NCBI RefSeq assembly: GCF_004343505.1
Contig: NZ_SLXU01000001.1
Location: 558,001 to 622,000 of the forward strand
From: Rhodovulum bhavnagarense
Lineage (GTDB): Bacteria; Pseudomonadota; Alphaproteobacteria; Rhodobacterales; Rhodobacteraceae
Length of the DNA: 64,000 nt
Direction: 5' to 3'
Shown: positions 1-64,000 of the stretch, in pieces
Layout of the letters: every line of letters starts with the position of its first letter
Numbering within the stretch: position 1 is the stretch's first letter
Made by a program: the position numbers and the translations under genes
The notes under the pieces: generated by a model
Told to the model about the DNA's origin: nothing
The model's database searches: none
What the model saw: the letters and a program-made list of their open reading frames with translations, nothing else

Positions 1-412
1 ACGCACGTTCAGCATCATCAAGCCCGACGCGACCGCCCGCAACCTGACCGGCGCGATCAACGCCAAGCTGGAGGCCGCCGGCCTGCGCATCATCGCGCAA
101 AAGCGGATCCACCTGACTCAGGCGCAGGCCGGCGTGTTCTATGCCGTGCACAAAGAGCGTCCCTTCTACGGCGAACTTTGCGAATTCATGGCCTCGGGCC
201 CGATTGTTGTTCAGGTTCTGGAAGGTGAGGACGCAATCGCGAAGAATCGCGAAGTGATGGGGGCAACCAACCCCGCCGAGGCCGCCGAGGGTACGATCCG
301 CAAGGAATTCGCGCTGTCGATCGGCGAGAACTCTGTCCATGGCTCGGACGCAGAGGACACCGCCAAGGAAGAAATCGCCTATTTCTTCTCGGGACTCGAA
401 CTGGTCGGTTGA
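1..412 (+). CDS. ndk: Nucleoside diphosphate kinase, 5' end missing
   Basis: The frame is open from base 2 to the TGA at 410-412, so the gene enters from outside the window and lacks only the first few codons. NDK transfers a phosphate between nucleoside tri- and diphosphates through a phosphohistidine. The visible protein has the family signatures [10 protein letters not shown] near the N-terminus, MGATNP, and the active-site stretch with the catalytic His in NSVHGSDA. The remaining length (about 136 residues) matches the usual 140. A strong hairpin terminator follows. Function is known from the family and the identification is secure. Confidence 0.97.
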
Positions 413-453
413 TCCGCGGCGCATCTTGGCGCGCTTGAATTAGACTGATTCGA

Positions 454-485
454 GGGCCGTTCCTTGGGGAGCGGCCCTTTATTTT
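454..485 (+). terminator. Rho-independent terminator of ndk
   Basis: A 10-bp stem (GGGCCGTTCC at 454-463 with GGAGCGGCCC at 468-477, one G-T wobble) closes a TTGG loop. It is followed by TTTATTTT. It begins 42 bases after the ndk stop. Confidence 0.9.
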
Positions 486-737
486 GTCCCGGCGCGGGGG
501 CTGCCTGTCCGAATCTGGCGATTTTTCCTGTCCCGGCGCCCCGGCCCGAGTCACATGGCAGGCCGCGGAACGGGTATATCTGAGGGCCTGATCGTGCCGT
601 TTCGGGGGCTTTCAGGCGCGGCCTGCGGCCGCAGCGCGTCAACCTGTCATCACCTCCGCAAAGAGGTATCAGCCTGTGGTGCCCCGGATGCCTGGTCTGG
701 GCGCGGCGCCTTGGTACCGCTTGCGCAGATCAAGGCC
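486..737. other. Intergenic stretch with no recognised gene
   Basis: Together with the flanking terminators this fills the gap between ndk and the next gene (413-800). The short open frames here have no ribosome binding site and no recognisable protein family. No tRNA or riboswitch signature was seen. Confidence 0.5.
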
Positions 738-782
738 ATAAAAGAAAGCGCCCGCGCGGGCCATACGGGCCGGCGCGGGCGC
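738..782 (-). terminator. Terminator of the puc-linked repeat protein gene
   Basis: Read on the minus strand, GCGCCCGCGC (782-773) pairs perfectly with GCGCGGGCGC (757-748). The inner GGCC/GGCC can extend the stem, and the T-rich TTTCTTTTAT follows. It begins 18 bases after the stop codon of the minus-strand gene at 801-1127. Confidence 0.85.
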
Positions 783-800
783 AAATGTGATGGCGGCGCG

Positions 801-1127
801 TTACTGAACGTGCGCCGCGATGCCGTAATAGGCGCGTTTGGACAGCAGTTTCCAGCCCATCCAGCTCGACAGGGGCGTGGGGTTGCTGGTCGTCAATTCG
901 ACATGACCCTCGCCCGTTCCGCCAAGTACCGGCCAGTTCATAGCGCTGGACAGCGGCGTGGGATTGCCGGTCGTCAGTTCGACCTGACGGGTGTTTTTCG
1001 ACAGGCAGTCGACACCTAGCATGTCAGAAAACGGCGTGGAGCTGGCGCTGCGGTCAAAGGTGACATCGGTCATGCGGTCCTTGCTGGACAGCTTCGGAAG
1101 CCAGTCGTCCCAGATATACTTGGTCAT
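801..1127 (-). CDS. Small three-repeat protein divergent from pucBA; candidate LH2 gamma subunit (PucE-like)
   Basis: This is a 108-residue soluble-looking protein. The start at 1127 is chosen because AGGAGG lies 6 bases upstream; an upstream in-frame extension has no such site. The sequence falls into three repeats of about 25 residues: around residues 20-46 (TPFSDM), 49-72 (VELTTGNPTPLSS) and 75-99 (VELTTSNPTPLSS). The last two are nearly identical and each is followed by an M-x-W motif. It has no signal peptide or membrane helix. It is transcribed away from pucBA from a shared 389-base control region and has its own terminator. Rhodobacter capsulatus has a small LH2-associated gamma polypeptide, PucE, of about 14 kDa. 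Size and position suggest the same role, but I cannot align the sequences, so the assignment is inference. Confidence 0.6.
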   Translation of the reverse strand: MTKYIWDDWLPKLSSKDRMTDVTFDRSASSTPFSDMLGVDCLSKNTRQVELTTGNPTPLSSAMNWPVLGGTGEGHVELTTSNPTPLSSWMGWKLLSKRAYYGIAAHVQ

Positions 1128-1253
1128 GTTTCCTCCTGGTTCATGCTCGCGCATCGTTGCAGGTCGAGCGGGTGCGTTTGAGGCCCGACGAGAACGACAT
1201 ATTCCAAGTCGGCGCGCCCCATTACCCCACCATGTCACGAAAAATTCAATGGC

Positions 1254-1273
1254 GCTGACCGTCGCAGGTCAGC
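1254..1273. promoter_or_regulatory. Inverted repeat in the puc divergent control region
   Basis: GCTGACC and GGTCAGC form a perfect 7-bp inverted repeat around a GTCGCA hexamer. It lies between the divergent minus-strand repeat protein gene and pucB. It could be an operator or a leader hairpin of the minus-strand gene; nothing identifies the ligand. Confidence 0.35.
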
Positions 1274-1334
1274 CTTGCGCCGCCCGGTCGCATTGCGCGG
1301 GTTTGGATCGATATGTCGCACGATTTGAGGGGTC

Positions 1335-1375
1335 TGTAAGGCTGCGTTGACATTGCCAACGTCAACTTCTTGTGA
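1335..1375 (+). promoter_or_regulatory. Candidate pucBA promoter with a PpsR/CrtJ-type site
   Basis: TGT at 1335-1337 and ACA at 1350-1352 are separated by exactly 12 bases, the TGT-N12-ACA form bound by the photosynthesis repressor PpsR/CrtJ. The right half overlaps a perfect -35 hexamer, TTGACA, at 1347-1352. A weak -10 (TTGTGA, 1370-1375) follows after 17 bases. TTGAC-N9-GTCAA (1347-1365) is a further symmetry. The overlap suggests repression of pucBA by blocking polymerase. A scan of 1128-1516 found no second TGT-N12-ACA. Confidence 0.55.
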
Positions 1376-1516
1376 CATCGTTTGTTCGTGACGATGCCGG
1401 GCATGTAACGCCCTGGACGCAAGATCAGGACCAAGTGTTCATATCCGGCCATTGTCGACATCGAGTGCAGGTTCTGCACGCAACGCAGTCGAAAACCATA
1501 TTGGGGAGACGACAAT

Positions 1517-1672
1517 ATGACTGACGATATGGACAAGGTCTGGCCGACCGGCCTGACGCTCGCCGAAGCTGAAGAGGTGCACAAGCAGCTCATCGACGGC
1601 ACCCGTGTGTTCGGCGCGATCGCGCTGTTCGCGCACTTCCTGGCCGCCGTTGCCACGCCGTGGCTCGGCTAA
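1517..1672 (+). CDS. pucB: Light-harvesting complex 2 beta apoprotein
   Basis: A 51-residue LH2 beta chain, very close to the Rhodobacter PucB pattern, which binds bacteriochlorophyll a and carotenoid in the intracytoplasmic membrane. A charged N-terminus ([17 protein letters not shown]) precedes one transmembrane helix at about 25-47. His40 is the expected B850 ligand, His22 lies near the B800 site, and the chain ends TPWLG. GGGGAG lies upstream of the ATG. pucA follows after 23 bases, so the two are cotranscribed. Confidence 0.97.
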
Positions 1673-1695
1673 ACAAACCAAGGAGGACCTAGGTT

Positions 1696-1851
1696 ATGAA
1701 CAACGCGAAAATGTGGCTGGTCGTTAAGCCGACCGTGGGCATCCCGCTCTTCCTGACGGCCGTCGCCCTCAGCTCGTTCCTGGTGCATGCTGGCCTGGTG
1801 CTGAACACCACCTGGATCGGCGACTACCACAACGGCACCTCGGCCGAGTAA
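1696..1851 (+). CDS. pucA: Light-harvesting complex 2 alpha apoprotein
   Basis: A 51-residue LH2 alpha chain. The N-terminus (MWLVVKPTVGIPLFL) and single membrane helix contain the B850 ligand His31. Trp40 precedes the short C-terminal tail. At +13 and +14 from the ligand, where Rhodobacter sphaeroides LH2 has the B850-tuning pair Tyr44-Tyr45, this protein has Tyr44-His45. AGGAGG sits 9 bases before the ATG. It pairs with PucB to build the LH2 ring; two hairpins follow the stop. Confidence 0.96.
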   Translation: MNNAKMWLVVKPTVGIPLFLTAVALSSFLVHAGLVLNTTWIGDYHNGTSAE

Positions 1852-1883
1852 TAGCCCTTGTGCTAGACATCATACTTTCGCTG

Positions 1884-1941
1884 CGGGCCGAATGGCCCGG
1901 GCGAGGGGATACGCGAAGGCCGGGGCATCTGCCTCGGCCTT
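1884..1941 (+). terminator. Tandem hairpins between pucA and pucC
   Basis: The first hairpin is CGGGCC-GAAT-GGCCCG (1884-1899). The second is an 11-bp stem, AAGGCCGGGGC (1916-1926) with GCCTCGGCCTT (1931-1941), with one G-T wobble and a tight ATCT loop. Neither has a long T run. In Rhodobacter puc operons such structures stabilise a short abundant pucBA message and reduce read-through to pucC; the same is inferred here. Confidence 0.7.
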
Positions 1942-2039
1942 TGCACACCTGAGACGGGGTTCGGGCGCGGCTGGAACCGCGTTCGGTTTTCCGGCAGACA
2001 GGACGCGGCATTTCCTGCGCCGCGCGGAGACGTATCACG

Positions 2040-3452
2040 ATGAACCGCTTTACCAAGATGGCGATCCAGAGCCTGGCGCAGACCGGGACGCGCTTCATGC
2101 CCTTTGCCGACGCTGCCAGCGAGAATGTCCCGCTCAGCCGCCTGTTGCGGCTCGCGCTGTTCCAGGTCTCGGTCGGCATGGCGATGGTGCTGCTTGTGGG
2201 CACTCTGAACCGGGTGATGATCGTCGAGTTGGAGGTTCCCGCCTCGCTGGTTGCAGTGATGATTGCCCTGCCTCTGGTTTTCGCGCCGTTTCGCGCATTG
2301 ATCGGTCATCGATCCGACACGCACAAATCCGCGCTGGGCTGGCGGCGTGTGCCTTTCATCTGGAAAGGCACGCTGTTGCAATGGGGCGGCTTTTGCGTGA
2401 TGCCCTTTGCCTTGATCGTACTGTCACGGCAGGAATACGCAGCCGAGGCGCCGATCTGGCTTGGCCTGGTCAGCGCGGCGATTGCCTTCCTGCTGGTTGG
2501 TGCCGGCATGCACATGGTCCAGACCGTTGGTCTGGCGCTGGCCACCGATCTTTCGCCGCGTGAGGATCAGCCCAATGTCGTGGGCCTGATGTATGTGATG
2601 CTGCTGGTTGGCATGATCGCCAGCGCGCTGATATTCGGCACGCTGCTGGAAAACTTTTACCACGCCAAGCTGATCCAGGTCGTGCAGGGGGCGGCCCTGA
2701 TGACACTTGTCCTCAACGTGGCGGCGATATGGAAGATGGAGGCACGAGACCGGGAACGCGCCTACAAGCAACGCCAAGACCCCGAGCCGGAGCCCAGCTT
2801 TGCCGACGCCTGGGGCCTGTTCATGCGCGGCGCCAATCCAAAGCGCCTGTTATGGGTGATCGGGCTTGGCACCATGGGCTTCGGATTGGCGGAGGTCCTT
2901 TTGGAACCTTATGGCGGGCAGGTCCTGGGGATGAGCGTGGCGGCAACGACCAAGCTGACTGCGACGCTGGCCGGAGGTAGCCTTGTGGGCTTTGCCTGGG
3001 CCTCGCGTGTGCTCAGCAGGGGTGCCGATCCGGCGGTGATGGCCGCGGGCGGTGCGCTGGTGGGCTTGCCGGCCTTTGCGCTGATCACGCTGTCGGCCAG
3101 CCTGCAATCGCCGGGGATTTTCATCTTTGGCACGCTTCTGGCCGGATTCGGCGCCGGGCTGTTCGGCCATGGTACCCTGACGGCCACCATGCGTGCCGCC
3201 CCTCCAGAACAGGTGGGCCTTGCGCTTGGCGCGTGGGGGGCAGTTCAGGCGACTTCGGCGGGGATCGCGATCGCGCTGGGCGGGGTGGCGCGCGACCTGA
3301 TCCTGGTCTCGCCGCTGGCAAGGCTCTTTGGCGAGGCCACGCCCTATTTCTTTGTCTACGCGGCCGAGTTCATACTGTTGGCGGTTTGCCTGTCCGTTGC
3401 CTATCCGCTGATTGCTGGAAAGGTCTATACCGCGCGCGGCCGAACAACCTGA
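2040..3452 (+). CDS. pucC: PucC-family LH2 assembly protein (bacteriochlorophyll delivery MFS protein)
   Basis: A 470-residue, roughly 12-helix membrane protein of the BCD branch of the major facilitator superfamily. PucC is needed for LH2 assembly, probably by delivering or shaping bacteriochlorophyll supply. The family stretch GHRSDTHKSALGWRRVPFIWKG lies near residues 88-109 at the second cytoplasmic loop; a long cytoplasmic loop rich in charges (about 230-260) divides two six-helix halves. GGAG lies upstream of the ATG. It follows pucBA and the attenuating hairpins, and tamA begins 73 bases downstream. Confidence 0.93.
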   Translation: MNRFTKMAIQSLAQTGTRFMPFADAASENVPLSRLLRLALFQVSVGMAMVLLVGTLNRVMIVELEVPASLVAVMIALPLVFAPFRALIGHRSDTHKSALGWRRVPFIWKGTLLQWGGFCVMPFALIVLSRQEYAAEAPIWLGLVSAAIAFLLVGAGMHMVQTVGLALATDLSPREDQPNVVGLMYVMLLVGMIASALIFGTLLENFYHAKLIQVVQGAALMTLVLNVAAIWKMEARDRERAYKQRQDPEPEPSFADAWGLFMRGANPKRLLWVIGLGTMGFGLAEVLLEPYGGQVLGMSVAATTKLTATLAGGSLVGFAWASRVLSRGADPAVMAAGGALVGLPAFALITLSASLQSPGIFIFGTLLAGFGAGLFGHGTLTATMRAAPPEQVGLALGAWGAVQATSAGIAIALGGVARDLILVSPLARLFGEATPYFFVYAAEFILLAVCLSVAYPLIAGKVYTARGRTT

Positions 3453-3525
3453 TCGGGTCGAAATTGCGAGGCTGCGCCTTTCGCTAGGGCGTCCCTTGTC
3501 GCAATATGGTCCCGAAGGAGACCGC

Positions 3526-5316
3526 GTGACCGACTCGCCCCTGATCCGATTCCTGGCCGTTCTGGCGTTTGGCGTGCTGTTCGCCGCGCCGGTCAGGGCG
3601 ATAGAGTCCTCGCTCTCGGCGCCCGGTGTGTCGGCGGAACTGCGTCGCGCCCTGGCCGCATCGGCGCTGAGCATTCAGGCCGCGAACCGGACCGATGCCA
3701 GCGCGCAAGAGATCCTGGCCACTGCCCGCGCCGATTACTCCAGGTTGATCGGCGTGCTGTATGCGCACGGCTATTTCGGGCCGGTGATCCATATCCGGCT
3801 GGACGGGCACGAGGCCGCGGATATCGCGCCGCTTGCCTTGGGCGGGCCGCCTGTGCGGTTGCAGATCGATGTCGATCCGGGGCCCCCCTTTACCTTTGGC
3901 CGGGTCGCGATCGGACCTCTTGCGGCCGGCACCGAATTACCCGACGGTTTTGCCTTGGGCATGCCTGCCGCGACCGGCGTGATCCGAAAAGCCGCCGAGG
4001 CCAGTATCGATGGCTGGCGCGGGGCGGGCCATGCCAAGGCGGCGGTAGAGGCGCAGTCGCTAATGGCCGATCATGGAAGGCAGGTTCTGGATGCCGATCT
4101 ACGCCTCGCGCCTGGGCCGGTGGTCCGGTTTGGCAGGCTGGATATCAGCGGACAAAGTGCGGTGCGCCCCGAGCGTCTGCGTGACATTGCCGGCCTGCCC
4201 GAGGGCGCGCGGTTCGATCCCGAGGCCATTGCGATCAGTGCCGAACGCCTGCGCCGTACCGGTGCCTTTGCCTCGGTCCGGTTGCAAGAGGCCGAAACGC
4301 TTGGTCCCGGCAACAGCATGGACATTGCCCTGTCGGTGGCGGACGCGAAACCGCGGCGGCTGGGTCTTGGCGGAACGCTGTCCTCTCTTGAGGGGATGAC
4401 GTTGTCGGGATTCTGGTTGCATCGCAACCTGTTGGGCGGTGCCGAGCGATTGCGCTTTGACGCCGAGATTTCCGGGCTGGGTGCCGATACCGGCGATGGG
4501 GTCGATGCGCGTCTGTCTACCCGTTTTGACCGGCCGGCTACCTTCGATCCCGATACGGGCTTGTTTGTCCATGCAGCGCTGGAAACCCTCGACGAACCAG
4601 ATTACCGCGAAGATACGGGCCGTTTCGGTGTGGGGCTTGCGCATGTCTTTTCCGATCGCTTGTCGGGCGATATATCGTTCGATCTGCACTATTCCGACGT
4701 AACCGATGACCTGGGACAGCGTGACATGAGCCATGTCATGCTGCCCATCGGGCTGAGTTGGGACGGACGCGACGATCCCCTTGACCCAAGGGAAGGGGTT
4801 TATTTCGCCGGTGGGCTGACCCCGATCGTGGCCCTTGGGGGCGGCGCCGAAAGCGGGCTGCGGATGAGTGCGGATGCCCGCGCCTACCGTGCAATGGGCG
4901 AGCGGGTGGTCCTGGCGGGGCGGTTGCAACTGGGGGCAATCGCCGGTGCCTCGACCTCTGGCGTGCCGTCCTCATTGTTGTTCTTTTCCGGTGGCGGCGG
5001 ATCGGTTCGTGGTCAGCCCTACCAATCCCTCGCCGTCGATCTGGGGGGGGGTAATCGCGTTGGCGGGCGTGCCTTTGCGGGGCTGTCCACCGAGGCGCGC
5101 GTGGCGCTGACGGGGCCTTTCGGCGTGGTCGCCTTTGCCGATGCGGGCTATGTCGCGGGCGATCTGGACGGTAGCGGCGAGTGGCATTCCGGCGCGGGCG
5201 TGGGGGTGCGCTATGATACGGGGTTCGGTCCGATCCGCCTGGATATCGCGGGGCCTGTTGGCGGGACGACCGGCGACGGGTTGCAGCTCTATATCGGTAT
5301 AGGGCAGGCGTTCTGA
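3526..5316 (+). CDS. tamA: Translocation and assembly module outer-membrane protein TamA
   Basis: Omp85-family protein of 596 residues that works with TamB in inserting or supplying material to the outer membrane. A GTG start at 3526 is preferred because AAGGAG ends 5 bases before it and a signal peptide (about residues 1-25, ending APVRA) follows directly; longer upstream starts would bury it. POTRA-like domains fill about 30-270, followed by a 16-strand barrel. The lid-loop motif VRGQPYQS and a C-terminal Phe (GIGQAF) are both present. The stop overlaps the tamB start (TGATG). Confidence 0.93.
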   Translation: MTDSPLIRFLAVLAFGVLFAAPVRAIESSLSAPGVSAELRRALAASALSIQAANRTDASAQEILATARADYSRLIGVLYAHGYFGPVIHIRLDGHEAADIAPLALGGPPVRLQIDVDPGPPFTFGRVAIGPLAAGTELPDGFALGMPAATGVIRKAAEASIDGWRGAGHAKAAVEAQSLMADHGRQVLDADLRLAPGPVVRFGRLDISGQSAVRPERLRDIAGLPEGARFDPEAIAISAERLRRTGAFASVRLQEAETLGPGNSMDIALSVADAKPRRLGLGGTLSSLEGMTLSGFWLHRNLLGGAERLRFDAEISGLGADTGDGVDARLSTRFDRPATFDPDTGLFVHAALETLDEPDYREDTGRFGVGLAHVFSDRLSGDISFDLHYSDVTDDLGQRDMSHVMLPIGLSWDGRDDPLDPREGVYFAGGLTPIVALGGGAESGLRMSADARAYRAMGERVVLAGRLQLGAIAGASTSGVPSSLLFFSGGGGSVRGQPYQSLAVDLGGGNRVGGRAFAGLSTEARVALTGPFGVVAFADAGYVAGDLDGSGEWHSGAGVGVRYDTGFGPIRLDIAGPVGGTTGDGLQLYIGIGQAF

Positions 5317-8300
5317 TGCGGGCGGCTTTTGCGTTCCTCCTCTGCATGATGTGCGCGTTGCCGCTTTGGGCGCAACAGGCGCCCGTCACCGACGAGGGCG
5401 GCAGGGTTCTGGAACGCTTTCTCGAGGAAAGGCTGTCGGGCGCGGGCCGGAGCGTTACCGTCAGCGGCTTTCAGGGCGCGCTTTCGGCCCGCGCGACACT
5501 GGATGAACTCAGCATCGCCGATGGCGATGGTATCTGGATCACCCTTTCGGGCGTCGTGCTCGACTGGTCGCGCGCGGCACTCTTGCGGGGCCGACTGGAA
5601 ATAGCCGAGCTTTCAGCCGAGCGGATCGAACTGGCGCGGCTGCCCGAAAGCGGCCCAGAGGGTGTGAAACGCTCCGAGGCGAAACCCTTTGCCTTGCCTG
5701 ATCTGCCGGTGTCGATAGAGATCGGCAAGATCAGGACGCCACGCCTTGTTCTGGGCGAGGCATTGCTGGGCCAGGGTGCGGTTCTCGATATCGAGGGGAC
5801 GCTGGGCCTTGCCGGTGGTGCGGGCCGTATGCGGCTTTCGGCGACCCGTTCCGATGCCGTTGCAAGTTTTTTTGTAGATGTAAGTTTTTCAAACGAAACG
5901 CGTGAGCTGGATCTCGATCTTGATCTGTCAGAGGCGCAAGGCGGCCTGGTTTCAGGCATTCTCGGAGTGCCGGGCGCCCCGGCCGTGGAGCTTTCGGTCG
6001 CGGGGGATGGGCCGCTTTCGGATTTCGCGGCAAAAATGACGCTGGCCACCGACGGTGTCGCGCGCCTGTCCGGCACTTTTGCGCTGACCGCGCCGCCGGC
6101 GTCCTCGCAGGCTCGGCGCTTTGCGCTGTCGGCCAGTGGCGATGTCGGCGCGCTGGTCGCGGCGCGTCTGCGTCCATTTTTTGGCGATACCGCGTCGGTC
6201 AACGTCGAGGGCACGCGCCTGTCGGGCGGCGATATCGATGTTGATCGTCTTATGCTGTCGACCGGGGCGTTGCAGATTGACGGAAGCCTTGCGCTGGGGC
6301 CCAGTGGGATGCCGCGGCGAGTGATTCTGGACGGGCGTCTTGCCGGGCCGGTCGCGCTGCCGCTGCCCGGTCCTGAAACCGTGCTGGACGGGGCCGGGCT
6401 GCGCGCGCGTTTCGATGCCGCTACAGGCCAGGACTGGAGCATCGCGCTGGACCTGGCCGGGCTGGCGCGCGACGGGCTGCTGCTGAAGAACGCGCGCCTG
6501 TCGGGGACGGGACGGATTGCACAGGATCTGCTGAGCGGCGATCTTGCGCTGGCGGTCTCGGGTATCGCCCATGATGACCCCGCGCTTGAAAAGGCGCTGG
6601 GGCCGTCGGTCACGGCCAAGACGCGTCTGGCCTGGCAGGAGGGTGCTGCGCCGCGGCTTGACGCACTGAGCCTGAGCGCGGGCGATGTCGAACTGACTGG
6701 CAATGCGATGCTTGGGTCGCTTGCCGATGGATTCCCGGTCGAGGGGGCGGTGCATCTGTCGGCGTCCGATCTGTCGCGTTTTGCATCGGTTGCGGGACGC
6801 GGGCTTGGCGGGACGGCAGAGGCCGCACTCAGCGGCAGCTATACCGTGCTGGGCGGGGTATTCGACCTTGCCGTGTCGGCCCGTTCGCGTGATCTGGTGA
6901 CGGGCACCCCCCGGCTTGATCCGCTATTGACGGGAGCAGGCGATCTGCGCCTTTCGGCGCTGCGCGACACGGCCGGCACGCGATTGCGCGGGCTCAGGGT
7001 CGCGACACCTGGCATCACCCTGGATGTGGCGGGCATGCTATCGAGTGCGCGGGCGGGTCTGACGGTGATCGCCCGTGCCCCCGACCTCGGCCCGGTCGCC
7101 CCCGGACTGGACGGTCCGGGGGCGGTCGATGCGCGGATTGGCTGGCAGGAAGGCGGGCCGGTGCGGCTGGACCATCTCGCGGCCACGGCCGCGGGCGGCA
7201 GTTTCAACGCGCAGGGCACTGTCACCCCGGATGACCCGGCAATGCCCGTCGATTTGCGCGTCTCGCTGGACATACCAAGGCTTGCAGCCTTTTCCGCGCT
7301 CGCTGGGCGCAGGCTGGACGGGCAGTTGGAGGCCGAGATCACGGCCGGTGGCGCGATGCGGGGGGCGGGCACGGCGGAACTGGGCCTGCGGATCAAGGCG
7401 CGCGATCTCGCGCTGGGGCTCGGGATGACGGACGCGCTTTGGCGCGGGCAAAGCCGGATGGATCTCCGCGTGGCGCGCCGAGGTGGGGTGGCAATCATAG
7501 AGGAACTTGCGCTTGATAGTGCCGGGCTGACGGCCCGGGCGGTTGCCAATGGCGCCTCCGGTGCTGCGTCGGGTTCCGTCGATCTGACCGCCCGGCTTGT
7601 CAACCTTGCCATGCTTGTCCCCGGTCTGCCTGGTGCGGTGACGCTTGGCGGCAGCATGGCGCCCTTGGGCAATGGGGTGCGGCTCGATCTCGGCCTCGAA
7701 GGGCCGGGCGGCATCACGGCCCGCACGCATGGCACGGTCTCGGTCGATGCGCGTCGGGTTGCGCTGGCGCTATATGGCCGATTACCCCTTTCACTTGCCA
7801 ATGCCGTGATCGCCCCGCGCAGCCTGGAGGGCGTGGCGCAGTTCGATCTCTCGATCGATGGTGCGCCGGGTCTTTCCGGGCTCAGGGGGCGAATTTCGAC
7901 CGAGGATGCACGGCTTTCGGTTCCCGACCTGTCGGCCTCGGTAAACGGTCTTGGCGGCGAGGTGACATTGGCTGGCGGGCGTGCCCGGGTTGCGTTGTCG
8001 GGCGGGCTTGGCGGAGGGCGCCTGGGGGTCGGGGGCACCCTGGATCTGAGAGCGCCGTTCCCCGGCGATCTGACAGTGACGCTGAACCAGGCCGGGCTGC
8101 GCGATCCATTGCTTTATGACACGCGGCTGAACGGCCGGGTGAGTGTCTCGGGGCCTCTTTCGGGCGGTGCGACCATAGGGGGGCGGATCGATATCGGCCG
8201 AAGCGAGGTGTCGGTACCCTCCGCCAGTCCCGGTGGTGGTGGACCAGTACCCGTGATTGCACATCGTGGCGCCTCGGCGGCAGTCGAGGCAACGCGCGCG

Positions 8301-9041
8301 CGGGCCGGTCTGAGCGGTGTCGGGCATGCGGGCAGGGCGGGGCGGCCCTATCCGCTGGACCTGGTCATCGCGGCGCCGGGACAGATATTCGTCCGCGGCC
8401 GTGGGCTTGATGCGGAGCTTGGCGGGCGAGTCCACCTGCGCGGCACGACTGCCGATGTCGCCCCCGAGGGCCGGTTCGAATTGATCCGCGGGCGGCTCGA
8501 CATCCTGTCAAGACGCTTTGACCTAAGCGAGGGCCGGATCGATCTTCAAGGCGCGCTGGATCCCTATCTCTATTTCGAGGCCACCAGCCAGAACGAGGAT
8601 TTCATCGCGCGGGTGGTGCTCGAGGGCCCGGCGAACGCACCAGAGATCCGTTTCACCTCGGAACCAGACCTGCCCGAAGAGGAAGTGCTGTCGCGACTCC
8701 TGTTCGGCCAGGGTTTGCAAAATCTTTCCGCCCTTCAGGCCGCCGAGCTTGCCGGCGCGGTGGCCCAGCTTGCCGGCGGCGGTGGCGGCGGGTTGCTGTC
8801 GCAGCTGCGCAAGGGCACCGGTCTGGACGATCTGGATATTGCCGGGACACAAGGCGGCGGAACCGAGTTGCGGCTGGGCAAATACCTTTCCGAAAATGTC
8901 TATTCCGAGGTGACGGTCGATGACCAAGGGCGCAGTTCCATTACGCTGAACCTGGACGTGACACGCGATATCAGCCTGCGCGGAACCCTTGGCGCCGAGG
9001 GCGATACCGGGATCGGGATGGTGTTCGAGCGTGACTATTGA
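5316..9041 (+). CDS. tamB: Translocation and assembly module inner-membrane protein TamB
   Basis: A 1241-residue AsmA/TamB-type protein. An N-terminal membrane segment or signal (about 1-20) is followed by a very long, glycine- and alanine-rich beta-repeat region. The C-terminal DUF490 domain (about 950-1241) carries the family stretch [20 protein letters not shown] and ends with [10 protein letters not shown]...FERDY. Members span the periplasm as a lipid-conducting beta-groove and pair with TamA. It overlaps tamA by one base. Its last 7 bases overlap the 3' end of cobQ on the opposite strand. Confidence 0.93.
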
Positions 9042-10504
9042 CCCTCGGTGGGCAGCCTGGTGGCCGAGGCGAAAAGCGCATCGAGATCCATATGCGCTTC
9101 AAGATGGGCCGCGAGTGCGTCAAGCGTGTCCTCGACCGTGGCGTCATATCCGGCGTCGCCGCCCTTGATGCCAAGCCTGCCCAGCCAGGCACGGCGGAAA
9201 CCGTCCTCGGAAAATAGCCCGTGCAGGTAGCTTCCGCTGATGCGGCCGCATCGTGAGACCGCCCCCTCCGGTTGGCCCGCAACATGGGCAAAGGGGCGGG
9301 CACGGTCGGGACCGTCGGTTGCGCCGATATGGATTTCATAGGCCGAGAATGTCGTTCCGGTCTCGGCATGGATGGCGCCAACCCGGCTGAGGGTCTTGTC
9401 CGCCCGCATCCGTGTCGTCACATCCAGCAGGCCCAGCCCCGGCGTCTCGCCCGGCACGCCTTCCAGGCCCTCGGGATCGAGGATGCGTCGGCCCAACATC
9501 TGATAGCCGCCACACAGCCCCAGGACATGCCCCCCGCGCCGCACATGGGCGGCAAGGTCGACATCCCATCCCTGTGCGCGCAGGAAGGCGAGATCACCGC
9601 GTGTGGATTTCGTGCCGGGCAGGATCACCAGATCGGCATCGCCGGGCAGCGCCTGTCCTGGCGGCACCATGCTGACGCGCAGGCCCGGTTCGAGTTTCAG
9701 CGGGTCCAGGTCGTCGAAATTCGCGATCCGCGACAGCATAGGGCAAACGACATGAAATCCGCGGGCACGGGCCGCGCCGGCCATGTCGACGGCATCCTCG
9801 GCAGGCAGGCGTGCGGCGCCGTCGAACCACGGGATCACGCCAAAGCCCCGCCAGCCGGTCCGCGCCGCGATCATCGCGTATCCATCGTCGAAGAGACAGG
9901 GGTCGCCGCGGAACTTGTTGATGGCAAAACCCCGGATCATCGCGGCGTCGGCCGAGGGCAACACTGCCTTCGTGCCCACGATCTGCGCGATCACGCCACC
10001 GCGGTCGATATCACCTACCAGCACGACTGGCACACCGGCAGCGCGGGCAAAGCCCATATTGGCGATGTCACCCGCGCGCAGGTTGATCTCGGCCGGACTG
10101 CCTGCGCCCTCGACCAGGACCAGCTCTGAACTGGCGCATAGGCGGGAAAAGCTGTCCAGCACCGCCGGCATCAGGTCGTGCTTGCGCGCGCCGTAATCGC
10201 GTGCGCGCAACGCGCCCCTGGCGCGCCCCTGAACCACGACCTGCGCGCCGGTATCGGTCTCGGGCTTGAGCAAGACCGGGTTCATGTCGTTCAGGGGTTC
10301 GCGGCCGCAGGCGCGGGCCTGCAAGGCCTGCGCGCGCCCGATCTCGCCGCCATCGGCGGTTACTGCGGCGTTGTTGGACATGTTCTGGGGCTTGAAAGGG
10401 ACAACCGAGAGCCCCCGGCGCAAGGCCGCGCGGCACAGTCCGGCGACCAGCATCGACTTACCCACGTTCGAGCCGGTGCCCTGGATCATCAGCGCGCGTG
10501 TCAT
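9035..10504 (-). CDS. cobQ: Cobyric acid synthase
   Basis: A 489-residue glutamine amidotransferase that amidates adenosyl-cobyrinic acid a,c-diamide to adenosylcobyric acid. The N-terminal ATP-binding half starts [12 protein letters not shown] and [12 protein letters not shown]. The C-terminal glutaminase half has the nucleophile Cys331 in GLCGGYQML and the histidine in YLHGLF. Length is normal. It is divergent from cobT-cobS-cobC; the 173-base gap holds a copy of the 22-nt repeat but no recognisable cobalamin riboswitch. Confidence 0.96.
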
Positions 10505-10553
10505 GTTCTGTCTCTTTCCCGGTGGCGGGACGGGGCGAACGGCCGCGGGATCT

Positions 10554-10575
10554 GGGTATTTGGGCCAAGAAGAAG
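10554..10575 (+). repeat. Copy A of the 22-nt intergenic motif
   Basis: It reads GGGTATTT, then GGG, then CCAAGAAGAAG. It lies between divergent cobQ and cobT, sense to cobT and about 100 bases before its start. It belongs to a four-copy family (see 16713, 29018, 56144). Confidence 0.8.
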
Positions 10576-10677
10576 ACAGGGCGGGCGCATTGATGATCCT
10601 TGGTCAAGACGAGCTTGGCGATTGCTGCCCCGGCGCGCGCGCCTTAGAAAGCGCGGGACAGACACACAGGAGCGATC

Positions 10678-11685
10678 ATGAGCCTTGAGACACCATTTGC
10701 CGACGCGCTGCAACGCAAGATCGACCTGAAGACCAAGCCTCCCGGCTCGCTTGGCCGGATCGAGGCGCTTGCCGCGCAGATCGGCAGGGTTCAGTCATCG
10801 CTGACGCCCCGCATGGCGCGGTGCCAATTGACGATATTTGCCGCCGATCACGGGATTGCGGAGGAAGGCGTGTCGGCCTTTCCCAGGGAGGTGACGCGGC
10901 AGATGGTGCTGAACTTCCTCGGCGGCGGCGCGGCGGCGAACGTGTTCGCGCGCAGCGTGGGGGTGGGGTTGCAGGTCGTCGATGCCGGGATTGCCGGTGC
11001 CCCTATGGAGGTCGAGGGGTTGATCGACCGGCGCGTGGGGGCGGGCACGATGAGTTTCCTGAACGGCCCCGCGATGAGCGCGGCCCAATGCGCGCAGGCT
11101 CTTGGGGCGGGGCGTGCGCTGGGCGCCGAGGGAGATTGGGACGCGGTTGCCTTTGGCGAGATGGGGATCGGCAATACCGCGACGGCGGCGGCGCTGGGCC
11201 ACAAGCTGACCGGCGCGGGGCTGGAGCAGTTGGTGGGACGCGGCACCGGCCTGGACGATGCCGCGTTAAATCACAAGCGGGCGGTCCTGGAACGGGCGAC
11301 GGCGCGGACAGGAGAATTGGCGCCCGCGCAGGCACTGGCCGAATATGGCGGTTTCGAGATCGCCATGATGGCGGGGGCGATGCAGGGCGCGGCCGCGGCG
11401 GGAAGGATCGTCATCGTGGATGGGTTCATCGCGACGGCCGCGGCGCTGGCGGCGACGCGGCTGGAACCGACTTGCCGAGGCGCCATGGTCTTTGCCCACC
11501 GGTCGCAGGAGCGGGGGCACGCGGTGTTGCTGGAGGCGCTGAAGGCGCGGCCGCTGCTGGAGCTGGAACTGCGCCTTGGCGAGGGGACGGGGGCGTTGCT
11601 GGCCTGGCCGCTTCTCAAGGCAGCGGCGGCAATGCTCAACGAGATGGCGAGCTTCGAGGATGCGGGCGTGGCGCGGCAGTCATGA
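10678..11685 (+). CDS. cobT: Nicotinate-nucleotide-dimethylbenzimidazole phosphoribosyltransferase
   Basis: A 335-residue enzyme (CobU in Pseudomonas denitrificans naming) that activates 5,6-dimethylbenzimidazole to alpha-ribazole phosphate for the lower cobalamin ligand. Recognisable stretches are KPPGSLGRIE at 20-29, FAADHGIAEEGVS, the G-rich loop GEMGIGNTATAAAL, and the C-terminal EMASFEDAGV with the catalytic Glu. AGGAG lies upstream of the ATG. The stop overlaps cobS (ATGA), giving a translationally coupled cobTSC operon. Confidence 0.96.
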   Translation: MSLETPFADALQRKIDLKTKPPGSLGRIEALAAQIGRVQSSLTPRMARCQLTIFAADHGIAEEGVSAFPREVTRQMVLNFLGGGAAANVFARSVGVGLQVVDAGIAGAPMEVEGLIDRRVGAGTMSFLNGPAMSAAQCAQALGAGRALGAEGDWDAVAFGEMGIGNTATAAALGHKLTGAGLEQLVGRGTGLDDAALNHKRAVLERATARTGELAPAQALAEYGGFEIAMMAGAMQGAAAAGRIVIVDGFIATAAALAATRLEPTCRGAMVFAHRSQERGHAVLLEALKARPLLELELRLGEGTGALLAWPLLKAAAAMLNEMASFEDAGVARQS

Positions 11686-12449
11686 AAGAGCGCTTGAGCG
11701 AGCAGGGGCGGCTGGCGCTTTTGGCGGTGCAGTTTCTGACCCGCGTGCCGCTGCCGATCGATCCCGGCTATACGCCGCTGCGGATGGCCCATGCCACGCG
11801 ATATTTCCCGGCTGTCGGGTTGGCGCTCGGCGCGGTTCTGGCACTCGTCGTGGTCTTGTCTTGGCTGGTTTTTCCGCCGGTTGTCGCGGTTTTGTTGGCG
11901 GTGGCGGCCGGGGTGCGCCTGACAGGTGCGTTGCACGAGGACGGGCTGGCAGACATGGCCGACGGGCTGGGCGGTGGCCAGACGCGCGAGCGCGCGCTGG
12001 ACATCATGCGCGACAGCCGGATCGGCAGTTACGGCACGGTGACGCTGGGCCTGGCACTGGGGCTGAAGGTTGGGGCGCTGGTCGGATTGGGTGCGGTTGC
12101 GCCCGCCGCGCTGATCGGTGCGCATTGCCTGAGCAGGCTGGGCGTTCTGGTCGTATCGGCCCGGCTGCCCTACGCGCGCGCAGAGGGCAAGGCGGGGTTC
12201 GCCGCCATGGGGCCGGGGCCAGGCGGCTGGACGATCGCATGGGGCACGGGGGGGCTGGCGGTGCTGATCCTGACCATGTGGGCGGGTTTGGCCGCGACGC
12301 TAAGCGCGATTGTGGCGGCGGTTGTGGTATCGCTTTGGCTTATGGCTATGTTGCAAAGGCGGCTGGGGGGGCAGACCGGCGATGGCCTGGGCGCGATCCA
12401 GCAATTGATGGAGATCGCGATCTATCTCGGACTTTTGGCATGGGTCTGA
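11682..12449 (+). CDS. cobS: Adenosylcobinamide-GDP ribazoletransferase (cobalamin synthase)
   Basis: A 255-residue integral membrane enzyme that joins adenosylcobinamide-GDP to alpha-ribazole (phosphate), the last step of nucleotide-loop assembly. The acidic family motif HEDGLADMADGLGGG lies around residues 78-92 and several hydrophobic helices follow. The ATG overlaps the cobT stop by four bases. The 3' end overlaps cobC by 10 bases. Confidence 0.95.
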   Translation: MKERLSEQGRLALLAVQFLTRVPLPIDPGYTPLRMAHATRYFPAVGLALGAVLALVVVLSWLVFPPVVAVLLAVAAGVRLTGALHEDGLADMADGLGGGQTRERALDIMRDSRIGSYGTVTLGLALGLKVGALVGLGAVAPAALIGAHCLSRLGVLVVSARLPYARAEGKAGFAAMGPGPGGWTIAWGTGGLAVLILTMWAGLAATLSAIVAAVVVSLWLMAMLQRRLGGQTGDGLGAIQQLMEIAIYLGLLAWV

Positions 12450-12994
12450 TCCTGCTGCGTCATACCGCGCCCGAGGTGGCGCCGGGCACCTGTTACGGTC
12501 GGCTGGACCTGCCTCCGGGGCCCGGATTTGAGGCCGAGGCGGCGGCGACGATCACCGCCTTGCCACCGATCCGCCGCCTGCTGAGCAGCCCTTTGCGGCG
12601 CTGCCGCCTGTTGGCCGAGCGGATCGGTGAGGCTCGCGGCCTGTCGGTCGAGGTGGTGCCGGAACTGACCGAGATCGATTTCGGCCGATGGGAGGGGATG
12701 GCATGGGATGCAGTGCCGCGCGATGAGCTGGACGCCTGGGCCTCGGATTTCTGGCATGCCCGGCCCCATGGCGGCGAGAGCGTGGCGCGCTTTGCCGGGC
12801 GCGTGGCGGAGTTTCTGGCTCGCTGCGGCGCGGCGCAGGGTTGGCTGGCCGTGGCCCATGCCGGGCAGATGCGCGCGGCGGTTCACCTGCTGGGGCAGGA
12901 TCCCGATTGGAAGCGGCGCTTTGCTTACGGAGAACGGCTGGTCCTGTCGGCGCATGACCTGGCACGACTGGCGGCGCGGGATCGGGATGCTTGA
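12440..12994 (+). CDS. cobC: Histidine phosphatase, probable alpha-ribazole phosphatase
   Basis: A 184-residue phosphoglycerate-mutase-fold phosphatase. The phosphohistidine motif LLRHT is at residues 5-9. The family features SSPLRRCRLLAE and a second active-site His in VAHAGQMRA follow. In the cobT-cobS context it most likely removes the phosphate from alpha-ribazole phosphate or adenosylcobalamin phosphate. It overlaps cobS by 10 bases. Confidence 0.88.
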   Translation: MGLILLRHTAPEVAPGTCYGRLDLPPGPGFEAEAAATITALPPIRRLLSSPLRRCRLLAERIGEARGLSVEVVPELTEIDFGRWEGMAWDAVPRDELDAWASDFWHARPHGGESVARFAGRVAEFLARCGAAQGWLAVAHAGQMRAAVHLLGQDPDWKRRFAYGERLVLSAHDLARLAARDRDA

Positions 12995-13048
12995 CAGGCT
13001 TGGCCCAACTTTGATCTATGCGCCCAACCTGTCCCGCCGAGGCCCGCC

Positions 13049-13873
13049 ATGACCGCATTGTCGTATCCGCCGAACCAGACCGACGCGGCCGGCCCGGCGC
13101 CGGAAACGGCTCCGCAGGTGTCGGTTGTCATTCCCCTGCATGATGAAGAACCCAACGTCGTGCCGCTTGTCGATGGTATCCGTGCGGCGCTGGAGGGACG
13201 ATGGTTCTACGAGGTCGTGCTGGTTGATGACGGATCGCACGACAATACCCGGCAGGTGGCGCAGGCGCTGGCGCGCGACGATCCACGGGTGCGGGTGCTG
13301 GCCCACCCGCAGGCAGGCGGCCAGTCGGCGGCGGTGCATTCCGGTGTTTTGGCCGCGCGCGCCGCGATCATTGCCACGCTGGATGGTGACGGGCAGAACC
13401 CGCCAGCCGATCTGCCGAAGGTGATCGCCCCGTTGGCCGCCCCCGAAAGCCCGGCCGCCCTCGCGCTTGTCGCCGGTCAACGCGTGGGTCGGCGCGACAC
13501 CCTGTCCAAGCGCCTGGCCTCGCGCCTGGCCAACGCGCTTCGGGGGGCGATCCTGAAAGACCGGACGCGCGATACCGGCTGTGGCATGAAGGCGTTTCGC
13601 CGCGATGCCTATCTCTCGCTGCCCTTCTTCAACCACCAGCATCGGTTCTTGCCGGCGCTTTTTGCGCGTGACGGCTGGCAGATCGCCCATGTCGACGTCA
13701 GCCACGCGGCGCGCATGGCGGGGCGGTCGAAATATTCCAACTTGCACCGCGCCCTGGTCGGGATCGTCGACCTGGCCGGCGTCTATTGGCTGATCCGCCG
13801 ACGCAAGACCGTGCGTGCCGTGGATCTGTCACGCGCCCCTGAGCCGACATCGAGCGGCCCGTCGGCCGGATGA
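13049..13873 (+). CDS. Family 2 glycosyltransferase, polyprenyl-phosphate sugar synthase type
   Basis: A 274-residue GT2 enzyme resembling dolichol-phosphate mannose synthase and ArnC. The nucleotide-sugar motifs VSVVIPLHDEEPNV (about 25-38), VLVDDGSHDNT and DGDGQNPPADLP are present. No clear C-terminal membrane anchor follows, only VDLAGVYWLIRRRK. The expected reaction is transfer of a sugar from a nucleotide donor to a polyprenyl phosphate on the cytoplasmic face. The next two genes, a GT39 transferase and a PAP2 phosphatase, suggest one pathway. The sugar is unknown. Confidence 0.85.
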   Translation: MTALSYPPNQTDAAGPAPETAPQVSVVIPLHDEEPNVVPLVDGIRAALEGRWFYEVVLVDDGSHDNTRQVAQALARDDPRVRVLAHPQAGGQSAAVHSGVLAARAAIIATLDGDGQNPPADLPKVIAPLAAPESPAALALVAGQRVGRRDTLSKRLASRLANALRGAILKDRTRDTGCGMKAFRRDAYLSLPFFNHQHRFLPALFARDGWQIAHVDVSHAARMAGRSKYSNLHRALVGIVDLAGVYWLIRRRKTVRAVDLSRAPEPTSSGPSAG

Positions 13874-13877
13874 CACG

Positions 13878-15362
13878 ATGAGTACCGATAGCCTGCATTC
13901 CGGTGATGCGGACCGGGCACGCGCCGCGGCCGTGGCGGTCGGCACGGTCCTTGCGCTGACACTGTGGCGGTTGGTCTGGGGCTATCATGACGCAACGGAA
14001 TTGTCGACGGACGAGGCGCAATACTGGCTCTGGGGGCAGGATTTTTCCTTTGGGGCCTATTCCAAGCCGCCGATGATCGGTTGGCTAATCGGCGCTGCGG
14101 ATTCCGTTCTTGGCCAAAGCGTGTTTGCGGTGCGGGTGCTGGCGCCGCTCCTGCATGCGGTGACGGCCTTGCTGATCCTTGCCCTCGCGCTTCGGCTGGT
14201 CACGCCGCGCGCGGCGGCGCTGGCGGCGGTCAGCTATGCCACCATGCCCGCCGTGACGCTGGGCTCGGCGCTGATGACAACGGATACGCCGCTTCTGACC
14301 TGCGTTGCAGGAGCATTGCTGGCGCAACATGCGATCGCGGCACGCGGAGGCCGGGGATGGGCGTTGCCGGTCATGCTGGGGGTGGCGATCGGGTTGGGGC
14401 TGCTGTCGAAATACGCCATGCTTTATGCATTGGCCGGGATGGCGTGCGCGGCGGCGCTGAGCCCGGATTGGCGGATTGGCTGGCGCGCGACGAGCATTGC
14501 GGCGGGCTTTGCGCTGGCGCTGATCACGCCTAACCTGTGGTGGATCGCATCCCACGGGTTTGTCACCGCCCAGCACCTGGTAGAGGATGCCGAGTATTCA
14601 GGCCTGTCGCTGCACCTGGGGGGCACCGTTCGCTTCCTTGCCGAGCAATTCGGCGTGGTCGGCCCGATCCTCTTCGCGTCTTGGCTGGTCGGGTTGCGCC
14701 ATCTCGCGGGTCGGGGGGCATTGGCTGGGTTGGCCGTGGCCTCGACCCTGCCGATTCTGATCGTGCTGGTGCAGGCGCTGACTGGCCGGGTTCTTGCCAA
14801 TTGGGCGATTTCTTTCGCTGCTGCCGGGGTGATCGTGGCGGCCGAGGTGCTTTATCGCCGCCCTCGTCTTGCCCTGCTGTCCGTCGGGCTGGGAACGGTT
14901 CTGTCATTGGGGCTGCCGGTTGCGCGTGTATATGGCACCGGCTGGACACTGCCTAACGGGGACAGGGTCCTGGCGCGCTATCTGGGCCATGGCGACGTTT
15001 CGGACTGGGTTATGGCGCAGGCCGGGGCGCAGGGCGTTTACACGCTCCTGGCCGGGTCGCGCAGTCTTCTGGCCGATCTCAGTTGGGCGGCCGCGCCACG
15101 CGGCCTGGCGGTGCGGGCCCTTCCCCATGAGGGGGGGGCGCGCAACCATTGGGAGTTGATGTTCCCCTTTGACCCCGGTAGCGATGCGATGCCCGCGGCG
15201 ATCGTCGCGCGCGTGGGCACTTCCGGCGCCGCGATATGCGCAGGGCAGGCAATTTTCACGGCGCACCATGATGCCGGGCCGGGTTATGCGGCCGGGCAAG
15301 GCTTTGTTATGCGAGTCATCGACAGCCCCGCATGTCTTGCGGCGGGGGATGGCGATGGATGA
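13878..15362 (+). CDS. Family 39 (ArnT-like) membrane glycosyltransferase
   Basis: A 494-residue multi-span membrane protein of the PMT/ArnT superfamily. Such enzymes move a sugar from a polyprenyl-phosphate carrier to a lipid or protein on the periplasmic side. The first periplasmic loop carries the acidic motif ELSTDEAQYWLW around residues 39-50, then YSKPPMIGW, as in ArnT and rhizobial Rgt enzymes. The ATG at 13878 follows the upstream stop by 4 bases; an earlier in-frame start inside the GT2 gene is unlikely. Confidence 0.85.
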   Translation: MSTDSLHSGDADRARAAAVAVGTVLALTLWRLVWGYHDATELSTDEAQYWLWGQDFSFGAYSKPPMIGWLIGAADSVLGQSVFAVRVLAPLLHAVTALLILALALRLVTPRAAALAAVSYATMPAVTLGSALMTTDTPLLTCVAGALLAQHAIAARGGRGWALPVMLGVAIGLGLLSKYAMLYALAGMACAAALSPDWRIGWRATSIAAGFALALITPNLWWIASHGFVTAQHLVEDAEYSGLSLHLGGTVRFLAEQFGVVGPILFASWLVGLRHLAGRGALAGLAVASTLPILIVLVQALTGRVLANWAISFAAAGVIVAAEVLYRRPRLALLSVGLGTVLSLGLPVARVYGTGWTLPNGDRVLARYLGHGDVSDWVMAQAGAQGVYTLLAGSRSLLADLSWAAAPRGLAVRALPHEGGARNHWELMFPFDPGSDAMPAAIVARVGTSGAAICAGQAIFTAHHDAGPGYAAGQGFVMRVIDSPACLAAGDGDG

Positions 15363-16131
15363 TCCGCTTTATACCCGGCTGTTGATCGCTGTCTTGATGC
15401 TGACGGTCGCGGCACAGGCGCTTTTCGCCGCGCTCCCTTGGCTGGACCTGGCCGCCTCCGGGGCGCTGGCCGATGGCACACAGGGGTTTGCGGCGGCTCG
15501 CCATCCCGTGTTGCCGCGTTTGAACGGAGCGATCCGCGAGACGTTCCAGTTCGGTGCGATCGCGCTGATCCTCTGGGGGCTCGGGGCGATGATCCTGGGC
15601 CGGCTCAGGGGGGATTGGTTGCGGGTCTGGGCCTATTTCGCGTCGAGTGTCATCCTGGCGCCGGGCATCCTGGTCAACCTGGTGCTCAAGGCCCATTCGG
15701 GCCGCGCCCGACCCGCCACGATAGAACAGTTCGGCGGCGAGCTGGTTTTCACACCCGCGGGCGTGTTCACCGATCAATGTGCCAGGAACTGCTCCTATAC
15801 CTCGGGCGAGGCGGCGCTGGCCGCTTGTCTTGCCATCGTTGCGCTGACGCTATGCTGGGCCAACCTGACCGTGTTGCGCCGCGTCGTCGCGCTTCTGGTC
15901 GCGGTGGCGGTGGTCGGGGGGGTGTCGTGGCTACGTATGGCGTTGGGGCGACATTTTCTCAGCGACGTGGTCATGTCAACGCTCTTCACCGCGCTGGTGG
16001 CGCTGGCGCTGTATCGTCTTCTGGGGATCGGCAGGGCGCGCCGGGTGGTCACACCCGCCGCGCTACGCGCCGGGCTTGGCGCTGCGCGGCGCGGTCTCGT
16101 GCGGATCGCGCGCGGGCGATCCTCGCCCTAA
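15349..16131 (+). CDS. PAP2-family membrane phosphatase
   Basis: A 260-residue membrane phosphatase overlapping the GT39 gene by 14 bases. ATG codons at 15349 and 15355 are both possible starts. PAP2 motif 1 (KAHSGRARP) and motif 3 (GRHFLSDV) are intact. Motif 2 reads YTSGEAA, with Glu where most members have the His of PSGH. Substrates of such enzymes include undecaprenyl pyrophosphate and lipid A phosphate (LpxE). Given the neighbours, recycling of the sugar carrier or trimming of lipid A is inferred. Confidence 0.8.
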   Translation: MAMDDPLYTRLLIAVLMLTVAAQALFAALPWLDLAASGALADGTQGFAAARHPVLPRLNGAIRETFQFGAIALILWGLGAMILGRLRGDWLRVWAYFASSVILAPGILVNLVLKAHSGRARPATIEQFGGELVFTPAGVFTDQCARNCSYTSGEAALAACLAIVALTLCWANLTVLRRVVALLVAVAVVGGVSWLRMALGRHFLSDVVMSTLFTALVALALYRLLGIGRARRVVTPAALRAGLGAARRGLVRIARGRSSP

Positions 16132-16132
16132 G

Positions 16133-16708
16133 CTAAGGGGCGCCCGCGCTTCCGCGCGACAGGGCCGCGATACCGGTGCGTGCCATCTCGACCAGGCCAA
16201 GCGGGCGCATCAACTCGGCAAAGGCATCTACCTTCTGCGGCGTGCCGGTGATCTCGAAGACAAAACTCTCAAGCGTGGAATCGACCACATTGGCACGAAA
16301 GATATCGGCCAGGCGCAATGCTTCGACCCTTTTCTCGCCGCCGCCCGTCACCTTGAACAAGGCCAGTTCCCGCTCTACCGAGGGGCCCTCGACTGTCAGG
16401 TCATGCACCTCGTGCACCGGCACGATGCGCCCTAGCTGCGCCTTGATCTGCTCGATCACAGCGGGCGTGCCGGTCGTGACGATGGTGATGCGGCTGGTAT
16501 GGCCATGGTGATCCACCTCGGCCACCGTGAGGCTGTCGATATTGTAACCGCGGCCCGAGAACAGGCCGATCACGCGGGCCAGGACGCCCGCCTCGTTGTC
16601 GACGATCACCGCCAGCGTATGGCGCTCTATCGCCTCGGCATTGGGGTCGCGCAGGTCGTAGGCGGAGTGCTTCGACGTGCCCTTCTGGATGTTGAGTGCT
16701 GCTGCCAT
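16133..16708 (-). CDS. ilvN: Acetolactate synthase small (regulatory) subunit
   Basis: A 191-residue regulatory subunit that binds valine through an N-terminal ACT domain (about 29-105, with HTLAVIVDNEAGVLARVIGLFSGRGYNIDS). The C-terminal ALS_ss_C domain completes it. It stimulates IlvB and gives feedback inhibition. It follows ilvB with an 83-base gap; a copy of the 22-nt motif ends 4 bases before its ATG, so the purine-rich AAGAAGAAGAG end serves as the ribosome binding site. The 3' end is one base from the convergent PAP2 gene. Confidence 0.96.
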   Translation of the reverse strand: MAAALNIQKGTSKHSAYDLRDPNAEAIERHTLAVIVDNEAGVLARVIGLFSGRGYNIDSLTVAEVDHHGHTSRITIVTTGTPAVIEQIKAQLGRIVPVHEVHDLTVEGPSVERELALFKVTGGGEKRVEALRLADIFRANVVDSTLESFVFEITGTPQKVDAFAELMRPLGLVEMARTGIAALSRGSAGAP

Positions 16709-16712
16709 GTCT

Positions 16713-16734
16713 CTTCTTCTTGGTCCAAATACCC
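16713..16734 (-). repeat. Copy B of the 22-nt intergenic motif
   Basis: On the minus strand it reads GGGTATTTGGACCAAGAAGAA plus one G. It is immediately upstream of ilvN, which uses its purine-rich end as a ribosome binding site. It is preceded by the GC-rich stretch 16735-16790, which can form stems of C and G runs. Confidence 0.8.
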
Positions 16735-16791
16735 TCGGGGGGAGTCCCCGGCCCCGGCCGGGGACGGGGGGCAGACAGCCCCCCTCCCGCT

Positions 16792-18546
16792 TTATACCAG
16801 CACCGCGCCGCCGGCCTTGATCGCGTCTTCTCCACTGTCTTCGCCCAGCAGCATCCGGTTATGCGGCTCGCCCGACGGGATCATCGGGTAACAGTTCTCG
16901 TGCTTTTCCACGAGGCAGTCAAAGATCACCGGCCCGTCATGGGCCAGCATCTCGGCGATCGCGTCGTCCAGGTCGGCCGGGTCCGCGCACTTGATGCCCT
17001 TCGCGCCAAAGGCCTCTGCCAGCTTGACGAAATCGGGCAGCGCCTCGGACCAGGAATGCGAATAGCGGTTGCCATGCAAGAGCGACTGCCATTGCCGCAC
17101 CATGCCGAGGCGTTCGTTGTTCAGGATGAACTGCTTGACCGGCAGGCGATACTGGATCGCGGTGCCCATCTCCTGCATGTTCATCAGCCACGAGCCTTCG
17201 CCGGCCACGTTGATGACCAGCGCGTCCGGGTGCGCGACCTGCACGCCGATCGAGGCCGGCAGTCCGTAGCCCATGGTGCCGAGGCCGCCCGAGGTCATCC
17301 AGCGGTTCGGCGCCTCGAAGCCGAGGAACTGCGCAGCCCACATCTGGTGCTGGCCGACCTCGGTGCAGATATAGCGGTCGGCACGGTGTTTGGTCAGAGC
17401 CTCCAGCCGCTCAAGCGCGTATTGGGGCTTGATGATCTTGTCGGACCCCTTGTAGCGCAGGCACTCGACCTTGCGCCATTCCTCGATCTGGGCCCACCAG
17501 CGCGCCAGGCCCTCCTTGTTGACCTTGCGCCCGCGCGATTTCCATATCCTCAGCGCGTCCTCAAGCACATGTGCCACGTCGCCGATTATGGGCATGTCCA
17601 CACGGATCGTCTTGTTGATCGACGAGGGGTCGATATCGATATGGGCCTTGCGCGAATTCGGGCTGAAATCGGCCACGCGCCCGGTGATCCGGTCGTCGAA
17701 GCGGGCGCCGATATTGATCATAAGGTCGCAATCGTGCATCGCGAGGTTGGCCTCGTAAAGCCCGTGCATTCCCAGCATGCCCAGCCAGTTCTTGCCGGAG
17801 GCGGGATAGGCGCCCAGCCCCATCAGGGTGGACGTGATCGGGAAACCGGTGGCGTCTACCATTTCACGCAAGAGCTGCGTTGCGGCATCGCCCGAGTTGA
17901 TGACGCCGCCGCCCGTGTAGAAAATCGGCCGCTCGGCGGTCTCGATCGCCTCGACCAGACGGGTGATCACCTCGCGGTCGCCCTTGACGCGGGGCTGGTA
18001 ATGGCCGGTGCGCGCGGCGCGCGGCTCGACATAGGTCCCGGTGGCGAATTGCACATCCTTGGGGATGTCGATCAGCACCGGCCCAGGGCGCCCCGTGGTG
18101 GCGACATGGAACGCCTGGTGGATCGTATCGGCCAGCTTGTCGGTTTCCTTCACCAGCCAGTTGTGTTTCGTGCAGGGGCGGGTGATACCGACCGTGTCGG
18201 CCTCTTGAAACGCGTCATTGCCCACCATGAATGTCGGGACCTGCCCGGTCAGCACGACCAGCGGAATGGAATCCATCAGCGCGTCGGTGATGCCGGTGAC
18301 GGCATTGGTGGCACCCGGCCCCGAGGTGACCAGCACGACGCCGGGCTTGCCGGTCGAGCGGGCATAGCCCTCGGCCATGTGGACCGCGCCCTGTTCATGG
18401 CGCACCAGGATGTGCTGGATCTCGCTTTGCATGAAAAGTTCGTCATAGATCGGAAGCACGGCGCCGCCCGGATAGCCGAAGATTACCTCGACGCCCTGGT
18501 CCCTGAGCGCCTGGACAACCATTTTCGCGCCGGTCATTTGTGTCAT
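16792..18546 (-). CDS. ilvB: Acetolactate synthase large (catalytic) subunit
   Basis: A 584-residue thiamine diphosphate enzyme making 2-acetolactate or 2-aceto-2-hydroxybutyrate for Val, Leu and Ile. The start at 18546 (MTQMTGAK) is chosen because GGAGACAGAG lies just upstream; the longer frame runs back through the attenuator. Signatures include the catalytic Glu in LVRHEQGAVHMAEGYARS, GRPGPVLIDIPKD, and the ThDP/Mg motif GEGSWLMNMQEM with NNERLGM. It is transcribed before ilvN under a leader-peptide attenuator. Confidence 0.97.
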   Translation of the reverse strand: MTQMTGAKMVVQALRDQGVEVIFGYPGGAVLPIYDELFMQSEIQHILVRHEQGAVHMAEGYARSTGKPGVVLVTSGPGATNAVTGITDALMDSIPLVVLTGQVPTFMVGNDAFQEADTVGITRPCTKHNWLVKETDKLADTIHQAFHVATTGRPGPVLIDIPKDVQFATGTYVEPRAARTGHYQPRVKGDREVITRLVEAIETAERPIFYTGGGVINSGDAATQLLREMVDATGFPITSTLMGLGAYPASGKNWLGMLGMHGLYEANLAMHDCDLMINIGARFDDRITGRVADFSPNSRKAHIDIDPSSINKTIRVDMPIIGDVAHVLEDALRIWKSRGRKVNKEGLARWWAQIEEWRKVECLRYKGSDKIIKPQYALERLEALTKHRADRYICTEVGQHQMWAAQFLGFEAPNRWMTSGGLGTMGYGLPASIGVQVAHPDALVINVAGEGSWLMNMQEMGTAIQYRLPVKQFILNNERLGMVRQWQSLLHGNRYSHSWSEALPDFVKLAEAFGAKGIKCADPADLDDAIAEMLAHDGPVIFDCLVEKHENCYPMIPSGEPHNRMLLGEDSGEDAIKAGGAVLV

Positions 18547-18578
18547 CTCTGTCTCCGTGCTCTGCGTCGGCCGGGCAT

Positions 18579-18605
18579 AAAAAAGCCCCCGGTTTGGGCG
18601 GGGGC
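18579..18605 (-). terminator. Transcription attenuator of ilvBN
   Basis: On the minus strand GCCCCCG (18605-18599) pairs perfectly with CGGGGGC (18591-18585) around a 7-base loop, followed by six T residues (18584-18579). It lies between the leader peptide and ilvB. An alternative 10-bp pairing of 18647-18638 (within the leader peptide frame) with 18612-18603 uses the first three bases of the terminator arm, so the two structures exclude each other. Confidence 0.88.
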
Positions 18606-18630
18606 GCATGGGGTGAGACCCAGGGTCGGT

Positions 18631-18678
18631 TTATCCGCCCATGCGCCTGTCTGTAATTACTACAAGGCTCCGTCCCAT
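18631..18678 (-). CDS. ilvBN leader peptide (15 residues)
   Basis: The frame reads MGRSLVVITDRRMGG and stops. It contains Leu-Val-Val-Ile in a row, the three end products of the pathway. AGGAG lies 10 bases before the ATG. The stop is 25 bases from the attenuator stem. This is the classical layout for attenuation: scarcity of charged Leu, Val or Ile tRNA stalls the ribosome at codons 5-8, leaving the downstream codons free to form the antiterminator. The peptide and stems are visible; the mechanism is inferred from known ilv leaders. Confidence 0.85.
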   Translation of the reverse strand: MGRSLVVITDRRMGG

Positions 18679-18709
18679 ATGCCCGGGGCTCCTATCTTGT
18701 CTGCGCGGC

Positions 18710-18744
18710 ACACTATGGGGGGTGTATCTTCCGGTCAACCGGAA
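18710..18744 (-). promoter_or_regulatory. Candidate ilvBN promoter and overlapping palindrome
   Basis: On the minus strand a -35 TTGACC (18738-18733) and a -10 TAGTGT (18715-18710) are 17 bases apart. They would start a leader transcript near 18703, about 25 bases before the leader peptide. The palindrome TTCCGGTCAACCGGAA (18729-18744) covers the -35 and is a likely operator. The bound protein is unknown. Confidence 0.55.
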
Positions 18745-19210
18745 ATGGATGAATAATGCTGTTCCAAGACAAAGATTCCTTTCCGTTTGTTGCGAAAAGC
18801 GGGGCTCTTGCGCATTTCTCGCAAAGAGGACTCGATTGTCTTTGCCTGTGTTGTCGTCCATGGGGCAGGGATGAGGTTCCCGCCCTGCGGCGAACTGGTC
18901 GGGGGACGATGATGCGGCTTGTGAGCGGCGGCAACTACAGTTTCTCAGCCAGTTCAGCGGTCCGGCGCCGCGGTCGCACGGTGTTGCCGGGCCGAATCAA
19001 GTTGACCTCTGCGCGAACGTCATGCCCGGCATGCGTGCGCGAGGCGGCAGGCATGCCGGGAATTTTGTCTGAATTGGTAAAGTCATCTTACAGATTTTTC
19101 CCCCGCAGGCGTTTCTGACTATTTATCTGCGTCGGACCAGAGGCTAGATTGCGCGCACCAAAAACGATCCGCCCGTCCTCGGGGCGGGCTCCAACCGGGA
19201 GGATTACTTA
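18745..19210. other. Intergenic stretch between ilvBN and the TRAP operon
   Basis: No convincing gene was found in these 466 bases. They contain a perfect 10-bp inverted repeat, CCCGGCATGC (19025-19034) with GCATGCCGGG (19051-19060), followed by AATTTTGTC. There is also a short symmetric GTAA-N7-TTAC (19077-19091), and CCGCCC/GGGCGG (19169-19174, 19182-19187) just before the TRAP binding-protein gene. It could hold the TRAP promoter and possibly a small RNA ending at 19065; neither is proven. Confidence 0.4.
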
Positions 19211-20296
19211 ATGGATCGTCGTTCCTTTCTGAAAACTTCGGCGCTTGGCGGCTCGGCAGCCGCGGCCGCCACGCTTGCCGCGCCCGCCTATGCGCAGGGC
19301 AAGCGCACGCTGACCATGGTCACGACCTGGGGGCGCGGGCTGGCCGGTGTGCATGATGCCGCGCAATATTGTGCCGATGCGATTACCGCCTCGACCGACG
19401 GGCAGCTGACGGTCGATCTCAAGGCTGCGGGCGAACTTGTCGGCGCTTTCGAGGTGTTCGATGCGGTTTCGGCCGGACAGGCCGATATCTATCACGGTGT
19501 CGACTATTATTTCCTCGGTCAGCACCCGGCGCTTTCCTTCTTCAGCCAGATCCCGTTCGGCATGACCTTCCAGGAGTTCAACAACTGGTTCCATCATGCT
19601 GGTGGGCGCGAACTGGCGGACGAACTGTATTCGATCTTTGCGCTCAAGTGTTTCCCGGCGGGCAATACCGGCCCGCAGTCCGGTGGCTGGTTCCGCCAGG
19701 AAATCAACAGCCCCGAGGATTTCCAGGGTCTGAAGTTCCGTATGCCCGGCCAAGGTGGCCAGGTGCTGGGCAAGCTGGGCGCCTCGGTCCAGAACCTGCC
19801 CGGTTCCGAGGTCTACCAGGCGCTTGCCTCGGGCGCCATTGATGGCACCGAGTGGATTGGCCCCTGGGCCGATGAAAAGGCCGGCTTCTTCGAGATCACC
19901 AAGATTTACTACACCGCCGGTTTCCACGAGCCGGGGCCGAACCTGAACATGACCATGAATCTCGACGTCTACGAAAGCCTGACCCCGTCGCAAAAGGCCG
20001 CGGTCGAACAGGCGACCGGGGCCTGCAACACCTGGTCGATGTCGCAGTTCATGGCCAACAACGCTGCCGCGTTGCAGCGTCTCCAGGCTGGTGGCGTTCG
20101 GGTGCTGGAATTCTCGGACGCGGTCTGGGATGCCTTCGGCGCAGCGGCAGCCGAGGTCATGGCCGAGCCGATGGGCGATGAACTCTACAAGAAATGCTAT
20201 GACAGCTACATGGCCTCGCTGAAAAGCTCGGCCGCGTGGAACGGGCGATCGCAGGCCATCTTTACGGCACAGCGCGACCGCGTGAGCGGCCTCTGA
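19211..20296 (+). CDS. TRAP transporter substrate-binding protein, TakP-like
   Basis: A 361-residue periplasmic binding protein of the DctP superfamily. A twin-arginine type signal (MDRRSFLKTSALGG, cleavage near residue 29 after AYA) starts it. Stretches matching the 2-oxoacid-binding protein TakP of R. sphaeroides are recognisable: GNTGPQSGGWFRQEIN, QGLKFRMPG and IDGTEWIGPWADEKAGFF, including the Arg and Trp region that holds the carboxylate. A carboxylate or 2-oxoacid ligand is therefore likely. GGGAGGA lies upstream. It is first of a three-gene TRAP operon. Confidence 0.9.
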   Translation: MDRRSFLKTSALGGSAAAAATLAAPAYAQGKRTLTMVTTWGRGLAGVHDAAQYCADAITASTDGQLTVDLKAAGELVGAFEVFDAVSAGQADIYHGVDYYFLGQHPALSFFSQIPFGMTFQEFNNWFHHAGGRELADELYSIFALKCFPAGNTGPQSGGWFRQEINSPEDFQGLKFRMPGQGGQVLGKLGASVQNLPGSEVYQALASGAIDGTEWIGPWADEKAGFFEITKIYYTAGFHEPGPNLNMTMNLDVYESLTPSQKAAVEQATGACNTWSMSQFMANNAAALQRLQAGGVRVLEFSDAVWDAFGAAAAEVMAEPMGDELYKKCYDSYMASLKSSAAWNGRSQAIFTAQRDRVSGL

Positions 20297-20321
20297 GCGG
20301 CGAGCTGTCTCGCCAATGGTT

Positions 20322-20347
20322 CCCCCGGTCCGGCAACGGTCCGGGGG
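20322..20347 (+). promoter_or_regulatory. Hairpin between TRAP binding protein and small permease genes
   Basis: CCCCCGGTCCG (20322-20332) and CGGTCCGGGGG (20337-20347) form an 11-base stem with one T-T mismatch and a GCAA loop. No T run follows. Hairpins of this kind usually protect the upstream message and lower expression of the permease genes relative to the binding protein. Confidence 0.6.
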
Positions 20348-20397
20348 CATCCGCTTGAAAAAGGCCGCCCCGACGGCGGCACGACCGGGGGGTGGGA

Positions 20398-21291
20398 ATG
20401 CTGGACGGCATTCTTTGGATCTTTCAGAATATCGGTCTGTCCTTCTACAATTTCGGATATGCGATCATGCATCCGGGCTTGTGGCTGGATTGGTCAGACA
20501 AGCAAGCGATCATGCGCTTTGTCTATTACGGCGGCTCGGTGGAGTTCTTCTTCGTCGTGTTCACCGCCTTTTTGGTGCTGACGGCATTGGGTCTGTGGCG
20601 ACGGCAGATCATGTGGGGCACGGTGCGCGTGCTGGAAGGATTTGCCAATACGCTTGGGCGTTTCTTTGCCTGGGCTGGCCTGTTGATGGTGCTGCAACAA
20701 ATCATGATCGTATTCCTGCAACGCATCTTTCGCGTTGCGGAAATCCAGTTCGGACCGTTCGGCTATTCCTTTGCCAAGGATCTGTCGTGGTGGGGCGAAG
20801 AGCTTAAGCTGTATAACGCGATGATCGTTTGCCTGTGCGCCACCTATACCTTCGTGCAGGCGGGGCATGTGCGCGTGGACCTCGTCTATTCCAGCGTCAG
20901 CCATCGTACGAAACGGGCGATCGACATGTTCGGATCGCTGTTTTTCATGATGCCGGCGGCGGTGCTGACGTGGATGTATGCCTGGTTCTTCATGTGGCGT
21001 CATCTCATAACGCCCAAGCCCTCGGCCAGCGACACGCTTGATCGTCTGTTGATGAAGGCCCGCGCGGTACGCTGGAATGTCGAGACGATCGGATTCTCGC
21101 CCAACGGATTCAACGGCTATTTCCTGTTCAAGGTGCTGCTGGTCGCCTTTGCGGGGTTGGTATTCCTACAGGCCATCGCGTTTTTCTACCGGTCCTTCCT
21201 CGAATATGTCGAAGGCGAGGACAGCGCTGGAAAATACCTGGACCGCGACACGCTTGGCGCGGGCGAAGAAGCCTACGAAGGCACGCATTAA
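20398..21291 (+). CDS. TRAP transporter small permease (DctQ family)
   Basis: A 297-residue membrane protein with four or five helices, larger than the usual 160-220. A GTG at 20392 is possible, but ATG at 20398 is better placed after the GGGGGG stretch. The helices around residues 40-65, 75-95, 135-155 and 180-205 fit DctQ. The C-terminus is hydrophilic after the helix at about 240-265. It works with the large permease in Na+-driven uptake of the ligand captured by the upstream binding protein. Confidence 0.85.
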   Translation: MLDGILWIFQNIGLSFYNFGYAIMHPGLWLDWSDKQAIMRFVYYGGSVEFFFVVFTAFLVLTALGLWRRQIMWGTVRVLEGFANTLGRFFAWAGLLMVLQQIMIVFLQRIFRVAEIQFGPFGYSFAKDLSWWGEELKLYNAMIVCLCATYTFVQAGHVRVDLVYSSVSHRTKRAIDMFGSLFFMMPAAVLTWMYAWFFMWRHLITPKPSASDTLDRLLMKARAVRWNVETIGFSPNGFNGYFLFKVLLVAFAGLVFLQAIAFFYRSFLEYVEGEDSAGKYLDRDTLGAGEEAYEGTH

Positions 21292-21309
21292 AGAGGCAGG
21301 GCTGGCGAC

Positions 21310-23667
21310 ATGCTATTCGGACTGGACGGGGTCGAACTCGGCCTGATCATCGTATTCCTCTGCCTCTTCGGGGGCATCCTGTCGGGCTTTCCGGTGGCCT
21401 TTGCCATCGGCGGTTCGGCGGTCATCTCGTTCGGGATCATCGCGGCGCTGGACAGTGCCGGGATCTTGGTTCACCAGGCCATCGATACCGGTAGCGCGGC
21501 TTATGGCGCGTTGATTTCGCAAGGTGTCCATCCCGACACGATTTCGCATTTCAGGTTCCCCGATCTGCCAACGGTGGATGTCGCGCTGTTTCCGCAGGGC
21601 TGGGAAACCGCGATGGACCGAAATCTGAGTTTCATCGTCAACCGCATGAATGAACGTGTTCTGGCGGGCCAGTCGATCGAGACGCTGCTGGCGGTGCTGA
21701 TGTTCGTGCTGATGGGGATCACGCTGGAACGCTCAAAGATCGCCAACGATCTCTTGACCACGATGGCGCGCGTGTTCGGGCCGCTGCCGGGGGGGCTTGC
21801 GGTTTCGGTGGTTGTGGTGGGCGCGTTTCTGGCCGCCTCTACCGGGATCGTGGGGGCCACGGTTGTTACGATGGGCCTTCTGTCGCTGCCTACCATGCTG
21901 CGCAATCGCTACTCGCCCGAACTGGCAACGGGGGTCATCGCGGCCTCTGGCACGCTGGGACAGATCATACCGCCCTCGATCGTGATCGTGCTGTTGGGCA
22001 CGTTGGCGGGTGACCTTTATTCCGCCGCCCAGGAACAGCGCGCCCAGATGGCTGGCTGTTCGGATGCGCTGACCTACCTTGGCGAGGCCGCGGTCGTGTC
22101 GGTCGGAACGCTTTTCCAGGCCGCGATTCTGCCGGGTATCTTGTTGGCCGTCCTTTACGCGGCCTATGCTTTCGGCTTTGCGTTGCTGAATCCTTCCAAG
22201 GCTCCGCCGGTCCGCATGGCCGATCAAGGCGGGGTGGCGCGCGACCGGGGCGAGGCGCTGACCTGGTTCCTGGCGGCACCCGCCGGGCTGATCGCCGCGG
22301 CGGTCCTGGCAACCTATGCCGGGCTTGCCGGCAGCCAGGATTTGACGGTCAGTTCCGTCACCGGAAACAGCGAAGCGGCCACCTTGAGGACCAATGTCTC
22401 CGAGCAGTGCAAGGTTTCCATGATCGAGTTGCACGGGCAGGAGAAATGGGATCGCGCGGTTGCCCAACAGCAGGCCATCGACGCAAGCGGTGGCGCGATC
22501 GAGTCGCGCCGTCTGAGCGCCGAGGAAATCGCCGAGATCCGCGCAGAAAAGATTGCCGCAGCCGCGCCGATCTCGACCTCGGTTCTTACGGCACTGGTGT
22601 TTCTGGCGCTGTTGCTGGTGACCGGGCGTGGCATGGCGCCCGCTGGCGATCCGCGACCGCTGGTGGTCGGGGGCGCGGGGGTTGTGCTGGCGCTATTGGC
22701 TGACGCGCTGCTGATCGCGCCGGATGCGACACCGGGTACGAGTTTCGTGATCCTGGCCCTGCCGTTGACGATGACGCTTTACGGTGCGCGCCACGCCGTC
22801 GGCCTGCTTGGGCAGTCGGAACTGCTGCGCGTGGTCTTTCCGCCGCTGGTTCTGATCGTTGCGGTTCTCGGCTCTATCCTGGGTGGCATCACCAACCCCA
22901 CGCCGGCGGCTGCGCTGGGGGCGGGCGGGGCGCTGATGCTTGCGGCCTATCGCAAGCTGAAAGACGAGAACCGTTCTGGCCGGACGATCATCCTTGCCGC
23001 TTTCGCGATCGTGATCATGATCCTTGTCGGGGTGAATTTCGATCTGCGTATCGCACGCGAAACCGTCCCTGCGGAGGATTGGATCGCCTTCCTGGTGGCC
23101 CAGGGCGCCTATCACTTCGCGATGTTCGGCATTCTCTATTCCTGCTGGGTGCTTTTCCGTTCGGGGGTGTTGCCGCCGATCGTGCGCGAGACGGCCAAGG
23201 TCACATCCATGGTGTTCACCATCCTGATCGGCTCGCAACTGCTGAACCTGGTGGTGATCTCTTTCGGGGGAGAGCATTACATCCAGCAATTCCTGCGCAG
23301 CTTCGACAACGAGTTCAAGGTCTTCCTGATCGTGATGCTGGTGTTGTTCGTTCTGGGCTTCGTGCTGGATTTCCTCGAGATCATCTACATCGTGATCCCC
23401 ATCGTGGGCCCGGTCATCTATGGCGGCACTTTCGATCCGAAATGGGTGACGATCATGATCGCGGTGAACCTGCAGACTTCGTTCCTCACACCGCCTTTCG
23501 GATTTGCACTGTTCTACCTGCGCGGCGTGGCGCCGAAAGAAGTCACGACGATGCACATCTACAGAGGCATCATACCCTTCGTCCTGATCCAGGTTCTGGG
23601 GCTTGCTATCTTGTGGTTCTTCCCCGGTATCGTGACGATCGTGCCCAGCCTTTTGCCCAGCGGGTAG
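21310..23667 (+). CDS. TRAP transporter large permease (DctM family), enlarged
   Basis: A 785-residue membrane protein, against about 430 for typical DctM. The N-terminal DctM part (1-300) includes TGIVGATVVTMGLLSLPTMLRNRYSPELATGVIAASGTLGQIIPPS, but with a soluble loop at about 60-120. Residues about 300-510 are an insertion with two extra membrane regions and a charged segment (360-415). Recognisable DctM sequence resumes at LIVAVLGSILGGITNPTPAAALGA, with a further extra region at about 550-620, and ends LTPPFGFALFYLRGVAPKEV. The extended form is in frame throughout, with no sign of gene fusion by error. Confidence 0.88.
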   Translation: MLFGLDGVELGLIIVFLCLFGGILSGFPVAFAIGGSAVISFGIIAALDSAGILVHQAIDTGSAAYGALISQGVHPDTISHFRFPDLPTVDVALFPQGWETAMDRNLSFIVNRMNERVLAGQSIETLLAVLMFVLMGITLERSKIANDLLTTMARVFGPLPGGLAVSVVVVGAFLAASTGIVGATVVTMGLLSLPTMLRNRYSPELATGVIAASGTLGQIIPPSIVIVLLGTLAGDLYSAAQEQRAQMAGCSDALTYLGEAAVVSVGTLFQAAILPGILLAVLYAAYAFGFALLNPSKAPPVRMADQGGVARDRGEALTWFLAAPAGLIAAAVLATYAGLAGSQDLTVSSVTGNSEAATLRTNVSEQCKVSMIELHGQEKWDRAVAQQQAIDASGGAIESRRLSAEEIAEIRAEKIAAAAPISTSVLTALVFLALLLVTGRGMAPAGDPRPLVVGGAGVVLALLADALLIAPDATPGTSFVILALPLTMTLYGARHAVGLLGQSELLRVVFPPLVLIVAVLGSILGGITNPTPAAALGAGGALMLAAYRKLKDENRSGRTIILAAFAIVIMILVGVNFDLRIARETVPAEDWIAFLVAQGAYHFAMFGILYSCWVLFRSGVLPPIVRETAKVTSMVFTILIGSQLLNLVVISFGGEHYIQQFLRSFDNEFKVFLIVMLVLFVLGFVLDFLEIIYIVIPIVGPVIYGGTFDPKWVTIMIAVNLQTSFLTPPFGFALFYLRGVAPKEVTTMHIYRGIIPFVLIQVLGLAILWFFPGIVTIVPSLLPSG

Positions 23668-23690
23668 GAGACAATCCCGGCGAGTTGACC

Positions 23691-23724
23691 GATGGGGCGA
23701 TTTTCATGCGAAATATCGCCCCAT
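23691..23724. terminator. Bidirectional terminator between the TRAP operon and bpt
   Basis: GATGGGGCGATTTTC pairs with GAAATATCGCCCCATC around ATGC, an uninterrupted 11-bp outer stem with an A/T-rich top. It lies 24 bases after the large permease stop and 36 bases from the end of the convergent bpt gene. The T and A runs inside the stem are short. Confidence 0.7.
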
Positions 23725-23759
23725 CACATCGCTGCGTTGGGGCAGGCCAAGACGGCTCG

Positions 23760-24593
23760 TTACCGGCTGGCCATGGTGTCGGGCAGGGTGATGCGGGCCA
23801 CCTGTTCCGCGATCGGGGCGACGGACAGGGGGTGGGCCACACCATCATGGGCAGCAGGGTCGCCGATATCCTGCCATGTGCCATTCTTGTATATTTCAAG
23901 CGCCGAGAACTTGGCCTTGTAGCCCATCTTGGGACTGCCGGGCACCCAGTAGCCCAGGTAGACGTAAGGGAGCCCCGCCTCTCGTGCCAGGTCGATGTGG
24001 TCGAGGATCACGTGGGTGCCAACAGATAGCCGCGCGCGGTCAGGGTCGTAAAAGGAATAGACCATGGACAGCCCGTCATCGAGGATATCTGTCAGGCACA
24101 CCGCCACCAACGGCCTGTTTCGGCCGCCATTCACCGGCGGAGCGCTGTATTCGATAACGCGCGAGCGCACGGGCGTTTCCTCGATCATCGCGGCGAATTC
24201 GAAGATGTCCATATCTGCCATTCCGCCATCGGCATGGCGGGAATCGAGATATCGGCGAAACAGCTCGTATTGCTCTTCTGTGGCCCAGGGGGATGCGCTG
24301 TGCCGCACGAGGTCGGCATTGCGGTTACGCGCCTTGCGCTGGCTTCGCGTGGCCGTGAAATCGGTAACCCGGATGCGGGCGGAAAGGCAGGCAGTGCATT
24401 CCGCGCAGGCAGGCCGGTACAACACGTTCTGCGACCGGCGAAAGCCCTGCTTGGACAGCGCATTGTTCAGAGCCTCGGCACTTTCGCCCTGAAGCGCGGT
24501 GAACAGCTTTCTTTCCATCCGACGAGGAAGGTAGGGGCACGGCTGGGGGGCCGTGACGTAGAATTGAGGCGCGAGCGGTCGAGTGTGACGCAT
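23760..24593 (-). CDS. bpt: Aspartate/glutamate leucyltransferase (arginyltransferase-type N-end rule enzyme)
   Basis: A 277-residue member of the ATE/Bpt family, which adds leucine (Bpt) or arginine (ATE) to proteins with N-terminal Asp or Glu and so marks them for ClpSAP degradation. The N-terminal Cys region ([15 protein letters not shown] and [15 protein letters not shown]) and the C-terminal [22 protein letters not shown] are typical. Bacterial members of this length are Bpt. Confidence 0.92.
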
Positions 24594-24666
24594 GTCATTG
24601 CCGGTGAATTCTTCTCGTGAATGTAAACGCTAACACCGCTTTCGCGGCGCTGCCAAGAGCGTTCGC

Positions 24667-25116
24667 TCAGCCCTGTGCTGGCCTGTTGATCGCCGCAGTG
24701 CCCAGCAACACGTCCCCAAGACCTTGGGCGCGCGGAGCGGTCAGCATCAACAGGATCGACCCGATCTGCGGCAGCACCAGCAGGAACGACGCGGTGTACA
24801 TAAGCGTGTGTAGCAGGGCGGTGCGCCGGTCCAAGCGTTCGCCGCGACCGTTACGGATTTCTATCGCCATCAACCGCATCCCCCATGTGGCCGACCCCCG
24901 CGACAGCGTCACCGTTCGATAGGCCAGGCTGATGGCCACCAGGAAGGCGGGATAGATCAGGATCGCGGCAAAGGCGGTGAAGGGCAGCGCCAGCAGCGAC
25001 AGCAACAAGATCACGACGCTGTCGACAAGCCAGGCGCCGAGCCTCTTGAGCGGCACGTCGTCGTAGAATTCGCGATGCAGTACTGGGTCGGGCAAGCCCC
25101 ATGACATGTCTTTCAT
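24667..25116 (-). CDS. RDD-domain membrane protein
   Basis: A 149-residue RDD-family protein. The family's R..A..D pattern is in VPLKRLGAWLVDSVVI (about 21-36). Three hydrophobic segments lie at about 28-50, 54-75 and 112-135. SATWGMRLMAIEIR is the usual middle motif. The start is uncertain: ATG at 25125 or 25116, neither with a good ribosome binding site. RDD proteins may be ion antiporters or assembly factors; no specific role is implied. It lies upstream of bpt on the same strand with a 73-base gap. Confidence 0.8.
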   Translation of the reverse strand: MKDMSWGLPDPVLHREFYDDVPLKRLGAWLVDSVVILLLSLLALPFTAFAAILIYPAFLVAISLAYRTVTLSRGSATWGMRLMAIEIRNGRGERLDRRTALLHTLMYTASFLLVLPQIGSILLMLTAPRAQGLGDVLLGTAAINRPAQG

Positions 25117-25262
25117 ACGGGCCATGTAAGGGCGTGCGCGTTCCGGGAAAAGGGGCGCGTGGGGCTTTTCCGTTCCTCGCCGGGCGTCTTCGCGCGGTGA
25201 ACGGACCGGGCGTGTTGCGCAACCCCGTTGACCGCCCGGCCCGCCCGCTGCATCAAGGCGGC

Positions 25263-28061
25263 ATGACATTTGCCGCCCGCCTGACCCGCAGCCCCGTTCC
25301 CGTCGACCTCGCCCGCGCTGCCGAGGCGGATGACAGGTTTGCCGCCCAGCCCCCCGAACTGCGTGCGCTCTTGCGGGGAACCGCCGGGTGCAGCCCTTAC
25401 TTGTGGGGCGTGATGACGCGAGAGGGCGATTGGCTTGACCAGACGCTGGCCTCAGATCCCGATGCGGCCTTTGCAACGATCCTCGACGATGTGCGGGCCA
25501 TGCCGCTCGATGCGCTGAAATCGGGGCTGAGGCAATCCAAACGGCGCGCGGCGCTGTTGATCGCCTTGGCCGATCTTGGTGGTATCTGGCCGCTGGAGCA
25601 GGTCACGGGCGCGCTGACCGATTTCGCCGATCTCTGCGTGGACGTGGTATTGAGGCGACTGGTCGCCGCCGAGATCGCGCGAGGCAAGCTGCCGGGCCTT
25701 GCCGAGGCCGATGCCGAGACCGCTGGCGGCATGGTCGCGCTGGCCATGGGCAAGCAGGGCGCGCACGAACTGAACTATTCCTCCGATATCGACCTGATCA
25801 TGCTGTTCGACCAGGATCGGTTCGACGCCGCCGATCTCCACGAGCTACGCAGCGGATTCATCAAGATTACGCGCCGGATGACGCAACTCTTGTCCGAGAT
25901 GACAGGCGAAGGCTACGTATTTCGTACCGACCTGCGTCTGCGCCCCGATGCCAGCGTGACCCCGGTATGCCTGTCGATGGAGGCGGCCGAACGCTATTAC
26001 GAGAGCCTTGGGCGCACTTGGGAACGCGCCGCCCATATCAAGGCGCGGCCCTGCGCGGGCGACATTGCGGCGGGCTGGGCCTATCTTGACCGGCTGCGCC
26101 CTTTCGTCTGGCGCAAGCATCTCGATTTCGCGGCGATTCAGGATGCCCATGACATGCGGCTGAAGATCCGCAGCCACAAGGGGCTGCACGGCGCGCTGGC
26201 GCTGGAAGGCCACGACATGAAGCTGGGCCAGGGCGGCATCCGCGAGATCGAATTCTTTACCCAGACCCGCCAGATCATCGCGGGCGGGCGCGATCCCGAC
26301 CTGCGCGTGCGCGGCACGGTCGAGGGGTTGGCCCGGCTGGCCGACAAGGGATGGGTGCCGCAGGACGTGGCAGATACGCTGATCGCGGATTACCGTGCCC
26401 ATCGCGAGGTCGAGCACCGGTTGCAGATGGTCAACGACGCCCAGACCCACAAATTGCCGGGAAATGCCGAAGGCATTGCACGGATCGCCAATTTCTGTGG
26501 CTGGGGCGATGTAGAAGCCTGGCGCTCCGATATTACTCATCGGCTGGAACGGGTGGCCGGTCTGACCGAGGAATTTTTCGCACCCGGTGGACGAACGCCG
26601 GAGCCGACTTTCGATCTGCCCGAGGGTGCAGAGGATTTCGTCGAGCATTGGCCGGATTATCCCTGCCTGCGCTCGGCCCGGGCGCGTGAAATCTTCAAAC
26701 GGCTGGAGCCCGATCTTCTGGCGCGCCTGTCCAAGGCGGCCCGCCCGATCGAGGCATTCGCCGCCTTTGACGGATTTCTCAAGGGGCTGCCCGCCGGGGT
26801 GCAGCTTTTCTCGCTGTTCGAGGCGAACCCGCAGCTGATCGACCTGATCATCGATATCACCAGCGTTTCGCCGGAGCTTGCGCAATACCTGTCGCGCAAC
26901 GCGGGCGTTCTGGACGCCGTGATCGGCGGCGATTTTTTCCAGGACTGGCCGGGGCGGGCGAGGTTGACGTCACTTCTTGCCGCGCGGCTGATGGCGGCCA
27001 AGGATTACGAGGGCCAGCTTGATGCCGCGCGGTCCTGGGCCAAGGAATGGCATTTTCGCATCGGCGTGCATTTTCTGCGCGGGTTGATCGACGCCACCGA
27101 GGCCGGGCGCGAATATGCCGATCTGGCCGAGGCGGTGCTGTCGGTGCTTTGGCCCCATGTGGTCGCGCAATTCACGGCCAAGCATGGCACTCCGCCCGGA
27201 AAGGGGGCGGTTGTTCTGGGCATGGGGTCGCTTGGGGCGGGCGCGCTGACCGCGAAATCCGACCTGGATCTCATCGTGATCTACGATGCTGACGGGGTCG
27301 AAACCTCGCTGGGGCGGCGGCCGCTGGCCTCGCGGGTCTATTACGCCAAGCTTACCCAGGCATTGGTTACCGCGCTGACCGCTCCGATGGCGGAGGGCAA
27401 GCTTTACGAGGTCGATATGCGACTGCGGCCCTCTGGCAACCAGGGGCCGGTGGCGACATCTTTGCAAAGTTTTCGCAACTACCAGCGTGACGAGGCCTGG
27501 ACCTGGGAACACCTGGCATTGACTCGCGCGCGTGCAGTGGCGGGCGAGGCCGACCTGGCCAAGGAGGTGGAACTCTTTCGCCAGGGCTTGCTGGCCGACA
27601 AGGCAGATGCCACGCGCACCCTTGCCGGGGTCGTGGACATGCGCCGCCGCCTGGCCGAGGCCAAACCCGCAAAGTCGGCCTGGGATGGCAAGCAGGGGCC
27701 GGGGCGTGGGCAGGATATCGAATTGATCGCAAGCGCTGCGGCCCTGATCTCGGCCAACCCTGCGACCGGCGTGAGCAATCAATTGGCCGCTGGCGTGGAG
27801 GCCGGGCTCCTGTTGTCCAGCGAGGCGGCGATACTGACCGAAAGCTATGGGCTCTTGCGCAAGGTGCAAGGGGCGGCGAGACTGATTTCCGACAGCGCGC
27901 TGGATCCCGCAACCCTGGGCGAAAGCGGCCGTGCCTTCTTGTTGCGCGGGACCGGTGCGGCGGATGCCGCGGGGCTCGAGGTGCGGCTGGCGGCGGCGCG
28001 GGACGCGGCGGCCGGGGTGATCGACGCCGTGATCGAACGGGGGCTGAGCAATGCGACTTGA
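25263..28061 (+). CDS. glnE: Bifunctional glutamine synthetase adenylyltransferase/deadenylylase
   Basis: A 932-residue enzyme that adds AMP to glutamine synthetase or removes it under PII control. Two nucleotidyltransferase domains are visible: the N-terminal one with GKQGAHELNYSSDIDLIMLFD (about 163-183) and the C-terminal one with GSLGAGALTAKSDLDLIVIYD (about 658-678). Each has the D-x-D metal motif. The start at 25263 has AAGGCGG upstream; a longer reading frame would overlap the divergent RDD gene. The last 11 bases overlap a small downstream gene. Confidence 0.96.
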   Translation: MTFAARLTRSPVPVDLARAAEADDRFAAQPPELRALLRGTAGCSPYLWGVMTREGDWLDQTLASDPDAAFATILDDVRAMPLDALKSGLRQSKRRAALLIALADLGGIWPLEQVTGALTDFADLCVDVVLRRLVAAEIARGKLPGLAEADAETAGGMVALAMGKQGAHELNYSSDIDLIMLFDQDRFDAADLHELRSGFIKITRRMTQLLSEMTGEGYVFRTDLRLRPDASVTPVCLSMEAAERYYESLGRTWERAAHIKARPCAGDIAAGWAYLDRLRPFVWRKHLDFAAIQDAHDMRLKIRSHKGLHGALALEGHDMKLGQGGIREIEFFTQTRQIIAGGRDPDLRVRGTVEGLARLADKGWVPQDVADTLIADYRAHREVEHRLQMVNDAQTHKLPGNAEGIARIANFCGWGDVEAWRSDITHRLERVAGLTEEFFAPGGRTPEPTFDLPEGAEDFVEHWPDYPCLRSARAREIFKRLEPDLLARLSKAARPIEAFAAFDGFLKGLPAGVQLFSLFEANPQLIDLIIDITSVSPELAQYLSRNAGVLDAVIGGDFFQDWPGRARLTSLLAARLMAAKDYEGQLDAARSWAKEWHFRIGVHFLRGLIDATEAGREYADLAEAVLSVLWPHVVAQFTAKHGTPPGKGAVVLGMGSLGAGALTAKSDLDLIVIYDADGVETSLGRRPLASRVYYAKLTQALVTALTAPMAEGKLYEVDMRLRPSGNQGPVATSLQSFRNYQRDEAWTWEHLALTRARAVAGEADLAKEVELFRQGLLADKADATRTLAGVVDMRRRLAEAKPAKSAWDGKQGPGRGQDIELIASAAALISANPATGVSNQLAAGVEAGLLLSSEAAILTESYGLLRKVQGAARLISDSALDPATLGESGRAFLLRGTGAADAAGLEVRLAAARDAAAGVIDAVIERGLSNAT

Positions 28062-28317
28062 ACAGGCCGATCCGCGGCGACTGATCGCGGAATCCTACCG
28101 CATCGAGGCGATCAGAGCTGAGGAGTGCCGTTCGATTTTCCTCGATTGGGCGCTGGGACTGCCGGTCGAGGTGAACACGCGCCGCGCGTTGAAACGTTTG
28201 TTGGCCGAATATTCGATGCAAGCCCCCGACCATCCGATGACTGCCGTGCTGCGCGAGGGATTGGAGGAGGCGCCCACGCCCCGCCGTCGGGGCGGCGCGA
28301 GCGCCCGGCGGAACTGA
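28051..28317 (+). CDS. Small conserved-looking protein coupled to glnE
   Basis: An 88-residue protein of unknown function. It overlaps the end of glnE by 11 bases, which implies translational coupling. It is largely helical by composition, with an acidic middle (RIEAIRAEECRSIFLDWALGLP) and a basic C-terminal tail (PRRRGGASARRN). No membrane segment, signal peptide or recognised motif is present. A role in nitrogen control is possible from position only. Confidence 0.7.
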   Translation: MRLEQADPRRLIAESYRIEAIRAEECRSIFLDWALGLPVEVNTRRALKRLLAEYSMQAPDHPMTAVLREGLEEAPTPRRRGGASARRN

Positions 28318-28337
28318 GCGGCGATTTCCCCGCGCAT

Positions 28338-28359
28338 GCTTGCGCGCTAGCGCGCAAGC
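28338..28359. terminator. Perfect 22-bp palindrome at the glnE/eda convergent boundary
   Basis: GCTTGCGCGCT is followed directly by its reverse complement, with no loop. It spans the eda stop codon (28347-28349) and lies 21 bases after the stop of the small gene following glnE. No T run follows on either strand. It may act as a shared, Rho-assisted transcription end or be a protein-binding palindrome. Confidence 0.45.
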
Positions 28360-28988
28360 CGGGCGGCCTCTTCGGCAAGGGTGCGAATGGCGTCCCAATC
28401 TCGCGCGGCGATGCGATCACGCGGGGCTAGCCATGAGCCGCCCACGCATAGCACGTTCGGCTGCGCAAGGTAATCGCGGGCGGTGTCATGCCCGATCCCG
28501 CCGGTCGGGCAGAACCGCAGGCCGGGCAGGGGACCGGCCAGTGCCTTGAGCATGTCGACGCCGCCTGCCGCTGTGGCGGGAAAGAATTTCAGCACTCGGT
28601 GGCCCATTTCCATCAGGGTCATCGCCTCGCTTGCCGTCGCCATCCCCGGCAGGAGGGGAAACTCCGCCTCACGTGTCGCCTTTAGCAGGCTGGGCGTTGC
28701 GCCGGGCGAGACACCGAAGCGGGCGCCGGCCGCCTGGGCCGCGGCAATGTCGTGAGGATTGAGCAGCGTGCCTGCGCCGACCACCGCGCCGGGCACCCCG
28801 GCCATTGCGGCGATCGCCTCGAACGCGGCGGGCGTGCGCAAGGTCACCTCAAGCACCGGAAGCCCGCCGCTGACCAATGCCTCGGCCAGCGGACGGGCAA
28901 TTTCGGCCTGGTCCACCACGAGCACCGGGATGACCGGGGCAAGGCCGAGCAGGTTCTCGAGTTCCTGGTTTGCGGTGTCACCAGTCAT
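28347..28988 (-). CDS. eda: 2-keto-3-deoxy-6-phosphogluconate aldolase
   Basis: A 213-residue class I aldolase that splits KDPG to pyruvate and glyceraldehyde 3-phosphate. The active-site Glu47 (LEVTLRTP) and Schiff-base Lys134 (HRVLKFFPA) are present, as are the GAGT and CPTGGI phosphate loops. It lies 52 bases after edd on the same strand, completing the Entner-Doudoroff pair. Confidence 0.95.
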   Translation of the reverse strand: MTGDTANQELENLLGLAPVIPVLVVDQAEIARPLAEALVSGGLPVLEVTLRTPAAFEAIAAMAGVPGAVVGAGTLLNPHDIAAAQAAGARFGVSPGATPSLLKATREAEFPLLPGMATASEAMTLMEMGHRVLKFFPATAAGGVDMLKALAGPLPGLRFCPTGGIGHDTARDYLAQPNVLCVGGSWLAPRDRIAARDWDAIRTLAEEAARLAR

Positions 28989-29017
28989 GGGCAGGGTCTT
29001 TCGCGGAGATGTGGAAT

Positions 29018-29039
29018 GGGTATTTTCGCCAAGAAGAAG
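29018..29039 (+). repeat. Copy C of the 22-nt intergenic motif
   Basis: It reads GGGTATTTTC then GCCAAGAAGAAG on the plus strand. It lies between edd and eda, antisense to them, one base from the edd stop codon. It is the only copy here not in sense orientation with its neighbours. Confidence 0.8.
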
Positions 29040-29040
29040 A

Positions 29041-30846
<1,806 letters not shown>

Positions 30847-30867
30847 GGCGGGGTCTCCGGGAAGGGG

Positions 30868-30912
30868 ATACACACGCCAGTATAAGTGGTTAGCGCTAAC
30901 AGAGAAACCCCC
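30868..30912 (-). promoter_or_regulatory. edd-eda promoter with LacI-type operator
   Basis: The perfect palindrome GTTAGCGCTAAC (30889-30900), with a central CG, has the form recognised by LacI/GntR-type sugar regulators. Read on the minus strand, it sits between a possible -35 TTCTCT and a TATACT -10 with a 16-base spacer, so a bound repressor would block the promoter. Control by gluconate or a related signal is inferred. No LacI-family gene is in the window. Confidence 0.6.
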
Positions 30913-31053
30913 GGCACGGCATTCGGGGCCGCCTGCGGGCAGGACGCGGCGAATGCCGTGGAAAGGCGACATGTTTTCCAAAGAATTGCCCGATTTCAGA
31001 ACGATGCCTTGTACGAGCAGAGAGCGGGACCACCCGCCAAGGAGGATCGAGCG

Positions 31054-31716
31054 ATGAAAACGATGCGTCTGTCCCTTTCCCTTGTCCTGGCCGCGGCCTT
31101 GGCGCTGAGCGCCTGCGCGTCGGTTGAAACGGCGAGCCGCGACGCGCCCCTCGGCCTGTCGCCGCACCTGTCGCTGGCTGCGCCGCAATCCGGTGATCTG
31201 TCCCATGCCCCGGACGCCGGGTTGGATGTGCGCGCGATCAACGTGAGGGTACCCCTTGAGTTGACGGTATCCGAGGCCAACAGCTATCGGCCCGTTGCCG
31301 ATATCGTCTGGCGCGGGGATGCCTTTGGTGATCGCCATGCGCAGGTGCAGGCCATTTTCGAAGAGGCGGCGAAGCGGGCGATAGCGGGTGCCCGCCCCGG
31401 GCAGGAGGCGGTCCTCGATATCCAGGTCACCCGCTTTCATGCGCTGACTGAAAAGGCGCGTTATACGATAGGGGGGGTTCATGACCTTCATTTCTTTGTT
31501 GCATTGCGCGATTCCCGCACCGGCCTGCCCCTTGCCGAACCGGTGCTGGTCCAAACCGAGTTGAAGGCATTTGGCGGCACCCGCGCGATCAAGGCGATGC
31601 GGCAAGGCGAGACCCAGAAGGTGCGCATCACCCGCCATCTTGCAGGCGTGATAGCCGAGCAACTGGCGCGCTTTGTCCCCGCGGGGGAGGCGTGGCGCGG
31701 TTCCAAGGGGGGGTGA
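31054..31716 (+). CDS. Outer-membrane-type lipoprotein of unknown function
   Basis: A 220-residue lipoprotein. A lipobox LSAC (Cys about residue 20) follows a hydrophobic signal. AAGGAGG lies upstream of the ATG at 31054. The mature part has no recognised catalytic motif. It contains [25 protein letters not shown] and a mixed alpha/beta region with [15 protein letters not shown]. It is transcribed with the rRNA methyltransferase gene 41 bases downstream. Confidence 0.8.
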
Positions 31717-31757
31717 GGCCCCTTTTCGAACCTGCGGCAAGGCCGTAAAGGAGGGGT

Positions 31758-32957
31758 ATGAATGATGCCCCTTACCCCGTTATCCGCCTGAGGCCCAAGG
31801 CTGAGTCGCGCGCGCTGCGCCACGGCTTTCCTTGGGTCTATTCCGATGAGCTTGTCACCGACCGACGGACTCGCGCACTTGCGCCAGGCACGCTGGCCCG
31901 GCTGGAGGATGCCGAAAGGCGTGTGCTGGGGCTTGTGGCGCTCAATCCGGCCTCGCGCATCATCGCCCGGATGCTGGACCGCGATCCCGACGCGGTGATC
32001 GATGCAGCCTGGTTTGCCGCGCGGCTGGAACGGGCACAGGCGTTGCGCACGCGGCTCTACGATACGCCCTTTTACCGGCTGGTGCATGCCGAGGCCGATG
32101 GTTTGCCAGGGGTGGTGATCGATCGGTTCGGCGATGCGGTGGTGATCCAGCCCAATGCCGCCTGGGCCGAGGCGCATGTTGAGGCATTGGCCGAGGCGGT
32201 GGTCGCGGTGACCGGGGCCGAGGTGCTGGTAAAGAACGGCACCGGGCGGGCGCGGGGGCTGGAAGGGCTGGCCGAGGAAACCGTGCTTTTGCAAGGGGTT
32301 CTCGACCGTCCGGTGCCGGTATCCATGAACGGGGCCACCTACATGGCCGATCTGCTGGGCGGGCAAAAGACGGGTCTGTTCTACGATCAGCGGCCGAACC
32401 ATGCCTTTGCCGCGCGCCTGGCCAAGGGTGCGCGGGTACTAGACGTGTTCTCGCATGTGGGGGGCTTTGCGCTGGCGGCGCTGGCCGGCGGGGCAGAGTA
32501 TGCGCTATCGGTAGACGGGTCTGCCCCGGCGCTGGCGCTTGCGCAGGGCGGGGCGCAGGCGATGGGCATGTCGGATCGCTTTGCTACGCGGCAGGGCGAT
32601 GCCTTTGACGTTATGGCGGCATTGGCTGACGAGGGTGCAAGTTTCGACCTGGTGGTTTGTGATCCGCCAGCCTTTGCGCCGAACCGTGCAGCGCTTGAGG
32701 CGGGCCTTCGGGCTTATGAACGAGTTGCACGGCTCGCCGCCGGGCTGGTCGCGCCAGGGGGGTATCTGGGGCTTTGTTCATGTTCCCATGCGGCCGACCT
32801 GAGCCGGTTCCGCGCGGCCAGCGCCCGGGGTATCGGCAAGGCCGGGCGGCGGGGGCAGATCCTGTACACCGGTTTTGCCGGACCCGATCACCCGGTGCTG
32901 CCGCAACTGGCCGAGTCGGGCTATCTCAAGGCGCTGTTCTTCCGCTTGGCGCCATGA
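31758..32957 (+). CDS. Class I rRNA (cytosine-C5) methyltransferase, RlmI family
   Basis: A 399-residue enzyme. The N-terminal PUA-like domain ([12 protein letters not shown]) precedes an SAM-binding Rossmann domain with [19 protein letters not shown] (about 228-246), the acidic VDGS, and the catalytic DPPAFAPNR motif (about 304). RlmI methylates C1962 of 23S rRNA in E. coli; this protein may share that target. GGAGGGG lies upstream. Its stop overlaps the PIN gene start (ATGA). Confidence 0.88.
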
Positions 32958-33496
32958 GGGCGCTGCTGGACGCCTGCGTGCTGTATCCCACGGTGCTGCG
33001 GGAAATCCTTCTGGGCGTGGCGCGCGAGGGGTTGTTCACGCCGCTTTGGTCCGCGCGCATCCTGGAGGAATGGGCGCGCGCGGCGCGCAAGATCGGCCCG
33101 ACGGGCGAGGCGCAGGCACGGGCCGAGGTCGCGCTGGTCCGCGCCGCCTGGCCGGGGGCTGAGGTTGCGCCGAAAGAGGGGCTGGAGGCGCGGCTGTGGC
33201 TCCCCGATGTCAATGACCGCCATGTGCTGGCCGCCGCGATCGCGGGCAGCGCCGATGTGATCGTGACCTTCAATGCCCGGGATTTCCCCCGCCATGTCCT
33301 GGACGAAGAGGGGCTGAGGCGGGATGCGCCGGATGCGGTATTGATGGCGTTCTGGCTGGCGCGCCCGGACGTTGTGGAGCAGGTCGTGAAAAGGGTGCAT
33401 GCGCAGGCCGAGAAGATGTCGGGAGAGCCGATGCCCATGCGCGCCTTGCTGAAACGCGCGCGTCTGCCGCGACTGGGCAAGGCGCTGGCGGGCTGA
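32954..33496 (+). CDS. PIN-domain protein, possible RNase
   Basis: A 180-residue PIN_3-type protein. The acidic residues expected for metal binding are in LLDACVLYP (Asp6), EEWARAARK, and the C-terminal VNDRHVLAAAIAGSADVIVTFNARDFP. It overlaps the rRNA methyltransferase gene by four bases. No antitoxin-like gene is adjacent, so a VapC toxin-antitoxin role is not supported; a housekeeping RNA role linked to its partner gene is more likely. Confidence 0.78.
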   Translation: MRALLDACVLYPTVLREILLGVAREGLFTPLWSARILEEWARAARKIGPTGEAQARAEVALVRAAWPGAEVAPKEGLEARLWLPDVNDRHVLAAAIAGSADVIVTFNARDFPRHVLDEEGLRRDAPDAVLMAFWLARPDVVEQVVKRVHAQAEKMSGEPMPMRALLKRARLPRLGKALAG

Positions 33497-33502
33497 TCGC
33501 CG

Positions 33503-34372
33503 TTACAAGAGCCGGGGCAGGATGGCCCGCAACCGGGTCATGCCGCCGGGCGTCCAGCCCAGCGCCTGCATCCGGGTGCAGTCCATCGCGCTGACCGGGC
33601 TGTCGCTGCGGGCGGGCAGGGGGGCGGTCAGCCCCTCGGCCTTGGCCAAGAGCGCCAGCAGGTCGTGCCGGTCCAGCAGGATGTCCGACAGGTTGAAGGC
33701 CCGCCCGGCGACCCGGGCCGGGTCCGCCGCACGCAACAGCCGCCCGGCCTCGGCCAGGTCCGCGCCATGCACTTCCGTCCCCCGTCGCGGGGCGATGGCG
33801 CGGCCCGCGCGGAACTCTTCGAACAGGTCCGCCCATTTGTGCCGCTGCCCGGGTGCGGCCGGTCCGTAGACCCCGGTGGCACGCAGGGACACGGGAACGA
33901 AACCTGGGGCGGCCATGGCGAACAGCGCCTGCTCGGCCTGGTGCTTGACCTGGCCGTACAGCGTGTCCGGGCGCGGTGCCATCTCCTCGGTCAGCACGGT
34001 GCCGGGCGGGTAGGCGCCATAGACCGCGCGGCTCGACAGGAACAGAACCCGTCGCAGGCCAGAGGCCCGCGCAGCCTCGAACAGCGCAATCGACCCGTCG
34101 AGATTGGCGCGCACGAATCCCTTCGGATCGTCGCCTTCGCCGCCACGATAGCGCCCCGGCACATGGGCAAAGGCGCAGTGGATCAGCGTGTCATGGCCCG
34201 TCAGGTCGGGCCGGTCGCCAAGGCTGTACGGCCGATGCGCGACGGGGGCCGAAAAGAAGCCGGGCGGCGGTGTGCGACGGGTCAGCACGGTGACGGGCTC
34301 ATTGCGCGCCAGCGCCTCTTCGACGAAGAAGCGGCCGACCAGGCCGGTGGCGCCGGTGACGGCCAGGCTCAT
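33503..34372 (-). CDS. sqdC: Sulfolipid biosynthesis protein SqdC (NAD-dependent epimerase/reductase family)
   Basis: A 289-residue short-chain dehydrogenase/epimerase. The nucleotide-binding GATGLVGRF is at residues 7-15, and the catalytic pattern SSRAVYG plus LYGQVK (Y-x3-K) follows. It is third in a sqdB-sqdD-sqdC operon with ATGA overlaps. In R. sphaeroides loss of sqdC makes cells build up sulfoquinovosyl-1-O-dihydroxyacetone, so it acts late in sulfolipid synthesis. The assignment rests on fold and gene order. Confidence 0.85.
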   Translation of the reverse strand: MSLAVTGATGLVGRFFVEEALARNEPVTVLTRRTPPPGFFSAPVAHRPYSLGDRPDLTGHDTLIHCAFAHVPGRYRGGEGDDPKGFVRANLDGSIALFEAARASGLRRVLFLSSRAVYGAYPPGTVLTEEMAPRPDTLYGQVKHQAEQALFAMAAPGFVPVSLRATGVYGPAAPGQRHKWADLFEEFRAGRAIAPRRGTEVHGADLAEAGRLLRAADPARVAGRAFNLSDILLDRHDLLALLAKAEGLTAPLPARSDSPVSAMDCTRMQALGWTPGGMTRLRAILPRLL

Positions 34373-35202
34373 GCCGGGTTGGGCAGGTTGGCGGGGTCCG
34401 GGATCCCCTCGCCGGATTCATAGGCGCGCCACAGTTCGATCAGCGGGCGCAGCCGGTCCGCCTTGGCGTGGTCCTGCCAGGGCTTTTCGTACTGGAAATG
34501 CAGCACGCGGATGTCGGGCCAGTTCCACAGCTCGGGCAGGTTGAACCAGACATATTGCAGCATGTTGTCGAAGACCGGCAGCCCGTGCCAGTTCGGGAAA
34601 TAATCCTGCAGGAAGGTCTGGTCGGTGCGCCGCCAGAAGGCGCCCGGGGCATCCAGCCGCGCCAGCATCGCCTCGAACGTCGCGGCAGAGGGCCGTGCGG
34701 TGAAGACACCGGAATTCAGGCGGTGGAAATCGGCGAGGCTTTCATAGACATTCGGCGCGGCCGAGAATTCGGGGTAGTCGAACAGCCGGTCTATATTCTG
34801 CAAAACCAGCGTGTCGGCATCCAGAAACACCACGCGGTCATAGTCGAGCTGCCAGAGCCTGAGCTTGCAGAAATTATCGAGCGGTGTGTGAAAGGCCGGC
34901 TTTTCCCCCTTGGTGAACGGGGCAAGCCCATGGATGCGGTCGCGCGCATGCGCCGCGTTGAAGGCATCCGACGTCGGCAAAAGACCGGTTTCCACAAGCC
35001 GCGCGCCCAGTCGGGCGAGCGGGGTCAGTGCGGCCGGGTCCACGCCGCCCGTATGCAGCACGCACAGATCGGCCGTCGTCCCCGTCAGCTTCAGCGACCG
35101 GATCAGCGCCTTGGCCCCCAACGCGAAATCCGCGTTGGTGACCAATGTGACGTAGGACCGGGCGCTGCCCGCCGGTTTGGCGGGCCTCAGCCCGTCGGTC
35201 AT
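34369..35202 (-). CDS. sqdD: Sulfolipid glycosyltransferase SqdD (family 8)
   Basis: A 277-residue glycogenin-like GT8 enzyme. The metal-binding DxD is in VVFLDADTLVLQN (about 122-134). DQTFLQDYF and HFQYEKPW near the C-terminus are typical of the family. It is expected to transfer sulfoquinovose from UDP-sulfoquinovose to its acceptor. It overlaps both sqdB and sqdC by four bases. Confidence 0.88.
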   Translation of the reverse strand: MTDGLRPAKPAGSARSYVTLVTNADFALGAKALIRSLKLTGTTADLCVLHTGGVDPAALTPLARLGARLVETGLLPTSDAFNAAHARDRIHGLAPFTKGEKPAFHTPLDNFCKLRLWQLDYDRVVFLDADTLVLQNIDRLFDYPEFSAAPNVYESLADFHRLNSGVFTARPSAATFEAMLARLDAPGAFWRRTDQTFLQDYFPNWHGLPVFDNMLQYVWFNLPELWNWPDIRVLHFQYEKPWQDHAKADRLRPLIELWRAYESGEGIPDPANLPNPA

Positions 35203-36416
35203 GACACAGATTTCAGGCGCTTGCCCTCGGGATCATGGTTCACCCGGTGGGCGATTTCCCTGGTCCAGGCCGAATGCGCCGGCACGCGCGAGCGGTCGAT
35301 GCGGTGGGCGTATTTCCTTGCGATCTCGATCACCTCTTCCAACAAACCCTCTTGCAGGGTGATCGGGTTCAGGCCGAGGTCGAGGAAGTGTTCGTTCTTG
35401 ACCTCCAGCTCGTTCTCGGCGGCCTCCTTGCGCGGGTTCGGCAGATAGGCGATCTCGGCCCCGGTCATTTTTGCCACCAGTTCCGCCAGGTCGCGCACAC
35501 GGTGCGTCTCGGTCATCTGGTTGAAGATCTTGACCCGTTCGCCCGCCTCGGGGGCATCGCGCAGCGCCAGTTCGATGCAGCGCACCGTGTCCTGGATATG
35601 GATGAAGGCCCGCGTCTGCCCGCCGGTGCCATGCACCGTCAGCGGATAGCCGATGGCGGCCTGGGCCAGGAAGCGGTTCAGCACCGTGCCGTAATCGCCG
35701 TCATAGTCGAACCGGTTGATCAGCTGTTCATGCCGCTTGGTCTGATCGGTGTTGGTACCCCAGACGATGCCCTGGTGCAGGTCGGTGATGCGCAGGTTGT
35801 CGTTCTGAGCATAGAACTGGAACATGATCTGATCCAGCGACTTGGTCATGTGATAGACCGATCCGGGCTTGGTCGGATACAGGATTTCCTGACCCTTGGG
35901 GCCGGTGGGCGTGTCGATGGTGACATCGAGATAGCCCTCTGGGATCGGGGCGCCGACCGTCGAATAGCCGTAGACCCCGGTCGTGCCCAGGTGCACCAGA
36001 TGCGCGTCGATGCCGGTTTCCACCAGGGCCACCAGCAGGTTGTGGGTGGCGTTGATGTTGTTGTCGACGGTGTAGATCTTGTGCCGCTCGGAAATCATCG
36101 AGTAGGGCGCGGCGCGTTGCTCGGCGAAATGGATGATGGCGTCGGGTTTCTCGTCGCGCAGCCAGTCGCGCAGGCGGTAATATTCCTTGGCCAGGTCGAT
36201 CAGGTGGAAGTGGATCTTCTCGCCCGAGACCTCTTTCCAGATCCGGCAGCGTTCCTGGATCGAATCCATCGGTGTCAGCGATTGCACGCCCAGTTCGGTG
36301 TCGATCCAGCGGCGGCTGAGGTTGTCGATGATATGAACCTCGTGACCGAGGTTGGACAGGTGGAGCGAGGTGGGCCAGCCGCAGAAACCGTCGCCCCCGA
36401 GAACCGCAATCTTCAT
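35199..36416 (-). CDS. sqdB: UDP-sulfoquinovose synthase
   Basis: A 405-residue NAD-binding enzyme that makes UDP-sulfoquinovose from UDP-glucose and sulfite, the head group donor of the plant-type sulfolipid SQDG. GGDGFCGWPTSLHLS is the NAD loop; GTTGVYG and YHMTKS (Y-x3-K) form the catalytic triad. The second ATG (36416) is taken as start: AGGAG touches the first ATG (36422) directly but is 6 bases from the second. It begins the sqdBDC operon. Confidence 0.96.
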   Translation of the reverse strand: MKIAVLGGDGFCGWPTSLHLSNLGHEVHIIDNLSRRWIDTELGVQSLTPMDSIQERCRIWKEVSGEKIHFHLIDLAKEYYRLRDWLRDEKPDAIIHFAEQRAAPYSMISERHKIYTVDNNINATHNLLVALVETGIDAHLVHLGTTGVYGYSTVGAPIPEGYLDVTIDTPTGPKGQEILYPTKPGSVYHMTKSLDQIMFQFYAQNDNLRITDLHQGIVWGTNTDQTKRHEQLINRFDYDGDYGTVLNRFLAQAAIGYPLTVHGTGGQTRAFIHIQDTVRCIELALRDAPEAGERVKIFNQMTETHRVRDLAELVAKMTGAEIAYLPNPRKEAAENELEVKNEHFLDLGLNPITLQEGLLEEVIEIARKYAHRIDRSRVPAHSAWTREIAHRVNHDPEGKRLKSVS

Positions 36417-36624
36417 CAACATCTCCTTTCGGAATGGTTTGTCCGGAGCATCGCACGAACCGGAATGGCTGATGCGTTAGCGGATGCGCCAAGTGGATGT
36501 CATTTGAAAGTTTTGTGTCACCTGGCGGAATTCAGCCTTTCCGGTCACAGGTTCGTGGGAAACTTGCGCAAGATCAAGGCATGCGGGGCCTGTCCTGCCT
36601 TACAATCGTTCTAAAGGTATCTTC

Positions 36625-36662
36625 CCTTTGAATAAGTTATGTCGTAGGTATACCTTTGAATA
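36625..36662 (+). promoter_or_regulatory. Direct repeats upstream of the octaheme cytochrome gene
   Basis: CCTTTGAATA occurs at 36625-36634 and 36653-36662, 28 bases apart. Each follows AGGTAT by 0-4 bases. The second overlaps a possible -10 (TATACC, 36649-36654) whose -35 (TTGAAT) lies in the first. Two spaced copies suggest a response-regulator or activator site. The factor is unknown. Confidence 0.4.
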
Positions 36663-36695
36663 CAAGAGTCGTGCCACGCGTCGGGAGGAATTCGC

Positions 36696-38333
36696 ATGCG
36701 CAAGTTGGGGCTGGGGCGGATAGTTCTGGCGGTTGTCTTGGGGATGGCCGGTCCGGCCGCTCTTTGGGCGCAAGAGACGCCGCAGATTTCCGAAAGCACG
36801 GCCGATCATTCCAAGTTCAAGGAATTGCAAAAGGACTTTGCCTCGGGCCCCGAGGTCACCGCGGCCTGCCTGTCTTGTCACACCGAGGCCGCGACGCAGG
36901 TCAAGCATTCGATCCACTGGAAATGGGAATTCGATAATCCAACCACCGGGCAAACGCTGGGCAAGCGCCATGTCCTGAATTCGTTCTGCGGCAACGTGGC
37001 ATCTAACGAACCGCGCTGCACCTCATGTCATGTGGGCTATGGCTGGGACGACATGGACCAGCCGCCCCCCGCGCAGGACGCGGCGGTGGATTGCCTTGTC
37101 TGCCACGACACCTCGGGCCAGTACACCAAGCTGGCCACCGGGGCGGGACACCCGCCGATGGCGGCCAAGGGCAAGACCATCACCGGGGCCGATGCCTGGG
37201 TCGTGGACCTGAAGGAAGCCGCCCAAAGCGTTGGCGAGCCGACGCGTCAGAATTGTGGCAGCTGTCATTTCTACGGTGGCGGCGGGGACAACGTGAAACA
37301 CGGCGATCTTAGCTCGGCGCTCTATCACCCGGCTCGCGATGTCGATGTTCACATGGCCGAGGATGGCCTGAACTTTACCTGTGAAACCTGCCACCATTCC
37401 GACAAGCATGTTTTCGCGGGTTCGCGCTATGACGTTCATGCGACCGATCCAGAGGGCGCCGGCCAGCCCGGCATGATGCGCAAGGATGTCGCGACCTGCG
37501 AGAGCTGTCATGGCGATACACCCCATGATATGCTGACGGTGACGGGCATCAAGCTTAACGACCATGTCGATCGCGTCGCCTGCCAGACTTGCCACATCCC
37601 GAGTTTCGCCCGCGGCGGTGTGGCGACCAAGACCCGCTGGGATTGGTCCACGGCCGGCAAGATGGACGAACAGGGTCAGCCGCTGCACCTGAGCGAGTAT
37701 ACCCAGGGTGACGGCAAGGAGCTGCATACCTATCTCGCGACCAAGGGCGATTTCGAATACGGTGAAAACGTCGTTCCCTATTACAGCTGGTTCAATGGTC
37801 AGGTCGATTACACCACTGCCGACGAGGTGATCGACCCCAGCCAGGTCGTCGAGGTGAACAGGATCGCCGGAAGCGCCGAGGACGGGCGTTCGCGTATCTG
37901 GCCGTTCAAGCGGATGGAAGGGCGACAGGCCTATGACTCCGTTCTCAACCATCTCGTCTATTCGAATGTCTGGGGGCCGACCACCGAAACTGCCTTCTGG
38001 ACGAATTTCGACTGGGGCAAGGCGATCGAGGCGGGGATGAAGGCCGCCGGGGCCGAGTATTCCGGCCAATATGGTTTTGTCGATACACACATGTACTGGC
38101 CGATCACCCACATGGTCGCGCCGTCCGAGGATGCCGTGGCCTGCGATGAATGCCACACCAGCAATGGCCGGTTGGCGGGCCTGGCTGGGTTCTACATGCC
38201 CGGTTCGCAACCGTTCAGCATCGGCGGCATCCTGGGCATGCTCGTTTTCGTCGCGATGGCAGGCGGCGTGCTGCTGCATACCACGCTGCGGGTCATCATG
38301 CGCGGCGGCAAGAAAGGGACCACCCATGACTGA
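36696..38333 (+). CDS. Octaheme c-type cytochrome, tetrathionate reductase (OTR) family
   Basis: A 545-residue exported cytochrome. A signal peptide (residues 1-25, LWAQ) precedes eight CxxCH heme motifs, with cysteines starting at 58, 108, 133, 187, 229, 268, 296 and 483. One membrane helix near residues 509-530 anchors the C-terminus. OTR of Shewanella reduces tetrathionate, nitrite and hydroxylamine in vitro; the physiological reaction here is not known. GGGAGG lies upstream. The downstream cytochrome b gene overlaps the end, so quinone-linked electron transfer is likely. Confidence 0.88.
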   Translation: MRKLGLGRIVLAVVLGMAGPAALWAQETPQISESTADHSKFKELQKDFASGPEVTAACLSCHTEAATQVKHSIHWKWEFDNPTTGQTLGKRHVLNSFCGNVASNEPRCTSCHVGYGWDDMDQPPPAQDAAVDCLVCHDTSGQYTKLATGAGHPPMAAKGKTITGADAWVVDLKEAAQSVGEPTRQNCGSCHFYGGGGDNVKHGDLSSALYHPARDVDVHMAEDGLNFTCETCHHSDKHVFAGSRYDVHATDPEGAGQPGMMRKDVATCESCHGDTPHDMLTVTGIKLNDHVDRVACQTCHIPSFARGGVATKTRWDWSTAGKMDEQGQPLHLSEYTQGDGKELHTYLATKGDFEYGENVVPYYSWFNGQVDYTTADEVIDPSQVVEVNRIAGSAEDGRSRIWPFKRMEGRQAYDSVLNHLVYSNVWGPTTETAFWTNFDWGKAIEAGMKAAGAEYSGQYGFVDTHMYWPITHMVAPSEDAVACDECHTSNGRLAGLAGFYMPGSQPFSIGGILGMLVFVAMAGGVLLHTTLRVIMRGGKKGTTHD

Positions 38334-39039
38334 TGCACCCCATGCCCCCAATCTCGACAACGTCGTCGAGACCTGTCCTGACTGCAACGAACGCGAGGTG
38401 TTGATCTATCCCAAGTTCGAACGGCTCTGGCACTGGTCGCAAGCGGGCTCGATCATGATCCTGATGTTTACGGGTTTGGGGATGAACGGCTTTCACAGCC
38501 TGATCAGCTTCGAGCTGGCGGTGCGGCTGCATACGCTGGTGGCGCTGGCGCTTCTGCTTTTGTGGGTGTTCGCCACCTTCTGGCTGTTCACGACCGGCAC
38601 CTACAAGGTGTTCCTGCCGCGTGTGGTGGGACTTTTCAAGGTGGCACGCTTTTATGCCTATGGCGTGTTCAAGGGGGAACATCACCCCTACCAGAAAAGT
38701 CTTACCCGTCGGCTCAACCCGTTGCAGGCACTGGCCTATTCGGCACTAAAGACCGTGGTCTTCCCGTTGGTCTGGGGCTCGGGCATCGTCTATCTGACGT
38801 ATAATTTCTGGGAACCCCTGCCCAATGCCTCGTTATGGCTGGAGGTTGTCGCCAATGTTCACCTGGCGGTGGCTTGGTTCGTTGCAGGATTCGTGATCCT
38901 TCACATCTATCTGCTGACCATCGGCCATTCGTTCCGCGAGGGCGTGCGCCCGATGATCCGGGGCACCGAAACCGTGGCCCTGACCCCCGAGCAGGAGGCC
39001 TATCTCGAAAGGCACGAGACCTGGCGCCTGGTGAAATGA
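38326..39039 (+). CDS. Cytochrome b561-type membrane subunit, partner of the octaheme cytochrome
   Basis: A 237-residue membrane protein overlapping the octaheme gene by 8 bases. Four helices carry heme-b type histidines: LWHWSQAGSIMILMFTG (about 34-50), VRLHTLVALALLLL, and NVHLAVAWFVAGFVILHIYLLTIGH near the C-terminus. The N-terminus has CPDCNE, a CxxC pair that is not a CxxCH heme site. It probably carries electrons between the quinone pool and the periplasmic octaheme cytochrome. Confidence 0.85.
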   Translation: MTDAPHAPNLDNVVETCPDCNEREVLIYPKFERLWHWSQAGSIMILMFTGLGMNGFHSLISFELAVRLHTLVALALLLLWVFATFWLFTTGTYKVFLPRVVGLFKVARFYAYGVFKGEHHPYQKSLTRRLNPLQALAYSALKTVVFPLVWGSGIVYLTYNFWEPLPNASLWLEVVANVHLAVAWFVAGFVILHIYLLTIGHSFREGVRPMIRGTETVALTPEQEAYLERHETWRLVK

Positions 39040-39063
39040 CAGGGCCTTCACCTCGAATGCGAA

Positions 39064-39088
39064 AGGCGCCCTTTGGGGCGCCTTTTTC
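39064..39088 (+). terminator. Terminator of the octaheme/cytochrome b operon
   Basis: AGGCGCCC (39064-39071) pairs with GGGCGCCT (39076-39083) around a TTTG loop, followed by TTTTC. It lies 25 bases after the stop. Confidence 0.88.
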
Positions 39089-39139
39089 GTTCTGGGTCGA
39101 TCTGTTTGGTGTGGCCCACGCACAAGGGTGGAAGGGTGC

Positions 39140-39706
39140 CTAGCTGCCCCAGTTGCGGACCGGACCGCAATCCATGTGTACGAAGTTGGATCGCGAATAG
39201 CGCCCCACGCCGCCTGCATGACAGGCCGAGGCAGCCTTGGCCACCTGGTTGACCGAGCGGCTTTGCAGACGCACATCGGCGGCCTGGCCCTTCATATGCA
39301 GCGAGTTCTTTGCAACGCCGGAAGAGCGCGCGCGTAGCATTGCATTGGTCTGGGGCGAGCGATAGCCCGATAACAGCATGTAAGGTTCGTCCACGTCCAT
39401 CAGGCCGTGTGCGGCCGCCAGGATGTCGAGATTGCGCAGGTCCATCGACACGACCAGATCGTTGCGCCAGTCGCGCATGAAATGGTTAATCTCGTCGACG
39501 GCTTCCTTGATGTAATCGCCCTCGATCCAGTAGATCGTGTCGATATTTTCGCCGGTGCGGCCCGAATACATTCGGAGGCGTCGCACATCGCCTGCCCCGC
39601 GCAAAAGGCCGAACGCCTTTGCATAGGAGGGTGCGGCTGTTACGGTGGTCGCCGCGAACGCTGCAAGAATGCCGCGGCGTGAAAAGCCGGTCTGTCGTTT
39701 GGTCAT
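39140..39706 (-). CDS. Tat-exported DUF882/YcbK-type murein peptidase
   Basis: A 188-residue periplasmic protein. The N-terminus (SRRGILAAFAATTVTAAPSYA) is a twin-arginine signal. The start at 39706 is preferred because the signal follows at once. The mature part is of the M15-like MepK/YcbK group: zinc ligands are in HMKGQAADVR (about 144-153) and NFVHMDCG (about 174-181). Such enzymes cut peptidoglycan cross-links. An L,D-transpeptidase gene is divergent from it, which fits a joint murein role. Confidence 0.85.
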   Translation of the reverse strand: MTKRQTGFSRRGILAAFAATTVTAAPSYAKAFGLLRGAGDVRRLRMYSGRTGENIDTIYWIEGDYIKEAVDEINHFMRDWRNDLVVSMDLRNLDILAAAHGLMDVDEPYMLLSGYRSPQTNAMLRARSSGVAKNSLHMKGQAADVRLQSRSVNQVAKAASACHAGGVGRYSRSNFVHMDCGPVRNWGS

Positions 39707-40069
39707 GAGCTGGGTGCCCGCCCTCGTTTTATGTCCTGGACTGCGTTTTCGCAGCATTATTTGTGCCAAACCGCGATGTTCTGGCGGTTTGTCGCGCTCA
39801 TCCCCAAGGCGCGAAAGGCTTATCGCATATCGATGCCTATGGGCCAAGCAGTGATTCGACGCGCCGCCGTGCAGCGAGGCGAAACCGGCAAAATTCTGCT
39901 CATTCCTCATTCGGCGGATCGATTTTTCCTCGGGTGAGGGGCGGATGCAACATGTGCGCTGCCCGCAATTGGGGCGTCTTGCGAAATGGAATGGACAGGG
40001 CAAGGCGTTTGCCCGATCCTTGAATACGCTGGGGAAAGAAAGATTTTGATATATCGGGGAAGGGTTTTG
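39707..40069. other. Divergent control region between two murein genes
   Basis: No gene was found in 363 bases. Visible structures are CTGCG-TTTT-CGCAG (39741-39754) and an inverted repeat AAACCGC-N9-GCGGTTT (39768-39790). The latter could be an operator for one or both divergent genes. Confidence 0.45.
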
Positions 40070-41674
40070 ATGGGTATCGCGATCGTGAAACGTGGCATCG
40101 GGGCCGCGGCAATTGCGCTGTGGCTTGGGACGGCGGCGTTGCCGGTTCAGGCTGCGATGGAGTTGACGGCGTTCAAGCAATCGGTCGCGGCCGAGGCATC
40201 ACAAGACTCCGCGATCGCCGCCTTCTACCGCGATCGCGACTATGCCCCGTTCTGGACCTCGCCCGAGGCCGCCGCCCATCGCAGTGCCTTGCTGCACGCG
40301 GTGGCTGGTGCCGGGGTGCATGGCCTGCCGGTGTCACGCTATGATTCCGATGCGCTGATCGCGACGTTCCGGGATGCCCTCACCCAGCGTGACATGGGGC
40401 GGGCCGAGGTGGCGGCGATGCGCCTGTTCCTGGCCTATGCGCAGGATATCAGCAACGGCGTTCTCGATCCGAACAAGGTCGTTCCCGACATCAAGCGCAA
40501 GGCTGACCGCATCGATCCAGCCGCGATGATGAAAGAGTTTGCCAAGGCTGACTCGCCCGAGGCGTTCTTGAAGGCTTTGCCGCCCGAGAGCCCGGAATAT
40601 GCCCGGCTGCTGCGTGAAAAGCTGCGTCTTGAACGGCGTATCGCCAACGGGGGGTGGGGTGATCCGGTTCCCATCTCTGCCCTGCGTCCGGGCGATAGCG
40701 GACCGCAGGTCGTTGCGCTGCGCAATCGGCTGATCGCGATGGATTACCTGCCGCGCACGGCCACCCGCACCTATGATGGCGCGATGCAAAAGGCGGTGCA
40801 GAGGTTCCAGCTTGATCACGGGCTTGAACCTGACGGGGTTGCAGGCACGGGCACCGTTGCGGAGATCAATCTCGGTCCCGAAAAGCGCCTGCAACAGGTG
40901 CTGGTCGCGATGGAGCGTGAACGGTGGCTGGGAGATGCCCGTGGCACCAAGCATGTCCTTGTCAACATCACGGATTTCCATGCGCGCATCGTCGAGGATG
41001 GCGAGGTTGTGTTTGAAACCCGTTCGGTCGTCGGCCAGAACCGGCATGACCAGCGCACGCCGGAATTTTCGGATGAGATGGATCACATGGTCATCAATCC
41101 CAGTTGGCATGTGCCCCGGTCGATCGCGGTCAACGAATACCTGCCGCAGATGATCGCCAATCCCGGCGCGGCGCGCCATCTGCAACTGGTGGATGGCCGC
41201 GGCCGCGTGGTCAGCCGCAGCGCGATCGATTTCTCGAAATACAGCCCGCGCAATTTTCCCTTTGACCTGAAACAGCCGCCTTCGCAGGGCAATGCGCTGG
41301 GACAGGTCAAGTTCATGTTCCCCAATCCCTACAATATCTACCTTCACGACACGCCCTCCCAGTCGCTCTTCGCGCGTGAAGTGCGGACCTTTTCGCATGG
41401 TTGCGTGCGCCTGGACGACCCGTTCGACTTTGCCTATGCGCTGCTTGCAATGCAGACCGATGATCCCAAGGGGTTTTTCCACGAAAAACTGGATACTGGT
41501 CGCGAGATCAGGGTCGATCTGGAGCATCCCTTGCCGGTGCATATCATCTATCGCACCGCGCTTGGCGACCCCAAGGGCCGGATGCAGTATCGCCGTGATG
41601 TCTATGGCCGGGACAAGGCGATCTTCGAGGCGCTGTCGGAAGCTGGGGTGGTGCTGGCGCCGGTTCGGGGTTAA
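40070..41674 (+). CDS. L,D-transpeptidase with peptidoglycan-binding domain (YcbB-like)
   Basis: A 534-residue exported enzyme. The start at 40070 has GGGAAGGG upstream and is followed by a signal peptide (cleavage near residue 29 after VQA). A large N-terminal scaffold is followed by a peptidoglycan-binding repeat (LRPGDSGPQVVALRNRL, about 203-219). The YkuD catalytic domain has SHGCVRLDD (about 442-450), with the nucleophilic Cys. It makes 3-3 cross-links between murein stem peptides. Confidence 0.92.
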   Translation: MGIAIVKRGIGAAAIALWLGTAALPVQAAMELTAFKQSVAAEASQDSAIAAFYRDRDYAPFWTSPEAAAHRSALLHAVAGAGVHGLPVSRYDSDALIATFRDALTQRDMGRAEVAAMRLFLAYAQDISNGVLDPNKVVPDIKRKADRIDPAAMMKEFAKADSPEAFLKALPPESPEYARLLREKLRLERRIANGGWGDPVPISALRPGDSGPQVVALRNRLIAMDYLPRTATRTYDGAMQKAVQRFQLDHGLEPDGVAGTGTVAEINLGPEKRLQQVLVAMERERWLGDARGTKHVLVNITDFHARIVEDGEVVFETRSVVGQNRHDQRTPEFSDEMDHMVINPSWHVPRSIAVNEYLPQMIANPGAARHLQLVDGRGRVVSRSAIDFSKYSPRNFPFDLKQPPSQGNALGQVKFMFPNPYNIYLHDTPSQSLFAREVRTFSHGCVRLDDPFDFAYALLAMQTDDPKGFFHEKLDTGREIRVDLEHPLPVHIIYRTALGDPKGRMQYRRDVYGRDKAIFEALSEAGVVLAPVRG

Positions 41675-41728
41675 ATCCTCCTCATAGACCGGGGCGCGAA
41701 ACGCGCGCCTCAAGGGCAGGGGGGCGGC

Positions 41729-42820
41729 ATGGCATTCACCGTTCAGGATATCGCAACCGCACTGGGCGCGCGGCTTGAGGGGGACGGAACGATCCAGATC
41801 GTCCGCGCCGCAGAGCCGGCGCATGCCGGCCCGTGTGATATCGCGCTGGCGATGGACCCGAAATACGCCGATGGCCTTGGCCGCGGTGCCGCGCGCGCCG
41901 CGATCCTGTGGGACGGCGCCGATTGGCGCGGGCTGGGCTTGGAGGCTGCGGTTTTCGTGCCGCGTCCGCGTTATGCGATGTCGGGGTTGACCCGGCTGAT
42001 GGATCCGGGCCCCGAGATTGCGCCGGGCATCCACCCGAGCGCCATTATCGAGCCCGGCGCGCGGATCGGCGCCGAGGCGGCCATCGGTCCTTTCGTGGTG
42101 GTGGGCGCGCGGGCTGTGATCGGGGACAGGGTGCGCATTGCCTCGCATGCGGTCATCGCCGAAGATGCCCGGGTCGGCGATGACGCACTGATCCTTCACG
42201 GGGTTCGGATCGGCGCGCGAGTGCGTATCGGTGACCGATTTGTCGCCCAGCCCGGCGCCGTGGTTGGGGCGGATGGGTTTTCTTTCGTGACCCCCGAGAA
42301 ATCGGCTGTCGAGAACGTGCGCGAAACCCTGGGGGCCCGGGGCGATGCGGCCGCGCAAGGCTGGACGCGCATTCATTCCCTGGGCGCGGTCACCATCGGC
42401 GATGATGTGGAACTTGGTGCCAATACCTGCGTCGACCGCGGCACGATCCGCGACACCTCGATCGGTTCGGGCACCAAGCTGGATAATCTTGTTCATGTCG
42501 GCCACAATGTACAGATCGGCCGCGATTGCCTGCTCTGCGGTCAAGTGGGTATCGCCGGATCGTCGAAAATCGGCGACCGCGTGGTGTTTGCCGGGCAGGT
42601 CGGCGTGAACGACAACATCTTCGTGGGCGACGATGTCGTGGCCGGGGGCGCGACCAAGATATTTACCAATGCACCGGCGGGCCGGGTGCTTTTGGGGTAT
42701 CCTGCGATGAAGATGGAGTCTCATATAGAGGCCTATCGGGGTTTGCGTCGTCTGCCGCGTCTCTTCGCGCAGGTTGCCGCGCTGCAAAAAGCGGTTTCAA
42801 AGACCCACGATACCGACTAA
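41729..42820 (+). CDS. lpxD: UDP-3-O-acylglucosamine N-acyltransferase
   Basis: A 363-residue left-handed beta-helix acyltransferase adding the second 3-hydroxyacyl chain in lipid A synthesis from acyl-ACP. The hexapeptide repeats run from about residue 95 to 315. The catalytic His is in DNLVHVGHNVQIGRD. The C-terminal helix is normal. It is followed after 33 bases by an acyl carrier protein and a ketoacyl synthase gene, rather than by the usual fabZ-lpxA-lpxB. Confidence 0.95.
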   Translation: MAFTVQDIATALGARLEGDGTIQIVRAAEPAHAGPCDIALAMDPKYADGLGRGAARAAILWDGADWRGLGLEAAVFVPRPRYAMSGLTRLMDPGPEIAPGIHPSAIIEPGARIGAEAAIGPFVVVGARAVIGDRVRIASHAVIAEDARVGDDALILHGVRIGARVRIGDRFVAQPGAVVGADGFSFVTPEKSAVENVRETLGARGDAAAQGWTRIHSLGAVTIGDDVELGANTCVDRGTIRDTSIGSGTKLDNLVHVGHNVQIGRDCLLCGQVGIAGSSKIGDRVVFAGQVGVNDNIFVGDDVVAGGATKIFTNAPAGRVLLGYPAMKMESHIEAYRGLRRLPRLFAQVAALQKAVSKTHDTD

Positions 42821-42853
42821 ACGAAGCCTGATTTCACGCAAAAGGGCACATTC

Positions 42854-43120
42854 ATGTCGGACAGCGTCAGGGACAAGGTGATTGCGATCATCGCCGAACA
42901 GGCGGTGCTGGAGGTGTCGGACGTCAAGATGGAGTCGACGCTTGAGGAATTGGGGATCGACAGCCTCGGCCTCGTCGAATCGATTTTTGCCATCGAAGAG
43001 GCGTTCGATATCCAGGTCCCCTTCAATGCGAACGATCCCAGCGAAAGCGATTTCGACATTTCGTCGGTCGCGGCGATCGTGACGGCTGTCGAGCAATTGG
43101 TGGCCGATCAGAGGGGATGA
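42854..43120 (+). CDS. Acyl carrier protein, specialised type
   Basis: An 88-residue acyl carrier protein. The phosphopantetheine serine is Ser37 in the motif GIDSLGLVE. The loop after helix II is longer than in AcpP (NANDPSESDFD). It lies between lpxD and a ketoacyl synthase and overlaps the latter by four bases. It likely serves a dedicated acyl chain instead of bulk fatty acid synthesis. An AcpXL-like lipid A role is possible but not shown by the sequence. Confidence 0.88.
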   Translation: MSDSVRDKVIAIIAEQAVLEVSDVKMESTLEELGIDSLGLVESIFAIEEAFDIQVPFNANDPSESDFDISSVAAIVTAVEQLVADQRG

Positions 43121-44325
43121 AGCGCGTCGTCATCACAGGGCAGGGCACGATCAACGCGCTTGGCCAATCGGTGCCCGAAACTCTGGCGGCATTTCGCGAG
43201 GGTCGTTGCGGAATTGGTCCTCTCGATATCCGCGATGTCGACCGGTTATCGATCAAGATCGGCGGCCAGGTTCGTGGTTATGAGCCAGAGAGCCATTTCA
43301 ACCGCCAGCAGATCGCGCTTTACGATCGGTTCACCCAGTTCACGCTTTTGGCCGCGCGCGAGGCGCTGGCGCAGTCCGGGCTGGATTTTTGCGGCGAGCT
43401 GTCGCTCGAATCGGGGGTTGCACTGGGCACCTCCGGCGGCGGGATGAACACGCTGGACGAGAATTACCGCTCGGTCTACGAGGACGGCAAGAACCGGGTT
43501 CATCCCTTCGTTGTGCCCAAGCTGATGAACAACGCGGCGGCCAGTCACGTCTCGATGACGTTCAACCTCAAGGGGCCCAGTTTTACCGTCGCGACCGCCT
43601 GTTCTTCGTCGAACCATGCGATGGGGCAGGCATTCCACATGATCCGTTCGGGCATGACCCGGGTGATGGTCACCGGCGGGTCGGAATCGATGCTGTGCTT
43701 TGGCGGCATCAAGGCGTGGGAAGGGCTGCGGGTGATGTCCAAGGACGGCTGCCGTCCGTTCTCGGCCAATCGCAACGGCATGGTTCAGGGCGAAGGCGCG
43801 GCGATCTTCGTCTTCGAGGACTACGAACATGCCCGCGCCCGTGGGGCCGAAATTCTCGCCGAGGTTGTAGGGTTTGCCATGACGGCAGACGCCTCCGACA
43901 TCGTGATGCCCTCGCGCCAGGGGGCGGCACGGGCGATTTCCGGCGCGCTGCGCGACGCGCGGCTGACGCCCGAGGACGTGGATTACATCAACGCCCATGG
44001 CACCGGGACCGCCGCCAACGACAAGACCGAATGCGCCGCGGTTGCCGATGTGTTCGGCCCCCATGCAGACAAGTTGATGATCTCGTCGACCAAGTCGATG
44101 CATGGCCATCTGATCGGTGGAACCGGTGCGGTCGAACTCTTGGCCTGTATCATGGCCTTGAAAGACGGCGTGGTCGCGCCGACCATCGGATATGACGAAC
44201 CCGACCCGGAATGCACCCTCGACGTGGTGCCCAACCACGCGCGCGAGGCCAAGGTCGATACGGTCCTGTCCAATGCCTTTGCCTTTGGCGGGCTGAACGC
44301 TGTCTTGGCTTTGCGAAAGGCGTAA
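43117..44325 (+). CDS. Beta-ketoacyl-ACP synthase (FabF-like)
   Basis: A 402-residue condensing enzyme. The Cys-His-His triad is complete: Cys162 in TACSSSNHAMG, His294 in NAHGTGTAAND, and His331 in MHGHLIGGTGAVE, with Lys326. It is coupled to the preceding acyl carrier protein by an ATGA overlap. Because of this pairing and the lpxD neighbour, extension of a special acyl chain, perhaps for lipid A, is inferred. Confidence 0.9.
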   Translation: MKRVVITGQGTINALGQSVPETLAAFREGRCGIGPLDIRDVDRLSIKIGGQVRGYEPESHFNRQQIALYDRFTQFTLLAAREALAQSGLDFCGELSLESGVALGTSGGGMNTLDENYRSVYEDGKNRVHPFVVPKLMNNAAASHVSMTFNLKGPSFTVATACSSSNHAMGQAFHMIRSGMTRVMVTGGSESMLCFGGIKAWEGLRVMSKDGCRPFSANRNGMVQGEGAAIFVFEDYEHARARGAEILAEVVGFAMTADASDIVMPSRQGAARAISGALRDARLTPEDVDYINAHGTGTAANDKTECAAVADVFGPHADKLMISSTKSMHGHLIGGTGAVELLACIMALKDGVVAPTIGYDEPDPECTLDVVPNHAREAKVDTVLSNAFAFGGLNAVLALRKA

Positions 44326-44415
44326 GGCCCGGTCGCGTTGGTCCTGGTGCGCCGGGGACGGCGCGGGGGCATTGTCCTGTGGTGGTGGCGGGGCGATTGG
44401 CCTAGCCTGTGTCAC

Positions 44416-45045
44416 ATGATGGAACGGATCATCGAAACCGAGGACTGCGTGGCCGAGGGGGCGGACTACCTTGCCCGGATCGAACCTCGCTTTGCGCACC
44501 TCTTGACGCTGACCGGTCCCTTGCCCCTGCGTCGTCGGCCCGACGGGTTTGCCGCGCTGTTGTCGGCCATCGTCAGTCAACAGGTTTCTGTGGCGGCGGC
44601 AGACGCCATCTGGGCAAGGATGCAAGTCGCCGGCCTGACAGATCCACAGGTGATCGCGGTGGCCGGGGACGAGGCCCTGCGCGCCTGCGGTCTGTCGCGC
44701 CAGAAAATCCGCTACGCCCGTGCGCTGTCCACCGCCGGTATCGATTTTTCCGCGCTTCGCGCGTGCCCGACTGGTGCGGTCATCTCGCGGCTGGTCGCGG
44801 TGCCTGGCATCGGCCGCTGGACTGCCGAGATCTATGCCATGTTCTCGCTCGGCCGTGCCGATGTCTTTGCCCCCGGCGATCTGGCCTTGCAAGAGGGCGC
44901 GCGGATGCTGTTCGACTTGCCCGAACGTCCCAGGGAAGGCGCGCTCCGGGCAATGGCCGAGGACTGGGCGCCTTGGCGGGCCGTTGCGGCACGCGCGCTT
45001 TGGGCCTACTACCGGCTGGCAAAGGACAGGGAGGGCATAAGGTGA
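44416..45045 (+). CDS. DNA-3-methyladenine glycosylase II type (HhH-GPD)
   Basis: A 209-residue base-excision repair enzyme. The helix-hairpin-helix is LVAVPGIGRWTAEIYAMF (about 126-143). The catalytic Asp155 is in FAPGDLALQ. It lacks the N-terminal domain of E. coli AlkA. Two tandem ATG codons (44416 and 44419) are possible starts. Its stop overlaps a downstream GTG start. Confidence 0.9.
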   Translation: MMERIIETEDCVAEGADYLARIEPRFAHLLTLTGPLPLRRRPDGFAALLSAIVSQQVSVAAADAIWARMQVAGLTDPQVIAVAGDEALRACGLSRQKIRYARALSTAGIDFSALRACPTGAVISRLVAVPGIGRWTAEIYAMFSLGRADVFAPGDLALQEGARMLFDLPERPREGALRAMAEDWAPWRAVAARALWAYYRLAKDREGIR

Positions 45046-45716
45046 CGAACAGCTTGACTGCGGGGCGCGTGGGCGCGGCAAGGGGAGAAGCCGAAACGCT
45101 GGTGATCTTTCTGCACGGCTATGGTGCCAACGGTGCCGACCTGCTGGGGCTTGCCGATCCGTTGAGCCCGCACATGCCCGGCACGGCCTTTCTTGCCCCC
45201 GACGCGCCACAGCCCTGCGCGGGCGCGCCTTTTGGGTATCAATGGTTCCCGATCCCGTGGATCGATGGTTCCAGCCAAGAGGAAAGTGTCTCGGGGATGC
45301 GCGACGCGGTGGTCCATCTCGGCGCCTGGCTGGACGAGGTGGCCGAGGATGAAGGTATCGGACCGCGGAACACCATCCTTTTCGGCTTTTCCCAGGGGAC
45401 GATGATGGCCTTGCATGTGGGGCCACGGCGCAGTCCGGCCTATGCGGGGCTGGTGGGGTTTTCCGGGCGGCTGCTGATGCCCGAACTCTTGGCCGATGAA
45501 GCGGTCGAGAAGCCGCCGGTTCTGTTGGTGCATGGTGATGCCGATGACGTGGTTCCGGTTGCTGCGCTGCCCGAGGCGGGCGATGCGCTGGAGGAGGCCG
45601 GGTTCGATGTCTATGCCCATGTAATGAATGGCACCGGCCACGGTATTGCCCCAGACGGGTTGAGCGTGGCATTGGCCTTCATGCAGGAAAGGTTGGGGAT
45701 CGCTCGTCAAGTCTGA
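45042..45716 (+). CDS. Phospholipase/carboxylesterase family alpha/beta hydrolase
   Basis: A 224-residue hydrolase. The GTG at 45042 overlaps the glycosylase stop and has GGAGGG upstream. The catalytic Ser (GFSQGTM), Asp (HGDADDVVP) and His (GTGHGI) are in normal order, with the oxyanion LHGYGANG near the N-terminus. The natural substrate is unknown; lysophospholipids or thioesters are typical for the family. Confidence 0.9.
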   Translation: MTNSLTAGRVGAARGEAETLVIFLHGYGANGADLLGLADPLSPHMPGTAFLAPDAPQPCAGAPFGYQWFPIPWIDGSSQEESVSGMRDAVVHLGAWLDEVAEDEGIGPRNTILFGFSQGTMMALHVGPRRSPAYAGLVGFSGRLLMPELLADEAVEKPPVLLVHGDADDVVPVAALPEAGDALEEAGFDVYAHVMNGTGHGIAPDGLSVALAFMQERLGIARQV

Positions 45717-45840
45717 GCCTTGGATCGCCGATCCGCCGGGCTTTGGCTGTTGCCCGCCCGCCTGTCTTGCCGTGGATTACGTCACATGCTCGTTACGAGG
45801 GCAGGTTAGTCAGCATCCGAACCCACCGTATTTGCGGGGG

Positions 45841-45868
45841 TTGCCAGGCGGTTAACGCCATATATAGT
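45841..45868 (+). promoter_or_regulatory. Candidate promoter of the HNH gene
   Basis: A -35 TTGCCA and a -10 TATAGT are 16 bases apart. The spacer contains GGCGGTTAACGCC, a near-palindrome that may be an operator. It lies about 75 bases before the HNH start. Confidence 0.5.
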
Positions 45869-45943
45869 CATACACAGGCAAGGGGCGGGCGCGTCCCGCC
45901 TCGGGGCCGGGATCGGGCAGACGGGGCGGAGGCGGAGTCTCAA

Positions 45944-46528
45944 ATGGACGGCGATTTTAGAAGCACATTCGTGCGTGAACCGGGCAGTCTGAAGCATCAC
46001 CCCGCTCTTGTTCTGAATGCCGATTATCGCCCGCTTTCCTATTACCCGCTATCGCTGTGGCCATGGCAAGAGGCGGTCAAGGCTGCCTTTCTGGACCGGG
46101 TCGATATCGTCGCCGAATACGACCAGGTTGTGCGTAGCCCTTCGCATGAAATCCGAATACCCTCGGTCGTGGTACTCAAAGATTACGTCAAACCTCAAAA
46201 GCGCGTGGCCTTCACGCGCTTTAATCTTTTCTTGAGGGACGAATTTTCCTGCCAGTATTGTGGTTCGAGGGGGGATCTGACCTTCGATCATGTCGTGCCA
46301 CGGGCGCGGGGTGGGGTGACAAGCTGGGAAAATGTCGTGGCAGCCTGTGCCCGGTGCAACCTTCACAAGGGCTCTAAAAGCCTGCGTCAGGCCGGAATGG
46401 CTCTGCGCAAGACACCGAAACGTCCGGGCGCGGAAGAGTTACGCAATACCGGCCGCAAGTTTCCGCCCAACTACCTGCACGAAAGCTGGATCGATTTCCT
46501 TTACTGGGATGCCGAACTGGAAGCCTGA
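45944..46528 (+). CDS. HNH endonuclease domain protein
   Basis: A 194-residue protein. The zinc-binding HNH domain is at about residues 100-145: CQYCGS, the HVVPRARGG histidine motif, and CARCNLHKG. GGCGGAG lies before the ATG at 45944, which is preferred over longer upstream frames. Proteins of this type are widespread in alphaproteobacterial chromosomes with no known role. The gene stands alone, without a methylase or phage context, so a restriction role is unlikely. Confidence 0.85.
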   Translation: MDGDFRSTFVREPGSLKHHPALVLNADYRPLSYYPLSLWPWQEAVKAAFLDRVDIVAEYDQVVRSPSHEIRIPSVVVLKDYVKPQKRVAFTRFNLFLRDEFSCQYCGSRGDLTFDHVVPRARGGVTSWENVVAACARCNLHKGSKSLRQAGMALRKTPKRPGAEELRNTGRKFPPNYLHESWIDFLYWDAELEA

Positions 46529-46603
46529 CCCGCGGTTGCGCCGTCTTGTCAGCGTGCTAGACATCGAACAGGCCGCCTTGCGCCGCACGGGGAAGGGTTT
46601 CCC

Positions 46604-48054
<1,451 letters not shown>

Positions 48055-48058
<4 letters not shown>

Positions 48059-48719
48059 GGCTGGTCGAGTATCCAGATGCCGAGATGATGATGATCTCCC
48101 TTGCAAACGTGCTTGCGGGGGAAATTAACGCGGCCCTTACCCATGCCGATCGCGTCAGCATCGCCTTGCCCGGCGGTACGACACCTGGCCCGCTATATGA
48201 CGATTTGTGCGAGACCGGGCTGGATTGGGACCGCGTGCGCGTGTTGCCCACCGACGAACGGCTTGTGCCGCCCGATCACCCCCGCTCGAACGAGGGTATG
48301 TTGCGCGCGCGGCTCTTGACAGGGGCGGCGGCCAGGGCGCGGTTCGTCGGACTGCGTCCCGGCGCCGACGGCATGGCGGGCCTGGTCGAAAGGGTGCGCC
48401 GCGCGATGCCGCTGAACATTCTCGTTCTCGGTATGGGCGAGGACATGCATACCGCCTCGCTCTTCCCCGGCGCACCCGAGCTTGAGGCCGCGCTGGCGCC
48501 CGACGCGCCGCCGGTGATGCAGATCACCCCCCCCGGCCAGCCCGAGCCGCGCATGACCCTGACGGCGCCGGTACTGCGCGGTGCGTTGTCGACCCATATC
48601 CTGATCGCGGGCACCGAAAAGCGCGCCGCGCTGGAACATGCGGCAGAACTTGGCAACCCTCAACTCGCCCCGGTCTCTCTCGCTCTAAGGGGGGCGACGG
48701 TGCACTGGACGCAAGAGCA

Positions 48720-48723
<4 letters not shown>
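48055..48723 (+). CDS. pgl: 6-phosphogluconolactonase
   Basis: A 222-residue lactonase. A GTG start overlaps the zwf stop by four bases. Family motifs are [14 protein letters not shown] (sugar phosphate loop), [20 protein letters not shown], and [18 protein letters not shown]. It hydrolyses 6-phosphogluconolactone to 6-phosphogluconate. It is coupled to pgi through an ATGA overlap. Confidence 0.95.
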
Positions 48724-50342
<1,619 letters not shown>

Positions 50343-50364
50343 CGGGGCGAGGAAGTAATCAACC

Positions 50365-50438
50365 TGGAGCGGGTGAAGGGAATCGAACCCTCGTCTTAAG
50401 CTTGGGAAGCTCCTGCTCTACCATTGAGCTACACCCGC
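50365..50438 (-). tRNA. tRNA-Gly (anticodon CCC)
   Basis: A complete 74-base cloverleaf including an encoded CCA. The acceptor stem is GCGGGTG/CACCCGC with a U discriminator. The D arm GCTC...GAGC and T arm AGGG-TTCGATT-CCCT are standard. The anticodon loop TTCCCAA places CCC at 34-36. The first anticodon stem pair (27-43) is a G-A mismatch. It lies convergent to pgi. Confidence 0.95.
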
Positions 50439-50486
50439 CCGGTGCGCTTCGAGGTAGTCAAACCTCCCGCCCTCGTCAAGACCCGA

Positions 50487-52514
50487 TCAGCGCCGCCGCC
50501 GCCGGGTGCTGACGGCGGTATTGAATGAAACCTCGGGTAAGTTCACGGTCTTTTCCAGCTCTGGAAACGGATCGCTGGCATGGGGCAGGGCATTAGCGGC
50601 GACGAAATGTTCCTGGAATTTCGGCTCGACGGCTGTTTCCACCTTTTCGATCCGGCGCACGTTGTCCTCTATCAGCCGCCGCGCGGCGCGCGAACACAGC
50701 GCAATCCGCGCCCCCGTGCCGGCCGCGTTCCCGGCCGAACGCACATGATCCAGCGGCACGTCCGGGATCATGCCCAGTACCATCGCGTGCAGCGGGCTGA
50801 TATGCGCGCCAAAGGCTCCGGCCAGAACAACCCTGTCGACGCGCGTGACCCCCATTCGGTCCATCAACAGGCGCGCCCCGGCATAAAGCGCCGATTTCGC
50901 CAGTTGGATCGCCCGGATATCGCCTTGGGTCACCGTGATGACAGGCCCGCCCGCAGCCGAGCCATCATGCAACACATAGGCCTGTGTCCGCCCCTCGGGG
51001 ACGCAGCGCGCGCTGCCGGTCTGTTCGGCTGTGCCGATCAGGCCAGCCGAGTCGAGCAACCCGGCCATCCGCATTTCGGCAACCGCCTCGATGATACCGG
51101 AGCCGCAGATGCCGGTTACGCCGCCCTTTCCGAGGGCGGCCTCGAACCCTTCCTCATCCGACCACAGGTCGCACCCGATCACCCGGAACCGCGGCTCTTT
51201 CGTGGCAGGGTCGATGCGGACACGTTCGATCGCGCCAGGGGCGGCGCGCTGACCGGAACTGATCTGGGCCCCTTCAAAGGCCGGGCCGGTTGGCGAGGAA
51301 CAGGCCAGAACCCGCGTCCGGTCGCCCAGGATGATCTCGGCATTGGTGCCGACATCGACGATCAGCACCAGGTCCTCGGATTTCTCGGGCGCCTCGCTCA
51401 GCGCCACCGCAGCAGCATCCGCGCCCACATGGCCCGCAATGAGAGGCAGGACGTATGCCCGGCCGGACGGGTTGATCGATCTTATCCCGAGTGCGCCCGC
51501 CGTGATCTCGACCGCGCCGGATGTTGCCAGCGCGAAAGGGGCCTGACCCAGTTCCACGGGGTCTATTCCCAGTGCAAGATGATGCATGACGGGGTTACAG
51601 ACCAGCACTGCCTCGACCATGGTGCGCGGGTCGATCCCGGCCTCTTGCGTAATGGCGCGCGCCAACTCGTCCAGGGCGCCGTGCACAGCGGTCGTCATCT
51701 CGCCCGCGCCGCCGGGATTCATCATGGCATATGATACCCGGCTCATCAGGTCTTCGCCAAACCGGATTTGCGGGTTCATCACCCCGGACGAGGCGACAAC
51801 CGCGCCAGTGGCAAGGTCGGTCAGGTGCGCGGCAATGGTGGTGGACCCGAGGTCGATCGCAAGCCCGTATAGCGGTCCCTCGAAAAAGCCGGGCCAGAGG
51901 TCGAGGATCTCTGCCTCCCCCCCTGTATGGGGCTGGTGTAGCGCCACCGTCACCTGCCAGTGACCTGCGCGCAACACTTCTTGCAAACGTGCCAGCACAG
52001 GCAGCGAGGCCCGCGCCTCGGGCAGGCCCCATTGCGCGGCCAATGCCGCGTTCAGCCGCTCCAGGTCGCCGGTTGGGGCATGCATGTCCGGCGCGGCGAC
52101 ATCGACGAGGAAAAGCCGTGTCGCCGGGTCCATTGCCACTGCGCGGGCCTCGGCGGCCTTGCGCACCACCTGTCGGTGCAACTGGCTTTCGGGGGGGATA
52201 TCAAGCACGACATCCGAAAGGATCTGGGCCTGACAGCCCAGGCGACGACCGGGTTTCAGGCCGCGTTTTTCATCATAGCGTTGTTCGACCGCGTTGATCG
52301 GTGACAACGCATCCTCTGAAACGGTAAGTCCGTGTTTGGAAAAATGGCCGATGCCTGGGGCCACCTGGCATTTGGAACAGATGCCGCGCCCGCCGCAGAC
52401 GCTGTCCAGATCGACGCCCAACCGGCGAGCGGCATCCAGAACGGTGGTTCCGCGGGGCACGTGGCCGCGTTTTCCCGAAGGCGTGAAGATTACAAGAGGG
52501 TCCTGCTCGGTCAT
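50487..52514 (-). CDS. Corrinoid activation/reactivation protein (RACo/RamA-like, DUF4445)
   Basis: A 675-residue ATP-dependent reductive activator of corrinoid proteins. The N-terminal ferredoxin domain has cysteines in CGGRGICSKC and GCQAQ for a [2Fe-2S] cluster (about 40-95). The C-terminal ASKHA-type domain has AIDLGSTTIAAHLTDLATG (about 218-236) and IVDVGTNAEIILG. RamA-like proteins are reported to reactivate B12 for split methionine synthases in Rhodobacteraceae such as Phaeobacter. It is last in a four-gene operon with the methyl-THF enzymes, which supports that job here. A basic tail (STRRRRR) ends the protein. Confidence 0.9.
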   Translation of the reverse strand: MTEQDPLVIFTPSGKRGHVPRGTTVLDAARRLGVDLDSVCGGRGICSKCQVAPGIGHFSKHGLTVSEDALSPINAVEQRYDEKRGLKPGRRLGCQAQILSDVVLDIPPESQLHRQVVRKAAEARAVAMDPATRLFLVDVAAPDMHAPTGDLERLNAALAAQWGLPEARASLPVLARLQEVLRAGHWQVTVALHQPHTGGEAEILDLWPGFFEGPLYGLAIDLGSTTIAAHLTDLATGAVVASSGVMNPQIRFGEDLMSRVSYAMMNPGGAGEMTTAVHGALDELARAITQEAGIDPRTMVEAVLVCNPVMHHLALGIDPVELGQAPFALATSGAVEITAGALGIRSINPSGRAYVLPLIAGHVGADAAAVALSEAPEKSEDLVLIVDVGTNAEIILGDRTRVLACSSPTGPAFEGAQISSGQRAAPGAIERVRIDPATKEPRFRVIGCDLWSDEEGFEAALGKGGVTGICGSGIIEAVAEMRMAGLLDSAGLIGTAEQTGSARCVPEGRTQAYVLHDGSAAGGPVITVTQGDIRAIQLAKSALYAGARLLMDRMGVTRVDRVVLAGAFGAHISPLHAMVLGMIPDVPLDHVRSAGNAAGTGARIALCSRAARRLIEDNVRRIEKVETAVEPKFQEHFVAANALPHASDPFPELEKTVNLPEVSFNTAVSTRRRRR

Positions 52515-52543
52515 CGCTTTGTCCCGTTCCGATTACCACCCGC

Positions 52544-53503
52544 TTAACTGCGGCGTCGGCGCCGACCGCCACGCCCGGCCCCTGCCTGCGCGCCCGCTTT
52601 GGACGCCTCGGGGAAGGGCGTTCCTTCGGCCACGGCGTCCAACACGCGGGAAAACCCGATCCAGGTCGAGCCGTTCTCGTCGTGGTTCATCAACAGGTTC
52701 GCGGCGCGCACGGCCTCCATCTCGACGGGGCGCAGCGGGTTCATGATCGCGCTTGTCATCCCGGCCCCGATCGCCATCGGCAGGAAGGCCGCGTTGATTC
52801 CGTGCCGGTGCGGCAGACCGAAGGAAATGTTCGAGGCGCCACAGGTCGTGTTCACCCCCAGCTCCTCGCGCAGGCGCCGGACCAGGGCAAAGACCTGCTG
52901 ACCGGCGCTGGCCATTGCACCTATGGGCATCACCAGCGGGTCCACGACGATGTCATGGGCGGGGATGCCGAAATCGGCGGCGCGCTGGACGATCTTTCTG
53001 GCCACGTCGAAGCGCACGTCTGGGTCTTCGGATATGCCCGTGTCGTCGTTCGAGATCGCCACTACCGGAACATTGTATTTCTTCACCAGCGGCAGAACGC
53101 GCTCCAGCCGCTCCTCTTCGCCGGTGACGGAATTGAGCAGCGGCCGGCCCTGCGCGACCTCCAGCCCCGCCTCCAGCGCGCCGGGGACCGAAGAGTCGAT
53201 GCACAACGGTACATCGACCAGCCCCTGAACAAGCTCGATCATCCGGCGCATGAGCGGCGGCTCGGTTTCGTTGGGATTGGGGTTGGAGTTGTAGACCACG
53301 CCCGCGTTCACATCGAGAACCATCGCCCCGCAAGCTACCTGTTCCAACGCGTCTCTTTCTACGGTCGAGAAATCGCCCGCTTCCAGTTCTGCCGCCAGTT
53401 TCTTGCGGCCTGTGGGGTTGATCCGTTCGCCGATCACGCAGAACGGGTCGTCAAATCCGATTGCGACGGTTCGGGTCCTGGATTCGAGCACGGTGCGGGT
53501 CAT
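52544..53503 (-). CDS. Methyltetrahydrofolate:corrinoid methyltransferase (pterin-binding)
   Basis: A 319-residue TIM-barrel pterin-binding protein. FCVIGERINPTGRKK is the family N-terminus; LDVNAG, CIDSS and NSVTGEEERLE follow, and GASNISFGLPHR is near residue 225. It corresponds to the folate domain of MetH or to AcsE/MeTr and would transfer the methyl group of CH3-THF to a corrinoid protein not in this window. GAGGA lies upstream. It is 29 bases before the corrinoid activator gene, and its C-terminus is Gly/Arg-rich. Confidence 0.9.
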   Translation of the reverse strand: MTRTVLESRTRTVAIGFDDPFCVIGERINPTGRKKLAAELEAGDFSTVERDALEQVACGAMVLDVNAGVVYNSNPNPNETEPPLMRRMIELVQGLVDVPLCIDSSVPGALEAGLEVAQGRPLLNSVTGEEERLERVLPLVKKYNVPVVAISNDDTGISEDPDVRFDVARKIVQRAADFGIPAHDIVVDPLVMPIGAMASAGQQVFALVRRLREELGVNTTCGASNISFGLPHRHGINAAFLPMAIGAGMTSAIMNPLRPVEMEAVRAANLLMNHDENGSTWIGFSRVLDAVAEGTPFPEASKAGAQAGAGRGGRRRRRS

Positions 53504-53512
53504 GGAAACTCC

Positions 53513-54427
53513 TCAACTTTGCTGCGCCGGGGCAAGGCCATGATCGGCCAGCCATGCGGCATTCGTTGCGATCCCGCCGAGCGGGAAGAAATGGACGCCC
53601 TGGATCGGGAAATCGGGGCGCGATGCGGCGGCTTTGGCAAGATCACCCAGGAACGCGTCAGGGGTGAAGGGCATCACCAGCTTTGAAACGTCCCGCGCCC
53701 GGCGTTGCAACACGGCCAGCGAAGGGCCGACACCGCAGGCAATGGCGTATTTTACCAGGGTCTGCAACTTTGCCGGCCCGGCCACGCCAATGTGGATGGG
53801 CAGGTCGACGCCGGCCGCGCGCACCCGGTCTGCCCAGTCGATCACCGGGACCGCGTCAAAGGCGAATTGGGTTATCACCGCCATCCGGGCATCGGTGCGT
53901 TCGGAAAATGCCTGTTTCCATCCAAGCGCGGCCATCATGTTGGCCTCGCCCCCGTCGGGGTCGATATCGCGAGAGCCTTCCGGATGTCCGGCCACGTACA
54001 GATGCGTGAACCCCGCCTTGTCGAACAGCCCCGTCTCTAGCAGTTGCATCGAGGAATGGAACACGCCCCGCGGCCGGGCAATGCCTCCTGCCAGGATCAG
54101 CCCCGCGTTCACGCCAGCCTCGCCGCCATAACGCGCGATCCAGTCCGCAAGCGTTGCGAAATCGGGGATCGAGCGCGCGGGGAAATGCGGTATGGGATGA
54201 AACCCCTCATCCCGCAGGCGTCTTGCGGTCGCGACCATATCCGTGATCGATGTGCCGTCGAGATGGGCGATATAGACCCGCGTGCCCGCGGGCAGCAGGG
54301 CGCGGAAATCATCGATCTTCTCCGCGGTGCGTGGCATTACCTCGACCGAATAGCCCTCGACAAAGGCGGCCAGCGGGCCGCCCCGCGGAGCGCGCGTCTC
54401 GCGCCGTTTGAAATGCAGAAGTCCCAT
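53513..54427 (-). CDS. Methylenetetrahydrofolate reductase family protein
   Basis: A 304-residue TIM-barrel protein of the MTHFR family, which reduces 5,10-methylene-THF to 5-methyl-THF. GGGAGG lies 5 bases before the ATG at 54427, which is preferred over an upstream TTG at 54463. Recognisable parts are SVEVMPRT, YIAHLDGTSITDMVATARRL (analogous to VTWGAGG regions), HPEGSRDIDPDG, and AVITQFAFDAVPVIDWADRVRAAG. It lies between the small protein gene and the pterin methyltransferase gene and would supply its substrate. Confidence 0.85.
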   Translation of the reverse strand: MGLLHFKRRETRAPRGGPLAAFVEGYSVEVMPRTAEKIDDFRALLPAGTRVYIAHLDGTSITDMVATARRLRDEGFHPIPHFPARSIPDFATLADWIARYGGEAGVNAGLILAGGIARPRGVFHSSMQLLETGLFDKAGFTHLYVAGHPEGSRDIDPDGGEANMMAALGWKQAFSERTDARMAVITQFAFDAVPVIDWADRVRAAGVDLPIHIGVAGPAKLQTLVKYAIACGVGPSLAVLQRRARDVSKLVMPFTPDAFLGDLAKAAASRPDFPIQGVHFFPLGGIATNAAWLADHGLAPAQQS

Positions 54428-54447
54428 GGCGGCCTCCCGGAGCCTGT

Positions 54448-54750
54448 TCACGATGTTTCCCAACCGGAAGACTCGATCAGTGCCTTCAGCCGTGCGGCGT
54501 CATAGGTCGCCTCGATCCGGCTTGCCTCGGCCTCTGCCAGCATGGCGGCCTCGCCCTCAAGCGTGACCGGATCCGCCCTGCGCCAGTCGGCAAGATAGGC
54601 GTCGCTGTCGCGCGCGCCCACCGCCATGGCGCAGCGGTCGATGGCCTGTTCGAAGCGGGGGTCCAGGATGCGCTTGGCCGCCCTGCGTCCCCGGCCGACG
54701 ATGACCTGGGCGGGGATGTCGCGCCAGTAGATGACTGTGATCTCGGGCAT
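54448..54750 (-). CDS. Small virulence-factor-domain protein, first gene of the corrinoid operon
   Basis: A 100-residue soluble protein beginning MPEITVIYWRDIPAQVIVGRGRRAAKR, the pattern of the conserved small family annotated as virulence factor domain. It has no catalytic motif that I recognise. The start at 54750 follows GAAGGAAA. The family is commonly found with the following MTHFR-like and methyltransferase genes, so an accessory role in methyl transfer is likely. The name does not imply pathogenicity. Confidence 0.8.
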   Translation of the reverse strand: MPEITVIYWRDIPAQVIVGRGRRAAKRILDPRFEQAIDRCAMAVGARDSDAYLADWRRADPVTLEGEAAMLAEAEASRIEATYDAARLKALIESSGWETS

Positions 54751-54780
54751 CTGATTCGTTTCCTTCCCTGTTCCGCTTGT

Positions 54781-54812
54781 AATCCGGCCCATTGTCGCGG
54801 ATAGGCCGGATT
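54781..54812 (-). promoter_or_regulatory. Inverted repeat in the leader of the corrinoid/folate operon
   Basis: AATCCGGCC and GGCCGGATT form a perfect 9-bp stem around 14 bases, 31 bases before the first gene of the operon. It could be an RNA hairpin in the leader or a binding site. No known SAM, SAH or cobalamin riboswitch core is recognisable beside it. Confidence 0.4.
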
Positions 54813-54989
54813 TCGACCGGATGGGCGCCGCTAACGACGGATCTAGACGAGCGGTGGGAGCGCGGCCAGTAGGCAGGATCGGAAAAATACTCATCAAGAC
54901 CATGAGGTCGGGCCCGTATCGATCTGCGCCATTGCAAGGGAAAGGGGCAGGGGCTACGGTTGACACAACTCGATCTGGAGGGCGGTTCT

Positions 54990-56102
54990 ATGGCGCCCAG
55001 GCGTCCCAATGGTGCGGGCGCGTTCCCCAAAGCGGTTGTAACCCCCGCGCCAAATCCGCCGGACCCAGCGTCGCTATACGCAGCGCTGGATCTCGGCACC
55101 AATAGCTGTCGCATGCTGATTGCCCAGCCAAAGGGTAACCAGTTCCATGTGGTGGACAGTTTTTCGAAGTCGGTCCAGCTTGGTACCGGGCTTGAATCTT
55201 CCGGCCGGCTCAGCCGTGCCTCGATCGCGCGCACGGTACAGGCGCTGCGTATCTGCAAGGGCAAGCTGGAAAAGCACCAGGTGGACCGCATGCGCCTGGT
55301 TGCCACCGAGGCTTGCCGACGCGCGGTCAACGCGCGTGAGTTCATGCGCATGGTCCGGCGCGAGACGGGACTCGATCTGGAGATCATCGAGCCGGAGGAG
55401 GAGGCCCGGCTGGCCGTGGTATCCTGCGCGCCGCTGGTCTCGACCAAGACCGAGCAGTTGCTGGTGGTCGATATCGGGGGCGGGTCGACCGAACTTGTAT
55501 GGATCGACCTTTCAGCCGTTCCGCGCCACGACCGGCCGCGCGCGATCATGCGGCTGCATGCGGGGTTTCATACCAAGGACAGCCCGTTTCCGGCCGCCCG
55601 CGTGGTCGACTGGATATCCGTGCCGCTGGGGGTGGCGACCTTGCGCGAGCAATTCGACGACGTCGAGGATGACCATGCCCGCTTTGCGCTGATGAGCTGG
55701 TTCTTCGAGGAAAACCTTGCCGGCTTTGCCCCCTATGCGGCCGAGCAGACCAAGGAGGGGTTCCAGATCATCGGCACGTCGGGGACGGTTACCACGGTCG
55801 CGGCCAGCCACCTGGGATTGCGTCGCTATGATCGGACCAAGGTGGACGGCCTCAGGATGACATCGGCCCAGATCGACCGGGTGATCCGAGATTACCTGGA
55901 CCTTGGCCCGGACGGGCGGCGTGCAGATCCCAGGATCGGGCGCGATCGCCATGCGCTGATCATGTCGGGCGCGGCGATCTTGCAGGCGCTGATGCGGGTC
56001 TGGCCGACCGATCGGCTTTCGGTGGCCGACCGGGGCTTGCGCGAGGGGCTGCTTTACGCGCAGATGAGCGCCGATGGCGTGCTGGAGGATGGCCCGTTCT
56101 GA
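54990..56102 (+). CDS. ppx: Exopolyphosphatase/guanosine pentaphosphatase family protein
   Basis: A 370-residue Ppx/GppA phosphatase of the ASKHA fold. ALDLGTNSCRMLIA (about 31-44) and VVDIGGGSTELVW (about 158-170) are the phosphate loops, with the catalytic Glu in the EPEEEARL region. GGAGGG precedes the ATG at 54990; a TTG 30 bases upstream is less likely. It is shorter than E. coli Ppx (about 510). rlmE follows on the same strand. Confidence 0.92.
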   Translation: MAPRRPNGAGAFPKAVVTPAPNPPDPASLYAALDLGTNSCRMLIAQPKGNQFHVVDSFSKSVQLGTGLESSGRLSRASIARTVQALRICKGKLEKHQVDRMRLVATEACRRAVNAREFMRMVRRETGLDLEIIEPEEEARLAVVSCAPLVSTKTEQLLVVDIGGGSTELVWIDLSAVPRHDRPRAIMRLHAGFHTKDSPFPAARVVDWISVPLGVATLREQFDDVEDDHARFALMSWFFEENLAGFAPYAAEQTKEGFQIIGTSGTVTTVAASHLGLRRYDRTKVDGLRMTSAQIDRVIRDYLDLGPDGRRADPRIGRDRHALIMSGAAILQALMRVWPTDRLSVADRGLREGLLYAQMSADGVLEDGPF

Positions 56103-56143
56103 GCCCATGGCGCGGCGTTGCGCCGGTGGACAGGGCGGGGCAT

Positions 56144-56165
56144 GGGTATTTTTGCCAAGAAGAAG
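56144..56165 (+). repeat. Copy D of the 22-nt intergenic motif
   Basis: It reads GGGTATTTTT then GCCAAGAAGAAG, sense to rlmE and 30 bases before its start. In one frame it would read Met-Gly-Ile-Phe-Ala-Lys-Lys-Lys, which explains false N-terminal extensions of the downstream gene. Confidence 0.8.
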
Positions 56166-56195
56166 CACAGGGTCCGCCTCGGGCGGGAAACGGGA

Positions 56196-56918
56196 ATGAC
56201 AGAGAAAAAGGGCAGTAGCGGGCGCGGACAGCGCGATCTGAAGGTCAAGGTCAAGACGGCGCGGGGGCGGCGCCTGTCCTCGACGCGCTGGCTTGAGAGG
56301 CAATTGAACGATCCTTACGTCAAGCGGGCACGGGCCGAAGGCTATCGCGGGCGCGCAGCGTTCAAGATCCTGGAACTGGACGACAAGTATCATTTCCTGC
56401 GTCCGGGGGCGCGGGTGGTTGACCTGGGCTGCGCGCCGGGCGGCTGGTGCCAGGTCGCGGTGGGCCGGGTCAATGCGCTTGGGGAAAAGCCGGGCAAGCC
56501 GGTGGGCACGGTCCTGGGGGTGGACTTGCAGCCGGTGGAACCGATCCCGGGGGCGGAGGTGCATCAGCTTGATTTTCTTGAGGAAGGGGCGGACATGAAG
56601 GTGAAGGGATGGCTGGGCGGGCGAGCCGATGTTGTCATGAGCGACATGGCCGCGGCAAGTTCTGGTCACAAGCAGACTGATCATCTGCGCATCATAGCCC
56701 TGTGCGAGGCGGCTGCGGAGCTGGCCTTTGACGTCTTGGAAGAGGGGGGAACCTTCGTGGCCAAGGTATTGGCCGGGGGCGCGGAGGCAGAGTTGCAAAA
56801 GCTCTTGAAACAACGATTCGAAAAGGTGGCGAATGTCAAGCCGCCGGCAAGCCGGCCCGATAGCTCGGAGAAATTCGTGGTTGCCACCGGGTTTCGCGGA
56901 CGGCCCGAGGCCGGGTAA
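56196..56918 (+). CDS. rlmE: 23S rRNA (uridine-2'-O) methyltransferase
   Basis: A 240-residue FtsJ/RrmJ methyltransferase. The start at 56196 ([11 protein letters not shown]) is preferred; the longer frame begins within the 22-nt motif. The SAM loop [15 protein letters not shown] (about 78-92), the K-D-K-E tetrad residues in [30 protein letters not shown] and VAKVLAGG, and the C-terminal [14 protein letters not shown] are present. It methylates U2552 of 23S rRNA in E. coli. Confidence 0.96.
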
Positions 56919-56921
56919 GGT

Positions 56922-57722
56922 TCAGCCGCGCCAGGCCAGAAGACGGCGTTCGGCCCAGCCGATGGCCGCGCTTGTTACCACGCCCAATGCCGAGAGGATG
57001 ACCACGCCGGCAAACAGTCTTTCGAGGTCGTAAAGCGATCCGGCTTGCAGGATGTAGGCGCCAATCCCGTGTTCGGCACCCAGCATCTCGGCCGCGACCA
57101 GCAGGATGATCCCGATTGCGAGGCTCACGCGCAGGCCCGACAGGATACCGGGCAGGGCGCCTGGCAGGACGATCTTGCGCACGATTGACAGCCAGTCGAG
57201 GCCGAAGCTTTGGCCCATGCGGATCAGGGTGCGGTCCACGGTATCGACCGCGCCATAGGTTGCCACGACGGTCGGCGTGAAGGTGCCCAACGCGATCAGC
57301 GCGTATTTCGACCCCTCGTCGATGCCAAACCAGATCACGAAAAGCGGTAGCAGCGCGATCTTGGGGATCGGGAACAGGGCGGCGACCACGGGGGCCAGCC
57401 CGGCGCGCACCAGGCTGAACAGCCCCATCAGCACGCCGATGCCGATACCCGCACTGATCCCCAGCACCGAACCCACCGCCAGGCGGCTTAGCGAAGGGAC
57501 AAGGTGGGTGAACAGCATCCCGCTTGCTGCGAGATCCCACAGCGTGGTGCCCACGTCGGAGGGCCTGGGCAGGGTGAGTGCGGAGATAGCTCCAGACCGC
57601 GTACCCCACTCGACCAGCGCGACCAGGAGTACGAAGACGGCAAGGCCGACGCCGCGCACGCGGCGGAGCCGAAAGCCGCCGCCGCGGAACGGCACGGGCG
57701 TGGTTTGCAACTCAGGCATCAT
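56922..57722 (-). CDS. ABC transporter permease, NitT/TauT family
   Basis: A 266-residue permease with about six helices and the SsuC/TauC-type EAA loop region (LPGILSGLRVSLAIGIILLVAAEMLGAEHGIGAYI). It overlaps the ATPase gene by 11 bases. Family members import sulfonates, nitrate, bicarbonate or thiamine precursors; nothing here selects one. Confidence 0.9.
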   Translation of the reverse strand: MMPELQTTPVPFRGGGFRLRRVRGVGLAVFVLLVALVEWGTRSGAISALTLPRPSDVGTTLWDLAASGMLFTHLVPSLSRLAVGSVLGISAGIGIGVLMGLFSLVRAGLAPVVAALFPIPKIALLPLFVIWFGIDEGSKYALIALGTFTPTVVATYGAVDTVDRTLIRMGQSFGLDWLSIVRKIVLPGALPGILSGLRVSLAIGIILLVAAEMLGAEHGIGAYILQAGSLYDLERLFAGVVILSALGVVTSAAIGWAERRLLAWRG

Positions 57723-58479
57723 GCAGTTCCTGGACGGCGGCGGCGGCCTCGTCGCGCATCAGTTGCCAAAGATGGGATTGATGCGCCTCCAGCGCCGGGG
57801 CGCTCGCGCGGCGTTCGGCCAGCGGTATGTCAATCTCGACGATGTCGCGGATACGGCCGGGACGGCGGGACAATACGACGATGCGGTGGCCCAGCCGCAC
57901 CGCCTCGGCCAGGTTATGGGTCACGTAGACGGCGGTGAAGGGGGCGCGGGTCCACAGGGCAACGAGGTCGTCCATCAACAATTCGCGGGTCTGGGCGTCA
58001 AGGGCCGAGAGCGGTTCGTCCATCAGCATCACCGCGGGTTTCACCGCAAGCGCGCGCGCGATGGCGACGCGTTGTTTCATGCCGCCAGAGAGTTGCCGGG
58101 GCCAGGCATCGCGGAACTCGGTCAGATTGGTGCGCGCCAGCACGTCTGCGATGATCGCGTCGCGATGCGTGCGGGGAAGGCGGTGATCCTCCAGCACGAG
58201 CCCGACATTGCCCGCCACGCTGCGCCAAGGCAAAAGCGCGAAGTCCTGGAAAACGTAGGTCAGCGGGTTGAGACAGCCTTCCGGTACGGCGCCGTTTTGC
58301 ACGATCCGTCCTCTATCGGGCCGTTCAAGACCGCCGATCATCCGCAGAAGCGTGGACTTTCCACAGCCCGACGGGCCGACGATGCACATGATCCGGCCAT
58401 CGGCGATGTCGAGCGAAATGTCCGACAGCACCTCGGTCGTGCCATAGCGATGCGAAACACTGGTAAGCGAAAGGTCCAT
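57712..58479 (-). CDS. ABC transporter ATP-binding protein, NitT/TauT family
   Basis: A 255-residue ATPase. Walker A GPSGCGKST (about 36-44), signature LSGGMKQR, and Walker B VMLMDEPLSALD are complete, with the D-loop and H-loop VTHNLAEA. The start at 58479 (MDLSLTSVSH) gives the normal family N-terminus. It lies between the binding-protein gene and the permease gene. Confidence 0.93.
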   Translation of the reverse strand: MDLSLTSVSHRYGTTEVLSDISLDIADGRIMCIVGPSGCGKSTLLRMIGGLERPDRGRIVQNGAVPEGCLNPLTYVFQDFALLPWRSVAGNVGLVLEDHRLPRTHRDAIIADVLARTNLTEFRDAWPRQLSGGMKQRVAIARALAVKPAVMLMDEPLSALDAQTRELLMDDLVALWTRAPFTAVYVTHNLAEAVRLGHRIVVLSRRPGRIRDIVEIDIPLAERRASAPALEAHQSHLWQLMRDEAAAAVQELHDA

Positions 58480-58508
58480 GGGGCAAGGCGAGCGAGAGGC
58501 CCGAAGCG

Positions 58509-59522
58509 TCAGATGATGTCGACGTAAGAGGGATCGACCAGTGTTTCGGTCGTGATCGTGTCCTTGATCAGCCCCTCGGATCTGAACCACCCGAGTTGGT
58601 CCTCTACCGAGCCCATGTTCAGCGCGCCATCCTTGTTGATGCGCATTGCGCCGTTGACGATGGCCGGCCGGGCCTTGTCGTAGTCGCGGTCGGTATAGAC
58701 GTATTTGTGGATGAGCCTGACCATGTCCTCGGCGGCGTCGTCACCGGCGCTCTTGTCCACCAGTGCCGCGTTGAAATCGTCCGCACCCCGCGCAAAGGCC
58801 CGCAGGAAGCTCTCCGTCTTGGCGCGCTCATTCTCAGCGTTCCGGGCAGAGGTGAACACGGTCGTCACCTGATAATCGGGCAGGTAATCGGCCACGTTGC
58901 CGATGATCCGTGCCGCGCCTGCCGCGGCCAGCGGTTTGGCGATATGGGGCACGACGGACCACGCGTCGATCTGCCCGGACTTCAGCGCGCCGATCACCGC
59001 GCCGACCTTTTGCAACGGCTTGAAGGTGATATCTGCGCCTTCGGTGGCGGCGATCCTGGCCCCCATGTAGTGAAAGGACGACCCGGCCTGCGTGATGCCG
59101 AAGCTTTTGCCATCAAGGGTGGCGGGACTGACAAGGCCGGCGTCGTAGGCGGCGTTGGAGGCAAGTATCTTCTGTCCGTCGATGCCTTTTTCCTCGGACA
59201 GGGCGCCGCCGATCACGCGTGCTGCCCCCTTTTCGGCGAGCGAAATCAGACCGCCCGAGATCGCGCTGACCGCGTAATCCGCATCGCCCGATGCGATCGC
59301 GATGGCCATCGGCTGTGCCGCCTCGAAGAATCTGAATTCGACCTCCAGCCCCTCTTGCGCGAAGTATCCTCGTTCGAAGGCCACGAAGCTGGCGGCATGA
59401 CTGGTAAAACGCAGCGCCCCGACGGTCAGCTTGTCCTGGGCCAGGGCCGGGCGGGCCAGTACCGGCAGCGTGGCCGCCGCACCGATCGCCCCCATCGCGC
59501 TGCGTCGCGTGAACCGGGTCAT
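58509..59522 (-). CDS. ABC transporter substrate-binding protein with Tat-type signal
   Basis: A 337-residue periplasmic protein of the SsuA/NMT1 group. The signal is MTRFTRRSAMGAIGAAATL, with twin arginines and cleavage near residue 29 (ALA-Q). AAGGAG is 7 bases before the ATG at 59522. FRFFEAAQPMAIAIASGDADYAV and SFGITQAGSSFHYMGARIA are typical of the family. It is first in a three-gene ABC operon. The ligand is unknown. Confidence 0.9.
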   Translation of the reverse strand: MTRFTRRSAMGAIGAAATLPVLARPALAQDKLTVGALRFTSHAASFVAFERGYFAQEGLEVEFRFFEAAQPMAIAIASGDADYAVSAISGGLISLAEKGAARVIGGALSEEKGIDGQKILASNAAYDAGLVSPATLDGKSFGITQAGSSFHYMGARIAATEGADITFKPLQKVGAVIGALKSGQIDAWSVVPHIAKPLAAAGAARIIGNVADYLPDYQVTTVFTSARNAENERAKTESFLRAFARGADDFNAALVDKSAGDDAAEDMVRLIHKYVYTDRDYDKARPAIVNGAMRINKDGALNMGSVEDQLGWFRSEGLIKDTITTETLVDPSYVDII

Positions 59523-59605
59523 GGTTTTTCTCCTTGGCAAATCCCCACCGGGTGTCGGAAACGAACATTTCAGAGCCGGGCGCGGAAGAAAAGTGCAAAG
59601 CGCTC

Positions 59606-59788
59606 TCAGAACCCGATACGACCGCGCGGGGTTGAATTGACGGTCAGCCAGTCGGGCCAGCCGAGGACATGCTCGACAATGAAAAGCGCCATGCAGATGG
59701 CGATGATGGCCAGCACCAGCTTGACCCTTGCCGGGCTTGGCGGGTTTCGCGCCCAGCGTGACGCGCGTATGAGCCAATGCAGGTTCAT
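59606..59788 (-). CDS. Small single-helix membrane protein coupled to hpt
   Basis: A 60-residue protein. A basic N-terminus ([23 protein letters not shown]) is followed by one hydrophobic helix (LVLAIIAICMALFIVEHVLG, about 24-43). Its ATG overlaps the hpt stop by one base (TGATG), which supports real translation. No family is recognised. Confidence 0.7.
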   Translation of the reverse strand: MNLHWLIRASRWARNPPSPARVKLVLAIIAICMALFIVEHVLGWPDWLTVNSTPRGRIGF

Positions 59789-60324
59789 CAGGTGAACCTG
59801 ACCTTGCCGATATGGGGCAGATTTCGGTTGTGCTGGGCATAATCGATGCCATAGCCCACCACGAATTCATCGGGGATTTCGAAACCGACCCAGTCGGCCT
59901 TGACCTCAACCTCGCGTCGCGACGGTTTGTCCAGCAATGCGCAGACCTTCAGCCGGGCGGGTTTTCGACCGCCAAGCATATGTAGTACGTGTTTGAGCGT
60001 GTGGCCGGTATCCACGATATCCTCGACCACCAGAACATCACGCCCCGCGATCTCGCCGCGCAGGTCCTTGAGAATGCGGACCTCGCGCGAACTGACCGTG
60101 GCCTCGCCATAAGACGATGTCTCGATGAAATCGACCTCGACGGGGAGGGTCAGTTCGCGCACAAGATCGGCGATGAAAACGAAAGAGCCGCGCAAGAGCC
60201 CGACAACGATCAGCTTGTCACTATCGGCAAAGAAGGTTTCGATCTCGTCGGCCAGCGCCTCGATCCGCGCTGCGATTGTCTTTGCCGAGATCAATTCGTC
60301 TATGACATATGGTCTCTCGCCCAT
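59788..60324 (-). CDS. hpt: Hypoxanthine phosphoribosyltransferase
   Basis: A 178-residue purine salvage enzyme making IMP (and possibly GMP) from PRPP. The PRPP motif [14 protein letters not shown] is near residue 97, with the catalytic Asp; the flexible loop [10 protein letters not shown] precedes it. The start at 60324 is chosen to match the family N-terminus. It overlaps a small membrane protein gene. Confidence 0.95.
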
Positions 60325-60392
60325 GCCGCCCCCTTGATTTTGTCGTCCCGGTGTCTGAAATGGCACCCCACCGTTAGCAACAAACCGGACCC

Positions 60393-60854
60393 ATGCCGAG
60401 CCATTCCGAAAATCGCGAGATGCCTTATACCGCCCAGCAGATGTATGACCTGGTGGCGGATGTGGCGTCCTATCCGAAATTCCTGCCCTGGACAGGAGCG
60501 GCGCGCATCCGGTCACGCAAGCCCATCCCCGGCGGGGGAGAGGTGATGGCGGCCGATCTTGTCATTTCGTTCAAGGTGTTCCGTGAACGCTTTGGCAGTC
60601 GGGTCACGCTTTGGCCTGCGATTCACAAGATCGACACCGAGTACCTGGATGGTCCGTTTCGCTATATGAAATCCTACTGGAAGTTCGACGATATCGGCGA
60701 GGGGCGCTGCAAGGTCGAGTTCTTCGTCGATTTCGAATTCCGTAATCGCGTTTTGCAGGGGGTGATCGGCGCGGTGTTCAACGAGGCGATGCACCGCATC
60801 GTGCGCGCCTTCGAAGAGCGGGCCGAGGAACTTTACGGCCGTCCCGCGGCCTGA
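60393..60854 (+). CDS. COQ10/RatA-type START domain protein
   Basis: A 153-residue protein of the polyketide cyclase/COQ10 family. It begins [33 protein letters not shown], with the typical acidic-aromatic stretch, and ends YKFDDIGEG...[19 protein letters not shown]. Members bind ubiquinone or act as RatA-like ribosome factors. A quinone-binding role is the better guess in alphaproteobacteria. Confidence 0.88.
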
Positions 60855-60890
60855 TCTGTGCAAAAGCCGAGACGGCGATTGGGCTGGGGA

Positions 60891-61373
60891 TCACGCACCT
60901 TCATCCAGCGCTGAAAGCAAGAGGTCCAGCGCATAGCCGACGCTGGCCTCGCGCACCTGTGAGCGTCCTTGTGCGCCGAACTCCACCGTTTGGGTGACAA
61001 CTGTCCGACCTGCCTGTGCCAACCCGAAACAGACCCGTCCCTCGGGTTTGTGCCGCGATCCGCCCGGCCCCGCGATCCCGGTAACCGACACCGCCAGCCC
61101 TGCGCCGGACCGCGCCAGCGCGCCTGCGGCCATTTCGCCCGCGACCGCCTCTGAGACAGCGCCAAAGGCCTCCAGCGTTTCCGCCCGAACGCCCAGCATC
61201 GCCTGCTTGGCCTCGTTGGAATAGGTGACGAACCCGCGGTCGAACATGTGTGACGAACCCGCAATCTCCGTGATCGCCGCCGAGACAAGCCCGCCCGTGC
61301 AACTTTCGGCGGTTGCGATGATCGTGCCCGTCGACCGGGCACGCCAGACAAGTTTTTCGGCCCTGCTTCTCAC
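60891..61373 (-). CDS. pncC: Nicotinamide-nucleotide amidase (CinA C-terminal domain)
   Basis: A 160-residue stand-alone CinA C-terminal domain that deamidates NMN for pyridine nucleotide recycling. The catalytic Ser-Thr region ATAESCTGGLVSAAIT and GIAGPGGSRHKPEGRVCFG are present. A GTG start overlaps the pgpA stop by four bases (GTGA). It is last in ispDF-pgpA-pncC. Confidence 0.92.
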   Translation of the reverse strand: MRSRAEKLVWRARSTGTIIATAESCTGGLVSAAITEIAGSSHMFDRGFVTYSNEAKQAMLGVRAETLEAFGAVSEAVAGEMAAGALARSGAGLAVSVTGIAGPGGSRHKPEGRVCFGLAQAGRTVVTQTVEFGAQGRSQVREASVGYALDLLLSALDEGA

Positions 61374-61858
61374 ACGAGGAAAATATGCGACAGCGCGGCC
61401 AGTGCAAGAACAAGAATTGCGGCCGCGAACCCGGCAAGGATGTCGTCCAGCATCACGCCCACCGGCGTTTTCATGCGGTCGGCCCATCCGATCGGGCCGG
61501 GTTTCCAGATATCGAACAGCCGGAACGCCAGAAATGCCGCGATCCAGCCGGGGTAAAGTGCCAGTACATCCACCCTTGCCGCCGCTGACCCGATCGAGAT
61601 GGGCATCAGGGCGATCCACATGCCGGCGACCTCGTCGATGACGAATTCGCTGCGGTCGGGATCGGCCACGCTGCCCGCGGCCGCGCCCACCGACCACCAG
61701 CCGATCAGGCTGACCGCGAGACAGGCAATCCCGGTCAGGACCGGCCCGCCGAGGACATGCAGCGCCCAGAACAGCGGCAGCGCGGCAAGCGCACCCCATG
61801 TTCCCGGCGCCGGGCGCAACAGGCCGACGCCAAAAAAGGTGGCGACAAAGCGGCTCAC
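61370..61858 (-). CDS. pgpA: Phosphatidylglycerophosphatase A
   Basis: A 162-residue membrane phosphatase making phosphatidylglycerol. The family pattern [18 protein letters not shown] near the N-terminus and [30 protein letters not shown] and [10 protein letters not shown] are all present. A GTG start overlaps the ispDF stop by four bases. Confidence 0.95.
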
Positions 61859-63000
61859 GGTTTGATCAGCGTCACGGTGGCCAGCGCCGCGATGCCCTCT
61901 TGCCGACCGGTAAAGCCAAGCCTTTCCGACGTAGTGGCCTTGACACTGATCCGGTCGATATCGATGCCCATGAGGCGCGCCATTTCGGCGCGCATCGCGC
62001 CCGCGACGGGGCCGATCTTGGGCTGTTCGCAGATCAGCGTCAGGTCCGCGTTCGAGATACGGTAGCCCCGCTCGCCCGCCAGCGCGACTGCGTGTTTCAG
62101 GAAGATGTCCGAGGGCGCGCCCTTCCATTGCGGGTCGGAGGGTGGAAAATGCTGGCCGATATCGCCATCCGCCAGCGCGCCATAGATCGCGTCGGTGACC
62201 GCGTGCATCCCGACATCGGCATCCGAATGGCCCTTGAGCGCCTTGTCATGCGGCACCTTGATCCCGCACAGGATCACCCCGTCGCCCTCGCAAAAGGCGT
62301 GTACGTCGAAACCGTTGCCGGTGCGAATGTCCATGTCTCTCTCCCGCAAGACCCGCGCGGCGCGGGTGAAATCCTCTGGGTGGGTGATCTTGAGGTTGTC
62401 CTCATCGCCGCGCACGATTGCCACGTCAAGATGTGCGCCAAGAGCGACCTCCACATCATCGGCTGCACCACCTGTATGGGCGGCGTGAGCGGCGCGGATT
62501 GCGCGTAGGTGAAAGCCCTGCGGAGTCTGCGCGCGAAAGAGTCCTTCGCGTGGGTGAGGTGCCACCACAAGGCCCTCCGCGCCGCGCCACAAGGCGTCCG
62601 TGACCGGCAGGGCCGGGGCGGCGCCAGGGTGTGTTTCAAGCGCTTCAAGGATGCGATCTATGAGCTGCGGCGAAACAAGCGGCCTTGCGCCGTCATGGAT
62701 CAGAACGAGCCCGTCCTCGCCCCGGACAGCGGCAAGCCCCGCCTGAACGGAGGCATCGCGTGTGGCCCCGCCCCTGACCGTGGCGATGTTCAGCCCCAGC
62801 CCGGCAATGGCCTCGGCGAAAAGGTCGTCATCCTCGGGGTGCAGCACGGCCACCAGCGCATCGACGCGGGGGTGGGCGGCAAAGGTGGCCAGCGTGCGCG
62901 CCAGAACCGCGCGCCCCATGAGAGGCTGATACTGCTTGGGCCTGCTGCCCCCCGCCCGTGTACCGCGCCCGGCGGCGACGATAAGTGCCGTGACCGTCAT
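61855..63000 (-). CDS. ispDF: Fused IspD/IspF isoprenoid biosynthesis enzyme
   Basis: A 381-residue fusion of the two MEP pathway enzymes. The N-terminal cytidylyltransferase (about 1-215) has [18 protein letters not shown] and DGARPLVSP. The C-terminal cyclodiphosphate synthase (about 222-381) has [28 protein letters not shown] and the zinc-binding Asp and His. The fusion is common in alphaproteobacteria. It supplies isoprenoid precursors that also feed carotenoid and phytyl chains of the light-harvesting system. Confidence 0.96.
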
Positions 63001-63131
63001 CCGATGCCCTTCCGCTATTCGCTGGCGTTCTAGGCGGGGGCGGGCTGCGGGGCAATGGGGCAATCTGCCGGGATAGAGTGCTTAAATTTTGCGCAAAACG
63101 ATTTTTCGTCCTGCCCGGCGTCCGCGTGCGA

Positions 63132-63160
63132 TTGCCATTGCGTGCTCGCATTGCTAGATC
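63132..63160 (+). promoter_or_regulatory. Candidate dusB promoter
   Basis: TTGCCA at 63132-63137 and TAGATC at 63155-63160 are 17 bases apart, about 28 bases before the dusB start. The divergent ispDF starts 188 bases away. Confidence 0.4.
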
Positions 63161-63187
63161 GGTTGGGTCTGCACAAGGATTAATCAA

Positions 63188-64000
63188 TTGTCCATTCAGG
63201 TGGCAAATATCTCGATAGATCCGCCCGTCCTGCTGGCCCCCATGGCCGGTATTACCGATTTGCCATTCCGGCGATTGGTGGCCGGGTTCGGCGCCGGGCT
63301 TGTCGTTTCCGAAATGGTGGCAAGCCAGGAAATGATTCAGGCCAAGCCGGGTGTGCGCGAGCGTGCCGCGCTGGGGCTGGACGAGGCCAGGACAGCGGTG
63401 CAACTGGCCGGGCGCGATCCCGAATGGATGGCGCGGGCCGCGCGAATGGTCGAGGCGCAGGGTGCGCGGATCATCGACATCAATATGGGCTGTCCGGCGC
63501 GCAAGGTCACCGGGGGTTTCTCCGGCTCGGCCTTGATGCGCGACCCCGACCGGGCGCTTCGCCTGATCGAGGCGGTGGTGAGCGCGGTCTCGGTTCCTGT
63601 CACGCTGAAGACGCGGCTGGGCTGGGACGACGAGATGCGCAACGCCCCCCAGATCGCGGCCCGGGCCGAGGCCGCAGGAGTGCAAATGATCACGATACAC
63701 GGCAGGACCCGCTGCCAGTTCTACAAGGGGCGGTCCGACTGGGGCGCGATCCGCGCGGTCAAAGAGTCGGTCTCGATTCCGGTCGTCGCCAACGGCGACA
63801 TCCTCGATGGGGCTACGGCCGCCAAGGCGCTGGAGCTGTCCCGTGCCGATGGGGTGATGGTCGGGCGGGGGATCAGGGGGCGCCCCTGGCTGTTGGCCCA
63901 GATCGCAGCGGACCTGTCAGGTGCCCCGGTGCCCGAGGCGCCGAGAGGACAGGCATTCGTAGACACGGTTGCGCGCCATTACGAGGATGCGCTGGCCTTT
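63188..64000 (+). CDS. dusB: tRNA-dihydrouridine synthase B, 3' end outside the window
   Basis: The first 271 codons are visible. A TTG start is inferred: AAGGA lies 8 bases upstream and the protein begins LSIQVANISIDPPVLLAPMAGITDLPFRRL, matching family N-termini. The active-site Cys in NMGCPARKVTGGFSGSALM and IHGRTRCQFY are present. In Rhodobacter the homologous nifR3 gene heads the nifR3-ntrB-ntrC operon, so nitrogen regulators are likely just beyond the edge. Confidence 0.92.
   Translation, partial: MSIQVANISIDPPVLLAPMAGITDLPFRRLVAGFGAGLVVSEMVASQEMIQAKPGVRERAALGLDEARTAVQLAGRDPEWMARAARMVEAQGARIIDINMGCPARKVTGGFSGSALMRDPDRALRLIEAVVSAVSVPVTLKTRLGWDDEMRNAPQIAARAEAAGVQMITIHGRTRCQFYKGRSDWGAIRAVKESVSIPVVANGDILDGATAAKALELSRADGVMVGRGIRGRPWLLAQIAADLSGAPVPEAPRGQAFVDTVARHYEDALAF

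Follow-up and report, generated by a model that had tools for sequence, protein, structure and literature searches.

Known attenuation systems for branched-chain amino acid synthesis

The ilvBN operon of Caulobacter crescentus is under attenuation (Tarleton, Malakooti and Ely 1994, as cited in PMC4117421). As outlined in the latter source, on whose description alone our comparison relies, its leader carries tandem Ile and Val codons and is read through when tRNA charging is low; the locus studied here shares with it the class Alphaproteobacteria, the ilvBN genes, and a rho-independent terminator. PMC1273637 and PMC2573895 name Vitreschak et al. 2004 as the source of an ilvB leader peptide and an ilvIH element in alphaproteobacteria, and the likeness to our locus lies in the predicted leader peptide attenuation of alphaproteobacterial acetolactate synthase genes. 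In the leu and ilv attenuators of E. coli and Salmonella, as in our leader, the control codons correspond to the products of the pathway, and rare CUA codons are used in leu (PMC1183508). A uORF is also described as regulating ilvB(NC) in Corynebacterium (PMC10272879, PMC11109978); it resembles our leader by description only and differs in that all its representatives are given as Corynebacterium (PMC11109978). Within the Rhodobacterales, the uORFC-8-2 cysS motif is listed as an attenuation candidate with a uORF, a stem, and a terminator, but it has Cys codons, belongs to the cysS gene, and carries its control codons inside the first stem (PMC8632094).

Among the papers listed in a literature search, none described an ilvBN leader RNA in Rhodobacterales, which is weak evidence of absence given that subscription journals lay mostly outside its scope. 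The classical leu and ilv attenuators of E. coli and Salmonella are built on a series of 1:2, 2:3, and 3:4 helices, whereas in the ilvBN leader described here a single alternative helix is seen, which overlaps the terminator by 3 bases. The principle of ilvBN attenuation is known from Caulobacter and from the alphaproteobacterial prediction of 2004; the variant presented here is new.

Organization of the ilvBN leader

The window analyzed is a stretch of 64,000 nucleotides of Rhodovulum bhavnagarense contig NZ_SLXU01000001.1; all coordinates refer to the whole window, and the leader and the genes that follow it are read on the minus strand. The gene ilvB (16792 to 18546), encoding the large subunit of acetolactate synthase, scores 1123 bits with NF006581 and 776 bits with TIGR00118, both over the cut-off, and ilvN (16133 to 16708), encoding the small subunit, is over the cut-offs of NF008864 and TIGR00119 and is probably carried on the same transcript. 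Upstream of ilvB, a sigma-70-type promoter is predicted at 18710 to 18738, with TTGACC (18738 to 18733) and TAGTGT (18715 to 18710) separated by a 17-base spacer. An initial annotation of this DNA had described a 15-codon frame with a ribosome binding site and a Leu-Val-Val-Ile run, all of which are present in the minus-strand sequence. The ribosome binding site AGGAG (18689 to 18693) stands 10 bases 5′ of the start codon, and the frame (18631 to 18678), with ATG at 18678 to 18676 and TAA at 18633 to 18631, encodes the peptide MGRSLVVITDRRMGG. Its codons 5 to 8, the candidate control codons CTT GTA GTA ATT (18655 to 18666), specify Leu, Val, Val, and Ile.

Segment A (GGCGCATGGG, 18638 to 18647) runs from the last part of codon 11 through codon 14 and can form a 10-bp pairing with segment B (CCCATGCGCC, 18603 to 18612). 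Two smaller elements are found in the intervening sequence, namely, a hairpin with conserved pairing and the leader stop codon inside (CGG-ATAAA-CCG, 18627 to 18637) and a possible third small hairpin (ACC-CTG-GGT, 18618 to 18626). The perfect 7-bp GC stem with six T residues that had been noted just 5′ of ilvB was also recovered, as an intrinsic terminator with conserved pairing (GCCCCCG-cccaaac-CGGGGGC-TTTTTT, 18579 to 18605) whose arms at 18605 to 18599 and 18591 to 18585 enclose a 7-base loop and are followed by the T-run at 18584 to 18579. The ilvB start codon (ATG, 18546) lies 32 bases 3′ of this T-run. The competing 10-bp pairing that the initial annotation placed at codons 11 to 14 does exist and does overlap the terminator arm, but the overlap amounts to only 3 bases (18605 to 18603). 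The predicted fold of the leader (125 bases) has a z-score of −4.02, and none of 200 dinucleotide shuffles was equally stable. In the full-length fold of the window leader, the SD region AGGAGCCCC (18693 to 18685) pairs with GGGGCUUUU (18589 to 18581), i.e., with the terminator 3′ arm and the T-run.

Conservation of the leader in Rhodobacteraceae

For comparison, we collected the ilvB upstream regions of the best 80 of at least 595 candidate loci together with those of 30 further loci (L002 to L111), with the window's own locus included. A leader frame and a terminator were found in 109 of these 110 loci, L072 having too little upstream sequence, and 103 leaders were distinct. At least four Leu, Val, or Ile codons within six codons, followed by a terminator, occurred in 100 of the 103 distinct leaders, whereas the reverse strand of these regions gave 2 of 103. 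The frame is exactly 15 codons long in 95 distinct leaders, an SD-like 4-mer precedes it in 101, and the peptide ends in Met-Gly-Arg in 89, while positions 4 to 8 vary among Leu, Val, and Ile. Within 110 bases 5′ of the leader, 99 of the 103 have a sigma-70-like promoter, its spacer being 17 bases long in 91 of them, with a median distance of 29 bases from the end of the −10 box to the leader start codon; both controls, the reverse strand and the 110 bases before ilvB, gave 0. Among the matches listed, the three named relatives with the highest IlvB identity (91 to 93%) are Rhodovulum species.

A covariance model, R1, was derived from an alignment, A1, of 97 of the 103 sequences, leaving out six leaders with an aberrant segment A (L017, L018, L086, L100, L109, and L110). 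In the window's genome, the ilvB leader site was the top match of R1, and the next best had an E value of 3.7. When one Rhodobacteraceae genome was taken per genus, R1 matched 213 of the 248 at E 0.01, as counted per genome rather than placed singly; the weak matches in two genomes (G169 and G222) do precede ilvB. A draw at the order level gave matches in 113 of 121 genomes, all of them Rhodobacteraceae and partly the same genomes as in the 248-genome set. In a class-level draw, 15 of 187 genomes from outside the family were matched at E 0.01, three of them above 70 bits, and none of the listed matches outside Rhodobacteraceae was found at an ilvB gene of the same genome.

The ilvB genes of 30 family genomes that R1 missed or matched weakly were then fetched, and 29 upstream regions were usable (L319 was without a gene start). 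Twenty of the 29 contained a leader frame and a terminator, 16 of these with at least four Leu, Val, or Ile in six codons, and nine showed no leader with terminator in our scan. Among the nine, the upstream regions of L311, L316, L317, and L318, from genomes of about 1.9 to 2.6 Mb, are AT-rich and gave no ilvB leader in the scan. At L299 (G169), another of the nine, a Leu/Val-rich frame and a terminator are present, and inspection by eye found no ATG, GTG, or TTG at the expected place. One genome (G024) has two ilvB copies (L238 and L250), each with its own leader match.

In other alphaproteobacterial families, only 5 of 107 ilvB upstream regions, a few of them short, carried at least four Leu, Val, or Ile with a terminator. 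A looser frame test gave 15 of 105 regions versus 21 of 105 on the reverse strand, and four consecutive Leu, Val, or Ile codons with an SD were found in 3 of 105 versus 0 in the control. One region from another family (L140) has a leader that looks plausible by eye and was missed by the scan, its T-run being interrupted. In these scans, with their few or control-level matches, a general class-wide homologue at ilvB is not apparent, although single families may have leaders of their own.

Codon usage in the leader peptides

The synonymous codons of the leaders differ sharply from those of the genes that they precede. GTA makes up 55.4% of the Val codons in the 103 leaders compared to 3.4% in ilvB of the same loci, and CTA makes up 24.5% of the Leu codons compared to 1.4%. 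Conversely, CTG falls from 64.4% of the Leu codons in ilvB to 5.8% in the leaders and GTT from 11.6% of the Val codons to 3.0%. Because GTT is avoided, low G+C alone is insufficient to explain the bias. The window leader itself has two GTA codons and no CTA. It has been argued that CUA is the most suitable control codon for leu, and a CUA-to-CUG exchange in Salmonella lowered sensitivity (as cited in PMC1183508); the same source warns that "rare codon" by itself is an oversimplification.

Pairing and covariation of helix A:B and the terminator

The pairings seen in the window were examined across the 97 sequences of A1, whose pair counts lean to the canonical form. The terminator is paired in 99.3% of cells, with four of its seven pairs changed on both sides, and the stop codon hairpin, which in most relatives reads CCG-GTAA-CGG, in 93.5%, with two of three pairs changed on both sides. 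The third small hairpin varies in position among relatives and is paired in 55.7% of cells in a fixed register. Helix A:B is paired in 96.1% of cells, and double-sided changes affect 2 of its 10 pairs, each in a single sequence: a G-C to A-U exchange in L039 and a change of G-C to U-A. The observed pairing of A:B, the hairpins, and the terminator lies above nearly all shuffles; taken singly, 55 of the 97 canonical A:B helices reach p <0.01, short GC-rich segments being poorly suited to shuffling. Since segment A also belongs to the reading frame and hardly varies in sequence, covariation in A1 alone would count as moderate evidence for A:B.

The more diverged leaders and the six aberrant loci were tested separately from A1. 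For 25 leaders (19 of the 20 diverged ones plus the six aberrant ones, L297 being dropped for too short a segment), complementarity between the end of the frame and the region before the terminator exceeded that of dinucleotide shuffles with a combined p of 1.3e-6, and 8 of 25 helices fell below p 0.05 singly. Pairings such as GCGCAGTCGC:GCGACTGCGC (L290) and GCGCTTG:CAAGCGC (L300 and L304) exemplify the turnover. Given that these leaders beat dinucleotide shuffles, the A:B pairing is retained even as its sequence changes, and the diverged members are the stronger evidence for it. The comparison of Leu/Val/Ile codons and covarying stems across the group, proposed as a check in the initial annotation, was in sum strongly positive. 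The position of the helix relative to the terminator is less constant: 94 of the 97 canonical sequences retain the overlap of 2 to 3 bases, and the best helix ends 1 to 4 bases 5′ of the terminator, with no overlap, in 16 of 20 diverged leaders.

Proposed mechanism and folding predictions

We consider a ribosome-mediated transcription attenuator of ilvBN to be the best explanation, and we hold it with high confidence. A leader peptide attenuator controlling ilvBN is what the initial annotation had proposed, and family-wide conservation, codon bias, and covariation all support it. From the observed parts and promoter we infer ribosome stalling, read-through, and a response to amino acids as follows. 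Transcription would start about 20 to 25 bases 5′ of the leader frame, judging from the conserved promoter-like pair. As long as charged Leu-, Val-, and Ile-tRNA are plentiful, the ribosome would reach the leader stop codon and cover segment A (18647 to 18638), the terminator (18605 to 18579) would then form, and transcription would end before ilvB. With charged tRNA in short supply, the ribosome would stall at codons 5 to 8, most effectively at rare codons, leaving segment A free to pair with segment B (18612 to 18603) once B is transcribed; A:B would tie up the terminator arm's outermost three bases, and RNA polymerase would read through into ilvB. That A:B itself would block the terminator is the least certain step of this model because the overlap is 3 bases only and is missing in most of the diverged leaders examined. 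Kinetic competition between A:B and the terminator is plausible, since A:B can form before the terminator 3′ arm is made.

Folding was computed with the ribosome assumed to cover 12 bases past the first base of its A-site codon, and the free RNA 3′ of it was folded. In the window, a stall at the first control codon left the outer three terminator pairs with a probability of 0.28, compared to 0.99 for the last control codon and 1.00 for the stop codon; a ribosome stalled at Ile8, where the terminator probability is 0.99, would already cover part of segment A. Under equilibrium folding, a shift in pairing of more than 0.5 relative to the stop codon was predicted for 24 of 103 sequences with a stall at the first codon and for 4 of 103 with a stall at the last. 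With no ribosome, the probability of the outer terminator pairs is near 0 in the window and below 0.5 in 58 of 103 sequences; because the terminator is thus predicted to be open, an untranslated leader would read through. An untranslated trp leader of E. coli would terminate.

The equilibrium switch being weak across the family, the comparison was repeated as the energetic cost of losing the outer terminator pairs. For 96 canonical sequences, the median cost was 1.5 kcal/mol stalled versus 6.3 kcal/mol at the stop codon, and the difference exceeded 1 kcal/mol in 84 of the 96. For the window, a stall at the first control codon brought the cost to 0.0 kcal/mol, versus 5.9 kcal/mol at the stop codon, in line with the competition between helix and terminator that had been claimed. 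That part of the claim does not extend evenly over the family, as the pairing shift is confined to less than a quarter of the sequences, the diverged leaders mostly lack the overlap, and no energy switch above 1 kcal/mol was predicted in 18 of 20 diverged leaders (the exceptions being L297 and L307). A switch was predicted for two of the six aberrant leaders (L018 and L100). Attenuation is thus very likely, while the simple competition step is uncertain, since most diverged leaders show no switch and have a helix that stops 1 to 4 bases short of the terminator.

Related leaders at a Bcr/CflA-type transporter gene and the Rfam family Atu_C8

Several of the R1 matches precede a transporter gene. 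Three lie in three other alphaproteobacterial families (L223, 74.5 bits; L225, 71.9 bits; L226, 72.5 bits) and two in Rhodobacteraceae (L251, 70.5 bits; L252, 42.9 bits), and their leader peptides are MHILIVVVGERRLDR, MTVTTVVVGAWRLDR, MNPKSVVVVVSRRCMVR, MKLTTVVVANKRCMVR, and MSFLNVVVSVRCVVR. The transporters of L226, L251, and L252 were scanned, and all pass the TIGR00710 Bcr/CflA cut-off, two of them narrowly. We examined 25 transporter homologues, 23 of them from a search and two (L251 and L252) selected because of their leaders. A frame and a terminator were present in 7, all within the 10 with at least 48% identity to the query, L226; one of these seven leaders (L269) is Val-poor. Three more transporter leaders were found in Rhodobacteraceae, two in one genus (L320 and L321) and L322. 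At ten loci (L223, L225, L226, L251, L252, L269, L274, L320, L321, and L322), a leader and a terminator stand directly before a Bcr/CflA-type MFS gene; these leaders are mostly Val-rich, occur in several alphaproteobacterial families, and have a structure like that of the ilvB leader. A weak R1 match in G126 (L253 and L323) is not at a Bcr/CflA gene. The window's own genome had no such transporter match at E 1e-60. In the literature search, within the same limited scope, no attenuation was described at a Bcr/CflA gene. The trp leader peptide of S. meliloti, for which an action on a multidrug resistance operon has been reported (PMC7298713), is a different case.

At the gathering score, none of the other Rfam 15 families (4227 models) matched positions 18579 to 18744, and only a tRNA was found elsewhere in the window; at E values up to 10, positions 18400 to 18900 gave four weak matches (E 0.58 to 9), none of them real. 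Atu_C8 (RF02502), filed as "Rhizobiales sRNA," scores 13.9 bits on the window leader, below its gathering score of 50. On ilvB leaders, it reached 37.2 bits at L027, the best of seven loci tested, and 28.7 bits at L301; at E 0.1, it matched neither five of the seven ilvB loci nor any of the three transporter loci tested. Its likeness to the ilvB leader consists of a short Val/Ile/Leu frame, a segment A with GCGCATGGG and a segment B with CCCATGCGC, an inner hairpin around the stop codon, and a terminator. It differs in that its matches over the cut-off precede the Bcr/CflA transporter gene, not ilvB, and that its terminator is located several bases 3′ of B. Outside Rhodobacteraceae, a leader (MSLLIVPCAPNEGLA) and a terminator precede ilvB in G434 (L328, also L132), where Atu_C8 scores a subthreshold 32 bits.

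At E 0.01, Atu_C8 matched 9 of 190 genomes of the class sample, with one genome (G353) alone over the cut-off, at a site that R1 matches weakly (26.6 bits). In the family of that genome, Atu_C8 was over the cut-off in 6 of 36 genomes, G353 included, and in 2 of 12 genera. All six sites (L327 and L339 to L343) directly precede a homologue of the Bcr/CflA transporter gene, and a Val-containing leader frame was read in five of them. In the predicted fold of these five leaders, the leader end forms a helix with a downstream segment, an inner hairpin holds the stop codon, and the terminator follows at some distance; no switch is predicted. Atu_C8 is therefore probably the leader of an attenuated gene and not a free sRNA. 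More tentatively, the ilvBN leader could be one branch of an unrecognised alphaproteobacterial attenuator class with a junction around the leader stop codon, which would include Atu_C8 as a leader of Bcr/CflA transporters with a Val-rich peptide and would use a form of antitermination other than classical exclusive pairing. The latter is proposed because the ribosome-sensitive helix adjoins the terminator, often with no overlap; we regard this class as a conjecture that may well be wrong.

Alternative explanations

The alternative to be taken most seriously leaves attenuation in place but makes A:B a sensor or pause hairpin beside the terminator, with read-through brought about in some other way, such as by RNA polymerase pausing, by a terminator sterically hindered from forming, or by a different pairing, e.g., of the AGGAGCCCC region with the terminator 3′ arm. 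The 1:2 hairpin of the trp leader offers an analogue of such a sensor or pause hairpin. The gap of 1 to 4 bases in most diverged leaders, the helix several bases 5′ of the terminator at the Atu_C8 loci, the prediction that the terminator forms in most stalled states, and the pairing of AGGAGCCCC with GGGGCUUUU in the full-length window fold all fit this explanation. Against it, the terminator is cheaper to open in the stalled state than at the stop codon in most canonical sequences, nearly all of which have kept the short overlap. We judge it a real possibility, though on the doubtful side. That the leader encodes an arrest peptide or senses a drug, instead of responding to charged tRNA, would be in line with the related Val-Val-Val leaders before an efflux-type transporter of the Bcr/CflA family, but the varying Leu, Val, and Ile at positions 4 to 8 and the rare codons fit a dependence on decoding speed, not a fixed peptide motif, and the controlled gene makes Leu, Val, and Ile. 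We thus consider this very improbable.

A stand-alone small RNA that has a promoter and a terminator of its own and acts in trans, in which the short frame would be fortuitous, is equally improbable. The promoter and terminator would indeed give an RNA of roughly 120 bases, and the related family Atu_C8 is filed as an sRNA; opposed to this are the conservation of the frame in its length, start, and stop, of the SD, and of the Leu/Val/Ile run, the strong synonymous codon bias, and a structure placed around the leader stop codon. The only good model match in the window's genome also precedes ilvB, but the leader set was gathered at ilvB, so position before this gene is not independent evidence. 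The terminated RNA or the peptide may have a trans role in addition to attenuation. Resemblance in a single window would even permit a chance frame before the ordinary terminator of an upstream transcription unit, a notion refuted by conservation across the great majority of sampled genera with controls near zero, and to which we assign practically no weight. An attenuator of ilvBN that responds to charged tRNA is the explanation that we retain.

Significance

The tested ilvB leader loci match no Rfam 15 family at the cut-off, and an Rfam "sRNA" family, Atu_C8, can be re-read as a probable attenuator. The likeness of the ilvBN leader to Atu_C8 is unexpected, and a leader of the branched-chain amino acid type is connected with an efflux-type transporter. 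Diverged members that keep their structure offer a good system for asking by what means a ribosome-sensitive helix could block a terminator with which it barely overlaps. For the family itself, which is described as including abundant marine roseobacters (PMC8267831), the leader is a candidate regulator of branched-chain amino acid synthesis in most of the Rhodobacteraceae genera sampled.
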